Of a stretch of DNA of 53,950 nucleotides, positions 1-53,950 are shown piece by piece. The position numbers were made by a program, and so were the translations under genes. Location of the stretch: contig JAAYCX010000018.1 of NCBI GenBank assembly GCA_012729555.1, forward strand, positions 1 to 53,950, read 5' to 3'. Under the pieces are notes generated by a model. It made no database searches, had not been told where the DNA came from, and worked only from the letters and a program-made list of their open reading frames with translations. Every line of letters starts with the position of its first letter. The first letter of the stretch is position 1. The DNA comes from Acidobacteriota bacterium. GTDB taxonomy: Bacteria > Acidobacteriota > UBA6911.

Positions 1-97
1 GCAGGCGGCCGTCAACGCCCGCATGCTCATCGACATTCTGGCCGCAACGGCGAAGGAAGCACGGGTGCCCCCATGGACCGCGAAATCATCCACCTGA
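1..97 (+). CDS. C-terminal end of an unidentified protein (partial)
   Basis: The second reading frame is open from the window edge to a TGA at 95-97 and encodes about 31 residues with protein-like composition, including NARMLIDILAATAKEARVP. It overlaps the first 25 nt of the imuB-like gene, as expected for an upstream member of a translationally coupled operon. In classical mutasome cassettes the gene before imuB is imuA, a RecA-like protein, so imuA is a reasonable guess from position only. Nothing in the short tail identifies the family. Another possibility is a chance open frame. Confidence 0.4.
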   Translation, partial: QAAVNARMLIDILAATAKEARVPPWTAKSST

Positions 98-1239
98 CCG
101 TCAGGTCTTTCCCCGTGGCCGTGGAACGGGTGGTGCATCCCGAACTGCGCCGGCGCCCCGTGGTGGTCGCGCCGCGCACCGCGGCGCGCTCGGTCGTGAC
201 GGCGTTGTCCCCGGAAGCCTGGCAGGCGGGGATCCGCAAGGGGATGCTTCTGTCCCGGGCGCTGCGCTGCTGCCGGGACATGGTCGTGCTGCCTCCGAAC
301 GAACCCCTCTACCTCCGGGCCTCCCGCGCGATATGCGGGATCCTGGCGGCGTACTCCCCGGTGCTCGAACCCTCGGGGCACGGGCACGCCTACCTGGACG
401 TCACGGGGACCGGCCGGCTCTGGGGGCCGCCGAGGGACGCCGCCTGGAGAGCGCGCAGGGAGATCCTGCGGCGGCTGGGTCTCGAGGCCGCGCTCGGGAT
501 CGCCTCCAATAAGATGGTCAGCCGGATCGCGACGGAAGCGACGCGGACGGCGGGACTGCAGGACGTGCCGCACGGGGAAGAGAGTTCCTTCCTCTCCCCG
601 CTGCCGGTGCGGCTGCTCCCGGGTATCGGGCCCCGGACCGAGGAGCGGTTCCGGGAACTGAATATCCGCGTCATCCACGAAGTCGCCGCGATGAGGCCGG
701 AACATCTCGCCCTGGCGTTCGGCCGTCCCGGTTTCCTGCTCCGCGAACGGGCCCTGGGGATTGACCGCACCCCGGTGGTCCCGGCGCGTTCGGCACCGGC
801 GCTGGAACTGGAAAGGACGCTGGGCGAAGACTCGAACGATGAAGCGCTGCTCGCGGGGGAACTCGCCGATCTCTGCGACCGGGCGGGGGAGCGGCTGCGC
901 GGGGAGGGGCGGCGCGCCGGGCGGGTGGAGGTGCGGGTCCGCTACGCCGACTACGGGGAGGGGGCGTGGGGGGCGCAGCCGGCCGTGCCGCTCGAGTCGT
1001 CGGCCGCCCTGTACGCCGCGGCCTTCCCCCTGCTCGGCCGGGCGCTCAAGCGGCGCACGCGCGTGCGGAGCGTCCACCTGAGGCTCGGGGCTCTCTCCGC
1101 GGGGCCGGTGCAGATGGACCTGTTCGCCGACCCGGGGCCCGCGCGCCGCCTGCGGCTCGAACAGGCGCTCGACACCCTGCGCCGCCGCTACGGCCGCCCC
1201 GTCCTGCGCCCCGCGGCGCAATCGTCCGTCGGGCGGTAG
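73..1239 (+). CDS. imuB: ImuB-like, catalytically inactive Y-family DNA polymerase
   Basis: 388-residue Y-family polymerase homologue. It aligns through the palm and thumb with the intact DinB encoded at 11879-13057, but the metal-binding acids are gone. The DinB motif HVDMDAFYAAVE reads HLTVRSFPVAVE here (T9, R11), and SIDEAFLD reads GHGHAYLD (G104, H105). This loss defines ImuB proteins, which act as non-catalytic scaffolds linking the beta clamp, ImuA and DnaE2 in error-prone translesion synthesis. A clamp-binding pentapeptide QMDLF is at residues 347-351. dnaE2 starts 8 nt downstream, so the two are surely one operon. The ATG at 73 lies inside the end of the upstream frame; no LexA box can be seen because the operon promoter is outside the window. 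Confidence 0.87.
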   Translation: MDREIIHLTVRSFPVAVERVVHPELRRRPVVVAPRTAARSVVTALSPEAWQAGIRKGMLLSRALRCCRDMVVLPPNEPLYLRASRAICGILAAYSPVLEPSGHGHAYLDVTGTGRLWGPPRDAAWRARREILRRLGLEAALGIASNKMVSRIATEATRTAGLQDVPHGEESSFLSPLPVRLLPGIGPRTEERFRELNIRVIHEVAAMRPEHLALAFGRPGFLLRERALGIDRTPVVPARSAPALELERTLGEDSNDEALLAGELADLCDRAGERLRGEGRRAGRVEVRVRYADYGEGAWGAQPAVPLESSAALYAAAFPLLGRALKRRTRVRSVHLRLGALSAGPVQMDLFADPGPARRLRLEQALDTLRRRYGRPVLRPAAQSSVGR

Positions 1240-1247
1240 AGGGGATT

Positions 1248-4223
1248 ATGTTCGTCCACCTTCACGTCCATTCCCACTACTCCTTCTGCCGCGGCGCCAG
1301 CAGCATCGAAGCCCTGGTGGATGCGGCCCTGGAGCGGGGGATGCCGGCGCTCGGACTGACCGACATCAACGGCGTCTACGGGCTGGTCCGGTTCCTTCAA
1401 TATGCCGCCCAGCGGGGGCTGCGGCCCGTTGTAGGGGCGGAACTGAGGGCGGAAGGGGAGCGGGCGACGCTGCTCGTGCGCAACCGCGAGGGGTACGCCC
1501 TGCTCTGCCGCATCATCTCCGGGCTCCGGGAGCCCGGCTTCCGGCTCTCCCGCGCCCTCATGGAGGAGCGGGAAAACCTGGTCGTGCTCAGCAGCCAGGT
1601 CCCGCTGCTGGGGGCGCTCGCCCGCCAGAACGGGACCTCGGGCCTCTACGTCGAGCTCGACGATCCCCGGACCGAGGCGGGCCTCGTCGATTTTTCCCGG
1701 GCCTCGGGCGTCCCCCCCGTGGCGGCCAACGACGTCTATTTCGCCGACCCTTCCGATCACGCGCTCCACCGGTTGCTGCGCGCCATCGACCTGAACACCT
1801 CCCTGTCCCGGGTCCCGCCGGGGGAACTGGCGGGGGAGGACCGCTGGCTGAAGCCGGAGGCGGAGATGGAGCGCCGCTACCCGCACCTCGTCCGCGCCCT
1901 CGACAACGCCGCCCGCATCGCCGACGCGTGCCGGGCCGACCTGGAGATGGGCAAGCCGGTGTTCCCCCCCTGCGACCTTCCCGAAGGCGCCGACGCGTCG
2001 GGGTACCTGCGGGAGGAGTGCTACCGGGGGGCCGAGAGCCGCTACGGGGAGCTTTCCGATTCGGTGCTGAAGCGGCTGGACCACGAACTGGGCATCATCG
2101 AATCGAAGGGGTTCGCCCCCTATTTCCTGGTCGTGCGCGACATCGTCCGCCGCTCGGCGCGCACCTGCGGCCGGGGGTCGGCCGCGGCCAGCCTGGTTTC
2201 CTACTGCCTGGGGATCACCCACGTGGAGCCGATCACCCACAACCTTTTCTTCGAGCGCTTCCTCAACGAGGGGCGGAGCGACCCGCCCGACATCGACATC
2301 GATTTCCCGTGGGACGAGCGGGACGGCGTCCTCGAGGACGTGTTGATGAAATACGGGGCCGGGCGGGCGGCCATGATCGCCAACCACGTGGGGTTCGGCG
2401 CGCGCGCGGCCGTCCGGGAGGTGGCCAGGGTGTACGGCATCCCCGAGGCCGAGATCCGGGCGGTCACCCGGCGCATCGGCTATTACTGGGCGCTCGGCCA
2501 TCTCGAGGACGCCGTGCGGCACCACCCCGTTTTCAAGGACATGAAACTGGGCGCCCCCTGGCCCGAGATCCTCCGTATGGCCGTGCGGCTCGACGGCTGT
2601 CCCCGGCACCTGTCGGTCCACTGCGGCGGCGTCGTCATCGTGCCCGACCGCATCGACCGCTACGTGCCCGTGGAGACCGCGCCCAAGGGGGTCCCGATCA
2701 TCCAGTGGGAGAAGGACCAGGCGGAAGACGCGGGCCTGATCAAGATCGACCTCCTGGGCAACCGCTCGCTCGCGGTGATCCGGGACGCGCTCGCCGCCGT
2801 CCGGGAGCACTGCGGGGTGGATATCGACTACGGGCGCTGGGACCCCACCGGCGACGCCCGGACCCGGGACTTCATCCGCAGGGGGGACACCCTGGGGGTT
2901 TTTTACGTGGAGTCCCCCTCCATGCGGCAGTTGCAGCAGAAGTGCGGCACCGGCGATTTCGACCACCTGGTGATTCACAGCTCCATCATCCGCCCGGCCG
3001 CCAACCGGTATATCCGCGAGTATGTCCGGCGGCTGCGGGGCGGCGCCTGGACGTCGCTCCACCCCGTCCTGGACGAAGTCCTCCGGGAGACGTACGGGAT
3101 CATGGTCTACCAGGAGGACGTCTCGCGCATCGCGATGGCGATGGCGGGGTTCGGTGCGGCCGACGCCGACCTGCTCCGGAAGGTCCTTTCGAAGAAGCGG
3201 GCGGGCGGAAAGCTCGAGGATTACAGGTGGAGGTTCTTCTCCGGTGCGGCCGCCCGGGGCGTTTCGCGGGAAGTGGCGGAAGAGGTCTGGGGGATGATCC
3301 TGAGCTTTTCCGGGTACTCGTTCTGCAAGCCGCATTCGGCATCCTACGCCCTGGTCTCCTACAAGTCCTGCTACCTGCGGGCCCATTACCCGGCCGAGTT
3401 CATGGCCGCGGTGCTCACCAACGGGGGAGGGTACTATTCGGCCTTCGCCTACGTGTCCGAAGCCCGCAGGATGGGGCTCGAGGTGCGGCTCCCGGACGTC
3501 AACGAAAGCGGGCGGGAGTATCGGGGCCAGGGGAGGGTGCTGCGCGTCGGGCTGATGCAGCTCAAGGGGCTCGGCCGGGCGGCGCTCGAGGCCGTCCTCG
3601 AGGCGCGCCGCGAGGGGCCGTTCCGGTCGCTGGAGGATTTTTTCCGCCGAGTCCCGATCGATATGGCGGACGTGAAGATCCTCGTCAAGTCCGGCGCCCT
3701 GGACGGCATCTCCGGCGGCGCCACCCGGCCCGAAATGATCTGGAAGGCGCTCCTGTGGCAGGAAACGCGCGCGGCGCGCCGGCCGGCGGCCCGCTCGCTT
3801 TTCGAGGACCTGCCCCCGGCGGAGCCCCCGCGGGTGCCGCAATATCCCCCCCGCGCCATCCTGGAGCACGAACTGGAGACGCTCGGTTTCCTCCTCAGCC
3901 GCCACCCGCTCGCCCTCTACGCGCGGCCGCTGTCGCGGTGCGGATGCGTGCGGGGGGCCGATCTCGCGAAACATGCGGGGAAGCGGGTGACCACGGCGGG
4001 CTGGTGGGTGACGGGGAAACTCATCACCACCCGGGACGACGAGCCGATGGAGTTCATCAGTTTCGAGGACACCAGCGCCCTGTACGAAACCGTCTTCTTT
4101 CCGGAAGCCTACGCCCGTTTCTGCCACATGCTGAACCGTTCCCGCCCCTACCTGCTCGGCGGCACGGTTCAGGAGGAGTTCGGCGCGGTCACGCTCGCCG
4201 TCGACTCGGTGCGGTTTCTTTAG
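1248..4223 (+). CDS. dnaE2: Error-prone DNA polymerase III alpha subunit DnaE2 (ImuC)
   Basis: 991-residue C-family replicative-type polymerase. The N-terminal PHP domain starts HLHVHSHYSF. The palm has the PDIDIDF motif, with D350 and D352 as catalytic acids, and a third acid D501 in KIDLLGN. Helix-hairpin-helix and finger regions follow, and a C-terminal OB-fold carries TTAGWWVTGKL. The length is that of DnaE2 rather than the longer DnaE1, and the position directly behind imuB supports the error-prone paralogue. It would carry out mutagenic lesion bypass, loaded on the clamp through ImuB. The chosen ATG follows the imuB stop by 8 nt and precedes the conserved PHP start; the open frame extends far upstream only because of high GC. 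Confidence 0.93.
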   Translation: MFVHLHVHSHYSFCRGASSIEALVDAALERGMPALGLTDINGVYGLVRFLQYAAQRGLRPVVGAELRAEGERATLLVRNREGYALLCRIISGLREPGFRLSRALMEERENLVVLSSQVPLLGALARQNGTSGLYVELDDPRTEAGLVDFSRASGVPPVAANDVYFADPSDHALHRLLRAIDLNTSLSRVPPGELAGEDRWLKPEAEMERRYPHLVRALDNAARIADACRADLEMGKPVFPPCDLPEGADASGYLREECYRGAESRYGELSDSVLKRLDHELGIIESKGFAPYFLVVRDIVRRSARTCGRGSAAASLVSYCLGITHVEPITHNLFFERFLNEGRSDPPDIDIDFPWDERDGVLEDVLMKYGAGRAAMIANHVGFGARAAVREVARVYGIPEAEIRAVTRRIGYYWALGHLEDAVRHHPVFKDMKLGAPWPEILRMAVRLDGCPRHLSVHCGGVVIVPDRIDRYVPVETAPKGVPIIQWEKDQAEDAGLIKIDLLGNRSLAVIRDALAAVREHCGVDIDYGRWDPTGDARTRDFIRRGDTLGVFYVESPSMRQLQQKCGTGDFDHLVIHSSIIRPAANRYIREYVRRLRGGAWTSLHPVLDEVLRETYGIMVYQEDVSRIAMAMAGFGAADADLLRKVLSKKRAGGKLEDYRWRFFSGAAARGVSREVAEEVWGMILSFSGYSFCKPHSASYALVSYKSCYLRAHYPAEFMAAVLTNGGGYYSAFAYVSEARRMGLEVRLPDVNESGREYRGQGRVLRVGLMQLKGLGRAALEAVLEARREGPFRSLEDFFRRVPIDMADVKILVKSGALDGISGGATRPEMIWKALLWQETRAARRPAARSLFEDLPPAEPPRVPQYPPRAILEHELETLGFLLSRHPLALYARPLSRCGCVRGADLAKHAGKRVTTAGWWVTGKLITTRDDEPMEFISFEDTSALYETVFFPEAYARFCHMLNRSRPYLLGGTVQEEFGAVTLAVDSVRFL

Positions 4224-4265
4224 CCCTGTCCCGCGGTTGACGGTTCGGGATCGGACGGACCCGGG

Positions 4266-4271
4266 TATAAT
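4266..4271 (+). promoter_or_regulatory. Candidate -10 element before the MBL-fold gene
   Basis: A perfect TATAAT sits 38 nt before the ATG at 4309, in the short gap after dnaE2. There is no good -35 hexamer at 16-18 bp; the nearest, TTGACG at 4237, is 23 bp away. The call rests on the -10 alone. Confidence 0.35.
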
Positions 4272-4308
4272 AAAAAAAGATATGCGGAAACATAATGGAG
4301 GACGGATG

Positions 4309-5043
4309 ATGAACGGAACCTTGATGCTGCGGGGCCTGGCGGTCGCCGCTCTTGCCGGGCTGCTTGTCCCGGCGGGCGCCGAGGCGCAGAAGACATTCGC
4401 CGGGGATTCCTTCGAGACTTCGGGCGGAGAACTGAAAATCACCTTTATCGGGCACGGGACGCTGATGCTGACATACGCGGGCAAGGTGATCCACGTCGAT
4501 CCCGTGTCGATGTACGCCGATTACGCGACGATGCCCAAGGCGGACCTGGTCCTGGTCACGCACGAACATGGCGACCACCTGGACGCCAAAGCGGTCGCGG
4601 CCGTCAGCACCTCCCGCACCGTCGTGGCCGCCAACGAAAAGGCGGCGGGATCGCTCGGCGGCGCGGTCGTGATGAAGAACGGGGACGCGCGCACCCTGGC
4701 CGGCATCCCCGTCGAGGCGGTCCCCGCGTACAATTTCGAGAAGGCGTTCCACCCCAAGGGGAACGGCAACGGCTACGTCCTCACCTTCGGCGACCGGCGC
4801 GTCTACATCGCCGGGGACACGGAAAACGTTCCCGAGATCAAGAAACTGGAGGGGATCGACATCGCCTTCCTGCCGATGAACCAGCCCTTCACGATGACGC
4901 CCGAACAGGTCGCCGACACGGCGCGCTCCCTGCGGCCCCGGGTGCTGTACCCCTATCATTTCGGGGAGACGGACACCTCGAAACTGGTGGAACTGTTGAA
5001 GGGCGAGGAGGGGATCGACGTCCGGATCCGGCAGCTGCAGTAG
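4309..5043 (+). CDS. Exported metallo-beta-lactamase-fold hydrolase (UlaG-like)
   Basis: The start is chosen at the second of two tandem ATGs (4306 and 4309) because GGAGGA at 4297-4302 is 6 nt before it. A signal peptide (MLRGLAVAALAGLLVPAGAEA) precedes a roughly 220-residue MBL domain. The metal motif is THEHGDHLD (H85, H87, D89, H90), with a later AGDTEN segment and a C-terminal YPYHFGETD histidine. This matches the UlaG/YtnP-like branch of MBL-fold hydrolases, usually metal-dependent hydrolases of lactones, phosphodiesters or similar small substrates. The substrate cannot be told from sequence. It is probably periplasmic and has its own promoter, independent of the mutasome genes. Confidence 0.85.
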   Translation: MNGTLMLRGLAVAALAGLLVPAGAEAQKTFAGDSFETSGGELKITFIGHGTLMLTYAGKVIHVDPVSMYADYATMPKADLVLVTHEHGDHLDAKAVAAVSTSRTVVAANEKAAGSLGGAVVMKNGDARTLAGIPVEAVPAYNFEKAFHPKGNGNGYVLTFGDRRVYIAGDTENVPEIKKLEGIDIAFLPMNQPFTMTPEQVADTARSLRPRVLYPYHFGETDTSKLVELLKGEEGIDVRIRQLQ

Positions 5044-5064
5044 GCGCCGGGCGAGGGGCAGCGC

Positions 5065-5097
5065 CGCCGGGACCGCCCGGGGAGGGCGGTCCCGGCG
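5065..5097. terminator. Hairpin between convergent genes
   Basis: A perfect 14-bp GC-rich inverted repeat (arms 5065-5078 and 5084-5097, loop GGGGA) lies in the 61-nt gap between the convergent MBL and TPR genes. It has no T tract on either side, so it is a plausible bidirectional transcription-ending or RNA-stabilising hairpin rather than a classical intrinsic terminator. Confidence 0.55.
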
Positions 5098-5104
5098 AAC
5101 GGGT

Positions 5105-6100
5105 TTACTTCAGTTCCTGCTCCGCTTTCTGGATGACGTTGTTGATGCCCGTCAGCGAGCCGCGGTGACTGCTCTTCCAGAGTTTTTCCAGGTTCTGCCT
5201 CGCCGCCGAGGCCACCGACCCCTTGATCACGTAGGCCTTGGCGAAATTCAGCATGGCCGGGGCGGTCTTGCCCGACTGCCAGTAGGCCAGCCCCAGGTGG
5301 TAGTAGGCGGTGTCGTTTCTCTTGTAATAACCGACCGATTTGTCCAGGTTGCTGATCGCCGAGGCGTAGCTCTGGTTCTGGTAGGCCGATATTCCGATCG
5401 TGTAGTAGGCCGTGGCGTAATAACTGTCGGTGGCCTTTTTCCAGTCGCCGGCGCTCACCGCCGCCGGTTTTTCCGCTTTCGGAAGGGAGCTGACCGTCAT
5501 CCTGGCGTATTTGTTCGCCTTGGCCATGTCCTGGGTGGAGAGAAAATGGCGCGTCAGCCCGTCCGAGATCTCGTAGAAGCTCGTATCTTTGGCCAGGGCG
5601 CGCTCCCCCCACTGGACGAACTTGGCCTGGTTTCCCAGCTGCTGGTAGGCCCTGGCGAGGGCGTGGGCCAGCTGGGCGCTCGGCTTGGCCGCGTAGGCCT
5701 TTTCTCCGAAGGTGGCGAAACCCTTGGTGTTGTCGGTTTTCGAATAGGCCTCGGCCATGGCGGCGAAGGTGAAATCGTCATCGGGCACGCCTGCCAGGAA
5801 TCTGTTGCCCAGGGTGATGATCTGCGCGTAGTCTCCCTCCTGCCCCAGGTTCACGATGAGAGTCTGGTACTCGGCCATCACGTGCTCGCGCAGGCTCGTC
5901 TTGGGGTTTTCCTTGAGGAATTGCGCGGCCTTGTCCACCTTGGCCGCGGCGTCGGCCGTGGCCTTGATATCCTCGTAGCTCTTGTATTGCGCCTCGGTAT
6001 AATCCTGCGCCTGCTGCGCCGCTGCCGGCATGACGGCCAGGCAGAGGAACAGGAAGCCGGCCAGCGTTCTGGAAATCATGGAAGTCGTGGGGGAAGTCAT
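5105..6100 (-). CDS. Secreted tetratricopeptide-repeat protein
   Basis: 331 residues from the ATG whose complement is at 6098-6100; AAGGAGA lies 8 nt upstream, so the longer open frame to 6154 is not used. A signal peptide (MISRTLAGFLFLCLAVMPAAAQQ) is followed by an all-helical protein with TPR-type repeats. The clearest are in the second half: SYYATAYYTIGISAYQNQ and AYYHLGLAYWQSGKTA. It is probably a periplasmic or outer-membrane-associated scaffold for protein interactions. It is transcribed divergently from the ParB-like gene and convergently with the MBL gene, apparently alone. No enzymatic domain is seen. Confidence 0.78.
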   Translation of the reverse strand: MTSPTTSMISRTLAGFLFLCLAVMPAAAQQAQDYTEAQYKSYEDIKATADAAAKVDKAAQFLKENPKTSLREHVMAEYQTLIVNLGQEGDYAQIITLGNRFLAGVPDDDFTFAAMAEAYSKTDNTKGFATFGEKAYAAKPSAQLAHALARAYQQLGNQAKFVQWGERALAKDTSFYEISDGLTRHFLSTQDMAKANKYARMTVSSLPKAEKPAAVSAGDWKKATDSYYATAYYTIGISAYQNQSYASAISNLDKSVGYYKRNDTAYYHLGLAYWQSGKTAPAMLNFAKAYVIKGSVASAARQNLEKLWKSSHRGSLTGINNVIQKAEQELK

Positions 6101-6219
6101 GGTGTCGTCTCCTTCGTTACGTGCCCGGCAGCGGTTTCCGCGGCCGCCCGGCACCCTTGGCGTTTTATATCAAAAGCCTTCTGTAAACACAACTTGAAAC
6201 GGCCGCCCCGCACATCGGC

Positions 6220-6249
6220 TTGTGAACCCCCGCCCGGATCCGATATGCT
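6220..6249 (+). promoter_or_regulatory. Candidate promoter for a leaderless parB-like mRNA
   Basis: TTGTGA (6220-6225), an 18-bp spacer and TATGCT (6244-6249), each matching 4 of 6 consensus positions. The -10 ends 6 nt before the ATG at 6256, so transcription would start at or next to the start codon. No Shine-Dalgarno sequence precedes this ATG. Confidence 0.45.
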
Positions 6250-6255
6250 TCCGGC

Positions 6256-7227
6256 ATGAACATGGCCGACACGCCCATCCGGGACATCGATGCGGAGAAC
6301 GAGGAGTGCAGGGTCAGCGAGGAGCTGGAGCCGCCCCCCCTCATCCGGTCGATCCGTGAAATAGGCCAGCTGAACCCGGTGGTCCTGCTCGAGCGCGGCG
6401 GGCGCCGGACGATCGTGTGCGGGTTCCGCAGGCTCCACGCCGCCCGGCGACTCGGCCGGGAATCGGTCCCTGCGCGCATCCTGGGCGAGGCCGATTTTTC
6501 CCCCCTGCACCCGATGGAGTTCGCCCTGCGGGACAACCTCGCGGCCCGGCGCCTGGAACCGCTCGAGCGGGCCCGCGCGCTGCGGAAGCTCGGGGAGGCC
6601 GGCCTGCCGCGGGAGAGGATCGTCCGGGACTATCTCCCGCTCCTGGATCTGCCCCCGCGCGACGAGGTCCTCGAGGCCCAGGTCCTGGTCGACCGGGCGC
6701 ACCCCGGCCTGCGCCGCTGCCTGGCCGGGGGCGTCCTGACACAGCAGAGCGTGGAGGCGCTGGCAAAAAGGGCATCGCCGCTGCAGGAGCGTTTCTCCCT
6801 CCTGGTGGAGCGCGTCCGCCTCAGCGCCAGCCTGCAGCGCCAGCTCCTCGGGCTGCTGGGGGACCTGGCGGCCAGGGACGGCGCCCCCTGGGGCGCTCCG
6901 CTGGACGGGGAGGAGGCCGGCGCGGTCCTGGACGATCCCTCGCTCTCCCCTTCCCAGAAGGGGGAGCGGCTCTACGAGGCGCTCTACCGACTGCGCCACC
7001 CCCGGCTGAACCGGGCCCGCGACCGTTTCCGGCGGCGGGAACGGGCGCTCGGCCTCCCGGGGTCGATCCGGCTCGCGCCGCACCCCTATTTCGAAACGGC
7101 CGACATCCGCGTCGAGTTTTCGGCCCCCGACGCGGCGCGCTTCCGGGAGCTGGCCGGGGAGCTCGAGCGGGCGGCCCGCTCGCCCGTGCTGGAGGAACTG
7201 TTCGAGGTGGAAGGGGAGACCCCATGA
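6256..7227 (+). CDS. ParB/Spo0J-family nuclease-like protein
   Basis: 323 residues. The N-terminal ParB domain (about residues 8-105) shows the family pattern: a PLIRSIREIGQLNPVVLL segment, the GFRRLHAARRLG box (GxRRxxA type) and FALRDNLAARRLEPLERARAL. A helical middle follows, and a C-terminal part unlike canonical chromosome-partitioning ParB. There is no parA next to it. It instead overlaps the SPL-like radical SAM gene by ATGA, so the two are translationally coupled and probably act together. A role in DNA recognition or repair is more likely than plasmid or chromosome partitioning, but this is inference. Confidence 0.8.
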   Translation: MNMADTPIRDIDAENEECRVSEELEPPPLIRSIREIGQLNPVVLLERGGRRTIVCGFRRLHAARRLGRESVPARILGEADFSPLHPMEFALRDNLAARRLEPLERARALRKLGEAGLPRERIVRDYLPLLDLPPRDEVLEAQVLVDRAHPGLRRCLAGGVLTQQSVEALAKRASPLQERFSLLVERVRLSASLQRQLLGLLGDLAARDGAPWGAPLDGEEAGAVLDDPSLSPSQKGERLYEALYRLRHPRLNRARDRFRRRERALGLPGSIRLAPHPYFETADIRVEFSAPDAARFRELAGELERAARSPVLEELFEVEGETP

Positions 7228-8321
7228 CGGCCTATCGCCCGGGGGAGGTGATCGTCGAAGCCGGGTCGTGGAACGACGGCGCCACCGCCGACATCCTCCG
7301 GAACCTCCCGGGGATCCCCTGCCGGACGGTGGAGGACGCCGGCGGGGTCTCCGCCTCCCGCGATACGCTGGTGCTCGCGCGTCACCGGGGCAGGTTCCTG
7401 AAGCGGTGCCAGGGCTCCGGGGCGGAGATGTGCTGCAACTATTTCATCGCCAGCTACGCCTGGAACTGCCACTTCGGGTGCACCTACTGCGTGCTGCAGT
7501 CCTACCTCGACGGGAGCGGGATCGTCGTCTGTACCAATATCGAGGACTTCCTGGGGGACATCGGCCGGACGCTGGCCGAATCCCCCGACCGGACCTTCCG
7601 GATCGGCACCGGCGAGCTGGCGGATTCCCTCGCCCTGGACCCCATCACGGGCTATTCCAGGAGGGTGGTCCCGTTTTTCGCCCGGCTGCCGAACGGCATC
7701 CTCGAACTCAAGACGAAATCGGACCGGGTCGAGAACCTCGAGGGGCTCGAGCACGGCGGGCGCACGGTGGTCTCCTGGTCGATGAACTCGCGCCGCATCT
7801 GCCGCTCGGAGGAGGCACGCGCGGCAACGCTCAAGGAGCGCCTCGCCGCCGCCGACCGCTGCCGCCGCTGGGGCTACCGGATCGGGTTTCACTTCGACCC
7901 GATCGTGCACTACGAAGGCTGGGAGGAGGAGTACCGCGAGGTCGTCCGGATGATCTTTTCCGTCGTCGACCCCGGCGACGTGGCGTGGATCAGCCTGGGC
8001 TCCCTGCGCTTCACCCCCCACCTGCGCGAGCGCCTCATCGAGCGCCACCCCGGTTCGCGCCTCCCCTGGGGCGAGTTCGTCCCCGGCCATCACGGGAAGC
8101 TGCGCTACTTCCGGCCGGTCAGGGAGGATATCTACCGGAAGATGCACTCCTGGATCCGCGAGTGCGCGCCCGGGGTGCTGGTCTACCTCTGCATGGAAAG
8201 CCGTCTGGTCTGGGAGCGGAGCCTGGGCTGCGCCGTCCGGGACGCCCGCCACCTATCCGATTGCCTCGATGCCGCCGCGCCCGGCCGGTTCCGGCCCTCC
8301 ACGCGGGCAAATGGGCTATAA
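7224..8321 (+). CDS. Spore photoproduct lyase-like radical SAM protein
   Basis: 365 residues. The radical-SAM cluster motif CxxxCxxC is C82-HFG-C86-TY-C89, within the YAWNCHFGCTYC context typical of the SplB family. The rest (RIGTGELADSLALD, LELKTKSDRV, a late HHGKLRYFRPV) also follows that family. True spore photoproduct lyases repair thymine dimer adducts of spore DNA and use a conserved Cys as hydrogen donor in the region aligned with TGELADSLALD; no Cys is visible there. No sporulation gene is in the window. It is coupled to the ParB-like gene by a 4-nt ATGA overlap. Probably a DNA- or nucleotide-modifying radical SAM enzyme of unknown substrate. Confidence 0.85.
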   Translation: MTAYRPGEVIVEAGSWNDGATADILRNLPGIPCRTVEDAGGVSASRDTLVLARHRGRFLKRCQGSGAEMCCNYFIASYAWNCHFGCTYCVLQSYLDGSGIVVCTNIEDFLGDIGRTLAESPDRTFRIGTGELADSLALDPITGYSRRVVPFFARLPNGILELKTKSDRVENLEGLEHGGRTVVSWSMNSRRICRSEEARAATLKERLAAADRCRRWGYRIGFHFDPIVHYEGWEEEYREVVRMIFSVVDPGDVAWISLGSLRFTPHLRERLIERHPGSRLPWGEFVPGHHGKLRYFRPVREDIYRKMHSWIRECAPGVLVYLCMESRLVWERSLGCAVRDARHLSDCLDAAAPGRFRPSTRANGL

Positions 8322-8322
8322 T
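8317..8322 (+). promoter_or_regulatory. Candidate -10 element for the copper ATPase gene
   Basis: A perfect TATAAT overlapping the stop codon of the SPL-like gene, 35 nt before the ATPase ATG. No recognisable -35 lies at the usual spacing. Confidence 0.35.
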
Positions 8323-8357
8323 GATCGCAGGGACGGCCTCGAGATGGAGAACGGAAG

Positions 8358-10652
8358 ATGAGCGTCAACGTCAAGGATCCTGTTTGCGGAATGCAATTTC
8401 CTCCCGGGAAGGCGGCTGGAAAGCTGGAGCACGAGGGCCGGACCTATTACTTCTGCAACCCCGGCTGCCTCGAGAAATTCCGCGCCGATCCTGAACGGTA
8501 CCTGCAGCCCCGCCGGGCGGCGGCCGGGCCGGAGGCGGGGCGCGGCGGGGAAGAGGCGATATACACCTGCCCGATGGATCCCGAAGTCCGTCAGAAAGGG
8601 CCCGGTTCCTGCCCCGTCTGCGGTATGGCCCTGGAGCCGCTGGCCCCCGGCCTGGACGATGCTGAAAACCCGGAAATGGGCGCCATGAAGCGCCGGCTGC
8701 TCGTCTGCCTGGCCCTGACCCTCCCCCTGCTCCTGGTCGCCATGGGGGGTATGGCCCTGGGCATCCACGGCGCGGCCGGTACGTGGGTCCAGTTCGCCCT
8801 CTCCACCCCCGTGGTGCTGTGGGGGGGGTGGCCTTTTTTCCGGCGTGCCTGGAGCTCACTCGTCAACCGGAGCCTCAACATGTTCACCCTGATCGGGATC
8901 GGCACCGGGGCGGCCTACCTCTACAGCGTCTTCGCCCTGCTCTTTCCCGGGAGGCTCCCCCGCTCCTTCCTGGGCCCCGGCGGCGCCGCCGAGGTCTATT
9001 TCGAGGCGTCGGCCGTGATCATCACCCTGGTCCTCCTCGGCCAGGTCCTGGAACTCCGGGCCCGCAGCCGGACGGGGAGCGCCATCCGCGAACTGCTCGA
9101 GCTGGCGCCCCGCACCGCGCGCGTCGTCCGGGAGGACGGCTCCGAAACCGACGTCCCCCTCGACCGGGTGGAGCCGGGGGACCTTCTGCGGGTGCGCCCG
9201 GGGGAAAAGGTTCCGGTGGACGGCCGGGTGCTGGAAGGGGAGAGTGCGATCGACGAGTCGATGGTGACGGGGGAGGCGATGCCGGTGGAGAAGTCGGCCG
9301 GCGGCCGGGTGACGGGGGGTACCCTGAACGGGACCGGGAGCTTCATCATGGAGGCCGAAAAGGTGGGGGCCGACACCCTCCTGGCCCGGATCGTGCGCAT
9401 GGTGAGCGAAGCGCAGCGGAGCCGCGCGCCCATCCAGCGCCTGGCGGACCGGGTCGCGGCCTGGTTCGTCCCGGCGGTGATCGCCGTGGCGCTCGCAGCC
9501 TTCGCCGTCTGGAGCCTGGTCGGGCCCGAGCCGCGGAGCGTCCACGCGCTGGCGGCCGCGATCGCGGTCCTCATCATCGCCTGCCCGTGCGCCCTGGGCC
9601 TGGCTACGCCGATGTCGATCATGGTGGGGACGGGGCGCGGGGCGCGCGCGGGGGTGCTGATCCGCAACGCCGAGGCGCTCGAGCGGCTCGACCGGGTGGA
9701 CACCCTGGTGGTCGACAAGACCGGCACCCTGACCGAGGGGAAACCGGCGCTCACGGCCGTCCAGCCCATGGGCGGGTGGACCGGGCCGGAAATGCTCCGG
9801 CTGGCGGCGAGCCTGGAGCAGGGGAGCGAACACGCCCTGGCGTCCGCCGTGGTCGCCGAAGCCCTCGACCGCGGGCTCGAACTCTCCAGGGCGGCGGAGT
9901 TCCGCTCCCTGACCGGGAAGGGCGTCACCGGGGTCGTCGACGGGCACCGGGTGGCCGTGGGCAACAGCGGGCTGCTGGGGGAGGCGGGGGGGAGTCCGGA
10001 TCCGCTCGAGGAGGCGGCCCACGAGTTGAGGCGGGCGGGGAGAAGCGTGATGCTCGTGTCGATCGACGGCGCCCCGGCGGGGCTGCTCGGCGTGGCGGAC
10101 CCGATCCGGGACTCCGCCCGCGTGGCCGTGGCGGAGCTTCACCGGCAGGGGATCCGGGTGATCATGCTGACGGGGGACAACCGGACCACGGCCGACATCG
10201 TGGCGAACCAGCTGGGGATCGACGCCGTGGAGGCGGAGGTGTCCCCCGAGCGGAAGGGCGATTTCATCGAGCGGCTGCGGCGGGAGGGGCGGGTCGTGGC
10301 GATGGCGGGGGACGGCGTCAACGACGCCCCCGCCCTGGCCCGGGCCGACGTGGGGATCGCCATGGGGACGGGGACCGACATCGCGATCCAGAGCGCGGGG
10401 ATCACGCTCGTCGGCGGGGACCTGCGCGGCGTGGTCCGGGCGCGCACCCTCAGCCGGCACACGATCCGGAACATCCGCCAGAACCTCTTTTTCGCCTTTG
10501 TCTACAACATCCTGGGGGTGCCCATCGCCGCGGGGGTGCTCTACCCGGCCCTGGGGCTGCTGCTCAACCCCATGATCGCGAGCGCGGCCATGACCTTCAG
10601 TTCGATCTCGGTGATCACGAACGCGCTGCGGTTGCGCAAGGTGGAACTCTAG
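8358..10652 (+). CDS. copA: Heavy-metal P1B-type ATPase (copper/silver exporter)
   Basis: 764 residues. Instead of CxxC HMA domains the N terminus carries a YHS-type metal-binding module (DPVCGMQF...YYFCNPGC, residues 5-48) and a heavy-metal-binding segment YTCPMDPE...[10 protein letters not shown] (about 75-100). The core shows TGEAMPV, the transmembrane metal site C409-P-C411, the phosphorylated D453 in DKTGTLT, MLTGDN and GDGVNDAPA. The CPC motif and this N-terminal arrangement indicate Cu(I)/Ag(I) export across the inner membrane. It stands alone, with no CueR/CsoR regulator or chaperone beside it. The ATG follows GGAGAACGGAAG. Its TAG stop interlocks with the convergent galE stop within one CTAG. 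Confidence 0.94.
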
Positions 10653-11710
10653 CCCTCGGCGCCCGTTCCGTCCCGGCGCCGGGACAGCGCCTGTTCCCAT
10701 TTCCACGCGGACCGCATCATGTCGTCCAGGTCCCGCTCCGCCTTCCACCCGAGCTCGCGGTTGGCGAGCGATGTGTCGGCCCACACCTTCTCCACGTCCC
10801 CCGGCCGGCGGCCGACGTAGCGGACGTTGAGCCGCACGCCGGAGACCCTTTGGAAGGCGTCGATGACCTCCCGCACGCTGTGCCCCCTGCCCGTCCCCAG
10901 GTTGAAGACCTCCAGGTCCGACCGGGTCTTTCCTTCCGCCATCCGCGCCACGGCGGCCACGTGGGCGCGGGCCAGGTCGACGACGTGGATGTAATCGCGC
11001 ACGGCGGTGCCGTCGGCCGTGGCGTAATCGGTGCCGAAGACCTCGAGGCACTCCTGCCGCCCGGCCGCCGTCTGGGTGATGAAGGGGGCGAGGTTGTTCG
11101 GGACCCCCAGGGGGAGTTCCCCGATCAGGGCCGACTCGTGCGCCCCCACCGGGTTGAAATACCTCAGGGCGACGGCCCGCAGCCCGTAGGCCGCGACCGA
11201 GAACCGGAGGATCTCCTCGGCCATCTGCTTGGTGCTCCCGTAGGGGGACCAGGCTTCCCTGACGGGGGAGGTTTCCCGGACCGGCAGCTCGTCCGGCTGG
11301 CCGTAGACGGTCGCGGAGGAGGAAAAGACCAGGTGGCGCGGGCCGTGGCGCCGCATCCCCTCGAGCACCCGCAGGAGCGATTCCAGGTTGTTGCCGTAAT
11401 AGGCGAGCGGGTCGCGCATGCTCTCGCCGACGGCCTTGCGGGCGGCGAAGTGAATGACGGCGCCCAGGTCCGGGGTGGAGGCGAAGAACGCCTCGGTCTT
11501 TGCGCGGTCGGTCAGGTCGAAATTGTGGAATTCGGGGCGGACGCCGGTGATCTCGGCGATCCGGTCCACCACGTCGGCCCGGGAGTTGGAGAGGTTGTCC
11601 ACGATGACGACGGCGTGTCCCCGCTGCTGCAGCTCCACTACCGTGTGCGAGCCGATATAGCCGGCCCCGCCCGTCACCAGTATCCTCGATGGCCTCCCCG
11701 TCTCCGTCAT
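10649..11710 (-). CDS. galE: UDP-glucose 4-epimerase
   Basis: 353-residue extended SDR. The Rossmann motif is [10 protein letters not shown] near residue 14. SSSATVYG carries the catalytic Ser/Thr, and the YxxxK pair is in [16 protein letters not shown] and [13 protein letters not shown] are GalE signatures. It interconverts UDP-glucose and UDP-galactose, and with GlcNAc-type substrates in some homologues, feeding polysaccharide synthesis. The start at 11710 lies 9 residues before ILVTGGAGY; the frame is open much further only because of GC content. A TATGAT with a preceding TG lies about 35 nt upstream. It is a single-gene unit, divergent from dinB. Confidence 0.95.
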
Positions 11711-11843
11711 GGCGATCCCCGCAGGTTTCCGTTTCGATCCAGGGGACATCATACACCAGATTCCGGACGACGACGCCCCACAGGGCAGATCGGCATCCGG
11801 GCCGCACCGCGTCAGGTTTTTGCGCCGCGGGCCCCCGGGAAAA

Positions 11844-11872
11844 TTGTGGGGGGCGCCGTTCTGTGGTTTACT
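11844..11872 (+). promoter_or_regulatory. Candidate promoter for a leaderless dinB mRNA
   Basis: TTGTGG (11844-11849), a 17-bp spacer and TTTACT (11867-11872). The -10 ends 6 nt before the dinB ATG, and there is no Shine-Dalgarno sequence in the gap. No LexA-type palindrome is apparent. Confidence 0.4.
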
Positions 11873-11878
11873 TGCGGC

Positions 11879-13057
11879 ATGGAGCGGACGATCCTGCACG
11901 TCGACATGGACGCCTTCTACGCGGCCGTCGAACAACGCGACCACCCCGGGTACCGCGGCCGGCCCGTCATCGTGGGGGCGGACCCCAGGGGAGGGCGCGG
12001 GCGGGGGATCGTGGCGACCTGCTCGTACGAAGCCCGGAAGTTCGGGATCCATTCGGCGCAACCGATTTCCGAGGCTTGGAAGCTGTGCCCCCGGGGGATC
12101 TATCTCCCCCCGGACATGCGCAAATACGCCCGTGTCTCGAGGCTCGTCATGGGGATCCTGTCCGATTTCACCGACCTGGTGGAGCCGGTGAGCATCGACG
12201 AGGCCTTCCTGGACGTCACCGGGTGCCGCCGGTTGTTCGGGGCGGGAGACGTCATCGCCCGCAAGATCCGTGAGCGGGTCGCGCGGGAACTCGGTCTCAC
12301 CGCCTCGGTGGGGGTGGCGGCGAACAAGTTCGTGGCCAAGGTGGCTTCCGACCTCGAGAAACCGGACGGCCTCGTCGTCGTCGAGCCGGGGCGCGAAAGG
12401 GAGTTCCTGGCTCCCCTCGCCGTCGGCAGACTCTGGGGGGTCGGTCCCAGGACCGAGGCGAGGCTCAAAGCCCTGGGAATCGGGACCGTGGGGCAGCTGG
12501 CGGCCCTGGCCCCCATGGACGCCGCGCGCCTGCTGGGGGACCACGGGGAGCACCTGTGGCGCCTGGCGCGCGGGATCGACGACCGGCCGGTATCGGCCGG
12601 ACCCGGGTGCCGCAGCATCGGCCACGAGGTCACCTTCGAACAGGACACCGCCGACCCCGGGAGGCTCCGGAACACCCTGCTCGACCTTTCCGGGAGGGTG
12701 GCGCGGCGGCTGCGGGCCGAGGGCGCCCTCGCCCGCACGGTCACCCTCAAATTCCGGCAGGCCGATTTCACCACCTCCACCCGGCGCCGGTCGCTCGCGG
12801 AGCCGGTCGACACGGCGGAAGCGATCTTCCCGGTGGCCTTCGAGCTGATGCAGGGGGTGTTCCGCGCGGGGATGAAGGTGCGCCTCCTCGGAGTCACCGT
12901 TTCCGGCCTGGAGCCGGGAAGCCTCCAGCCGACCCTCTTCCCCCCCTCCCCGTCCCGCGACCGGAAACTGGCCGAGGCGGAGGACGACATCGCGCGGCGC
13001 TTCGGCGCGCGGGCGATCACGCGCGCGTCGCTCGTCGGCGGGAAGGAGGGGGCCTGA
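11879..13057 (+). CDS. dinB: DNA polymerase IV (DinB)
   Basis: 392-residue Y-family translesion polymerase with a complete active site: HVDMDAFYAAVE gives D9, and SIDEAFLDVTG gives D107 and E108. Helix-hairpin-helix (WGVGPRTEARLKALGI) and little-finger domains follow. A beta-clamp-binding pentapeptide QPTLF is at residues 350-354. It bypasses minor-groove adducts and other lesions at stalled forks. It differs from the inactive imuB paralogue 11 kb upstream in every catalytic residue, so the window has one scaffold and one active Y-family protein. It is divergent from galE and has its own promoter. Confidence 0.97.
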   Translation: MERTILHVDMDAFYAAVEQRDHPGYRGRPVIVGADPRGGRGRGIVATCSYEARKFGIHSAQPISEAWKLCPRGIYLPPDMRKYARVSRLVMGILSDFTDLVEPVSIDEAFLDVTGCRRLFGAGDVIARKIRERVARELGLTASVGVAANKFVAKVASDLEKPDGLVVVEPGREREFLAPLAVGRLWGVGPRTEARLKALGIGTVGQLAALAPMDAARLLGDHGEHLWRLARGIDDRPVSAGPGCRSIGHEVTFEQDTADPGRLRNTLLDLSGRVARRLRAEGALARTVTLKFRQADFTTSTRRRSLAEPVDTAEAIFPVAFELMQGVFRAGMKVRLLGVTVSGLEPGSLQPTLFPPSPSRDRKLAEAEDDIARRFGARAITRASLVGGKEGA

Positions 13058-13138
13058 TCCCCGCATCGGACAGGCTCCTCAGCTTTTCCGCCCATCCCCC
13101 CGCGCTTGATGCTATGATCCATAATTTGGAGCGGGGGA

Positions 13139-14497
13139 ATGGTGCGGATCGCGGCGGCCGGTGTTCTCATCCTCGGGGCGTTGCTGGGCGGCATCGCCGA
13201 CGGGGTGCGGGCCGGAGCGGTCCCGCCCGACGGGGCCCCCTTCGCCCAAAGGCGCGAGCGGCTGATGGAACGGATCGGGGGCTCGGTGGCCGTTCTGGCC
13301 GGGGCCCGCGACACGGCCGCCTATGTCGCGTTTCGCCAGGACAACGGCTTCTACTACCTGAGCGGCGTGGAGGTCCCGGGCGCCCTGCTGCTCCTCGACG
13401 GGGTGCGGAGGGAGAGCCTGCTGTTTCTGCCCCCGCGCGACCGCGGCCTGGAGGGGTGGGAGGGGGAGCGGGTTTTCCCCGGGCCGGAGGCGGAGCGCGC
13501 GACCGGCATGGACGCGGTGCTCGACACCGCCCGGTTCGGGGGGGAACTGGAGGAGCGGACGGGCTCCGCGGGCGTCCTCTATCTGCCCCGCTCCCCGCAG
13601 GAGACGGCGGCCGTCAGCCGCGACCGGGCGCTCGACGCCGACGAGGCGCGCCGCCTCGACCCGTGGGACGGCCGGGAACCGGCATGGGCGGCTTTTGAGC
13701 GGAAGGTGCGGAACCGGGTAGGCCCGTCGGTCGACATCCGGGACCTCGCCCCCGTCCTCGACGGGATGAGGCGGGTCAAGGACGCGGCGGAGATCGCCCT
13801 CCTCCGGGAGGCCGGCCGGATCGGGGCCCTCGGCCTCCGGGAGGCGATGCGCTCCGCCGCGCCCGGGGCGTACGAATACGAGCTGGCGGCGCGGGCGCAG
13901 TTCGAGTTTCTGCGGCTGGGGGCGGCGGGATACGCCTTCCACCCGATCGTCGGCTCCGGGCCGAACTCGTGCGTTTTGCATTATTCGCGCAATCGGCGCA
14001 AAATGATGCCCGGGGAGATGGTCGTCATCGATTTCGGCCCCGACTACGGCTATTACGCGGCCGACGTCACCCGGTCGTTCCCGGTCTCGGGAAGATTCGG
14101 CGCGGAACAGGCGAAGGTCTACCGGGCGGTGCTCGAGGCCCAGGAGGCGGCCCTCGCCAAGGTCCGGCCCGGCGCCACGTTCAGGGAAGTGGAGGAGGCC
14201 GCCGGCGAGGCGCTCGACCGCCACGGGTACGGCGGACGCGCCCCCCACCGGTTCGTGCATCACGTCGGCATGGCGGTCCACGATGTCGGGGACGGGGCGC
14301 CGCTGGAGCCCGGGGTCGTGATCGCGGTCGAACCGGGGGTGTACCTGAAGGAGAAAAACCTGGGGGTCCGGATCGAAGATACGGTGCTGGTGACCGAAAG
14401 CGGCCACGAAGTGCTCACCTCCGGCGCGCCCAGGGAAATCGCCGGGATCGAGGCCCTGATGGCCCAACCGGCCGTCGTGCAACCCATGCAGGATTGA
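13139..14497 (+). CDS. Exported M24B (Xaa-Pro aminopeptidase-like) metallopeptidase
   Basis: 452 residues. GGAG lies 7 nt before the ATG. A signal peptide (residues 1 to about 26, ending GIADGVRAGA) precedes an aminopeptidase P N-terminal domain and a pita-bread fold. The five metal ligands are visible as D298, D309 (YAADVTRSF), H375 (HHVGMAVHD), E398 (EPGVY) and E413 (RIEDTVLV). The family removes N-terminal residues preceding proline, usually with Mn2+ or Co2+. Export to the periplasm is unusual compared with cytosolic PepP and suggests peptide scavenging. It lies 41 nt upstream of hisD on the same strand, possibly co-transcribed but not functionally related. Confidence 0.9.
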   Translation: MVRIAAAGVLILGALLGGIADGVRAGAVPPDGAPFAQRRERLMERIGGSVAVLAGARDTAAYVAFRQDNGFYYLSGVEVPGALLLLDGVRRESLLFLPPRDRGLEGWEGERVFPGPEAERATGMDAVLDTARFGGELEERTGSAGVLYLPRSPQETAAVSRDRALDADEARRLDPWDGREPAWAAFERKVRNRVGPSVDIRDLAPVLDGMRRVKDAAEIALLREAGRIGALGLREAMRSAAPGAYEYELAARAQFEFLRLGAAGYAFHPIVGSGPNSCVLHYSRNRRKMMPGEMVVIDFGPDYGYYAADVTRSFPVSGRFGAEQAKVYRAVLEAQEAALAKVRPGATFREVEEAAGEALDRHGYGGRAPHRFVHHVGMAVHDVGDGAPLEPGVVIAVEPGVYLKEKNLGVRIEDTVLVTESGHEVLTSGAPREIAGIEALMAQPAVVQPMQD

Positions 14498-14538
14498 GGC
14501 TGTCGCCGATTCCTGATTCGTCCTACGGGAAGGTGTTT

Positions 14539-15849
14539 ATGGTCCGCATCTACCACGCCAAAGACAGGGCCAGGCTGTTTGCCCGCCTGGAAAGCCGGAA
14601 GATCCTGGCGACGAGTGAAATCTCCGCTTCGGTGCGGCAGATCCTCTCGCAGGTCCAGAAGGAGGGGGACCGGGCCCTGGTGCGCTTCACGGAGCGGTTC
14701 GACAAGGTCAAGCTCCAGGCGCGCCAGCTGCGGGTCCGTCCCCAGACGCTGCGGGCCGCGGCCCGGAAGGCCGACCCCGCCCTGCTGCGCGACCTGGAAA
14801 AGGCGATCTTCAACATCCACGCCTATCACAAGCGGCAGGTGCAGAAATCGTGGGAGTACCGCAAGCCGGGGGCCGTCCTGGGGCAGCGGGTGCTGCCGAT
14901 AGACAGCGTGGGCGTCTACGTCCCCGGGGGGAGCGCGGCCTACCCCTCGTCGGTCCTGATGAACGTCATCCCCGCGAAGATCGCGGGGGTCCCGAGGATC
15001 GTGGTCGTGACCCCGCCCGGCACCTTCCAGCAGCACCCCATCATCGCCGCGGCGCTCTACGAGCTCAACATGACGGAGATCTACCTGGTCGGGGGCGCGC
15101 AGGCGGTGGCCGCGCTCGCCTACGGCACGGAGACCATCCCCCGCGTGGACAAGATCGTCGGCCCCGGCAACGCCTACGTCAGCGCCGCCAAGCGGGAGGT
15201 CTTCGGGCAGGTCGATATCGACATGATAGCCGGCCCGAGCGAGGTCGTCATCATGGCCACGGCGGAGTCCAACCCGCGCTTCATCGCCGCGGACATGCTC
15301 TCGCAGGCCGAACACGACGAGTTCGCCTGCTCGATCTGCTTCACCGACTCGATGCCGCACGCGGTGCTGGTCGGGCGCGAGCTGCAGCTGCAGCTCGAGT
15401 CGCTCGACCGGAAGGAGATCGCCCGGAAATCGATCGACAATTACGGCGCCATCGTCGTCATGGACAGCTACCACGACTACCCGGAGTGGATCAACGAGAT
15501 CGCCCCGGAACACCTCGAGATCTTCTCCAGCATCCCGGCGTCGATGATCCGGGAGGTGCGTAACGCGGGGTCGATCTTCTACGGGGACTACACCCCCGAG
15601 GCGGTGGGGGACTACTTCGCGGGGAGCAACCACGTGCTGCCGACCGCGGGCACGGCGCGCTTCTTCTCGCCTCTCGGGGTGTACCACTTCCAGCGCAAGA
15701 CCGGCATCATCCGCTACACGAAGCAGGAACTGGCCCGCACCTGGAAGTCGATCGACGCCCTGGCCCGCTCCGAAGGGCTCGATGCGCACGCCCGGAGCGT
15801 GTCGATCCGCCAGGAGTCCCCGAAAACCCTCAAGCGCAAGGACAAGTGA
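14539..15849 (+). CDS. hisD: Histidinol dehydrogenase
   Basis: 436 residues, the usual HisD length. It catalyses the last two steps of histidine synthesis, oxidising L-histidinol to histidine with two NAD+ and a bound Zn2+. Visible markers are the glycine-rich DSVGVYVPGGSAAYPS, the zinc-ligand stretch SQAEHDEFA (Q256, H259) and the catalytic pair E324-H325 in APEHLE. It is the first gene of the his cluster here and overlaps hisC by 4 nt if the first GTG is used. GGAAGG precedes the ATG. Confidence 0.97.
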   Translation: MVRIYHAKDRARLFARLESRKILATSEISASVRQILSQVQKEGDRALVRFTERFDKVKLQARQLRVRPQTLRAAARKADPALLRDLEKAIFNIHAYHKRQVQKSWEYRKPGAVLGQRVLPIDSVGVYVPGGSAAYPSSVLMNVIPAKIAGVPRIVVVTPPGTFQQHPIIAAALYELNMTEIYLVGGAQAVAALAYGTETIPRVDKIVGPGNAYVSAAKREVFGQVDIDMIAGPSEVVIMATAESNPRFIAADMLSQAEHDEFACSICFTDSMPHAVLVGRELQLQLESLDRKEIARKSIDNYGAIVVMDSYHDYPEWINEIAPEHLEIFSSIPASMIREVRNAGSIFYGDYTPEAVGDYFAGSNHVLPTAGTARFFSPLGVYHFQRKTGIIRYTKQELARTWKSIDALARSEGLDAHARSVSIRQESPKTLKRKDK

Positions 15850-16967
15850 CCGTGAAGAAGACGTCCCCCCTCCGCGGAGTCAAGCCCCGGGTGTTGAAGG
15901 TGCCGGCCTATACGCTCCACGCGTACGAGGCGGAGGTCAAGCTCAACCAGAACGAGAACCCCTTCGATTTCCCGGAGGATCTCAAGGAGGAGGCGTTCCG
16001 TCGCTTCCGCGCGCGGCAGTGGTCGCGCTACCCCGATTTCATCCCCGACCGGCTGCACGCGAAGCTGGCGGAGTTCGTCGGCTGGCCCAAGGAGGGGATC
16101 CTGGCCGGCAACGGTTCCAACGAGCTGCTCCAGGCGACGCTGATGGTGCTGGTAGGGGCGCGCACGCCCGTGGCCATCCCGCTCCCCACCTTCACCGTCT
16201 ACCGGCTGATCGCCGCCATCCTGGGGGCGCGCGTGGTCGACATCCCCCTCGGCGCCGACATGAGCTACGACGTCGACGCCCTCATCTCCCGGTCGCGGGA
16301 CGCGGGCGCCCGGGTGCTGGTCGTCAACAATCCCAACAACCCCACCGGGTGCGCGATCGGGGAAGGGGAGATCCGCCGCATCCTGGACGCATTCGAGGGC
16401 TTCGTGCTCCTCGACGAGGCCTACTACGAGTTTTGCGGCCACACCGGGTTCGGACTGCTCGAGCGCTACCCGCGCCTCGTCATCACGCGGACCTTTTCCA
16501 AGGCGATGGGGATGGCGGGGCTGCGGCTCGGCTACCTGCTGGCGCACCCGGACCTCGTCGCCCAGATTTCCAAGGCGAAGCTTCCCTACAACATCAACCA
16601 GTTCAGCCTCACGGCGGCCGAGGTCGCGCTCGAGAACATCGACCGCTTCCGGCCGGCGATCGAGACGATGCTGTCCGAAAAGGAGCGCCTGGACCGCGGG
16701 CTCCGGGAGATCCCGGGGGTCCGGGTGTACCCGTCGCAATCCAATTTCTTCCTGATCGAGGTCCCGGTCCCCCCGCGGGAGATCTTCGACGACCTCTACC
16801 GCCGGGGGGTCCTCGTGCGGGACGTGAGCTCGTATCCCACGCTCGGGCGCTGTCTGCGCGTCAGCGTGGGCACGCCGGAAGAGAACACTCAACTGCTGGC
16901 GGCGTTGCGCGCCGGCCTGGAATCGCTCGCGCCGGCCCGCGCCGGGCGCGAGGCGGGGGCCCTATGA
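15846..16967 (+). CDS. hisC: Histidinol-phosphate aminotransferase
   Basis: Fold-type I PLP transaminase of about 373 residues. It converts imidazole-acetol phosphate and glutamate to histidinol phosphate. Seen are the KLNQNENPFDFP start typical of HisC, VNNPNNPTG, LLDEAYYEF and the PLP lysine K219 in TRTFSKAMGMAGLRLGY. The start is a GTG: either 15846, overlapping the hisD stop, or 15852, where an AAGGA lies 9 nt upstream. The stop overlaps the hisB start (ATGA), so translation is coupled. Confidence 0.95.
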   Translation: MTVKKTSPLRGVKPRVLKVPAYTLHAYEAEVKLNQNENPFDFPEDLKEEAFRRFRARQWSRYPDFIPDRLHAKLAEFVGWPKEGILAGNGSNELLQATLMVLVGARTPVAIPLPTFTVYRLIAAILGARVVDIPLGADMSYDVDALISRSRDAGARVLVVNNPNNPTGCAIGEGEIRRILDAFEGFVLLDEAYYEFCGHTGFGLLERYPRLVITRTFSKAMGMAGLRLGYLLAHPDLVAQISKAKLPYNINQFSLTAAEVALENIDRFRPAIETMLSEKERLDRGLREIPGVRVYPSQSNFFLIEVPVPPREIFDDLYRRGVLVRDVSSYPTLGRCLRVSVGTPEENTQLLAALRAGLESLAPARAGREAGAL

Positions 16968-17554
16968 ACAGACGATGTGCGACGATCCACCGGACCACGA
17001 AGGAAACCGACATCAGGTTGACGCTCGACCTGGACGGCGGCGGCAACGGCGACGTGAGCACGGGGGTGCAGTTTTTCGACCACATGCTCACCCTCTTCGC
17101 CAGGCACGGGATTTTCGACCTCGACATCGCCTGCCGGGGGGACCTGGGGGTCGACGCGCACCACTCGGTCGAGGATATCGGCATCTGCCTGGGGATGGCG
17201 ATCGACGAGGCCCTGGGGGACAAGAGCGGCCTGGTCCGCTTCGCCCACGCCTATTTCCCCATGGACGAGGCGCTGGCCCGGGTGGTCGCCGACCTTTCGG
17301 GGCGGCCGTACCTCCATTACGACGTCGAGGTGCAGCAGGAACGGGTCGGGGAACTCGACTCGGAGCTCGTGGAGGAATTCTGGCGCGCGGTGTCGGTGCA
17401 CGGCCGGCTGAACCTCCACCTCGAACTGCTTCACGGCCGCAACGCGCACCACATTTTCGAGGCGGTGTTCAAGGCGGCGGCGCGCGCCCTCTCGCTGGCG
17501 ACGCGCACCGACCCGCGGATCGAGGGAGTGCCGTCGACCAAGGGGGTGCTCTAG
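16964..17554 (+). CDS. hisB: Imidazoleglycerol-phosphate dehydratase
   Basis: 196-residue monofunctional IGPD, without the histidinol-phosphatase domain fused in enterobacteria. Metal-binding signatures are FFDHMLTLFARHG, DAHHSVEDIGICLG and LHGRNAHHIFEAVFKA, in which His and Glu residues bind two Mn2+. It dehydrates imidazole glycerol phosphate to imidazole acetol phosphate. The missing histidinol phosphatase must be encoded elsewhere. It overlaps hisC by ATGA. Confidence 0.97.
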   Translation: MNRRCATIHRTTKETDIRLTLDLDGGGNGDVSTGVQFFDHMLTLFARHGIFDLDIACRGDLGVDAHHSVEDIGICLGMAIDEALGDKSGLVRFAHAYFPMDEALARVVADLSGRPYLHYDVEVQQERVGELDSELVEEFWRAVSVHGRLNLHLELLHGRNAHHIFEAVFKAAARALSLATRTDPRIEGVPSTKGVL

Positions 17555-17564
17555 CTTGGCCGCC

Positions 17565-18173
17565 ATGGCGGAAACCCTCATCGTCGACTACGGCATGGGC
17601 AACCTGCGCAGCGTGGAGAAGGCGCTCTCGGCCGTGGGGGGCCGGCCGCGGGTGTCGGCCGACCCCGACGCCGTCCGCCGGGCCGGCCGCCTCATCCTCC
17701 CGGGGGTCGGGGCCTTCGGGGACGCCATGGCGAACCTCGGGCGCACCGGCATGGATGAAGCCCTGCGGGAGGCCGCGCGGGCCGGGGTCCCGCTCCTCGG
17801 CCTCTGCCTCGGGCTGCAGCTGCTGTTCGCGCACAGCGAGGAGTTCGGCAGCCACCGCGGGCTCGGCCTGATACCGGGCAAGGTGCTGGGTTTCCGCGCC
17901 CCGGGCCTGCGGGTGCCCCACATCGGGTGGAACCAGGTCGAGGACCTCCGGCCCGACCCCCTCTTCCGGGGGATCGCCGAGGGGAGCTATTTCTATTTCG
18001 TCCACTCCCTCTACGTGGAGCCCGACCGCGGGGAACACGTGTTGGCGCGGACGACGTACGGGCACGCGTTCTGTTCGGTCGCGGGCCGCGACAACGTCCG
18101 GGGGGCGCAGTTCCATCCGGAGAAGAGCCAGGACAACGGGAAGCGGCTCCTGGAGAATTTTCTTGCGATATAG
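17565..18173 (+). CDS. hisH: Imidazole glycerol phosphate synthase, glutaminase subunit
   Basis: 202-residue class I glutamine amidotransferase. The triad is C81 in GLCLGLQLL with H184 and E186 in QFHPEKSQ. It supplies ammonia to HisF through the heterodimer channel. The ATG at 17565 is chosen because it is followed directly by LIVDYGMGN; an in-frame TTG at 17556 would add three residues. It lies 10 nt after hisB and 15 nt before hisA. Confidence 0.96.
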   Translation: MAETLIVDYGMGNLRSVEKALSAVGGRPRVSADPDAVRRAGRLILPGVGAFGDAMANLGRTGMDEALREAARAGVPLLGLCLGLQLLFAHSEEFGSHRGLGLIPGKVLGFRAPGLRVPHIGWNQVEDLRPDPLFRGIAEGSYFYFVHSLYVEPDRGEHVLARTTYGHAFCSVAGRDNVRGAQFHPEKSQDNGKRLLENFLAI

Positions 18174-18188
18174 AAGGGCGGGGGACCT

Positions 18189-18920
18189 ATGCTGGAACTG
18201 ATACCGGCCGTGGACATGAAGGGGGGGAAATGCGTCCGGCTCCAGGAAGGGGTCGCCTCGCGGGTGACGGAGTACGGCGACGACCCCGTGGCGATGGCTC
18301 TCCACTGGGAGGCGGAAGGGGCGACGCGGCTCCACCTGGTGGACCTGGACGGCGCCTTCTCCGGGCGCTCGGCGCACCTGGACGTCGCGCGCTCCATCTT
18401 CCGCTCCCTGAAGATCCCGGTCGAGTTCGGGGGCGGGCTGCGGACGCTCGATCAGATCGAAGCCGTCCTCGACCTGGGCGCCGACCGCGCCATCCTGGGG
18501 ACGGTGGCGGTGGAGGACCCCGCCGTCGTGCGGGAAGCGGTGCGGCGCCACCCGGGCGCCATAGTGGCGGGCATCGATGCGCGGCGGGGAAAGGTGGCCC
18601 TGCGCGGCTGGGTGGACCAGACCCCGGTGGAAGCCGTGGACCTGGCCCTCGGGATGAAGGGGCTCGGGATCGAGCGCATCGTCTACACCGACGTGGCGCG
18701 CGACGGGATGCTCACGGGGGTCAACTACGAGGAAACCGAGAGGGTCGCCCGGGAGTCGGGGCTCAGGGTCATCGCCAGCGGCGGCGTCGCCTCCGAGGAG
18801 GATATCCGGGAACTATGGTCGCGGCGCGGGGCCGGGATCGAGGGCGTCATCCTGGGCCGGGCGCTCTACGACGGCAAGATCGATTTCAGGAGTCTACGGG
18901 CCCGGATGCTGTCGTGGTAG
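18189..18920 (+). CDS. hisA: ProFAR isomerase
   Basis: 243-residue (beta/alpha)8 barrel. It isomerises ProFAR to PRFAR by an Amadori rearrangement. Catalytic acids are D9 (PAVDMKGG) and D168 (YTDVARDGM); phosphate-binding loops are EFGGGLRT and IASGGVAS. Length and motifs match HisA rather than the related HisF. Internal position in the his operon, with GGCGGGGGA before the ATG. Confidence 0.96.
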   Translation: MLELIPAVDMKGGKCVRLQEGVASRVTEYGDDPVAMALHWEAEGATRLHLVDLDGAFSGRSAHLDVARSIFRSLKIPVEFGGGLRTLDQIEAVLDLGADRAILGTVAVEDPAVVREAVRRHPGAIVAGIDARRGKVALRGWVDQTPVEAVDLALGMKGLGIERIVYTDVARDGMLTGVNYEETERVARESGLRVIASGGVASEEDIRELWSRRGAGIEGVILGRALYDGKIDFRSLRARMLSW

Positions 18921-18956
18921 GGGCGGGCCGGGGAAGACGCGGAAGGTTTTAGGCGC

Positions 18957-19736
18957 ATGCTTGCGAAAAGAATCATTCCCTGCCTCGACGTGAGGGAGGG
19001 CCGGGTCGTCAAGGGGACCCATTTCGTCAACCTGGTCGACGCCGGGGACCCGGTGGAAGCGGCCGCGCGCTACGACGCCGAGGGGGCGGACGAACTGGTG
19101 TTTCTCGACATCACGGCCTCCTCCGACCGGCGGGAAATAGTGACCCGGATGGTCAGGGCGGTCGCCGACCGGGTCTTCATCCCCTTCACCGTCGGCGGGG
19201 GGCTGCGCACCCTGGAGGACATCCAGGCCATCCTGCGCGCCGGCGCCGACAAGGTGTCGCTCAACACCTCGGCCATCGACAACCCCGGGCTGATCACCGA
19301 GGCGGCTCGCTATTTCGGGTCCCAGTGCATCGTCGTGGCGGTCGACGCGCGCCGGGCCTCTCCGTGGGACGAGGATCGGCCGCGGTGGGAGGTCACGACC
19401 CACGGCGGGAGAGTCCGCCGGCCGCTCGAAGCGGTCGCCTGGGCTGCGGAAGCGGCCAAAAGGGGCGCCGGGGAAATCCTCCTGACGTCGATGGACCGTG
19501 ACGGAACCCGGTCCGGGTACGACAACGCGCTCAACCGCCGGGTGGCGGAGCGGGTGGGGGTTCCCGTCATCGCCTCCGGGGGATGCGGCGCGCTCGAGCA
19601 CCTGGCCGACGCCTTCACCGAGGGGCGCGCCAGCGCGGTGCTGGCGGCCTCCATCTTTCATTTTGGCAACCACACGATCGCCGAGGCCAGGAGGTACCTG
19701 CGCGCGCGCGGCATCCCGATGCGCCCGGCGGAATAG
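18957..19736 (+). CDS. hisF: Imidazole glycerol phosphate synthase, cyclase subunit
   Basis: 259-residue barrel paralogous to HisA. Catalytic D11 ([12 protein letters not shown]) and D130 (VVAVDARR) are present, as are phosphate loops TVGGGLRT and IASGGCG. With HisH it converts PRFAR and ammonia to IGP and AICAR; AICAR then feeds purine synthesis. It starts 36 nt after hisA and ends 29 nt before hisI. Confidence 0.97.
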
Positions 19737-19765
19737 TGTGGACTTCACCGGACAAGAGAGAGAAT

Positions 19766-20101
19766 ATGAAAAGCATCGAAGATCTTAAATGGGGCGCGGC
19801 CGGGCTTATCCCCGCCGTCGTCCAGGACGCCGACTCGGGCGAGGTGCTCACGGTGGCCTACGTGAGCCGCGAGAGCCTGCGGAAGACGCTCGAACTGGGG
19901 GAAACGGTTTTTTTCAGCCGGAGCCGCCAATGCCTCTGGCACAAGGGGGAGACCTCGGGGAACACGCAGAAGGTCGTCAGCGTCACGGCCGATTGCGACC
20001 TGGATGCCCTGGTCATCCGGGTGCGCCCGAAGGGGCCCGCGTGCCATACGGGGGCGCGCTCCTGTTTTTACGAGGCGGTGGAGGGTTTCGCGGCCGGGTA
20101 G
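19766..20101 (+). CDS. hisI: Phosphoribosyl-AMP cyclohydrolase
   Basis: 111-residue stand-alone PRA-CH. It opens the adenine ring of PR-AMP in a Zn2+-dependent step. Motifs are PAVVQDADSGEVL, VFFSRSRQCLWHKGETSGN and the metal site DCDLDAL followed by CHTGARSCFY. No HisE (PR-ATP pyrophosphohydrolase) domain is fused, and neither hisE nor hisG lies nearby. Upstream in-frame codons exist, but the ATG at 19766 fits the family N terminus. Confidence 0.95.
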   Translation: MKSIEDLKWGAAGLIPAVVQDADSGEVLTVAYVSRESLRKTLELGETVFFSRSRQCLWHKGETSGNTQKVVSVTADCDLDALVIRVRPKGPACHTGARSCFYEAVEGFAAG

Positions 20102-20143
20102 ATGGAGCCCGCGGGCGCGGGCCGGAACCGTCGGAGAGCGGGT

Positions 20144-21400
<1,257 letters not shown>

Positions 21401-21426
21401 GGCCCTCTCCGCCCATAGTGGGATCG

Positions 21427-22971
21427 ATGTCCCCAAAGACCATCAGGATCCTCGGTCTCGTCCTGCTCCTGGGCGCCCTCTTGAGGGTCCCCTATCTTTT
21501 CCATACCCTCCAGGACATGGACGAGGGCTGTTACGCCGGCGCCGCCGCGGTGCTGATGGACGGGGGGCTGCCGTATCGCGACGCCGTGGAAAACAAGCCG
21601 CCGGGGATTTTCTACCTCTACCGGGCCGTGTTCGAGCTCTTCGGCAGATACAACATGGGGGCGGTCCATGCCCTGACCTTCGCCTGGACCCTCCTTACCG
21701 CCGCCGTGCTGGCCCTGGCCGCCCGCCGGCTGGGCGGGCGGCTCGAGGCGGTGTGCACGTTCCTCTTCTATCTCGTCTTCACCGCCTCGCTCTACCCCAA
21801 GATGATCGCGGCCAACAGCGAGATCTTCATGGCCCTCCCTTGCGCCCTCGGCGCTCTCGCGCTCCTCGACGCCTTTGCGCGCAACAGCCGGGCGCTCTAT
21901 TTCGCCGCGGGGCTGGCCTTCGGGTTCGCCCCCCTGTTCAAGCAGGTGGGCGCCGTCGGGGCCGCCGCGGTCTTCGCTTTCCTCCTCATCCTCCCGCTTT
22001 CCAGGCGCGGGATGCGGGTGGGGCGTACGGCCGCCCCCCTCCTCTTATTCGCGGCCGGGTTCGTCCTGCCGGCCGCAGCCGTCGCCTTCCTCTTCCACCG
22101 GGCGGGGATCCTGGGGGACTGGCTGTTCTGGAACGTGACCTACCCGGTCCGCTACGTCGGCTCGGGAAATGCGGCGCTCCCCTTTTTCCCCCAGCTCCTC
22201 GGCGAGTTTCTTCCCTTTGTCCTGGCGACCGTCCTCCTCTGGGCGCTCGCGGCGCTCTGGGTGCGCCACGAGGCCGGGCGGTGGCGCTCCGGGGGAGGGT
22301 TTTCCCTCTTCATCCTGCTCTGGCTGGCGTCGAGTACGGGGGCGACCTTCATCGGCAGCCGGATGTTCGGCCACTACTTCATCCAGATCCTCCCCCCCCT
22401 CTGCCTCGCGGCGGGGCTCTCGGCGGGACGCCTCCTGTCGGCGGGGGACCCGTTGCGGAGGCGCGCCTGGAAGGGCGCCGTGATCGCGCTGACCCTGGTT
22501 CCGGGCGTCATCTTCGCGCTGATGGGCATCGCCTTCGAGGCCTCCACCAACAGCTGGTGGCGGCCCGAGCCCGATTTCCGCCCGGCCACCGACTACATCC
22601 GGCGCCACACGGCCCCCGGGGACACGATCTTCGTCTGGGGGTGGTTCACCCCCGTCTATGTCTACGCGGAGCGGACGCCGGCCACGCGCTTCATGAACAC
22701 CCACCTCCTCACGGGATACCGGGAGGGGAACGATCCGGACGAGCGGGACCGCGCCGACATCGCCTGGCACGCCGTCCCCGAAGCGTGGCCGATGCTGGAG
22801 GCGGACCTCCGGCGCAACCGCCCGGTACTCGTCGTGGACACCTCCCCCGGCGACTACCACGATTTCGGCCGCTACCCGATCCGGGACTACGCGCCCCTGG
22901 CCCGCTACCTGGACGACGCCTGCCGCCTTGAAAAACGGGTCGCCGGCATGGATATTTATCGCTGCCGATGA
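21427..22971 (+). CDS. GT-C membrane glycosyltransferase (GT39/ArnT-like)
   Basis: 514-residue polytopic protein with about ten hydrophobic segments. The first extracytoplasmic loop has the acidic motif QDMDEGCYAGAA, typical of GT-C enzymes that use polyprenyl-phosphate sugars. A NKPPGIFYLY segment typical of the ArnT/GT39 type follows, and a soluble C-terminal domain starts near residue 385 (TDYIRRHTAPGDTIFVWG). It probably transfers a sugar from a lipid carrier to a periplasmic acceptor (protein, lipid A or glycan). It starts 26 nt after glgC. Donor and acceptor cannot be told. Confidence 0.82.
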   Translation: MSPKTIRILGLVLLLGALLRVPYLFHTLQDMDEGCYAGAAAVLMDGGLPYRDAVENKPPGIFYLYRAVFELFGRYNMGAVHALTFAWTLLTAAVLALAARRLGGRLEAVCTFLFYLVFTASLYPKMIAANSEIFMALPCALGALALLDAFARNSRALYFAAGLAFGFAPLFKQVGAVGAAAVFAFLLILPLSRRGMRVGRTAAPLLLFAAGFVLPAAAVAFLFHRAGILGDWLFWNVTYPVRYVGSGNAALPFFPQLLGEFLPFVLATVLLWALAALWVRHEAGRWRSGGGFSLFILLWLASSTGATFIGSRMFGHYFIQILPPLCLAAGLSAGRLLSAGDPLRRRAWKGAVIALTLVPGVIFALMGIAFEASTNSWWRPEPDFRPATDYIRRHTAPGDTIFVWGWFTPVYVYAERTPATRFMNTHLLTGYREGNDPDERDRADIAWHAVPEAWPMLEADLRRNRPVLVVDTSPGDYHDFGRYPIRDYAPLARYLDDACRLEKRVAGMDIYRCR

Positions 22972-22986
22972 GGCCCCGGAGCCGCC

Positions 22987-24807
22987 ATGACGGATGAAAT
23001 CGCGAAGGTGTTGAAGCGGTACTGGGGGTACGACGGGTTCCGCCCGCTGCAGCGCGAGGCGATGGAGTGCGTCGTTCGGGGAAGGGACTCGATCGTGGTG
23101 CTCCCGACCGGCGGGGGGAAGAGCCTCTGTTACCAGGCGCCCGCCCTCCTCCTTCCCGGGCTGACTCTGGTGGTCTCCCCCCTGATCTCCCTGATGAAGG
23201 ACCAGATCGACGCCCTGGCCGGGTGCGGCATCCCCTCCGGGCGGCTCGACAGCACCCTGTCGGCGGGGGAAAAGGACCGGGTGTCCCGGGAGCTGGGCGC
23301 GGGGGGGCTCCGGCTCCTCTACGTGTCGCCCGAACGGCTGCTCTCCCCCGGTTTCCTCGATTTTCTCAAGGGCCTGGGGGTGTCCTCCATCGCCATCGAC
23401 GAGGCCCACTGCGTCAGCATGTGGGGGCACGATTTCCGTCCCGAATACCGCCGGCTCGGCATTCTGCGCATGGCCTTTCCCGGCGTCCCCATCGGCGCCT
23501 ACACGGCCACGGCCACCGAACAGGTGCGCGGCGACATCGCCGCTCAACTGGGGCTCGGCAAGCCGGAGGTCCTGGTCGGCAGCTTCGACCGCCCCAACCT
23601 GGTCTACCGCGTGCGGCGGCGCACCGAGGGGGTGCGGCAGGTGCGCGACGTCATCGACCGGCACGCCGGGGAATCGGGCATCGTCTACTGCCTCCGCCGC
23701 TCCGACGTCGACCGGCTGACCGAAACCCTCCGGCGGCAGGGGTATCGCGCGGCCGCCTATCACGCCGGCATGTCGGACGAGGAGCGGCACCGGAGCCAGA
23801 ACGCGTTCATCCGGGAGGAGGCCGACATCATCGTCGCCACCGTCGCCTTCGGCATGGGGATCGACAAATCGAACGTCCGCTACGTGGTCCACGCCGCCAT
23901 GCCCAGGTCGCTCGAACACTACCAGCAGGAGAGCGGCCGCGCCGGGCGCGACGGGCTCGAGGCCGAGTGCGTCCTCCTCCACTCGGGCGCCGACTACGTC
24001 ACCTGGAAGCGCATCATCCTGGAATCGGAACCGCAGACCGTGGAGAACGGACTCGGGAAGCTGGGGCAGATGTCGCGCTACTGCCGGGGGGTCTCCTGCC
24101 GCCACCGGGCGATCCTCGCTTATTTCGGCCAGCCGCCGGGGATGGAGCCGTGCGGCGCCTGCGACATCTGCCTGGGGGAGGTGGAGGGGGTCGCCGACCC
24201 GGTCGTCGTGGCGCAGAAGATCCTCTCCAGTGTGCTGCGGCAGGGGGAGCGCTTCGGGGCCGATTACACGGCCGGCGTCCTCTGCGGCTCCAGGGAGGAG
24301 AGGATCGTGGCCAACGGCCACGACCGGATCTCCACGTACGGGATCCTGAAGGCGGAGACCCGGCCGGCGGTGCGGGACTGGATCGAGCAGCTGGTGGAGC
24401 AGGAATACCTCGCGCGGGTGGGCGATTACGGGGTGCTGAAGCTCACCGCGCCGGGGCGCCGGGCGCTCGCGGGGGAGGAACGCCCGCTCCTGCTCGCGGC
24501 GCCCGCGGCGCGGCGGGCGCCGAAGGCGGCGGTGGAAAAGGACTCCTGGGACGGCGTGGACCGGGCGCTGTTCGAGCGGCTGCGGGCCTTGCGCAGGACG
24601 CTGGCGGCCGAGGCCGGGGTCCCCGCCTACATCGTCTTCGGCGACGCGACGCTGCGCGACCTGGCCCGGAAGAAACCGGCGACCCCCGAAGAGCTGCTCG
24701 AGGTCACCGGGATCGGCGCGAAGAAACTCGAGCTGTACGGCGCGAGGGTGCTCGCCGAGGTCCGGGCGCACGACCCTCTCCAGACGGGGCCGGGGGTGGG
24801 GCGATGA
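22987..24807 (+). CDS. recQ: ATP-dependent DNA helicase RecQ
   Basis: 606 residues. Superfamily 2 helicase with Walker A LPTGGGKS (K45), DEAH box (residues 138-141), TATAT motif and QESGRAGRDG motif VI. Zinc-binding cysteines are in CRGVSCRHR...CGACDIC, with a winged-helix RQC region, then an HRDC domain (about residues 520-600). It unwinds 3'-5' and acts in recombination and fork repair. It starts 15 nt after the glycosyltransferase and overlaps nfo by ATGA, forming a repair pair. Confidence 0.97.
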   Translation: MTDEIAKVLKRYWGYDGFRPLQREAMECVVRGRDSIVVLPTGGGKSLCYQAPALLLPGLTLVVSPLISLMKDQIDALAGCGIPSGRLDSTLSAGEKDRVSRELGAGGLRLLYVSPERLLSPGFLDFLKGLGVSSIAIDEAHCVSMWGHDFRPEYRRLGILRMAFPGVPIGAYTATATEQVRGDIAAQLGLGKPEVLVGSFDRPNLVYRVRRRTEGVRQVRDVIDRHAGESGIVYCLRRSDVDRLTETLRRQGYRAAAYHAGMSDEERHRSQNAFIREEADIIVATVAFGMGIDKSNVRYVVHAAMPRSLEHYQQESGRAGRDGLEAECVLLHSGADYVTWKRIILESEPQTVENGLGKLGQMSRYCRGVSCRHRAILAYFGQPPGMEPCGACDICLGEVEGVADPVVVAQKILSSVLRQGERFGADYTAGVLCGSREERIVANGHDRISTYGILKAETRPAVRDWIEQLVEQEYLARVGDYGVLKLTAPGRRALAGEERPLLLAAPAARRAPKAAVEKDSWDGVDRALFERLRALRRTLAAEAGVPAYIVFGDATLRDLARKKPATPEELLEVTGIGAKKLELYGARVLAEVRAHDPLQTGPGVGR

Positions 24808-25679
24808 GACCGCCGCTCATCGGGGCGCACATGTCGATCGCCGGGGGGATCCACAAGGCCTTCGAGCGCGGGGAGAGTGTCGGCTGCCGGACCCTTCAGA
24901 TCTTTCTCAAAAACAGCAACCGGTGGGACGCCCGCCCCCTTTCCGCGGAGGAACGGGAGCTTTTCGCCACGGCCCGGGCCCGGACCGGCATCGACCCGGT
25001 GGTGGCCCACGACAGCTACCTGGTCAACCTCGCCTCCCCCGACCGGGCGCTCCGCGAAAAATCGGTCCGCGCCTTCATGGAAGAGATGGGGCGGGCCAAT
25101 TTCCTGGGGGTCCCCTTCCTGGTGCTGCACCCCGGAGCCCACATGGGGACGGGGGAGCGGGAAGGATGCGCGCGCGTGGCCGAAGCGCTCGACCGGGCGC
25201 TCGGGGAGGTCGGGGGTCCCGTCGTCCCGCTCCTGGAAAATACCGCCGGGCAGGGAAGCACCCTCGGGCGCAGCTTCGGGGAGCTGGCCTCCATCCTCGA
25301 GCGGGTCGGGGAGCGCGAGCGGGTGGGCGTCTGCTTCGACACCGCCCACGCCTTCGCCGCGGGCTACGACCTGCGGACGAAAAAGGGCTACGACGCGGTG
25401 ATGCGGGAGTTCGACCGCCTGGTCGGAATCGGCCGGATCCGGGTGTTTCACGTCAACGACAGCAAAAAGGAGCTGGGGAGCCGGGTGGACCGCCATGCCG
25501 ACATAGGGAAGGGGTTCCTGGGCCTCGAGCCCTTTCGTTTTCTCCTGAACGACCGCCGCTTCCTCGCGGTCCCCAAGATCCTGGAAACGCCCAAGGGGCC
25601 CGATCTTGCCGAGGACCGGCGGAACCTCGCGACCCTAGAGTCCCTCTGCCGGAGGAAAAAGCCCCCTACAGGACCTTGA
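24804..25679 (+). CDS. nfo: Endonuclease IV (AP endonuclease)
   Basis: 291-residue TIM-barrel nuclease with a trinuclear zinc site. Family motifs are IGAHMSIAGGI, LHPGAHMG, LLENTAGQG, VCFDTAHAFAAGYD, FHVNDSKKELGSRVDRHADIGKG and ILETPKG. It nicks 5' of abasic sites in base-excision repair. The ATG is coupled to the recQ stop by a 4-nt overlap. The gene end overlaps the convergent pcrA end by 14 nt. Confidence 0.96.
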   Translation: MRPPLIGAHMSIAGGIHKAFERGESVGCRTLQIFLKNSNRWDARPLSAEERELFATARARTGIDPVVAHDSYLVNLASPDRALREKSVRAFMEEMGRANFLGVPFLVLHPGAHMGTGEREGCARVAEALDRALGEVGGPVVPLLENTAGQGSTLGRSFGELASILERVGERERVGVCFDTAHAFAAGYDLRTKKGYDAVMREFDRLVGIGRIRVFHVNDSKKELGSRVDRHADIGKGFLGLEPFRFLLNDRRFLAVPKILETPKGPDLAEDRRNLATLESLCRRKKPPTGP

Positions 25680-27990
25680 GTTTCGCGAACTTCTCCACCA
25701 GCGACTTGCGGCCCACGCGGCTGAAGGTGATCACCAGCTTGAAGTCGTTCCCCATCCGTTCGCGGCGGAGGATGATGCCGTCGCCGAACTGCTCGTGGCG
25801 CACCCGCATCCCGCTCTGCAGCCCGGCGGCGCTCCTGGATCCTTCGGCGGGCGCGGGGGGCGCCCCTCCCGATTTCTTCTGGCCCGCCAGGTACTCCTTC
25901 AGTTCGGCGATCGATTTCGGCTGCGGGAGCGGTTCGGGGCGGCTGGAGGGAACCGCTTTGCGGAACGGCTCGGGCTGTTTGCGCGCGAACGCGGTGCGGA
26001 AACCGGCCGGCTGCTCCCTGAAGCGTCCCCGGGGGGCCGGAGTCTGATCGTAGGCGTCCTCTTCGAGGTCTTCGAGCCCCTCCACCAGCTCCGCCGGCAT
26101 CTCCTTCAGGAAACGGGACGGCTGGGCGGGAAAGCCCACCTCCGGCCCGTAGGTTTTGCGGAAGGGGGTCCAGGTGACGAATAGTTTGCGCCGGGCGCGC
26201 GTGATCCCGACGTAGCACAGCCGCCGCTCCTCCTCGAGCTCCGAGTCCGACCCGCTCGACTGGGAGTGGGGGAAGAGCCCCTCCTCCATCCCCGCCAGGA
26301 ACACCACGTCGAACTCGAGCCCCTTGGCGCTGTGGAGGGTCATGAGGGCCACGCGGGCGTTGGGGTTGAGGTGGTCGAGTTCCGAGGAGAGGGAGGCGCG
26401 GTCGAGGAATTCGGCGATGGTCTCCCCCCGCTCCTCCGACTCGGCGGCCGCGGCGATCAGTTCGTCGATGTTGCCGGTCCGGTTTTCGGCCTCGAGCGCC
26501 GTCTCCTGCCGCTCCAGCATCTGCCGGTACCCGGTGTCGGCGAGGATGGCCTCCAGCATCCCGGCCAGCGTGCTCGACGCCTGCATCCCCGCCCACTTGT
26601 CGACCAGCGCCAGGAAGCGCTCGAGCGCCCGCGCCGCCCGGGACGGGAACTGCGGGTCCCGCACCTTCTCCCGCAGCGCCTCGAGCACCGGGATCCCCCG
26701 CTCGAGGGCGAAGGCGGTCAGGGTGTCGACCGTGGTCGCGCCGATCCCCCGCGGCGGGGTGTTGAGCACGCGCAGGAGCGCGATGTCGTCCACGGGATTG
26801 AAGACGATGCGCAGGTAGGCCAGCAGGTCCCGGATCTCCATCCGGCTGAAGAAGGCGATGCTGCCGACGACGGCGTAGGGGATCCCCTCCTCGGTCAGGA
26901 CGTCCTCGAAGTTGCGCGAGAGGAAATTGGCGCGGTAGAGGACGGCCAGGCGCCAGTCGGGGTTTTCCCGCAGGATCTGCTTGATGTGCCCCGTGATCAG
27001 CCGGGCCTCCTCGCGCGGCGACTCGGCCGAGCGGCAGCTGATCAGGTCGCCGCCGTCGTTTTCGGTCCAGAGCGTCTTCCCCTTCCGCTCCCGGTTGTTC
27101 CCCACCACGGTCCCGGCGGCCCGGAGGATGTTGCCGGTCGAACGGTAGTTCTGCTCCAGCTTGATCACCCGGGCACCCGGGAAATCCTTCTCGAATTTCA
27201 GGATGTTCTGGATGTCGGCGCCGCGGAATTTGTAGATCGACTGGTCCTCGTCCCCCACCACGAAGAGGTTCCGGTGTGCCGTCGTCAGCAGGCGGAGCAG
27301 GTCGTACTGCGGGCGGTTGGTGTCCTGGTACTCGTCGACGAGGATGTAGCGGTACCAGTCGCTGTAGAACTTTCCCAGCTCGGGGTTCTGCTCCAGCACC
27401 GCCACCGATTTCAGGAGCAGGTCGTCGAAGTCGAGCGAGTTGGTGCTCCTGAGCCGCGTGTTGTACTTGTCGTAGATGTACTCCAGGTCCTCGGCCTTGT
27501 CGGACGGGAAGCGGGCGGCGAAGCGCTCCGGCGGCACGCCGTGGCTCTTGGCGTAACTGATCCGGCTGATGATTTCCCGCGGGGAGAGTTCCAGATCGGG
27601 TTTCTGCATTTCCTCGAGCGTCTGCCTGATCAGCCGCTTCTGGTCGTCGGTGTCGTAGATGGAAAAGTCCCTCTTGTACCCGAGGTGGTGGATCTCCCGC
27701 CTGAGCAGGCGCACGCAGAAGGAGTGGAAGGTCGAAATCAGCGGTTCCGCGCTCCGCTCGCTCCCCAGGAGCTTCTGCACCCGCTCCCGCATCTCCTTGG
27801 CCGCCTTGTTGGTAAAGGTAACCGCGAGAATGTTTTCCGGCCGCACGGCCCCGTTCTGCACCAGGTACGCGATCCGGTAGGCGATGACGCGCGTCTTCCC
27901 GCTCCCCGCCCCCGCCAGCACCAGCGCCGGGCCCTGCCCGTGCTCCACCGCGAGCCTCTGCTCCCGGTTCAGCCCTCCCAGAATATCCAT
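25666..27990 (-). CDS. pcrA: UvrD/PcrA-type superfamily 1 DNA helicase
   Basis: 774 residues. Walker A is AGAGSGKT with K32, then FTNKAAKEM, VDEYQDTN, GDEDQSIYKFRGA, QNYRST, TLHSAKGLEFD and YVGITRARRK, the full SF1A motif set in order. The last 120 residues are a low-complexity linker plus a Tudor-like end (SGMRVRHEQFGDGIILRRE), as in PcrA. It acts in nucleotide-excision repair, removal of recombinase and transcription-replication conflict. It is a single gene with its own promoter, convergent with nfo. Confidence 0.97.
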   Translation of the reverse strand: MDILGGLNREQRLAVEHGQGPALVLAGAGSGKTRVIAYRIAYLVQNGAVRPENILAVTFTNKAAKEMRERVQKLLGSERSAEPLISTFHSFCVRLLRREIHHLGYKRDFSIYDTDDQKRLIRQTLEEMQKPDLELSPREIISRISYAKSHGVPPERFAARFPSDKAEDLEYIYDKYNTRLRSTNSLDFDDLLLKSVAVLEQNPELGKFYSDWYRYILVDEYQDTNRPQYDLLRLLTTAHRNLFVVGDEDQSIYKFRGADIQNILKFEKDFPGARVIKLEQNYRSTGNILRAAGTVVGNNRERKGKTLWTENDGGDLISCRSAESPREEARLITGHIKQILRENPDWRLAVLYRANFLSRNFEDVLTEEGIPYAVVGSIAFFSRMEIRDLLAYLRIVFNPVDDIALLRVLNTPPRGIGATTVDTLTAFALERGIPVLEALREKVRDPQFPSRAARALERFLALVDKWAGMQASSTLAGMLEAILADTGYRQMLERQETALEAENRTGNIDELIAAAAESEERGETIAEFLDRASLSSELDHLNPNARVALMTLHSAKGLEFDVVFLAGMEEGLFPHSQSSGSDSELEEERRLCYVGITRARRKLFVTWTPFRKTYGPEVGFPAQPSRFLKEMPAELVEGLEDLEEDAYDQTPAPRGRFREQPAGFRTAFARKQPEPFRKAVPSSRPEPLPQPKSIAELKEYLAGQKKSGGAPPAPAEGSRSAAGLQSGMRVRHEQFGDGIILRRERMGNDFKLVITFSRVGRKSLVEKFAKLKVL

Positions 27991-27996
27991 GGCGCA

Positions 27997-28025
27997 ATGC
28001 TATCAAGCCGCCGCGGAATAGACAA
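27997..28025 (-). promoter_or_regulatory. Candidate promoter for a leaderless pcrA mRNA
   Basis: Read on the minus strand: TTGTCT (28025-28020), 17-bp spacer, TAGCAT (28002-27997), each 4/6 to consensus. The -10 ends 6 nt before the pcrA ATG, with no Shine-Dalgarno sequence between. Confidence 0.45.
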
Positions 28026-28134
28026 ACCCGGCGGCGGATGTTTTTGGATTTTTCGCCGCCCGCCCCTTTGCTATAGTGGTCCCGGCCCCGTTCTCCGCGG
28101 GAAGACGCACGATCCTTGCATCCGAGGGTTACCC

Positions 28135-30255
28135 ATGCTGATCAAAGCCGAGAAGCTGAAAGCGATTTTCGCCCCCCGCTCCGTCGCCGTCATCGGCGCC
28201 ACCGCCCGGCCCCAGAGCCTCGGGCGCGCCGTTTTCGCCAACCTCCTCTACGCCGGCTACGGCGGCTGCGCCTACCCCGTCAACCCCGGGGTGAAGAGCG
28301 TCCTGGGGGTGCGGGCGTACGGCTCGATCCTCGAAGTCCCCGACGACGTCGACCTGGCCGTCATCGTCGTCCCCGCCGCCGCCGTCTGCGACACGCTCGA
28401 GGAGGCGGGGCGCAAGGGTTGCCGGGGCTCCATCGTGATCAGCGCCGGCTTCAAGGAGATCGGCGGGGAAGGAGGGGCGCTGGAGCGCCGTCTCCAGGAG
28501 GTCGCGCGCCGGCACGGCATCGCCGTCGTGGGGCCCAACTGCTTCGGCGTGATCAACACCGACCCCGCCGTCTCCCTCAACGCCACCTTCTCCCGCAGCT
28601 TCCCGGCGGCGGGGAGGATCGCCTTCGTCTCCCAGAGCGGTGCCCTGGGCGTCGCCGCCCTGGAGCACGCGGCCCAGGAGAAGATCGGCTTTTCGAAGTT
28701 CATCTCGATCGGCAACAAGGCCGATATCAACGAAAACCATGTCCTGGCCGCCCTCGCGGACGACGAGGCCACCGACGTCATCCTCCTCTACCTGGAGGAC
28801 CTGGAGGACCCGAAGGAGTTCATCGACCTGGCCCGGCGGGTTTCGGAGAAGAAGCCGATCCTGGCGGTGAAATCGGGGCGGACCAAGGAGGGGGCCAAGG
28901 CCGCCGCCTCCCACACCGGGGCGCTGGCGGGGTCGGACGAGACCTACGACCTCCTCTTCACCCAGTGCGGCGTGCTCCGGGTGGAGACGCTCGAGGAGCT
29001 GTTCCGCCTGGGGATGGCCTTCACCCACCGGCCGCTCCCGCGGGGGAAGCGGCTGGCCATCGTGACCAACGCCGGGGGCCCGGGGATCATGGCCACCGAC
29101 GCCGCCGTCCGCCACGGCCTGGAGCTGGCCCGGCTCAACCCGGCGACGGAGGCGCGGATGCGGCCGCACATGTCGCCGGCGGCGAGCCTCGGCAACCCCG
29201 TGGACCTGGTGGGGGACGCCGACGAGGCCCGCTACCGGGAGGCGCTCGCCGCGGTGCTCGACGACGACGGGGTCGACGAGGTGATCGTCATCGTCGTCCC
29301 CCAGATGAACACCGATCTCGGCGCGATGTCGCGCGTGGTCGCCGGCGCGGCGCGGGAGACCGACAAGCCCCTTTTCGCGGTCTACATGGCCACGGGCGAC
29401 ATCGAGCGTCCGCTCCGGCTCCTGGACGAGGCGGGTGTCCTGCACTACCGCTTCCCGGAGGACGCCGCGCGCGCCCTGGGCGCCATGGCCCATTACGTCC
29501 GCTGGCGCAAGCGCCCGCACGCGGGCCTGCGCCTGTTCGACGACGTGCGGCCCGACGTCGTCCGGGAAATCCTCGCCGGGGCCGCGCGCGAGCGGCGAAG
29601 TTTTCTGCCGGAGCCGGAGGCGCACGCGGTGCTGGGCGCCTACGGACTCCCCGTTTCCCGCTCCCGCTTCGTCCGGGACGGCGCGGAGGCGGCCGCGGCC
29701 GCCCGGGAGATCGGCTTCCCGGTGGTGCTGAAGATCGTCTCCCCCGACATCGTCCACAAGGTGGACGTGGGGGGGGTGCGGCTCGACCTGAATTCGGAGG
29801 AGGAGGTGCGGGGCGCGTACGCGGAACTGACCGCGCAGGTCGCGGCGGCGCAGCCCGAGGCGCGGATCTGGGGCGTGTTCGTGCAGGAAATGGTCGGCCG
29901 GGGGAAGGAGACGATCCTGGGGATGAAGCGGGACCCCCACTTTGGGCCCCTCCTGATGTTCGGCCTCGGCGGGATCTACGTCGAGGTCTTCCGCGACGTG
30001 ATCTTCCGCCTGGCCCCCATCCGCGAACTCGACGCCCGCACCATGATCCGGGGGATCCGGGGGGCGAAGCTCCTCAAGGGCTTCCGAGGCGAGCCGGCGT
30101 CGGACATGGACGCCATCGCCGACGCGCTGCTGCGCCTGTCGCAGCTGGTCACCGATTTCGCCGAGATCGAGGAGATGGACATCAACCCGCTCATCGTCCT
30201 CCCCGAGGGGAACGGCGCCCGGGTGGTCGACGCGCGCATCCTGATCCGGAAATAG
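28135..30255 (+). CDS. ADP-forming acyl-CoA (acetyl-CoA) synthetase, fused alpha-beta
   Basis: 706 residues with the alpha subunit first: CoA-binding Rossmann domain (RSVAVIGATARPQSLGRAVF), then ligase-CoA domains with the phosphorylated His H260 in ASHTGALAGSDETYD. The beta subunit ATP-grasp follows from about residue 490 (LPEPEAHAVLGAYGLP, FPVVLKIVSPDIVHK, EEMDINPLIV). The enzyme interconverts acyl-CoA, ADP and phosphate with acid, CoA and ATP, conserving energy during acid formation or activating acids such as acetate. Acyl specificity is not evident. A TATAGT -10-like element lies at 28072. The gene stands alone, divergent from pcrA. Confidence 0.92.
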   Translation: MLIKAEKLKAIFAPRSVAVIGATARPQSLGRAVFANLLYAGYGGCAYPVNPGVKSVLGVRAYGSILEVPDDVDLAVIVVPAAAVCDTLEEAGRKGCRGSIVISAGFKEIGGEGGALERRLQEVARRHGIAVVGPNCFGVINTDPAVSLNATFSRSFPAAGRIAFVSQSGALGVAALEHAAQEKIGFSKFISIGNKADINENHVLAALADDEATDVILLYLEDLEDPKEFIDLARRVSEKKPILAVKSGRTKEGAKAAASHTGALAGSDETYDLLFTQCGVLRVETLEELFRLGMAFTHRPLPRGKRLAIVTNAGGPGIMATDAAVRHGLELARLNPATEARMRPHMSPAASLGNPVDLVGDADEARYREALAAVLDDDGVDEVIVIVVPQMNTDLGAMSRVVAGAARETDKPLFAVYMATGDIERPLRLLDEAGVLHYRFPEDAARALGAMAHYVRWRKRPHAGLRLFDDVRPDVVREILAGAARERRSFLPEPEAHAVLGAYGLPVSRSRFVRDGAEAAAAAREIGFPVVLKIVSPDIVHKVDVGGVRLDLNSEEEVRGAYAELTAQVAAAQPEARIWGVFVQEMVGRGKETILGMKRDPHFGPLLMFGLGGIYVEVFRDVIFRLAPIRELDARTMIRGIRGAKLLKGFRGEPASDMDAIADALLRLSQLVTDFAEIEEMDINPLIVLPEGNGARVVDARILIRK

Positions 30256-30293
30256 CCGCCCGGGTAGCAAGGCGCGTCCTGCTTGATGACCGG

Positions 30294-30323
30294 TTGACAA
30301 AATGTACCTTATAAGGTACATTT
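30294..30323 (+). promoter_or_regulatory. higBA promoter with built-in palindromic operator
   Basis: A consensus -35 TTGACA (30294-30299) and a TACATT -10 (30317-30322) are 17 bp apart. The spacer and -10 are entirely occupied by a perfect 24-bp palindrome at 30300-30323 (half-site AAATGTACCTTA). A DNA-binding antitoxin sitting there would block RNA polymerase, the usual autoregulation of toxin-antitoxin operons. Confidence 0.75.
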
Positions 30324-30342
30324 GTGATACGGGTGTTTGCCA

Positions 30343-30696
30343 ATGCCCCGGTTCTCGAGAAAAATCGTTCCGGCAGCCTTCTTTCGCACGGAAACGGGAA
30401 GTGAGCCTGTCCGCGATTGGCTGAAGGAACTGCTCCCGGAGGACCGGCGCATTATCGGCGCCGATGTCCGGACTGTTGAATTTGGCTGGCCCGTGGGCAT
30501 GCCGGTGTGTCGGCCGATGGGACAAGGGTTGTTCGAGGTTCGCAGCACGATTACGGGGAACCGGATCGCGCGCATCCTGTTCTGTTTTCACGAGGGGACT
30601 ATGCTCCTGCTCCACGGCTTTGTGAAAAAGAAGGGCAAGATTCCAGCCGCCGATCTGGCAATCGCCCTGAAACGCAGGAAGGAGGTAGAAAAATGA
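30343..30696 (+). CDS. higB: HigB/Gp49-like RelE-superfamily toxin
   Basis: 117 residues. Family features: a basic N terminus, SEPVRDWLKELLPEDRRIIGADVRTVEFGW, RPMGQGLFEVRST, RIARILFCFHEGTMLLLHGFVKKKGKIP and a basic C terminus. This pattern is typical of phage-derived Gp49-like/HigB mRNA interferases that cut ribosome-bound mRNA. The ATG at 30343 is chosen; the TTG 6 nt earlier is less likely. The toxin precedes the antitoxin, the HigBA order, and overlaps it by ATGA. There is no clear Shine-Dalgarno sequence, and the predicted leader is only about 14 nt. Confidence 0.88.
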   Translation: MPRFSRKIVPAAFFRTETGSEPVRDWLKELLPEDRRIIGADVRTVEFGWPVGMPVCRPMGQGLFEVRSTITGNRIARILFCFHEGTMLLLHGFVKKKGKIPAADLAIALKRRKEVEK

Positions 30697-30995
30697 AGCG
30701 GCGAACGATCGGGACGTCCTTCGACGATTTTTTAAGAGAGAAAGGGATCTACGAAGAGGTGACGGGTCATGCCATAAAGCGTGTCATCGCCTGGCAGCTG
30801 TCCGAGGCCATGAAGGCCCAGAAGATATCCAAAGCGGAAATGGCCCGCCGGCTGCAAACCAGCCGCACCCAGATCGCGCGTTTCCTCGATCCCGAAAACA
30901 GCAGCGTTCAGCTCGACACCATGCAGAGGGCGGCGGCCATCGTGGGCAAACGCCTGGTGATCACGCTTGAGGATTTCCCTCGTCCGGCGGCATGA
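30693..30995 (+). CDS. higA: HigA-type XRE-family antitoxin
   Basis: 100 residues with an XRE helix-turn-helix: IAWQLSEAMKAQKISKAEMA, then RRLQTSRTQIARFLDPENSS and QLDTMQRAAAIVGKRLVI. It should neutralise the HigB-like toxin and repress the operon by binding the palindrome at 30300-30323. GGAGG lies 5 nt upstream of the ATG, inside the toxin gene, giving efficient antitoxin translation. The start overlaps the toxin stop. Confidence 0.9.
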   Translation: MKRRTIGTSFDDFLREKGIYEEVTGHAIKRVIAWQLSEAMKAQKISKAEMARRLQTSRTQIARFLDPENSSVQLDTMQRAAAIVGKRLVITLEDFPRPAA

Positions 30996-31200
30996 ATCAC
31001 CTGCCGATCAGAACAGGCGATCCCGGGGCGTCCCGTCGAGCAAAATAGGTGTTGGAAATCGATTGAATGCCTCATAACCCCGGACGAAAACGGCAGCGGA
31101 TCCCTCCCTCCCCGGGAACCTTCATGAATGGGCGGATTTGAGGACGGCTGGCTTTTCCGCCCCCGGCGCGCGATAATGGAGCCTGCGAAAGGAGCCTGGT

Positions 31201-32142
31201 ATGAAGACCAAGCTGGATAGAAGGGAATTTCTGAAAGCCTCCACCCTGGCCGGCGTGGCCGGGAAGATGAGTTTCGACCTCTTCGCCGCGCCGGGGGGCG
31301 ATCAGGATCCCGCCGCCTGGATCCGGTCTCTCATCGTCGAGCGGGTCGCGAATTCCCCGGCCAACTCCATCCGGAACGCGGAAAACGAAAAGGCGTGGGA
31401 CGAGCCGCTGGTCGGTTTCGCGCGGGGGGACGACCCGATCTTCGAGTCCTTCAAGGAGCATGTGGGGCCCTTTCACCTCACCCCGCTCGAGATTTTCGGC
31501 AGGGAGTTCCCGGACGTCGCCGTGAAACCCGGCGAACTGGCCGTCATTTCCTGGGTGCTCCCCCACACGGAAGCGATCAAAGCGGACCTTCGCCGGCAGA
31601 AGACCGACCCTTCGCAGAAATGGATCCGGGCCCGGATCTACGGCGAGGAGTTCAACGAGGGGCTGCGGCGGTTCGTGGCCGAAACCCTCACGGAAGCGGG
31701 CCACCCCGCCGTCGTTCCCGTGCTTACCAAGAGCTACAAGATGGAGCAATCGCAGCGGTACGGCATCGCTTCGACCTGGTCCGAGCGGCACGCCGCCTAC
31801 GCCGGCGGCCTGGGGACCTTCGGGTTGTGCGACGGCCTGATCACCGCGAAGGGGAAGGCCATGCGCTGCGGTTCGGTGGTGGCCCGGATCGAGGTCCCGG
31901 CGACGCCCCGTCCCTACAAGGACCATCACGCCTACTGCCTGTTCTACGCCACGGGAGGGTGCGGGGTGTGCGCGACCCGGTGCCCGGCCGGCGCCGTCAC
32001 CAAGGCGGGCCACGACAAGATGGCGTGCCTCAAGCAGTGCAACGCGACCTCGGAGTACGCCGCCAAGCACTACGGCCTGGATGGATATGGCTGCGGCTTC
32101 TGCCAGACCGGCGTCCCCTGCGAATCGAGAATCCCGGTGTAG
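31201..32142 (+). CDS. Tat-exported QueG/reductive-dehalogenase-like 4Fe-4S protein
   Basis: 313 residues. The N terminus DRREFLKASTLAGVAG is a Tat signal with the twin arginine. The middle has GGLGTFGLCDGLITAKGKAMRCGSVVA, resembling the GLG...G.....P..R.G....T segment of QueG and RdhA proteins. Ferredoxin-like cysteines follow: C254, C257 and C261 in CGVCATRCPAG, and a second set in GCGFCQTGVPC. Such proteins use 4Fe-4S clusters, often with cobalamin; no separate corrinoid-binding domain is seen. Probably a periplasmic redox enzyme, not a queuosine enzyme, since QueG is cytosolic. GGAG lies 6 nt before the ATG. It lies inside the toxin-antitoxin island as a single gene. Confidence 0.75.
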   Translation: MKTKLDRREFLKASTLAGVAGKMSFDLFAAPGGDQDPAAWIRSLIVERVANSPANSIRNAENEKAWDEPLVGFARGDDPIFESFKEHVGPFHLTPLEIFGREFPDVAVKPGELAVISWVLPHTEAIKADLRRQKTDPSQKWIRARIYGEEFNEGLRRFVAETLTEAGHPAVVPVLTKSYKMEQSQRYGIASTWSERHAAYAGGLGTFGLCDGLITAKGKAMRCGSVVARIEVPATPRPYKDHHAYCLFYATGGCGVCATRCPAGAVTKAGHDKMACLKQCNATSEYAAKHYGLDGYGCGFCQTGVPCESRIPV

Positions 32143-32346
32143 CCCAATCCCCGGAATCGCGTCGATCGGCAGTCGCCGCCCATGACTGCGCAATAGAGTA
32201 TTACGAGCAAAAAACGATATTTAGGGCCCCGATCTTCGGCTAGAATGCTCCCATAGGCAAGAGTGTGAACCTGGCACCGTTGCGGTTGTCGACGCAGGCA
32301 GGAATTTGCTCCCTTTAATCACATGTTCATGCAAGGAGAATAAGAA

Positions 32347-32901
32347 ATGAGAAAGATCGGGTTTCTGGGTATCCTGGCCCTCCTGGGGCTCGTGGCCGGC
32401 TGCGGCCCGGCGCCTCAGGCCACGCCGCCGGAGTTGACCACGCTGGTGGAGCGCACGGCCATCGAGGACATGTTCATCGATTACTACGCGCAGTTCAGGC
32501 CCGACAGCGGGCACGATTTCGCTTCCTTCTTCACGGCCGACGGCAGGCTCGAGGTCAACGGCATGGTGGCCAGCGGCATCGAGGAGATCAAGGCGATGTA
32601 CGCCGGGATAGAAGGCGGCGGCGGGGAAAAGCCGAAAGCGGCCGCCGCCATACCGGAGGGGGTGTCGGAGATGATGCTGACGAACATGAAGATCGATGTC
32701 GACGGGGACAAGGCCGTCGCCACCTTCCTCTGGCACAGCATCAAGGCGGAACTGGTGACCACCGAGGGGAAGATCACGGAGTACGGGCGTGAAAGGTCCG
32801 AGCTGGTCAAGCAGGACGGGAAGTGGCTCCTCAAGAACCGTGTTGTTCTCACCGAGGGGGGCATGCCCGAGTCGCTGCTGGAATACTACCCGAAAAAGTA
32901 A
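32347..32901 (+). CDS. NTF2/SnoaL-like lipoprotein
   Basis: 184 residues. Signal peptide with lipobox LVAGC (lipidated Cys19), then an NTF2-like cone fold: ERTAIEDMFIDYYAQF, FASFFTADGRLEVNG, GIEEIKAMY, KAVATFLWHSIKAE and RSELVKQDGKWLLKNRVV. The pattern matches SnoaL_4/DUF4440-type domains with roles from isomerases to small-ligand binding. Catalysis cannot be assigned. AAGGAGA is 6 nt before the ATG. It would be anchored in a membrane facing the periplasm. It is a monocistronic gene with a hairpin right after it. Confidence 0.8.
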   Translation: MRKIGFLGILALLGLVAGCGPAPQATPPELTTLVERTAIEDMFIDYYAQFRPDSGHDFASFFTADGRLEVNGMVASGIEEIKAMYAGIEGGGGEKPKAAAAIPEGVSEMMLTNMKIDVDGDKAVATFLWHSIKAELVTTEGKITEYGRERSELVKQDGKWLLKNRVVLTEGGMPESLLEYYPKK

Positions 32902-32919
32902 GACGGAAAGGATCGGCCC

Positions 32920-32959
32920 CCGGCATCGGACAGCCGCTTCGGCGCATGTCCGATGCCGG
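32920..32959 (+). terminator. Long hairpin after the SnoaL-like gene
   Basis: Perfect 13-bp arms (32920-32932 and 32947-32959, arm CCGGCATCGGACA) enclose a 14-nt loop with a smaller GCC/GGC stem. The downstream stretch includes CTCTATTATTTTC. It is well placed to end the lipoprotein transcript, although the T-rich part is 15 nt away. Confidence 0.5.
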
Positions 32960-33090
32960 AAGCCGCCGGCCCTCTATTATTTTCAATGAATACTGCTGCC
33001 GGATTTGTCTTGCAGTGAAAATGAAATAGCCGCCAATTTTTCTTTGTCTGCCGGAATGGTATTCTGAATGGATATTCATGGAGAAGCCAT

Positions 33091-33324
33091 ATGTCTGATA
33101 AGAGCAGCAGGATTCTGGCGGAGGCTCTTGACTTGCCGCCAATGGAGCGCGCCCTCCTTGTCGAGGAAATCCTGGCGAGTTTTGATTTTCCTGATCGGCG
33201 GGATGTCGATGCGGCATGGGCTGCCGAAACAGAAGACCGTATTGACGCTTACGAAAGAGGAGATCTCTCAGCCTCATCGGTGCAAGAGGTTTTTGACCGT
33301 CTGAATCGTGAGCCGCGGAAATGA
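33091..33324 (+). CDS. Addiction-module antitoxin, TIGR02574 type
   Basis: 77 residues, acidic and helical: SSRILAEALDLPPMERALLVEEILASFD, then DVDAAWAAETEDRIDAYERGDL. This is the pattern of the TIGR02574 putative addiction-module component that accompanies RelE/ParE toxins. GGAG lies 7 nt before the ATG. Its stop overlaps the toxin ATG. A TGAAT-N4-ATTCA inverted repeat at 33065-33078 just upstream could be an autoregulatory operator. Local base composition is more AT-rich than the flanks, suggesting transfer. Confidence 0.85.
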   Translation: MSDKSSRILAEALDLPPMERALLVEEILASFDFPDRRDVDAAWAAETEDRIDAYERGDLSASSVQEVFDRLNREPRK

Positions 33325-33626
33325 AGGTGCAGATCCTCTCAACGGCGGAGAGCGAACTCCGTCAAGCAGTTGACTTTTATAACGATCAGCGTGAAGGGCT
33401 CGGATTTGAATTTGCTTCTGAGGTGAAGCAGACGATAGGTAGAATCGTTCATTTCCCTGGAGCCTGGACGCCTCTATCCATCCGTACCCGCCGATGTCGC
33501 ACAAGGCGATACCCGTACGGAGTCGTTTATCAGATTCGCGATGACTGCATTCTGGTTGTTGCCATAATGCATTTCCGGCGTCATCCCGATGCCTGGAAGT
33601 CAAGGCTGGCGCAACAAGATCGGTGA
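33321..33626 (+). CDS. RelE/ParE-family toxin
   Basis: 101 residues. Fold markers of the RelE/ParE superfamily: STAESELRQAVDFYNDQREGLGFEFASEV, a basic SIRTRRCRTRRYPYGVVYQI strand region and ILVVAIMHFRRHPDAWKSR near the C terminus. Partners of TIGR02574 antitoxins are of this type; the target (gyrase as in ParE, or mRNA as in RelE) cannot be decided. It overlaps the antitoxin by ATGA. AT-richer than the chromosome around it. Confidence 0.87.
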   Translation: MKVQILSTAESELRQAVDFYNDQREGLGFEFASEVKQTIGRIVHFPGAWTPLSIRTRRCRTRRYPYGVVYQIRDDCILVVAIMHFRRHPDAWKSRLAQQDR

Positions 33627-33728
33627 TCAGCGATAGCGGGATCCTTGACTGCTTAAGTTGCTCCTTGAAATGAAGGGCTCCCGGGCAGTCGATGCGCGCA
33701 GGTTAGGTTGTCGATAAAGGAGCTGCCC

Positions 33729-34286
33729 ATGATAACAAGACGAAAGGTCATGAAAGCGATCGCTTCGGGCGGGGCCGCGGCGGCCGCTTCCGGGGCGCTG
33801 GCCGCCCCGGGCGCCGATTCGGGGGTGCTCCTCGGGAGCGTGTCGCGGGAGACGTCCGACGGGAAGACGCGCTACGGGAAATGCCTGGTCCCCCTCCCGG
33901 TCCGGAAGATGGGGGAGATGTCGATGTTCGCCGCCGGCGCCGACCTCCTCAACGGCTTCCCCTGCAACATCATCTACGCGTTCGGGCTCGAGGCGGGCCC
34001 GCTGGGGCTCTCGCGGGAGCCGCACGTCCACGACCACGACGAGGTCGTCTACTTCATCGGCTCCGACCCGCGCGACATCGGGGACCTGGGCGCGGAGGTC
34101 AACTTCAAGATCGGGGAGAAGGGGAGGGAGGAGGACCACGTCTTTTCGGTGCCCACCGCCGTCGTCATTCCCAGGGGGGTGTGGCATTGCCCGATGGAGA
34201 CCCTGAAATTCCGCAAGCCGTTTTTGTGCATGGCGGTCTCCCTCACCGGCAAGTACGAATACCACTATTCGGAGCCGAAACCTTAA
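33729..34286 (+). CDS. Tat-exported cupin-domain protein
   Basis: 185 residues. N-terminal TRRKVMKAIASGGAAAAASGALAAPG is a Tat signal. A single cupin barrel follows, with metal-ligand histidines in EPHVHDHDEVVYFIG and a second motif VIPRGVWHCPMETL. AAGGAG is 6 nt before this ATG, which rules out the upstream in-frame start. Export by Tat implies folding with its metal in the cytoplasm. No substrate is evident; single-domain cupins include isomerases, dioxygenases and sensors. It stands alone between two toxin-antitoxin pairs and is GC-rich like the core genome. Confidence 0.75.
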   Translation: MITRRKVMKAIASGGAAAAASGALAAPGADSGVLLGSVSRETSDGKTRYGKCLVPLPVRKMGEMSMFAAGADLLNGFPCNIIYAFGLEAGPLGLSREPHVHDHDEVVYFIGSDPRDIGDLGAEVNFKIGEKGREEDHVFSVPTAVVIPRGVWHCPMETLKFRKPFLCMAVSLTGKYEYHYSEPKP

Positions 34287-34392
34287 ACCGGGTGAACGGA
34301 CTTGAATGCGAGGTGAAGTCAGTGCCCACCTCCTGTCATTATCTTGCTTAACCGGTCTGAATAGGGTACGTTATTAAGACCGTGAGGGAAAG

Positions 34393-34677
34393 ATGAACAT
34401 AATCGACGACATCAAACCCGTGACCTACCTGAAATCCCGGGCAGCAGACCTTCTCGATCAGATCAATGAAACGCAGCGTCCCGTGATCATCACGCAAAAC
34501 GGGGAGCCCCGTGCCGTGCTGCAGGATCCCAAAAGCTATGAGAGCATGCGCAACGCCATCGGGATCCTGAAGCTTATGGCCGAAGGAGAGTCCGATATCA
34601 GGGATGGAAAGGTCAGATCCCAGGACGAAGTCTTTGCCTCAATTGAAGATTCGGTAAAAAAAATGCTTAGCCGGTGA
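34393..34677 (+). CDS. Phd/YefM-family antitoxin
   Basis: 94 residues. N-terminal Phd/YefM fold: VTYLKSRAADLLDQINETQRPVIITQNGEPRAVLQDPKSYESM, the DNA-binding and dimerisation half. An acidic C-terminal tail (DIRDGKVRSQDEVFASIED) would wrap the toxin. GAGGGA precedes the ATG. The ParE-like toxin gene starts 4 nt after the stop, so the pair forms a type II module. AT-richer than the flanks. Confidence 0.9.
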   Translation: MNIIDDIKPVTYLKSRAADLLDQINETQRPVIITQNGEPRAVLQDPKSYESMRNAIGILKLMAEGESDIRDGKVRSQDEVFASIEDSVKKMLSR

Positions 34678-34681
34678 TCCG

Positions 34682-35044
34682 GTGGCGGAAAAATCGGGAA
34701 AGATGGCCCGCAAATACTCTGTTCAGTGGACGGCATCGGCGCAGGAAGACCTGAAGCGGGTGGTGGATTACCTGGCGCAGGAAAATCCCTCCCTGGCGCT
34801 GCGAATACTGGAGAGAATCAAAGGGAAGGCGGCCGATCTTTATGCCTTTCCCGATCGCGGAAGGGTTGTGCCCGAATTGAAGTTGCATGGTAGCTCTCTC
34901 TATCGCGAGATCATCGTGCTGCCCTGGCGAATTATTTATAGAATAGCCGATTCCACGGTGTATGTTACGGCGGTTCTCGATTCCCGCCGCAATATCGAGG
35001 ATGTGCTGCTGGAAAGGCTCATCAGGCGGCGGTTGGGCGGATGA
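34682..35044 (+). CDS. ParE/RelE-family toxin
   Basis: 120 residues from GTG 34682, or 113 from ATG 34703. The core begins YSVQWTASAQEDLKRVVDYLAQENPSLALRILERIKGKAADLYAFPDRGRVVPEL and ends REIIVLPWRIIYRIADSTVYVTAVLDSRRNIEDVL, a typical ParE layout (P..GR..PEL, R.I....WRI.Y). Partner of the Phd-like antitoxin just upstream. ParE toxins poison gyrase and RelE cuts mRNA; the target is not decided here. It is convergent with the ApgM-like gene. Confidence 0.9.
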   Translation: MAEKSGKMARKYSVQWTASAQEDLKRVVDYLAQENPSLALRILERIKGKAADLYAFPDRGRVVPELKLHGSSLYREIIVLPWRIIYRIADSTVYVTAVLDSRRNIEDVLLERLIRRRLGG

Positions 35045-35077
35045 GCGGGTGCATCATCCCGGCTGGATCCGCGCAGT

Positions 35078-36301
35078 CTAGGATTTCCCCGCCGAGAAGA
35101 AGGTCTCGATGAAGCGCGCCCCCTTCATCAGGCCGAGGGCGCCCGATCGGACGCTCTCCTCGTCGAAGCATACGACGGGGTCGGGCGCGAGGCGCGGCGC
35201 GCGGATGGCGACCGGCACCGGCTCGCGGGTGTGGTTGCCGGTGGCGATGGGGGTCGGGTGGTCGGGCAGGACCGCCACGGTGCTCTCCCACCCCCGCCGC
35301 TCGAGCCCTTCCAGGACCGGTCCGATCAGGCGCCGGTCGAGGTCCTCGATGCAGCGGATCTTGAGCTCGAGGTCGCGCTCGTGCCCCGCCTCGTCGGCGG
35401 CCTCGACGTGGATGTAGACGAAGTCGACCTCCTCGAGCGCCTCGAGTGCGGCCCGGGCCTTCCCCTCGTAATTGGTGTCGTAGAGGCCCGTGGCCCCCTC
35501 CACCGCGATCGGCGTCATCCCCGCGTAGATGGCGAGCCCCTTGATGAGGTCGACGGCCGTGATCGCGGCGCCGCGCACGCTGAAGCGCTCCTCGATGGTC
35601 GGCATGATCGGCTTTTTGCCCGGGGCCCAGGGCCAGAGGGCGTTGGCCGGCTGCTTCCCCTCCGCCCGGCGCCCCCGGTTGACCGGGTGGTCGGCGAGGA
35701 ATTTTTTCGATTCCTCGACCAGGCGGTTCAGGAGCGCGGCCGTTTCCTCCCCCGCGGGCGTCATCGGCCGGACCGCCAGCTCCCGGTAGGGGACTCCCAC
35801 GTGGTCGTGGGGGGGGAAGCACTCCAGCCGGAACTCGCCGCCCGGGACCACCAGGAGGTGGCGGTAGCTGAGGCCGGGATGGAGGCGCAGGGGCCAGTCG
35901 GCAAAGTGGGCGTCGAGGTCGCGGATCAGCCGGTGGGCGTCTTTGCTCGGGATGTGGCCGGCGGAGTGGCTGCGGATCTTTTCATCCTCGATGCAGATCA
36001 GGTTCACCCGCAGCGCCAGGTCGTCATCGGCGAGCTCGACGCCGAGGCTGGCGGCTTCGAGCACCCCCCGCCCCTCGGTCCCCTCGAAGAGGGCGCGGGC
36101 GTCGTAGCCGAGCACGGCGAGGTTGGCGATGGCCGACCCGGTCAGCATCCCGGGGGCGATCGTCTCCACGAGCCCGGTGCGCCCCTCCCGCGCGATCCGG
36201 TCCATCGCCGGCGTGCGGGCGGCCATCAGCGGGGTCTTCCCCCCGAGTTCCGGGACGGCGTAGTCGGCCATGCCGTCGCCGAGAAAGATGACGTATTTCA
36301 T
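35078..36301 (-). CDS. ApgM-like phosphoglycerate mutase-family protein, probable homoserine kinase
   Basis: 407 residues of the alkaline-phosphatase superfamily, COG3635/ApgM branch. FLGDGMADYAVPELGGKTPLM starts the metal site, GMLTGSAIANLAVLGYD carries the Ser nucleophile, and HVEAADEAGHE and LPDHPTP complete the ligands. By homology it would be cofactor-independent phosphoglycerate mutase. Its ATG overlaps the thrC stop (ATGA), so it is translationally coupled to threonine synthase. Members of this branch have been shown to act as homoserine kinase in bacteria lacking ThrB, and that role makes sense here: homoserine to O-phosphohomoserine to threonine. Family call firm, substrate inferred from context. 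Confidence 0.85.
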   Translation of the reverse strand: MKYVIFLGDGMADYAVPELGGKTPLMAARTPAMDRIAREGRTGLVETIAPGMLTGSAIANLAVLGYDARALFEGTEGRGVLEAASLGVELADDDLALRVNLICIEDEKIRSHSAGHIPSKDAHRLIRDLDAHFADWPLRLHPGLSYRHLLVVPGGEFRLECFPPHDHVGVPYRELAVRPMTPAGEETAALLNRLVEESKKFLADHPVNRGRRAEGKQPANALWPWAPGKKPIMPTIEERFSVRGAAITAVDLIKGLAIYAGMTPIAVEGATGLYDTNYEGKARAALEALEEVDFVYIHVEAADEAGHERDLELKIRCIEDLDRRLIGPVLEGLERRGWESTVAVLPDHPTPIATGNHTREPVPVAIRAPRLAPDPVVCFDEESVRSGALGLMKGARFIETFFSAGKS

Positions 36302-37650
36302 GGGCGGTAGGTGTCCAGGATCAGCCGGTGAAAGGCCCCGTAATCGGCCGGCATGGTGAGGAAGCGTTCGTCCTTCTGTTCCAGTTCGGCCAGGCTCGGG
36401 GGCGCCTCGGGCGTGAAGCCGAGCAGGCGCTCGATCTCTTCCGGAAACTTGGCCGGGTGCGCCGTCTCGACACAGACGGCGACGGCGGAGGAGGGGTGCG
36501 CGCCGAGGTAGCGCTCCAGCCCGAGCCAGCCGACCGCGCCGTGCGGCTCGAGCAGCAGGCGGCGCTCCTGCCAGGCGCGCCGGATCGTCTCGCGCGTCTC
36601 CTCGTCACTGACGCTCGAGGCCCAGAGCAGCTCCCTCATCCCCTCCATGTCCGGCATCCGGCGGACCGTCCCCGTCTCGTCCAGCCAGCCCCCGAAGAGG
36701 GAGAAGACTCGGGCGAAGTTGCTCGGGTGCCCCACGTTCATGGCGTTGGAGATGCAGTGGCGCGACGGGACGATTTTTTCGTACCTGCCGGTCTCCATGA
36801 AGCGCGGCACCTCGTCGTTCCGGTTGGTGGCGACGATGATCCTCTCGACCGGCACCCCCATGCGCGCGGCCAGCAGCGCCCCCATCATGTTGCCGAAGTT
36901 GCCCGAGGGGACGGAGAAGAGGATCGGGCCTTCGGGGGCGAGGCGGACGGCGGCGTAGACGTAGTAGACGATCTGCGGCAGCAGCCGCCCGATATTGATC
37001 GAATTGGCCGAGGTCAGCTGCACCCCGGCGAGGGTCGGGTCGGTGAACGCCTGCTTGACCAGCGCCTGGCAGTCGTCGAACTTCCCCTCGACCCCCACGG
37101 CGGTGATGTTCTCCCCGAGGGTCGTCATCTGCTTCCGCTGGCGCGGGCTGACCTCGGCGGGGGGAAAGAGCACCATGACCTCGATCTTCGGGATCCGGTA
37201 GAAGGCGTGGGCGACCGCGCTCCCGGTGTCCCCGCTCGTGGCGGTCAGGATCACCAGCCGCCCCGGCGTGTCCCGGCGCAGCCGGCCGAACATCTGCCCC
37301 ATCATCCGCCCGGCGAAGTCCTTGAAGGAGGCGGTCGGGCCCCGGTCGAGGCGCAGGACATGGCGGCGGTCGTCCACCCGCTCGATCGGGACGTCGAAGT
37401 CGTAGGCCTCGCGGCACATGACCTCGAGCGTTTCCGGCGGGAAGGTGCGGGACGCGAACTTGGCCAGGACGGCGGCGGCGATTTCGGGGTAGGAGCGGTC
37501 GCGGAGCGAGCGGAGTTCCCCGGGGGCGAAGCGCGGAATGGCGACCGGCAGGTAGAGGCCCTTGTCGGGCGCCTGCCCCTGCATCAGGGCCTGGGCCAGG
37601 CCGACCTTCGGCGTCTGCCCGTTGGTGCTTGCATACAGCATTGGATCCAT
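36298..37650 (-). CDS. thrC: Threonine synthase
   Basis: 450-residue fold-type II PLP enzyme of the longer (E. coli-like) class. Seen are LYLPVAIP, the PLP-lysine motif GPTASFKDFAGRMM, TSGDTGSAVAHAF, the phosphate loop VPSGNFGNMMGA and a NRNDEVPRFMETG segment. It converts O-phosphohomoserine to threonine. The start at 37650 has GGAG 7 nt upstream; a second Met lies three codons later. A perfect minus-strand TATAAT lies 38 nt upstream. It is first gene of a two-gene operon with the ApgM-like gene. Confidence 0.96.
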   Translation of the reverse strand: MDPMLYASTNGQTPKVGLAQALMQGQAPDKGLYLPVAIPRFAPGELRSLRDRSYPEIAAAVLAKFASRTFPPETLEVMCREAYDFDVPIERVDDRRHVLRLDRGPTASFKDFAGRMMGQMFGRLRRDTPGRLVILTATSGDTGSAVAHAFYRIPKIEVMVLFPPAEVSPRQRKQMTTLGENITAVGVEGKFDDCQALVKQAFTDPTLAGVQLTSANSINIGRLLPQIVYYVYAAVRLAPEGPILFSVPSGNFGNMMGALLAARMGVPVERIIVATNRNDEVPRFMETGRYEKIVPSRHCISNAMNVGHPSNFARVFSLFGGWLDETGTVRRMPDMEGMRELLWASSVSDEETRETIRRAWQERRLLLEPHGAVGWLGLERYLGAHPSSAVAVCVETAHPAKFPEEIERLLGFTPEAPPSLAELEQKDERFLTMPADYGAFHRLILDTYRP

Positions 37651-37687
37651 TCCGGTCTCCCACACGATCGCCAGAGTTGACCCGGCC

Positions 37688-37693
37688 ATTATA
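37688..37693 (-). promoter_or_regulatory. Candidate -10 element for thrC
   Basis: TATAAT on the minus strand, 38 nt before the thrC ATG. No convincing -35 at standard spacing. Confidence 0.4.
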
Positions 37694-37757
37694 CCCTAGT
37701 CGAATCCGGGCCGAAACAGGCAGAGCGCGCTCAAAATCGGCGGGGAAGGGGTTATGG

Positions 37758-39569
37758 CTATGGGAGGGCGAAAAAGGAACGGATCAGCGGGAGGTATTCC
37801 TCGAGATCGCCTCCCGCGGGGGATCTCTCCCCGGGGTCCCGGGCGAGGTCGTAGACGGCGACATCCCGCCCGAGCACGTCGAAGAGGACCTTTTCCGGGT
37901 AGCGCACGAGCGAGATGTAGCCCCCGCCGTAGGGCTGGATCGAGAGCTTGGCCTTCGCGGGTTTTGCCCGGGCCCCATCCACGAGCAGCCAGGGGGCGAA
38001 CGACTCCCCCAGCAGCCCCGCGTGCTCCATCCCCAGCAGGTCGAGCATGGTCGGCAGCAGGTCCATCTGGCTGAAGCGCTCCGGGACCTCGGCGCCGGCG
38101 GCGAAGCGGCCGTCCCCGCCCGGGGGGACGAAGAGGAGCGAGATCAGGAAGTTTTCCTCCCAGGCCCCGCGCTCGTTGTAGATGTTGTTTTCGTGGGCCG
38201 GGATCGGCCAGGAGTGGTCGCTGACGGCCACGAGCGACCCGCGCGCGCCGAAGCGCTCGCGGAAGAGGTCGTAGCAGAGCCCGAAATAGGCGTCCTGCAC
38301 GAAGGTGGTGTTCGACAGCCTCTCCTCGAATGTTTCCGGTTCCGGGTAGGGGATTCGGTCCAGGAGCGCTTCGTCGAGCACTTCGAAGGGGGTGTGGTTG
38401 GTGGCTCCGGTGTCGAGGAAGACGAAGACCTTCTCCCCCGCGCAGTGCGTGTCGAGGTGCTCGAAGACGCGGCGGTAGAAGATGTCCTCGCGGTAACCCC
38501 AGTCGAACCTGGTGTCCCCCGGCCGCATGATCTCGTCGGACAGCACCTCGTCGAAGCCGGTCGAGCGGGCGAACCGGACGATGCGGGGGTTGTGGCTCCC
38601 GCCGAAGAAGTAGAGGGTGCGGTAGCCGAGCGAGCGGAACACCTCCGGCAGGCAGGTCAGTTTCCCGATCTCCTCCGGCGCGTACTCGTCCACCAGCGCC
38701 CCGGCCGCGCCCGGCGGGACCCCGCAGAGGACGCATTCGTAGCCGCGCAGGCTCTGGACCGCGTTGCCGTACGTCCGGGGGAAGAGGACGCCGTCGCGCG
38801 CCGCCCGCATCAGCTCGGGCGTGACCCGGGACCCGGTCAGGAGGCCGCTCAAGCTCTCCTGCTTGACGACGAAGACCGCGTCCCCCAGCGCGCCGGGGGA
38901 GAAGCGGGCGCCGGGTCGGGGCGTCTCGGACCGGAGGCGCTCGATATGGCGGCCGTAGAGCGCGGCGTATTCGTCGCGCAGGCTCCGGTCGCTGAGGAAA
39001 CTGGAATAGACGAACCCGGAAGCGGAGCCCCGGACCGAATCGATCGTCATCGCCTGGCTGAGGGCGGAGAGGGCGATGACCCCCCCGAGCCCCAGGGCCA
39101 GGGAGCGCGGGGCGTGCTCGAGCCGGCGCACCAGCGGCGCGTAGGCGTGCTTCTGGAAGAGGGCGAAGAGGGCGATGAGGAGGAGGACCACCGGGAACCA
39201 GGGGGCGAAGAGCTTCCAGAGCGCCGGGAGGGTGTCGGCGAGGTTGTACCACATGAAGTAAAAATCGAAATCGACCTTCCGTACCGACTTGTAGACGGCC
39301 AGGAAGAGGATGAAGTGAAAGTAGACGGCCCCGAGCGTGCGCACCGCGACGCGGACCGCGCGGCGGCGCCAGAGCCGCGGGATGGAGGCGAAGAGGAGGT
39401 AGACCGCGACCGGCGCCAGGACGACGCAGAGGATGTTGAGGAAAAGGACCAGGGTGCTCGCCTGGAAGAAGGGGAGGTCGGTGACGTAGGTGTCCAGTTC
39501 CAGGCCGCAGTAGCTCCCGAAGAGGGCGAGGTAGAGGCCGAAAAAGCCCCAGGCGAGCTTTTTATTCAT
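37758..39569 (-). CDS. LtaS-like membrane sulfatase / phosphoglycol transferase
   Basis: 603 residues. Four or five N-terminal membrane segments (residues 1-165) precede a periplasmic alkaline-phosphatase-superfamily domain. Its metal-site stretch is FVVKQESLSG. YGNAVQSLRGYECVLCG, FFGGSHNPRIVRF, HTPFEVLDEALLDRI and VVSDHSWPIPAHENNIYNER follow, the layout of LtaS/OpgB-like phosphoethanolamine or glycerol-phosphate transferases (sulfatase Pfam). It probably decorates a surface glycan or lipid. Its ATG overlaps the end of the permease gene by 8 nt, so it is the last gene of a three-gene operon. Substrate unknown. Confidence 0.82.
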   Translation of the reverse strand: MNKKLAWGFFGLYLALFGSYCGLELDTYVTDLPFFQASTLVLFLNILCVVLAPVAVYLLFASIPRLWRRRAVRVAVRTLGAVYFHFILFLAVYKSVRKVDFDFYFMWYNLADTLPALWKLFAPWFPVVLLLIALFALFQKHAYAPLVRRLEHAPRSLALGLGGVIALSALSQAMTIDSVRGSASGFVYSSFLSDRSLRDEYAALYGRHIERLRSETPRPGARFSPGALGDAVFVVKQESLSGLLTGSRVTPELMRAARDGVLFPRTYGNAVQSLRGYECVLCGVPPGAAGALVDEYAPEEIGKLTCLPEVFRSLGYRTLYFFGGSHNPRIVRFARSTGFDEVLSDEIMRPGDTRFDWGYREDIFYRRVFEHLDTHCAGEKVFVFLDTGATNHTPFEVLDEALLDRIPYPEPETFEERLSNTTFVQDAYFGLCYDLFRERFGARGSLVAVSDHSWPIPAHENNIYNERGAWEENFLISLLFVPPGGDGRFAAGAEVPERFSQMDLLPTMLDLLGMEHAGLLGESFAPWLLVDGARAKPAKAKLSIQPYGGGYISLVRYPEKVLFDVLGRDVAVYDLARDPGERSPAGGDLEEYLPLIRSFFALP

Positions 39570-40752
39570 AGCGCAGCGCTTCCACCGGGTTCATGCGCGA
39601 GGCCCGCAGCGCGGGGAGCATGCCGAAGGTCAGGCCCACCAGCAGCGTGACGGCGAAACCGAAGACGACGGCCAGGGCGGGGATCTGGATCCGGATGTCG
39701 GGGGCGAAAAAGCGGACGGAAAAGGGGGCGGCCACCCCGAGGAGGATCCCCACCAGGCCCCCGCCGCTGCTGAGGATCAGGGCCTCGACCAGGAACTCGG
39801 TCAGCAGTACCTTGCGGTGGGCGCCGATCGCCTTCTTGATCCCGATCTCGCGCGTGCGCTCGGTCACGGTGATGAGCATGATGTTCATGATGCTGATGCC
39901 GCTCGCGACCAGCGAGATGGCCGCGATCACCAGGAGGACCAGGGTCAGGCCGAGGCTGATCTTCCCCGCGGCCTCCAGGATGCTGGCGAGGTTGATGACG
40001 CTGTAGAAATCCTGGTCGCGGTGCCGGGCGATCAGCAGCCGCTCGATCTCCTCCGTGACTTCGGGGACCACCCCCATGTTTTCGGCGGAGACGTAGATGC
40101 TGTCGATCGTGTCGTCCGGCTTGAAATAGCGGACGACGGGGAGCGGCATGACGGCGCTGTATTCGCTCACCTCCGTCTGCCCGAAGGTGTTGGCCCTTTC
40201 GCCGAAGATGCCGACGACGGCGAAGCGGATGCCGTGCAGGGTGATCGAGCCGTCGTAGAAGGGGTCGCGCGCCAGGCGCCGGTGGAACGGTTCGGTGATC
40301 ACGCACACCTTGCTCCGCAGCCGCATGTCGTCGTCGTCGATGAAGGTCCCCTCGAGCAGGCGCAGGTTGCGCACCTCGCGATACTCGGGCGTCGTCCCGA
40401 TCAGGGTGACACGGCGCGACACCCCGTCGAGCGTCAGGGTGGGGAAACTGGTGACGAGGGGGGCCACGCTCCCGACCCCGGGGACCTCGCTGCGGATCGC
40501 CTCGACGTCCCCCGGGTTGAGGCGGTCGGCGGTGGGGGCCGACTCGTTGTTGATGGAGATCAGGTTCGTCCCCACTCCCTGGATCTGCTCCAGGGTGTAG
40601 GCCCGGCCGCTGATCCCGGCGATGACGACCAGCACGAGCGAGGCGGTGCCCACGACCATGCTGAGGGACGTCAGCACCGCGCGCCCCCAGTTGCGCAGGA
40701 GCGCCTGGCTCGCGGTGCGGAGGATCTCGAAGACAGGCAGCGCGGACTTCAT
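39562..40752 (-). CDS. MacB/FtsX-type ABC transporter permease
   Basis: 396 residues. One N-terminal membrane helix (LTSLSMVVGTASLVLVVIAGISG), a large periplasmic MacB-PCD domain (about 45-240) and three C-terminal helices with FtsX motifs SIMNIMLITVTERTREIGIKKAIGA and LPALRASRMNPVEALRYE. Such permeases transmit force from an ATPase to a periplasmic adaptor (MacAB type) and export or extract substrates. The adaptor is encoded just upstream (ATGA overlap), but no ATP-binding subunit is in the operon, so it would need an ATPase from elsewhere. Confidence 0.93.
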   Translation of the reverse strand: MKSALPVFEILRTASQALLRNWGRAVLTSLSMVVGTASLVLVVIAGISGRAYTLEQIQGVGTNLISINNESAPTADRLNPGDVEAIRSEVPGVGSVAPLVTSFPTLTLDGVSRRVTLIGTTPEYREVRNLRLLEGTFIDDDDMRLRSKVCVITEPFHRRLARDPFYDGSITLHGIRFAVVGIFGERANTFGQTEVSEYSAVMPLPVVRYFKPDDTIDSIYVSAENMGVVPEVTEEIERLLIARHRDQDFYSVINLASILEAAGKISLGLTLVLLVIAAISLVASGISIMNIMLITVTERTREIGIKKAIGAHRKVLLTEFLVEALILSSGGGLVGILLGVAAPFSVRFFAPDIRIQIPALAVVFGFAVTLLVGLTFGMLPALRASRMNPVEALRYE

Positions 40753-41969
40753 CAGGATGCCGGCCGGCCGGGATTCAGGTCGAGCGGATTGGTCACCACG
40801 ACCTCCCCCTCCCGGACCCCCTCCAGAATTTCAATTTCCTCGGCGGTGACGAGGCCCGGGAGGACCGTGCGCACGACCGCCTTCGGCCCCTCCAGGACCA
40901 GGACCGCGCGCTTCCCGTCCAGGCTGAAGACGGCGCTGCGGGGGACGGTGAGCGCGCCCGGCTTCCGTTCGGTGGTGATCTCGACCTTCACGTTGAGGTT
41001 GGGGATCAGTTCCTTCGGCTCCCCCTCGATGGAGCAGAGGACGTAGCCGACCGTGCGGTTGTCGAGGTCCACCACCTGTTCGGCCGGTTTTTCGACCGCT
41101 CCGTTCCAGTGCCGGCCCGCCAGCCCGTCCCACTCGATCCGCGCCGGCTGTCCCTCGGCGATCCTGCCGAGGTCGGGCTCGTCCACGTAGGCCCGGAGCC
41201 GCACCCGGCCCGGCTGGTTGATCCGGGCCAGGAGCTGGCCCCTGGCGACATGGGCGCCCGGCTTGACCTCGAGGGCGAAAAGCACTCCCTCCCTCGGCGC
41301 CCGCACCGACTCCATCCCGATCTGCCGCTCCAGGTATTCGACCTGCCGGGCCAGTTCCTGCACCTTCGCCCGCTCCCACTCCTTCTCCTGGGCCGAATAA
41401 CGATGGGCCAGGTCCCGCCTCTGCCGCTCGAGTCCCTCGATCCGCAGCCTGAGCCGGTCCCTCTCCCTGGCAAGCGCCTCCACCGAGGCCCGCGTCACGG
41501 CCCCCCTGGCCAGCAGGCCCTCCTCCACGGCGAGATCCTTTTGGGTGCGCTCGAGGGCGAGGGCGGCTTCCGCGATCGAGGCCTCGACGACCGTGATCTC
41601 CTCCGCCGGCGGCCCGGTTTCGACCCGCTCGGCCTGCCGCCTCGCCTCCAGCAGCGCGGTCCGGGCGTCGGCGAGGGCCGTGCGGGTCTCGGCCGATTCC
41701 AGCTCGACCAGCGTCTGCCCGCGGGCGATCCGCGCCCCTTCCGTCACGGGGATCCCGGCCACCACCCCGTCGACGGGGGCATAGACTTCGCTGCGGTCCA
41801 CCGGTTCGATGATGCCGTTGGTGTTGACCACCAGCCGGAGATCGTGGCGCGCCGCGCGGGCGGTCTGGTACTGCGGGGCGTCCGAGTTCCGGTCGAGGAG
41901 CAGCATCGCGACGACGGCGCCGACGAGGACCACGACGGCGGCCGGGATGAGGATTTTACGCATCGGCAT
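40752..41969 (-). CDS. HlyD/MacA-type periplasmic adaptor
   Basis: About 405 residues. N-terminal membrane anchor (KILIPAAVVVLVGAVVAMLLL), biotinyl-lipoyl-like halves (VYAPVDGVVAGIPVTEGARIARGQTL and VRAPREGVLFALEVKPGAHVARGQ) around a long coiled-coil hairpin (residues 105-215), then beta-barrel and membrane-proximal domains. It links an inner-membrane transporter to an outer-membrane channel. First gene of the adaptor-permease-sulfatase operon. GGAG lies 4 nt before ATG 41969; ATG 41963 is an alternative. The MITE-like repeat ends 59 nt upstream and may have displaced its promoter. Confidence 0.9.
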   Translation of the reverse strand: MPMRKILIPAAVVVLVGAVVAMLLLDRNSDAPQYQTARAARHDLRLVVNTNGIIEPVDRSEVYAPVDGVVAGIPVTEGARIARGQTLVELESAETRTALADARTALLEARRQAERVETGPPAEEITVVEASIAEAALALERTQKDLAVEEGLLARGAVTRASVEALARERDRLRLRIEGLERQRRDLAHRYSAQEKEWERAKVQELARQVEYLERQIGMESVRAPREGVLFALEVKPGAHVARGQLLARINQPGRVRLRAYVDEPDLGRIAEGQPARIEWDGLAGRHWNGAVEKPAEQVVDLDNRTVGYVLCSIEGEPKELIPNLNVKVEITTERKPGALTVPRSAVFSLDGKRAVLVLEGPKAVVRTVLPGLVTAEEIEILEGVREGEVVVTNPLDLNPGRPAS

Positions 41970-42028
41970 TCCGCTCCAGGGCAAAACTCAAAGGTTACCG
42001 CATTCCGCGGCGTTTGTGAAACCGGGAG

Positions 42029-42211
42029 CTAGCCCGCATTATTCATGAGGCTCCTGCTGCGTCGGTGCAATCGGGCATGTCCACCGCGTTGCGCTTGGTC
42101 GGATTCCTCGACGTACTGTGAGTACGCCTGCGGAATCCTCCCGGCTCGCGCCTTGTATCCACACCCACCTGCGCCGCCTCGCGACGTACCCTCATGAATA
42201 ATGCGGGCTAG
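42029..42211. mobile_element. MITE-like element with perfect 22-bp terminal inverted repeats
   Basis: The ends are exact inverted copies: 42029-42050 starts CTAGCCCGCATT and ends ATGAGG, and 42190-42211 is its complement. The 139-bp interior codes for nothing but holds a nested hairpin, GGATTCC ... CGTACT-GTG-AGTACG ... GGAATCC, around 42100-42140. Size and structure fit a non-autonomous miniature element or structured interspersed repeat. Both ends carry CTAG. The right end supplies the TAG stop codon of the TIGR03790-type gene (42208-42210). No transposase lies nearby. Confidence 0.75.
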
Positions 42212-43995
42212 GGCGCCGGCTGGAGTTTCAGCCGGAGCTTCCGGACCTCCTCCCGCTGCTCCAGCTTGGGGTCGATCTCGAGCGCGCGCTGGAGGGCGAC
42301 CTCGGCCGCGAGCGTGTCACCGGTTTCGGCGCTGACGATGGCGAAGTGCAGGTGGAGTTCGGCATTGCGCGACTGCCCCCGGACCGCCTCTTCGAGCAGC
42401 TCGACCGCCCGGTCGTTTTGCCCCATCAGGTGGTGGATCCAGCCCAGGGTGTCGGCCACGCTCGGGTTCTGCTTCGACAGGGCGTAGGCCTTTTCCGCCA
42501 TCGGGAGCGCCTCCTCGAGGTCGTTCTTCCGCACGGCCAGGGCGAAGGCCAGGTTGTTCAGGACCACGGCGTTGTCCGGGGCGAGTTCGAGCAGCCGGCG
42601 GTAGAGGGCGATGGCCTTGTCGTGCTCCCCGGCCGTTTCGTAAAGGCCCGCCAGGAGGAGGCGGGGCGCCGCCAGGCGCTCGTCCCTCGCGACGGCCTCC
42701 TCGAGCGCCTGGATGGCCCCGGCCCGGTCCTGGCGCTGCATGCGCGCGTCGGCCAGGATCGTCAGCCGGGTGGTTTCCGGGTGGATCCCCTGGCTCGAGT
42801 AGGCCCGGGCGGAGAGGGTCTTGAGGCGCCGGGGGCCGAAGTCGGCCGGCAGTTCGGTCTGCGGGTCGAGTCCCCGGTCGATCTCCGCGGCGGCGAGGCT
42901 GCCGGTGCGGAATGGGGCCGAGAGCGGGTCCCCCACGATGACGGTCTGCCAGCCCAGGTAAGGGGTGGCCAGGTAGAACGATTCCACCAGGTTGAAGCCG
43001 GAGACGTACGCCGGAAAGAGGATGTCGGGCCGGACCGTCCCCTCGAGGAAGGGTTCGGCGACGTGGGCGCCCACGCCGGTGACGCCGCCGCGGATGAAAT
43101 CGGCCGCCAGGGTGGGCGGCCCCTCCGCTTCGGCCAGGCTCCACGGCCGGTCCGATTCGGCGAAGGTACGGCCGTCGGCCCCCGCGAAGGTGCCCGCCAG
43201 GGCGCCCGGGGCGAAGTCGAAGTCGAGCCGGCGCCGGCGCACCGCGGGGTCGTTGGAGCCCCAGGAGTAGTACCCCAGCGCCCTTCCGGTGGCGGTCAGC
43301 GCCTCGGCGGTTTCCTCGAGCACCACCCGGTCCCCCATCCCCAGGGCGGCCAGCCGGTCGGCCGCCGCCTTGAGCCAGACGTCCCCCTTCTGATCGGGCG
43401 TCCCCTTCGCGTCGAGCAGGATCTTCCCCTCACGGGAGGGGGCCGCCCCCCGGTCGATCAATCCCCTGGTCTCCTCCAGGTTGTAGCCGTCGAGCCGGCT
43501 GACCAGGTAGATGTCGTGTTCGGCGTGCCGGAACTGTTTCGCCTCCTCCAGGGGGGCGTCGCCCAGAAAGTAGGGGTTCGGCACCGGCCCCTCCGAGCGG
43601 ACCTGCTCGCCCGTCAAACGGCGGTAAAGGAGGGCCAGTTCGGAGTCTACCCCCGCCGCGGTTCCCGTCGGTCCCCCGCTCCCCTCGATCCGCAGGGGGA
43701 TTCCCCGGGCCAGCACGATGTACAGGATCCGGTCCTGGGCCCCCTGCCGTGTCAGGTAGGTGCCTATGGGGGCGGCGATCTGGCGGTCGAAATCCTCGCG
43801 CGAAACGGTCTCCCCTTCCGTGGTCCGGACCGCGATCACGTTCGATTTGGGGATGCCGCGCTTTTCGGCGTAATAGAGCCCCGTCTGGATCGAATCGCGG
43901 CTGGCCTGGTTCATGACCACGAGCACGTTGTCGGCCGTCTGCGCGCACAGGGGAGGGACGCATAACACGAGCAGAATCAGGATTCGAACTATCAT
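42208..43995 (-). CDS. TIGR03790-type exported protein with TPR tail
   Basis: 595 residues. Signal peptide MIVRILILLVLCVPPLCAQ. The main domain starts DNVLVVMNQASRDSIQTGLYYAEKRGIP and RILYIVLARGIPLRIEGSGG, the pattern I recognise as the uncharacterised TIGR03790 family, which occurs almost only in genomes with exosortase. Residues 420-590 form TPR repeats (AVVLNNLAFALAVRKN, SVADTLGWIHHLMGQND). Biochemical role unknown. The stop codon lies within the inverted end of the neighbouring MITE-like element. Start-to-start it is 71 nt from the divergent ExeA-like ATPase, so a shared control region is likely. Confidence 0.8.
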   Translation of the reverse strand: MIVRILILLVLCVPPLCAQTADNVLVVMNQASRDSIQTGLYYAEKRGIPKSNVIAVRTTEGETVSREDFDRQIAAPIGTYLTRQGAQDRILYIVLARGIPLRIEGSGGPTGTAAGVDSELALLYRRLTGEQVRSEGPVPNPYFLGDAPLEEAKQFRHAEHDIYLVSRLDGYNLEETRGLIDRGAAPSREGKILLDAKGTPDQKGDVWLKAAADRLAALGMGDRVVLEETAEALTATGRALGYYSWGSNDPAVRRRRLDFDFAPGALAGTFAGADGRTFAESDRPWSLAEAEGPPTLAADFIRGGVTGVGAHVAEPFLEGTVRPDILFPAYVSGFNLVESFYLATPYLGWQTVIVGDPLSAPFRTGSLAAAEIDRGLDPQTELPADFGPRRLKTLSARAYSSQGIHPETTRLTILADARMQRQDRAGAIQALEEAVARDERLAAPRLLLAGLYETAGEHDKAIALYRRLLELAPDNAVVLNNLAFALAVRKNDLEEALPMAEKAYALSKQNPSVADTLGWIHHLMGQNDRAVELLEEAVRGQSRNAELHLHFAIVSAETGDTLAAEVALQRALEIDPKLEQREEVRKLRLKLQPAP

Positions 43996-44002
43996 GGGGG
44001 CG

Positions 44003-44060
44003 ATGATAGCACAATCCGCTTTTTCAAAATATTGATTCCGCGCACCGGTGCCGATAGAGT
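44003..44060. promoter_or_regulatory. Divergent promoters of TIGR03790 and ExeA-like genes, both leaderless
   Basis: Rightward: TTGATT (44032-44037), 17-bp spacer, TAGAGT (44055-44060), 6 nt before the ATPase ATG. Leftward: extended -10 TGC-TATCAT (TATCAT at 44008-44003) ending 7 nt before the TIGR03790 ATG. Neither gene has a Shine-Dalgarno sequence, so both mRNAs would begin at or next to the start codon. Confidence 0.5.
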
Positions 44061-44066
44061 TATCTC

Positions 44067-45050
44067 ATGTACGAGAAATTCTACGGCCTCAGGGAACCGG
44101 CCTTCAACCTGACCCCCGACCCCTCCTTCCTCTTCCTGAACCAGCGGAGCAAGGGGGCGATCGAGCAGATCCTTTACAGCATCGAACGCCGGGAGGGGTT
44201 TGCGGTGGTGGTCGGCGACATCGGCACCGGCAAGACCACCCTCTGCTGGGCCCTGCTCGAGAGGCTCGCGCGCAGGGACATCCGCACCGCCCTGATCCAG
44301 AACCCGATGCTGTCGGAGATCGAGATCCTGAAGTCGATCCTGCAGGACCTGGGGGTGCGCCCGGAAGAGCCCGGGGAGCAACCCGGCGACCCCCTCGAGC
44401 GGATCTTCGACACCGAGTGGATGCGGGGGATGACCAAGAAGCAGCTGCTCGACCGGCTCAACATGTTCCTGGCCCGGCGCGCGGAGGAGGACATCTTCAC
44501 CGTCCTCATCATCGACGAGGCGCAGAACATGTCGCTCGGCCTGCTCGAGCAGATGCGGCTTTTGTCGAACCTCGAGACGGCGAAGAAGAAACTGCTGCAG
44601 ATCATCTTCGTGGGGCAGCTGGAACTGGACCGGAAACTGAAGTCCCCCACGCTGCGGCAGCTCAACCAGAGGATCTCCGTCCGGTTCGAGACCAAGCCGC
44701 TTTCGCGGGAGGATACCGAGCGCTACATCCGGCGGCGGATCGCGGTGGCCGGCGGCGCTCCCCGCCTCCGCTTCGGCACCGGCGCTTTCCGCTCCATCTG
44801 GCGCCACTCCGGCGGCTACCCGCGCCTGATCAACCTCATCACCGACCGGGCGCTGCTGGGGGGGTACCAGGAGCGGGCGGGCACGATCACGCCGCGCCTG
44901 GTGCGCCGCGCCGCCCGGAGCCTGCGGGGGGAGGAAAATTCGGCCGGTTTCAGATCGGGGTGGTTCCGCCGCCTGGTCCCCTATGCCGTCTCGGCCATCG
45001 TCCTGATCGCGGTGGTCTTCTTCATGGTCTACAGGGGCCTGGCGCAGTAG
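44067..45050 (+). CDS. ExeA/XrtA-associated-type AAA ATPase with C-terminal membrane helix
   Basis: 327 residues. MYEKFYGLREPAFNLTPDP is the hallmark start of ExeA/GspA and PEP-CTERM-associated (TIGR03015-like) ATPases. Walker A is GDIGTGKTT (K56), Walker B VLIIDEAQNM, sensor region LRLLSNLET and IIFVGQLEL. The C terminus ends with a membrane helix (LVPYAVSAIVLIAVVFFMVY, near residues 303-322). Homologues energise secretion or assembly of the cell-envelope machinery. The neighbourhood of TIGR03790 and polysaccharide genes favours the exosortase-linked type. No peptidoglycan-binding domain is seen. Confidence 0.83.
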   Translation: MYEKFYGLREPAFNLTPDPSFLFLNQRSKGAIEQILYSIERREGFAVVVGDIGTGKTTLCWALLERLARRDIRTALIQNPMLSEIEILKSILQDLGVRPEEPGEQPGDPLERIFDTEWMRGMTKKQLLDRLNMFLARRAEEDIFTVLIIDEAQNMSLGLLEQMRLLSNLETAKKKLLQIIFVGQLELDRKLKSPTLRQLNQRISVRFETKPLSREDTERYIRRRIAVAGGAPRLRFGTGAFRSIWRHSGGYPRLINLITDRALLGGYQERAGTITPRLVRRAARSLRGEENSAGFRSGWFRRLVPYAVSAIVLIAVVFFMVYRGLAQ

Positions 45051-45054
45051 GGGC

Positions 45055-46122
45055 TTACCGCGCCCCCCCGGAGACCACCTCCGCGATCCGCTCCCCCGCT
45101 TTCCCGTCCCAGAGCGGGGGCACCGACCCCGATTTCGCCTCGCCCGCGAGGATCTTGCGCGCCTCGGCTTCGAGCCGCTCCATGTCGCGCCCCACCAGGA
45201 TATTGCTCCCCACGGTCACGGTGACGGGCCGCTCGGTGTTTTCGCGCACGGTCAGGCAGGGGACTCCCAGGTAGGTGCTCTCTTCCTGGATGCCGCCGGA
45301 ATCGGTGATGATGAAGGCCGCGTGCCGCTGCAGCCCCAGAAACTCCAGGTAGCCGGCCGGGTCGGCCAGGCGCAGCCGGCCCGAAAGCTCGAGCCCCCCG
45401 ATCTGTCCCAGCATCCGGCGCGTGCGGGGGTGGACGGGGAAGACGATGTCGATTTCGGCGGCGATCCGGTTGAGCGCCCCGATGATGGCGCCGAGCCCCT
45501 CCGGGTCGTCCACGTTCGACGGGCGGTGGAGCGTGGCCAGGGCGTAGCTCTTGTCGGCATGGGGGGGCGGGACCGCCTGCGGCAGGAGGCGCACCAGGGT
45601 GTCGATCATCACGTTGCCGACCAGGTGGATCCGCTCCGGCGCCACCCCCTCCCGCACCAGGTTCTCGTTGCCGTCGGCCGACGGGGTGAAGAGGAGATCG
45701 GCCACCCGGTCGGTCAGGACGCGGTTGACCTCCTCGGGCATCGTCCGGTCGAACGAGCGCAGCCCCGCCTCGACGTGTCCGACGGGGACCAGGAGCTTGG
45801 CGCAAACGAGGGCGGCGGCCACGGTGGAATTGACGTCCCCGTAGACGAGCACCAGGTCGGGGCGGACGTCGAGGATCACCCGCTCGATCCGCACCATGAT
45901 TTCGGCCGTCTGCCCGGCGTGGCTCCCCGAGCCGACCTCGAGGTTGAAATCGGGGGCCGGGATCCCCAGCTGGCGGAAGAAGACGTCGCTCATGGCGGCG
46001 TCGTAGTGCTGCCCCGTGTGTACGATCGTCTGACGGACCCCGCCGCGGCGGGCCAGGGCCGCCTCGACCGGCGCCACCTTCATGAAATTGGGGCGCGCGC
46101 CGACGACGTGAAGTATCTTCAT
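45055..46122 (-). CDS. wecB: UDP-N-acetylglucosamine 2-epimerase
   Basis: 355 residues. Non-hydrolysing epimerase: start MKILHVVGARPNFMKVAP, then HTGQHYDAAMSD, VYGDVNSTVAAALVCAK, HVEAGLRSFDRTMPEEVNR, TLHRPSNVDD and TDSGGIQEEST. It converts UDP-GlcNAc to UDP-ManNAc for surface polysaccharide. AAAGGAGA precedes the ATG at 46122, so the longer frame to 46194 is rejected. Convergent with the ATPase gene (4 nt apart), divergent from the UDP-sugar dehydrogenase, with which it likely forms a UDP-ManNAc to UDP-ManNAcA or related route. Confidence 0.94.
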   Translation of the reverse strand: MKILHVVGARPNFMKVAPVEAALARRGGVRQTIVHTGQHYDAAMSDVFFRQLGIPAPDFNLEVGSGSHAGQTAEIMVRIERVILDVRPDLVLVYGDVNSTVAAALVCAKLLVPVGHVEAGLRSFDRTMPEEVNRVLTDRVADLLFTPSADGNENLVREGVAPERIHLVGNVMIDTLVRLLPQAVPPPHADKSYALATLHRPSNVDDPEGLGAIIGALNRIAAEIDIVFPVHPRTRRMLGQIGGLELSGRLRLADPAGYLEFLGLQRHAAFIITDSGGIQEESTYLGVPCLTVRENTERPVTVTVGSNILVGRDMERLEAEARKILAGEAKSGSVPPLWDGKAGERIAEVVSGGAR

Positions 46123-46356
46123 CCCTTCTCCTTTGGCTTTCGACAGGCTTTTCGGACCGGAAGGCAGTTTACTTGAACGATCTTTCGAATCCAAGGCCGC
46201 CCGTAATAGATTCCAATTTCCATTGCGGGGTTGCTACAATACCCCACCGGCCCGAAAGCCGGGACGCGGGCAAAAAATGCATGCGGGACGCGCTCCTGCC
46301 GATATGATCGTTGGCCGTGCACTACAGGCCAGGCACTGATAGGAAAGGAACCATTC

Positions 46357-47643
46357 ATGAAGATAGCCGTGGTGGGATTGGGATACGTGGGGTTGCCGCT
46401 GTCGCTGCAGTTCGCCCGGGCGGGGGTCGAGGTCCTGGGCCTCGACGTGGACCGGGCCAAGGTCGAGGCGTGTAACGCGGGCAGGAGCTACATCAAGCAT
46501 ATCGAGGCGGCCGACATCGCCGCGGTCGTGAAGGCCGGGACCTTCAGCGCCTCGGACGATTTCAGCCGGGTGCGGGAGAGCGAGGCCGTGATCATCTGCG
46601 TGCCGACCCCCCTCAACAAGAACCGCGAGCCCGACATCAGCTACATCGTCGAAACTGGGAAGGCGATCGCCCCCCACATGGCCAAGGGGTGCCTGGTGGT
46701 GCTAGAATCGACCACCTACCCCGGGACCACCGACGAGGACCTGCGCGCGGTCCTGGAGGAAGGGTCCGGGATGAAGGCGGGGGAGGATTTCCACCTGGCC
46801 TTCTCCCCCGAGCGCGAAGACCCGGGCAACCCCGACAGCAAGGTGGCGCTGATCCCCAAGGTGGTGGGGGGCTATACCCCGGAATGCCTCAAAAAGGCCT
46901 CCGCCCTGTACGGGAAGGCGATCCGGACCATCGTCCCGGTGTCGAGCTGCCGCGCGGCGGAAGCGACCAAGCTGCTGGAAAACACCTTCCGCGCGGTCAA
47001 CATCGCCCTGGTCAACGAGCTGAAGGTGGTCTACGAGGCGATGGACATCGACATCTGGGAAGTGATCCGCTCGGCCAAGACCAAGCCCTTCGGCTTCATG
47101 CCCTTCTACCCCGGGCCGGGGCTGGGAGGGCACTGCATCCCGATCGACCCCTTCTACCTGACCTGGAAGGCGCGCGAGTACGGCCAGAACACCCGCTTCA
47201 TCGAGCTGGCGGGGGAGGTCAACACCTCGATGCCCAACTACGTGGTGCACCGGGTGGCCGAGGCGCTCAACTCCCGGCGCAAGGCGCTCAACGGTTCGAA
47301 GGTGCTGATCCTGGGGATCGCCTACAAGGCCGACGTGGACGACGACCGCGAGAGCCCGAGCTACGTCCTGATGGACCTGCTCTCGAGGCGCGGGGCCGAA
47401 CTCAGCTACTACGACCCGCACGTCCCCGTCATCCGCCCCTCGCGCGAGCACTCGCACTGGGCCGGCACCCGCTCGATCGCCTGGACCCCCGAGGCGCTCC
47501 GCGCCTTCGACGTGGTCCTCATCTCCACCCAGCACGAGGCCGTCAACTACCGGGACCTGGCGGAGCACGCCGACTGCATCGTCGACGCCCGCAACGCCAT
47601 GGACGGGATCCCCACCCGCCCCGGGCAGGTCTGGAAGGCCTAG
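46357..47643 (+). CDS. UDP-N-acetyl-hexosamine 6-dehydrogenase (WbpA/WecC type)
   Basis: 428 residues. Rossmann start KIAVVGLGYVGLPLSLQFA, VPTPLNKNREPD, STTYPGTT, FSPEREDPG, KLLENTFRAVNIALVNEL, and catalytic Cys C260 in GPGLGGHCIPIDPFYLTW. The HCIPIDPFYL form is typical of the WbpA/WecC/TviB branch acting on UDP-GlcNAc, ManNAc or GalNAc, rather than UDP-glucose. It makes a UDP-hexosaminuronate, two NAD+ per turn. With the adjacent epimerase it would supply an acidic amino sugar for an exopolysaccharide or O-antigen. AGGAAAGGAA precedes the ATG. Confidence 0.92.
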   Translation: MKIAVVGLGYVGLPLSLQFARAGVEVLGLDVDRAKVEACNAGRSYIKHIEAADIAAVVKAGTFSASDDFSRVRESEAVIICVPTPLNKNREPDISYIVETGKAIAPHMAKGCLVVLESTTYPGTTDEDLRAVLEEGSGMKAGEDFHLAFSPEREDPGNPDSKVALIPKVVGGYTPECLKKASALYGKAIRTIVPVSSCRAAEATKLLENTFRAVNIALVNELKVVYEAMDIDIWEVIRSAKTKPFGFMPFYPGPGLGGHCIPIDPFYLTWKAREYGQNTRFIELAGEVNTSMPNYVVHRVAEALNSRRKALNGSKVLILGIAYKADVDDDRESPSYVLMDLLSRRGAELSYYDPHVPVIRPSREHSHWAGTRSIAWTPEALRAFDVVLISTQHEAVNYRDLAEHADCIVDARNAMDGIPTRPGQVWKA

Positions 47644-47650
47644 ACCCAAT

Positions 47651-47683
47651 GCCGGGATTCCATGGAAACCATGGAATCCCGGC
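47651..47683 (+). terminator. Strong hairpin / intrinsic terminator
   Basis: Perfect 15-bp arms (47651-47665 and 47669-47683, arm GCCGGGATTCCATGG) with an AAA loop, followed by AGATTTTTCTC. It starts 7 nt after the dehydrogenase stop and serves as its terminator. A near-perfect palindrome of this size could also be a remnant of a repeat. Confidence 0.7.
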
Positions 47684-47736
47684 AGATTTTTCTCTACACT
47701 GGGAAGGACCAAAAGCTGCAAATCGAGGGATCCTGT

Positions 47737-47970
47737 ATGACATCCACCGTCACCTCCAGGGGGCGGGTCACCATCCCCGTAGAAGCCCGGAAAAAGCTCC
47801 GGATCAAACCGGGGACCCGGCTGCGGTTCGTGGTGAGGGAAGACGGACGGCTGGAGGTGATCCCGCTCCTGGAATCATTGAAAAGCCTGAAGGGGATGGT
47901 TCCGAAGCCTGCGCGCAGGCTCGGCCTGGAGGAGATGGACGAGGCGATTTCGAAGGGAGCGCGCCGGTGA
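47737..47970 (+). CDS. AbrB/MazE-type swapped-hairpin protein, orphan antitoxin-like
   Basis: 77 residues. The SpoVT/AbrB fold is clear: STVTSRGRVTIPVEARKKLRIKPGTRLRFVVREDGRLEVIPL, then a short helical tail with SLKGMVPKPARRLGLEEMDEAI, as in VapB antitoxins. GAGGGA precedes the ATG at 47737. A VapC (PIN) partner normally follows with overlap, but the sequence after the stop runs at once into the end of ugd, so the antitoxin is orphaned or acts as a plain regulator. It lies alone between two sugar-dehydrogenase genes. Confidence 0.83.
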   Translation: MTSTVTSRGRVTIPVEARKKLRIKPGTRLRFVVREDGRLEVIPLLESLKSLKGMVPKPARRLGLEEMDEAISKGARR

Positions 47971-47993
47971 CAAGGCGATGATTCCTCCGGGAG

Positions 47994-49358
47994 TCAAAGG
48001 TGCTTCAGCGCCGGCTTCCCCAGCGGGTAGACGTTAAAGCCGATCTGGTGAAGCCGAGCGTGGTCGAGCAGGTTGCGCCCGTCGAACAGAAACGCCGGTT
48101 TTTCCATCGAGGCGTAGATCTTCTCCCAGTCGAGCCCGCGGTACATCTCCCATTCGGTCATGACCGCCACGGCGTGCGCCCCGCGGGCGGCTTCGTACGG
48201 GTCCTCCAGGAAATCCACCCCCTCGAGCCCCGCGAGATCGATCTTTGCGTTCGCGAGCGCCTTCGGGTCGCTCACGGCCAGGTTCGCTCTTTCTTCGAGC
48301 AGCTTGCGGGCGACGTGGATGGCGGGGGACTCGCGCGTATCGCTCGTGTCGGCCTTGAAGGCGAAGCCGAAGAGGGCGATGCGCTTGCCCACGATGGTGT
48401 TGAACATCTCGCGGATCATGGTGCGGACGAAGCGCGCCTCCTGGTATTCGTTGATATCGAGCACCGATTCCCAGTAGCGCGCCACCTCCTCGAGTCCGTA
48501 CGATTCGGAAATATAGACCAGGTTCAGGATATCCTTTTTGAAGCAGGAGCCGCCGAAGCCGACGCTGGCGTTTAAAAACCGGGCGCCGATCCGGCCGTCC
48601 ATCCCGATGGCGCGCGCCACCTCGCCAACGTCGGCGTCGGTCTTCTCGCACAGGGCCGAGATGCTGTTGATCGAAGAGATGCGCTGGGCCAGGAAGGCGT
48701 TGGCCACCAGTTTGGACAGCTCCGCGCTCCAGACGTTGCTGGTGAGGATCCGTTCCCTCGGGATCCAGTTGGCGTAGATGTCGACCACCTCCTGCCGGGC
48801 CCGGAGCCCTTCCGGTGTCTCGCGCGAACCGACCAGGACGCGGTCGGGGTGGAGCAGATCGGCGATGGCCGTCCCCTCGGCCAGGAACTCGGGGTTGGAG
48901 ATCACCTCGAATCGCTTCCCGTTGGCGTTGAGGATCTGCTCCATCGTCCGGGCGGTTTTGACCGGGAGGGTGCTTTTCTCCACCACGATCTTGGGGGAAT
49001 CGGCAACCCGCAGGATCTGGCGCGCCACCTTTTCCCAGTACTGCAGGTCGGCCGCCCGGCCCGCCCCTTCGCCGAAAGTCTTGGTCGGGGTGTTGACCGA
49101 AACGAAGATGATGTCCGATTCCCGGATCGCCGCGTCGATGTCGGTGGAGAAGAACAGGTTGCGCCCGCGGGCCTTCCGCACCACCTCGTCGAGCCCCGGC
49201 TCGTAGATCGGCAGCCGGTCGCTCTGCCACGCCCCGATCCGCTCTGCGCTGACATCCACGACCTGCACCTTGTACTCGGGGCATTTCAGGGCGATGACGG
49301 CCATCGTCGGCCCCCCCACATACCCCGCGCCGATACACGCGATCTTTTTGGAAAACAT
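47994..49358 (-). CDS. ugd: UDP-glucose 6-dehydrogenase
   Basis: 454 residues. [70 protein letters not shown] and the catalytic Cys in [18 protein letters not shown], all in the eukaryote-like UGDH pattern. It oxidises UDP-glucose to UDP-glucuronate with two NAD+. Together with galE and the amino-sugar genes it provides acidic sugars for envelope polysaccharide. Divergent from the CAAX-protease-related gene. Confidence 0.94.
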
Positions 49359-49425
49359 CCGCTATTTTCTCCCCAGGCAGTTTATCGTTCCTATCGGAGG
49401 ATGCAAAGAAATCAAGTATCTCCGG

Positions 49426-49454
49426 TTGCCGCCGATAAGTCACGAGGATAGAAT
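49426..49454 (+). promoter_or_regulatory. Candidate promoter for the CAAX-protease-related gene
   Basis: TTGCCG (49426-49431), exactly 17-bp spacer, TAGAAT (49449-49454, 5/6), ending 11 nt before the ATG. The predicted leader is only a few nt and carries no Shine-Dalgarno sequence. Confidence 0.5.
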
Positions 49455-49465
49455 AGGATCTTGCT

Positions 49466-50125
49466 ATGTTCAATAAAATAACGGCTTCACCCCTCCTGGT
49501 CCGCGTCCTTCCCTTCGCCCTCTTCGCCGCCCTGACCATGCTCCAGGGGCGCCTGGGCCCCGATTCGCAATACTGGGTCTACGCGCTCAAGACCGCGCTC
49601 GGCGCCTGGTGCCTCTGGGTGATGCGCCCATACGTCCGGGAAATGAGATGGAAATTTTCCTGGGAGGCGGTCGTGGTCGGGGCGGGGGTTTTCGCCCTTT
49701 GGGTAGGGCTCGACGGGCACTACCCGCTCCTGGCCGAGCGCTCCAGCGGTTTTAACCCTTCCGCCGCCTACGGTCCCGGCAGTCTGCTCGCCCTCTTCTA
49801 CATCGCCGTCCGCACCCTCGGCTCCACTCTCGTGGTCCCGCCGCTCGAAGAGGTCTTCTACCGCTCCTTCGTCTACCGCTACCTGGTCCGGCCCGATTTC
49901 CTGGGTGTCCCGCTCCGGCACTTCAGCGTGCGCGCCCTCGCGATCACCGCCGTCGTCTTCGGGATCGGCCACTTCGAGTGGCTCCCCGGCATCCTCTGCG
50001 CCCTGGCCTACCAGGGCCTGGTCCTCTACAAGAACCGGCTGGGGGACGCGATCACGGCCCATGCCGTCACCAATCTCCTGCTCGCCCTCTGGGTCGTCAC
50101 CCGCAGCCAGTATCAATTCTGGTAG
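49466..50125 (+). CDS. CAAX prenyl protease-related (CPBP) membrane protein, exosortase-associated type
   Basis: 219 residues with about six membrane segments. CPBP motifs: EExxxR as E128-E129-VFYR, H169 in FGIGHFEW, and H199/N203 in TAHAVTNLLLA. The size and the PPLEEVFYRSFVYRYL segment fit the CAAX-protease-related family TIGR03008, found beside exosortase genes. Intramembrane proteases of this group cleave near lipidated or membrane ends; a role in maturing PEP-CTERM proteins has been proposed for neighbours of exosortase but is not proven. No xrt gene is in this window. It ends 12 nt into a small antisense frame. Confidence 0.85.
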   Translation: MFNKITASPLLVRVLPFALFAALTMLQGRLGPDSQYWVYALKTALGAWCLWVMRPYVREMRWKFSWEAVVVGAGVFALWVGLDGHYPLLAERSSGFNPSAAYGPGSLLALFYIAVRTLGSTLVVPPLEEVFYRSFVYRYLVRPDFLGVPLRHFSVRALAITAVVFGIGHFEWLPGILCALAYQGLVLYKNRLGDAITAHAVTNLLLALWVVTRSQYQFW

Positions 50126-50301
50126 GCTGGGCAATCCTCGTCGGCCTCCCGCACCATTTCCGGCGTCAACGGGGGCGCATTTTTCGAAACCGAAAACGAA
50201 GGGATCTGCTCCTTCCTCCGCTTCGAGATCCTGCTTCCGGCTTCGGTCATCCGCTCCGGTAGCCGCTTCGGGTCGGCATTCCCGCACATTCTCTTTTTCA
50301 T
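50113..50301 (-). CDS. Possible small protein (62 residues), unrecognised
   Basis: The frame runs from an ATG at 50301 to a TGA at 50113, overlapping the end of the CAAX-related gene by 13 nt. A minus-strand TATAAT (50314-50309) lies 7 nt upstream. The translation starts MKKRMCGNADPKRLPERM and is basic and hydrophilic, with two cysteines and a SKRRKEQ patch. I recognise no family. It could be spurious; support is only the promoter-like motif and codon-like composition. Confidence 0.25.
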   Translation of the reverse strand: MKKRMCGNADPKRLPERMTEAGSRISKRRKEQIPSFSVSKNAPPLTPEMVREADEDCPAYQN

Positions 50302-50409
50302 AGGAAATATTATAATGCTTTGGCGTCCAGGGAACCATGAAATCCGCGCAGGGGTAATTTTCTCCAGCACTCCGGCCAAAACAAGCCCATGGCAGGAAAT
50401 CAACAGTTC

Positions 50410-50425
50410 GGTGACTGGAGTCACA
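50410..50425. promoter_or_regulatory. CRP/FNR-family-like site, distal
   Basis: GGTGA-N6-TCACA, nine of ten positions of the CRP half-sites TGTGA-N6-TCACA. Shares the longer core GTGAC-N4-GTCACAC with the site at 50683-50698. Confidence 0.45.
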
Positions 50426-50550
50426 CCCGCATCCTCCCCCTGTCCGATACGGGAAAGCGTCAGTGTATTGAAGTCTCAATCGCAGAGGTGAGAAATGGAA
50501 ACGGATAAGGAACTGAAATTATCCGCTGTTTTATGGCTGTGAATTGTCAC

Positions 50551-50604
50551 CCCCCTCGGGTCCGGCCGCCCGAATCCATCACGTGAGGCGACCGGACCCG
50601 GGGG
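50551..50604 (+). terminator. Long GC-rich hairpin in the intergenic region
   Basis: The arm CCCC-T-CGGGTCCGG (50552-50565, one bulged T) pairs with CCGGACCCGGGGG (50592-50604). The 3' side reads CTTCCTTTCCC, pyrimidine-rich rather than a U tract. It could end a short upstream transcript or insulate the operon promoter. Confidence 0.45.
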
Positions 50605-50682
50605 CTTCCTTTCCCATTCTTCACTTCCTTGACTCCTTCCCAAGCCCGTTTTTACGAAAAAATTAATGGAATAGTTCATTCG

Positions 50683-50698
50683 GGTGACATCCGTCACA
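50683..50698. promoter_or_regulatory. CRP/FNR-family-like site, proximal
   Basis: GGTGA-N6-TCACA, nine of ten half-site positions, 95 nt before the inhibitor ATG. Contains the perfect inverted repeat GTGAC-ATCC-GTCAC and the same 3' extension AC as the distal site 273 bp upstream. Confidence 0.5.
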
Positions 50699-50730
50699 CA
50701 GCCCCCGCGCTTCCGTCCGATAAGTTCAGC

Positions 50731-50773
50731 GTCCCCGGAAACCGGTCCGGGGACGGCGGCCGATTGGCCGCCG
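50731..50773 (+). promoter_or_regulatory. Two tandem leader hairpins before the inhibitor gene
   Basis: GTCCCCGG...CCGGGGAC (50731-50754) abuts CGGCGGCC-GATT-GGCCGCCG (50754-50773), both perfect 8-bp stems sharing one base. GGAGG (50783-50787) and the ATG follow within 20 nt. Likely RNA structures in the 5' leader that stabilise the mRNA or gate translation. No known riboswitch consensus is recognised. Confidence 0.5.
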
Positions 50774-50792
50774 GGCCTTTTCGGAGGGATGT

Positions 50793-51284
50793 ATGAAGTC
50801 GGGTAACTCCCACTCTTTCTTTATGATAACCGCACTATCGGGGCTCTTGTTCGCCACCACCGCAGCCTGCGCTCAAAACAGGACCAGCATGAACCAGGAC
50901 ACCGGCGCGAAAACCCAGGCTGAGGTCTCACAGGCGGACGGGGAACAGAACGGTCCCGTCATCGTCGTCGACAAACAGTTCAATAACCGCGAAATCAAGG
51001 TGAGAAAAGGCGGCCTGTTTGTGGTCGAGCTCGAGCAGCTGGGGTCGGCCGGCTACGAATGGGTGGTATCGGAACTCGACGAGACTTCCTTCGAAATCGT
51101 GCAGGTGGACACCCTGGAGGAACCGCAGCCCGGCGACGTCACCGGCGCCCCGGTCACCCGGCAATGGCGGATCCGGGCGAAGAAGGAAGGGAATCCCTCC
51201 ATCCGTTTTTTGCATCGCAGGCCCTGGGAAGGTCCGGAAGAAGCTTCGGACCGCTTCGAACTCAAGGTCCGAATTCTCCCCTGA
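50793..51284 (+). CDS. Chagasin-like (I42) cysteine-protease inhibitor, exported
   Basis: 163 residues. A signal sequence (FFMITALSGLLFATTAACAQ; Cys26 might be lipidated but the lipobox is poor) precedes an Ig-like domain from about residue 48. Chagasin loops are recognisable: L4 as G84-S-A-G-Y88-E-W90 (family NPTTGY), the final loop as R143-P144-W145 (family RPW), and a middle loop DVTGAPVTRQW replacing GxGG. Chagasins block papain-type proteases by wedging three loops into the active-site cleft. A papain-family protease follows 21 nt downstream on the same strand, so the two form an inhibitor-enzyme pair. GGAGG lies 5 nt before the ATG. Confidence 0.85.
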   Translation: MKSGNSHSFFMITALSGLLFATTAACAQNRTSMNQDTGAKTQAEVSQADGEQNGPVIVVDKQFNNREIKVRKGGLFVVELEQLGSAGYEWVVSELDETSFEIVQVDTLEEPQPGDVTGAPVTRQWRIRAKKEGNPSIRFLHRRPWEGPEEASDRFELKVRILP

Positions 51285-51305
51285 GGAATATACAAGGAGA
51301 CAACC

Positions 51306-52712
51306 ATGGTTTCAGTAAGTGGATTGAAAAAATTGATGAGTCTGACGCTGGTGCTTTTCCTGGCGTTCGGCGCCACGGCGGTTTTCGCCCAACCCGACGA
51401 AGAGGTCGAAAACATCCGGCAGATGATCAAGGCCAAAAACGCCCGGTGGCACGCCGACAAGACCTCCGTTTCCGGACTGTCCCTGAAAGAGAAGAAAAAG
51501 CGGCTTGGCGGGGAGGAATTCGAGGACCTGATGGCGGCCTCGCTTTCGTCGGACGTGGCGGCTCCGATTCCCCAGGTCACCGGCCTCAACGGCACCCTCG
51601 ACTGGCGCAATGTCGAGGGCACGGCCTACGTCTCCCCGGTCAAGAACCAGGGCTCCTGCGGCAGCTGCTGGGCTTTCGCCACTGCCGCCGGCCTCGAATC
51701 CCAGGCCATGATCAGCACGGGCGGCCTCCCGATCGACCTTTCCGAGCAGACCCTGGTGTCCTGCAGCGGCGCTGGTTCCTGCACCAGCGGTTCCATTGGG
51801 GTCGCTTCGAACTTTCTCCGGGATGTGGGAATCCCGGTGGAGAGCTGCTTCAAGTACACGGCTAGCAACAATGTGTGCACCAATGCCTGCCTGAACTGGC
51901 AGGACGCCGCCTATCGGATCACCGGCTGGCATGTGGCCAGTACCAAGACCGTCACCGTTGACGACATGAAGAACGCCCTGTACTCCTATGGGCCCTTCAT
52001 TGCGACAATGCTTGTTTACAACGACTTCGCTTCCTATCGCAGCGGGGTTTACAGCTATACCACCGGGTCGTATCTTGGCGCCCATGCGGTTCTTGTAGTC
52101 GGATTCGACGATGAGCAAAGGGCGCTGATTGTTAAAAACAGCTGGGGAAGCGGCTGGGGGGAGGCGGGATATTTCATGATCTCCTATGATGAAATCGGCG
52201 GCACAAGCCGGTTCGGGTACTCCACCATGGTTTATGACGGATACGCTGGAGACCCGGACCCGGAGCCTGCCCCGGCCCCCATTATCGAGCCGGATCCCGA
52301 ACCGGCGCCCGAGCCCGAACCGGTTCCCGATCCGGCTCCGGAGCCGTGCACCCTTTCCCTCTCGTCGAGCGGGACTACCTTCAAGGCCGCGGGCGGCAGC
52401 GGCAGCTTCACGGTCTATATGTCCGGGTCCTGCTCGGCCGCATCTTTCAGCGCCATATCGAGCGCCTCGTGGGTGACCATCAGTTCGATGCAGAGTTCGA
52501 ATGGCAGCGTGAAGGTAACCTACTCCGTTTCAGTGAACAGCGGCGTAGCCCGAGAGGCGAGGATTGATATTTCGGGCCAAATCCATAACGTAAAGCAGCT
52601 TGCGGCAAAGGTCTTCAACCGCAACAAGCCGGGAAAGGCAAATATTGTCAAAAAGCCGTCAAAGACAAGAAATGCCAGCGTTACAAACAGGGTGAGCAGG
52701 ACAATCTGGTAG
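51306..52712 (+). CDS. Exported papain-family (C1) cysteine protease with BACON-like domain
   Basis: 468 residues. A signal peptide (ending ATAVFAQ) and a propeptide (about 30-95, charged, with KEKKKRLGGEEF) precede the C1 domain from DWRNVEG. Active-site residues are Q115 and C121 (NQGSCGSCWAF), H260 (GAHAVLVVGFDD) and N278 (VKNSWGSGWGEAGYF). A proline-glutamate linker (about 320-350) leads to a beta domain with CTLSLSSSGTTFKAAGGSGSF, SASWVTIS and ARIDISGQIHNVKQ, matching BACON-type modules. Probably a secreted or surface protease. The chagasin-like inhibitor just upstream likely protects the cell. No PEP-CTERM tail; it ends in a basic stretch. Strong terminator 29 nt later. Confidence 0.93.
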   Translation: MVSVSGLKKLMSLTLVLFLAFGATAVFAQPDEEVENIRQMIKAKNARWHADKTSVSGLSLKEKKKRLGGEEFEDLMAASLSSDVAAPIPQVTGLNGTLDWRNVEGTAYVSPVKNQGSCGSCWAFATAAGLESQAMISTGGLPIDLSEQTLVSCSGAGSCTSGSIGVASNFLRDVGIPVESCFKYTASNNVCTNACLNWQDAAYRITGWHVASTKTVTVDDMKNALYSYGPFIATMLVYNDFASYRSGVYSYTTGSYLGAHAVLVVGFDDEQRALIVKNSWGSGWGEAGYFMISYDEIGGTSRFGYSTMVYDGYAGDPDPEPAPAPIIEPDPEPAPEPEPVPDPAPEPCTLSLSSSGTTFKAAGGSGSFTVYMSGSCSAASFSAISSASWVTISSMQSSNGSVKVTYSVSVNSGVAREARIDISGQIHNVKQLAAKVFNRNKPGKANIVKKPSKTRNASVTNRVSRTIW

Positions 52713-52740
52713 GCTGAAACCTGAAGTTTATGCAGTAAAC

Positions 52741-52769
52741 AAAAGGGTGCGGCCATGCCGCACCCTTTT
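52741..52769 (+). terminator. Intrinsic terminator of the inhibitor-protease operon
   Basis: Perfect 13-bp arms (52741-52753 AAAAGGGTGCGGC, 52757-52769) with loop CAT. The 3' arm ends TTTT, and A4 on the 5' side makes it work in both directions. Confidence 0.88.
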
Positions 52770-53126
52770 GGCTTCGACCGAACCAATTCTCCTGGCGTTC
52801 ATCCCCCCTTGTGATCGATTCGCCATTTTTCAGGAGTTTTTGGCCTGGTTTCGAGCGGATTCCTCTCTCGCCCCACGCAACATATCCCACAAAAATCCAG
52901 GAATGTAAAATATACCGTCACTTTTGGAGGATTTCTCTAAACAAGCCAAATAAAACGCTCCATTCCCTGCTCGGGGGAGGATGAGCGTAAAGTATTTAAA
53001 ACATACGAGATCGAAAATCATTCCCCAGTCGCAGATATTTTGCGCACCATGAAGGGTGTCGAATATTTTTACAGTCCGTCCGAGGGTCTCCCGCCGAAAT
53101 TCAATATTGTCAAGACATTGCCTGAT

Positions 53127-53142
53127 TGGAAGAATAATTGCT
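53127..53142 (+). promoter_or_regulatory. Candidate sigma-54 (-24/-12) promoter of the PEP-CTERM gene
   Basis: TGGAAGAATAATTGCT: the invariant GG (53128-53129) and GC (53140-53141) are exactly 10 nt apart and the -12 half is a full TTGCT. The -24 half matches TGG and A of TGGCACG. Predicted start is about 53153, 40 nt before the ATG. Known PEP-CTERM regulons are often under PrsR and RpoN, which fits. Confidence 0.55.
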
Positions 53143-53192
53143 TAAAATTGTTTGGAAGTTTGGATGAGAAATATCGGGACGGAGGAACTGAA

Positions 53193-53765
53193 ATGAATAA
53201 ATCATTGATGGTTTTGGGAATAGCGCTCTTCGCATTGTTCGTGGGCACGGCCGCCGCGGATCCGATTGTCTACGATGAAGGTGGTAACTACTACCTTCCG
53301 GCTGCTACCGGAGAGGAGACCAGCCAGGCACAAATTAATGTCGCCATTACGCCTTACTGTTCATCTCCCGCCTGCACGGAATTGTACAAAGAAAATGTCG
53401 GCGATGGCTACGATACGGGCACGTATGCTGCTTCTTACGAAACAGAATTTTTCAATGACCCCGACGATCCGCAGGAAGCCACGATTACCTATGTCGCACC
53501 TCCGCCCCTGGTGGATGCTATGTTCCTTCTGGTCAAGGATGGGAATCATGACCCGGCATGGTATCTCTTCAATATCGCGGGGTGGGATGGTGTGGATACC
53601 CTGTACATGGAGGATTTCTGGCCGGGCGGTGGGGCGATTTCCCATGTTACTCTCTATGGCGGCGGCGGTACAGGGATAACGATCGTTCCCGAACCGGGTT
53701 CGCTCCTGCTTCTAGGTACTGGATTTATCGGACTGGCGCTGGCTTTGAGGCGGCGGCAGAGATAA
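53193..53765 (+). CDS. PEP-CTERM sorting-domain protein
   Basis: 190 residues. Signal peptide MNKSLMVLGIALFALFVGTAAA, a middle of about 140 residues without a recognised domain (acidic, aromatic-rich, one CSSPAC pair), and a textbook PEP-CTERM tail: VPEPGSLLLLGTGFIGLALALRRRQR, i.e. V-PEP motif, hydrophobic helix, basic end. Exosortase would cleave at the PEP motif and the protein would leave the membrane for the surface or exopolysaccharide matrix. GGAGG lies 7 nt before the ATG at 53193; the longer upstream frame is not used. It has its own promoter and terminator. Confidence 0.93.
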   Translation: MNKSLMVLGIALFALFVGTAAADPIVYDEGGNYYLPAATGEETSQAQINVAITPYCSSPACTELYKENVGDGYDTGTYAASYETEFFNDPDDPQEATITYVAPPPLVDAMFLLVKDGNHDPAWYLFNIAGWDGVDTLYMEDFWPGGGAISHVTLYGGGGTGITIVPEPGSLLLLGTGFIGLALALRRRQR

Positions 53766-53791
53766 ATCTGGCTCACCCGAAACCACAATGG

Positions 53792-53822
53792 AAAAAGGCC
53801 ACCGTGAGGTGGCCTTTTTTTT
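53792..53822 (+). terminator. Intrinsic terminator of the PEP-CTERM gene
   Basis: Arms AAAAAGGCCACC (53792-53803) and GGTGGCCTTTTT (53808-53819) around GTGA, with the T run continuing to 53822: a classical rho-independent terminator, 26 nt after the stop. Confidence 0.95.
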
Positions 53823-53870
53823 GCCTGTTCCAACCACTCCCCGTTGTCGATAAAACCCCTGGGAGGGACT

Positions 53871-53950
53871 ATGAAAAGACCACGGGCGTGTTTTGCTACA
53901 GCCATCTATGCGATGTTTATCCTAAATCATGCCATTCTTTTTGCGGATCC
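53871..53950 (+). CDS. Start of a secreted protein (partial, cut by window end)
   Basis: ATG at 53871 with GGGAGGG 4 nt upstream. The 26 readable codons give a basic start and hydrophobic core (MKRPRACFATAIYAM, then FILNHAILFAD), a likely signal peptide with cleavage near LFA-D. It follows the PEP-CTERM gene beyond a strong terminator, so it should have its own promoter. Family not determinable; another PEP-CTERM or matrix protein is possible from context only. Confidence 0.55.
   Translation, partial: MKRPRACFATAIYAMFILNHAILFAD

Follow-up and report, generated by a model that had tools for sequence, protein, structure and literature searches.

A chagasin-family gene directly preceding a papain-family protease gene in an acidobacterium: a candidate protease–inhibitor operon with counterparts in several phyla

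Introduction

Why would a bacterium encode a chagasin-family (I42) protein directly before a papain-family (C1) cysteine protease? In chagasin, the loops L2 (NPTTG), L4 (GxGG) and L6 (RPW) do the inhibiting (PMC2607524), and a paper from 2016 described the role of bacterial chagasins as not known (PMC5014320). Protease–inhibitor operons are a known kind: in the staphopain–staphostatin and SpeB–Spi systems a protease and its specific inhibitor are juxtaposed and co-transcribed, for which self-protection has been proposed, and in Bacteroides a C10 cysteine protease is co-encoded within tens of bp with the inhibitor Bfi, which is predicted to be exported to the periplasm or membrane (PMC2873492). 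The locus analyzed here lies in a 53,950-nucleotide stretch of acidobacterial DNA, hereafter the window. A sequence-only reading had proposed that its two genes form a self-protection or regulatory module controlling a surface protease, and we examined the families, folds, neighborhoods and histories of both proteins.

Results

Organization of the I42–C1 locus

The two genes lie adjacent on the same strand, separated by a short gap (Table 1), and this arrangement recurs in relatives, so that they look like one operon; it is the short spacing that suggests co-transcription. The ORF boundaries, strand and spacing reported earlier proved exact, and the motifs named for the inhibitor (GSAGYEW, RPW) and the protease (Q115/C121/H260/N278, Pro/Glu linker) are all present. 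A genome-wide family search identified these two neighbors as the sole I42 and the sole C1 of the source genome. The preceding likely plus-strand gene ends at 50125, which gives the unit the appearance of a two-gene one, and a promoter scan returned no convincing sigma-70 match upstream of the I42 gene. Of the shared terminator proposed earlier, a hairpin stands at the expected place, but its T run is short and the terminator scan did not list it, making it a likely terminator only. No toxin delivery marker was seen beside the pair. The next ORF downstream (window 53040–53765) encodes a PEP-CTERM protein (PF07589), which hints at an exosortase system in the organism.

Table 1. Features of the I42–C1 locus, in window coordinates
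Feature	Position	Strand	Basis
I42 (chagasin-family) inhibitor gene, 163 aa	50793..51284	+	Pfam, PDB sequence matches, AlphaFold model
L2 loop region GSAGYEW, residues 84–90 (canonical: NPTTGY)	51042..51062	+	sequence; loop definition PMC2607524
L4 loop GAPV, residues 118–121 (canonical: GxGG)	51144..51155	+	sequence, alignment
L6 loop RPW motif, residues 143–145	51219..51227	+	sequence
Intergenic gap, 21 nt, with ribosome-binding-like AAGGAGA before second start	51285..51305	+	sequence
C1 papain-family protease gene, 468 aa	51306..52712	+	Pfam, solved-chain matches, AlphaFold model
Propeptide, approximately residues 28–85	51387..51560	+	W48, A50, G68 invariant in 25 aligned homologues; model
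Terminator-like hairpin 3' of second gene, CAAAAGGGTGCGGC CAT GCCGCACCCTTTTG	52740..52770	+	z -4.5

The first gene encodes an I42 protein with variant loops

The inhibitor begins with a putative signal peptide, which could instead be a lipoprotein signal (..TTAACAQN), followed by a linker and an Ig-fold domain at approximately residues 55–163. It matched the Pfam Inhibitor_I42 profile (PF09394) over positions 2–91 of 91 with an E-value of 6.2e-18 and 65.3 bits (cut-off 27.2), and a phmmer search against solved chains matched amoebiasin-2 and chagasin. The AlphaFold2 model, made with 17 sequences, had a pLDDT mostly above 90 in the domain. Foldseek placed EhICP2, amebosin and chagasin at the top for this model, and VIA gave Z values of 14.6–16.1 (EhICP2 16.1, chagasin 15.3) compared with 8–9 for unrelated rows. 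The I42/chagasin-like identity proposed earlier, which a failure to match I42 would have undermined, is thus clear by profile and by fold. A plasmid search with the inhibitor sequence gave no match.

As in the MEROPS I42 members chagasin, amoebiasin/EhICP2 and Pseudomonas ICP/Cip1, the Ig-type fold carries L2, L4 and L6 at one end, and the RPW/F motif of L6 is present. Unlike them, the protein has LGSAG in L2 and GAPV in L4, in place of the canonical NPTTG and GxGG, which are typical but not universal. Many proteins above the I42 cut-off differ at L2 and L4, and we therefore based family membership on profile and fold. In chagasin, L2 length is generally important; T31S and T32A hardly altered the Ki for cruzipain, and T31A or T31Y shifted target preference between enzymes (PMC2607524). 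T31S and T32A are the chagasin changes closest to the Ser-Ala of the window inhibitor, and L2 length is retained there, suggesting that its loops are variant, not evidently broken. Having neither the NP of NPTTG nor a GxGG motif, the protein cannot be assumed to be inhibitory. We also considered lipid anchoring as a general trait of these inhibitors and rejected it: by eye, lipobox-like cysteines could be made out only in some pairs (L042, L050, L081), and in the window inhibitor the assignment is ambiguous.

The second gene encodes a C1 protease with its own propeptide

The protease consists of a putative signal peptide, a cathepsin-B-like propeptide, a catalytic domain (residues 97–296), a Pro/Glu linker (approximately 316–349), a BACON-like domain and a basic tail. 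It matched Pfam Peptidase_C1 (PF00112) with an E-value of 2.3e-47 and 162 bits (cut-off 20.7), and the catalytic residues Q115, C121, H260 and N278 are invariant in 25 homologues. The closest solved sequences are dipeptidyl peptidase I and cathepsin L/H. In Foldseek searches with the AlphaFold model the top matches were proenzymes, procathepsins L and B aligning over approximately 300 columns including the propeptide. The enzyme thus shares with family C1A (procathepsin B/L, dipeptidyl peptidase I) the Q-C-H-N set, the proenzyme fold and a cathepsin-B-like W-x-A propeptide motif, and differs in being bacterial and in carrying the Pro/Glu linker and the BACON-like C-terminal domain.

The C1 profile, the proenzyme fold and the invariant propeptide residues bear out the earlier description of a C1 enzyme with a propeptide. 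The BACON-like domain is borderline at 24.4 bits against a cut-off of 25, with two homologues at 24.7 and 26.6. Judged by eye, the N-termini of both window proteins resemble signal peptides, and both are probably exported via Sec. Relatives carry bacterial Ig, Kre9-like, RCC1 and cytochrome domains in the same C-terminal place; such modules would fit a secreted or surface enzyme. A search of the protease revealed no anchor or sorting signal, which leaves the "surface protease" of the sequence-only reading unproven. In the sister protease (end of L040, the C1 gene of G006), a long EPEPTPEP repeat, inside which the contig breaks, takes the place of the short Pro/Glu linker of the window.

I42 and C1 genes are neighbors in several phyla

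We scanned genome contigs with a C1 alignment and obtained 80 loci, 17 of which had an I42 in their flanks; flank searches covered 1.5–7 kb, with C1 and I42 calls made there by profiles built for this analysis. The best matches repeat the window layout, with the I42 gene first, mostly short gaps and signal-like N-termini. Such window-like loci were found in Deltaproteobacteria (L072), Desulfobacteraceae (L073), Nitrospira (L078), Smithella (L079) and Nitrospirae (L083, L121), and in Syntrophobacterales (L081) in the same order with a longer gap; whole-genome searches added L165, L214 and L215. Overall, the I42-first order occurs in Deltaproteobacteria, Desulfobacteraceae, Smithella, Syntrophaceae and Nitrospirota, with gaps of mostly ~6–34 nt. 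Archaea, Chloroflexi, Calidithermus, Methylobacterium and other Acidobacteriota have the C1 gene first and then the I42 gene, or convergent pairs, and the I42 of C1-first lineages usually has the canonical NPTTG and no signal peptide. The varied order and orientation argue for a functional tie rather than accidental inheritance.

An I42 above the cut-off was present in 29 of 396 Acidobacteriota genomes, adjacent or fused to a C1 in 13 of these, and in 59 of 395 Desulfobacterota genomes, adjacent or fused in 12. By a rough estimate, chance would give ~0.1 adjacencies among the 50 genomes holding both families. Because many of the genomes are MAGs with short contigs, adjacency is undercounted. 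Among 259 Pseudomonadota genomes, 13 non-seed genomes had an I42, and none of the 13 had a C1 within 1.5 kb; the window gene, by contrast, lies directly before a C1 gene. The earlier generalization that most bacterial I42 genes have no obvious protease beside them therefore holds for the Pseudomonadota sampled but gives way in Acidobacteriota and Desulfobacterota, where linkage recurs as the sequence-only reading had anticipated for related genomes.

The two families also co-occur at the genome level. A C1 was found in 22 of the 29 Acidobacteriota genomes with an I42 versus 84 of the 367 others (p 1e-8), and in 28 of 59 versus 77 of 336 in Desulfobacterota (p 2e-4), both tests ignoring phylogeny. 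Likewise ignoring phylogeny, variant L2 loops were associated with C1 adjacency (8/17 versus 6/47, p 0.006), and their association with the presence of a C1 in the genome was borderline (p 0.052). With that borderline value, a strict rule that variant L2 loops occur only where the genome has a C1 is too strong, and we rejected it.

Some pairs depart further from the window arrangement. In two Acidobacteriota (L048:4515-7087, G083; L055:5767-8032, G115), a C1 without an evident signal peptide and with a repeat-type C-terminus (DUF346 in L055) is directly followed by a small I42, a layout that recalls effector–immunity pairs. At L051:6014-8056 (G346), a single C1 gene precedes a tandem of two I42 genes whose loop sequences differ, and the partner C1 in a Nitrospirae MAG (L121:3738-7979) is a 1414-aa protein with RCC1 repeats, Ig domains and cytochrome c7/c3-like heme domains behind the protease. 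On the minus strand of L065:5301-6937 (G288, Acidobacteriota), a 333-aa protein combines an IrrE/ImmA-type M78 peptidase domain with a following I42 domain, and its gene overlaps by 4 nt that of a small, weakly matching C1 protein; this looks like a cytoplasmic regulator or a toxin–antitoxin-like unit.

Inhibitor and protease share a history

To place the window inhibitor, we built an I42 tree from unlinked as well as C1-paired proteins. It sits in a clade of 20 members (support 0.96), 12 of them C1-adjacent, which spans Acidobacteriota, Desulfobacterota and Nitrospirota. The members mostly lie directly before an exported-looking C1 and have altered L2 and L4 loops, and the variant loops are a sub-family trait. 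Among the nearest relatives, the branching ((window, L040), L072), L073 is identical in the I42 and C1 trees, and pair distances within the window's group correlate with a Mantel r of 0.77 (12 pairs), or 0.61 without near-duplicates (p 1e-4). Together these results indicate that the module travelled as a unit, probably between phyla. Within the same clade, five I42 genes (L166, L168, L211, L216, L241) have no C1 within 1.5–3 kb and a C1 elsewhere in the genome, and one (L221, G697) belongs to a genome in which no C1 was found. L243:2833-4793 (G404) carries two near-identical I42 genes of this clade, separated by ~1.2 kb, and their surroundings contain no C1 out to 3 kb.

Of the relatives that have the pair, the closest is Acidobacteria bacterium AS06rmzACSIP_118 (L071, the same sequence as G006), in which the 21-nt gap is kept. 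Between it and the window both genes are under purifying selection, with dN/dS of about 0.2–0.27 for the I42 and 0.13 for the C1. Within the window's genus the pair was found in two sampled species only (G000, G006), and as their flanks are 90% identical, its retention there could by itself be plain synteny. Across window 42200–52700, the genes flanking the pair are ~90% identical to L040 and the pair itself 79%, the C1 gene having the higher dS; recombination with a more distant copy may have taken place at the locus.

I42 domains occupy the propeptide position in fusion proteins

We also identified single-chain I42–C1 fusions: ten proteins in eight genomes of three phyla, namely Acidobacteriota (G057), Chloroflexi (G420) and Desulfobacterota (G721, G566 twice, G744, G580, G537 twice, G497). 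Three of the ten were checked with Pfam-A, and one of the fusions (L176) is 512 aa long. In all ten, the I42 domain immediately precedes the catalytic domain, which is the position of the propeptide, and the W-x-A propeptide motif was found in none. The fusions retain the catalytic Cys and His and the L2 and L6 loops of I42, and they occupy at least two places in the I42 tree. Given its place, the I42 domain would most simply be read as an inhibitor of the enzyme to which it is attached, and the fusions may be zymogens that hold themselves inactive through a chagasin prodomain. Two Desulfobacterota genomes each encode two different fusions in tandem (L222, G566; L226, G537).

Discussion

We consider it probable, at roughly three chances in four, that the locus is a protease/cognate-inhibitor operon in which the I42 protein would serve as the protease's dedicated off-switch in the envelope. 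Read in this way from sequence, the inhibitor would be made first and both proteins exported. The protease would leave as a zymogen restrained by its own cathepsin-B-like propeptide, and the I42 protein would be retained or released in the envelope. There, its L2, L4 and L6 loops could enter the active-site cleft of any protease matured too early or left behind, so that the producer would be protected and the place and time of proteolysis would be set by the inhibitor. Self-protection or timing as the purpose is suggested by analogy with SpeB–Spi, staphopain–staphostatin and Bacteroides C10–Bfi. Against an off-switch count the propeptide that the protease already has and the members of the window clade with no C1 nearby.

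One rival reading is that the inhibitor has its targets outside the producer, in C1 enzymes of predators, hosts or competitors, and shares an operon with the protease merely because both serve exported proteolysis. P. syringae Cip1 inhibits plant C1 enzymes, and an endogenous C1 is absent from most Pseudomonas (PMC5014320); our Pseudomonadota sample, with no I42 near a C1, agrees with this. An outward role would nevertheless leave unexplained the adjacency in many orders and orientations, the fusions, the matched trees and the co-occurrence, and the window clade does not share the canonical loops of orphan I42 proteins, so that we regard it as unlikely. The fusions, in which I42 stands where a propeptide would and the propeptide motif is missing, would also suit a trans-acting folding or secretion partner resembling a free prodomain, with inhibition as a by-product. 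The window protease, however, keeps its own propeptide with W48, A50 and G68 invariant and should need no further folding helper, which makes this role more improbable still.

A toxin–immunity module, in which the protease would attack other cells and the I42 protein shield kin, is suggested by the pairs that lack a signal peptide, encode the C1 before the I42 and end in repeat-type C1 C-termini (L048, L055). In the window, the I42 gene comes first, both proteins have Sec-type N-termini, the protease has a propeptide and no delivery marker was seen alongside, and we give this reading very little weight. Hitch-hiking or chance adjacency with no functional tie could account for a pair confined, within the window's genus, to two sampled species with syntenic flanks. 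It is scarcely credible given recurrence in several phyla against the ~0.1 expected and a fusion that arose at least twice.

As a dedicated off-switch, the window inhibitor is fairly compared with staphostatin, as the sequence-only reading had done, although the inhibitor types of the staphopain and SpeB systems are unrelated to it. Staphostatins stay in the cytoplasm and their genes follow that of the protease, whereas here the inhibitor gene comes first and its product has a signal-like N-terminus. Bacteroides C10–Bfi is closer in layout, its inhibitor being likewise predicted to be exported, and differs in having a C10 rather than a C1 enzyme and a staphostatin-like inhibitor rather than a chagasin. 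Both families at the window locus are known; a chagasin/C1 version of such operons in bacteria is what we did not find described. The open literature searched, with subscription journals mostly outside it, held no report of bacterial I42–C1 operons or fusions or of the variant-loop clade, and we claim no priority.

A more tentative, rather doubtful proposal is that the chagasin fold originated in prokaryotes as a dedicated control of C1 enzymes, either as an operon partner in trans or as a replacement prodomain in cis, from which the free, outward-acting inhibitors of Pseudomonas and protozoa would be derived. If so, the ten fusions in which I42 replaces the propeptide would represent a new class of zymogen. 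The pairing itself suggests a job for bacterial chagasins: many of those in bacteria and archaea have an obvious target from their own genome, encoded beside them or fused to them. Their role thereby becomes testable on single pairs, and the natural matched sets of inhibitor and protease lend themselves to studies of loop specificity.
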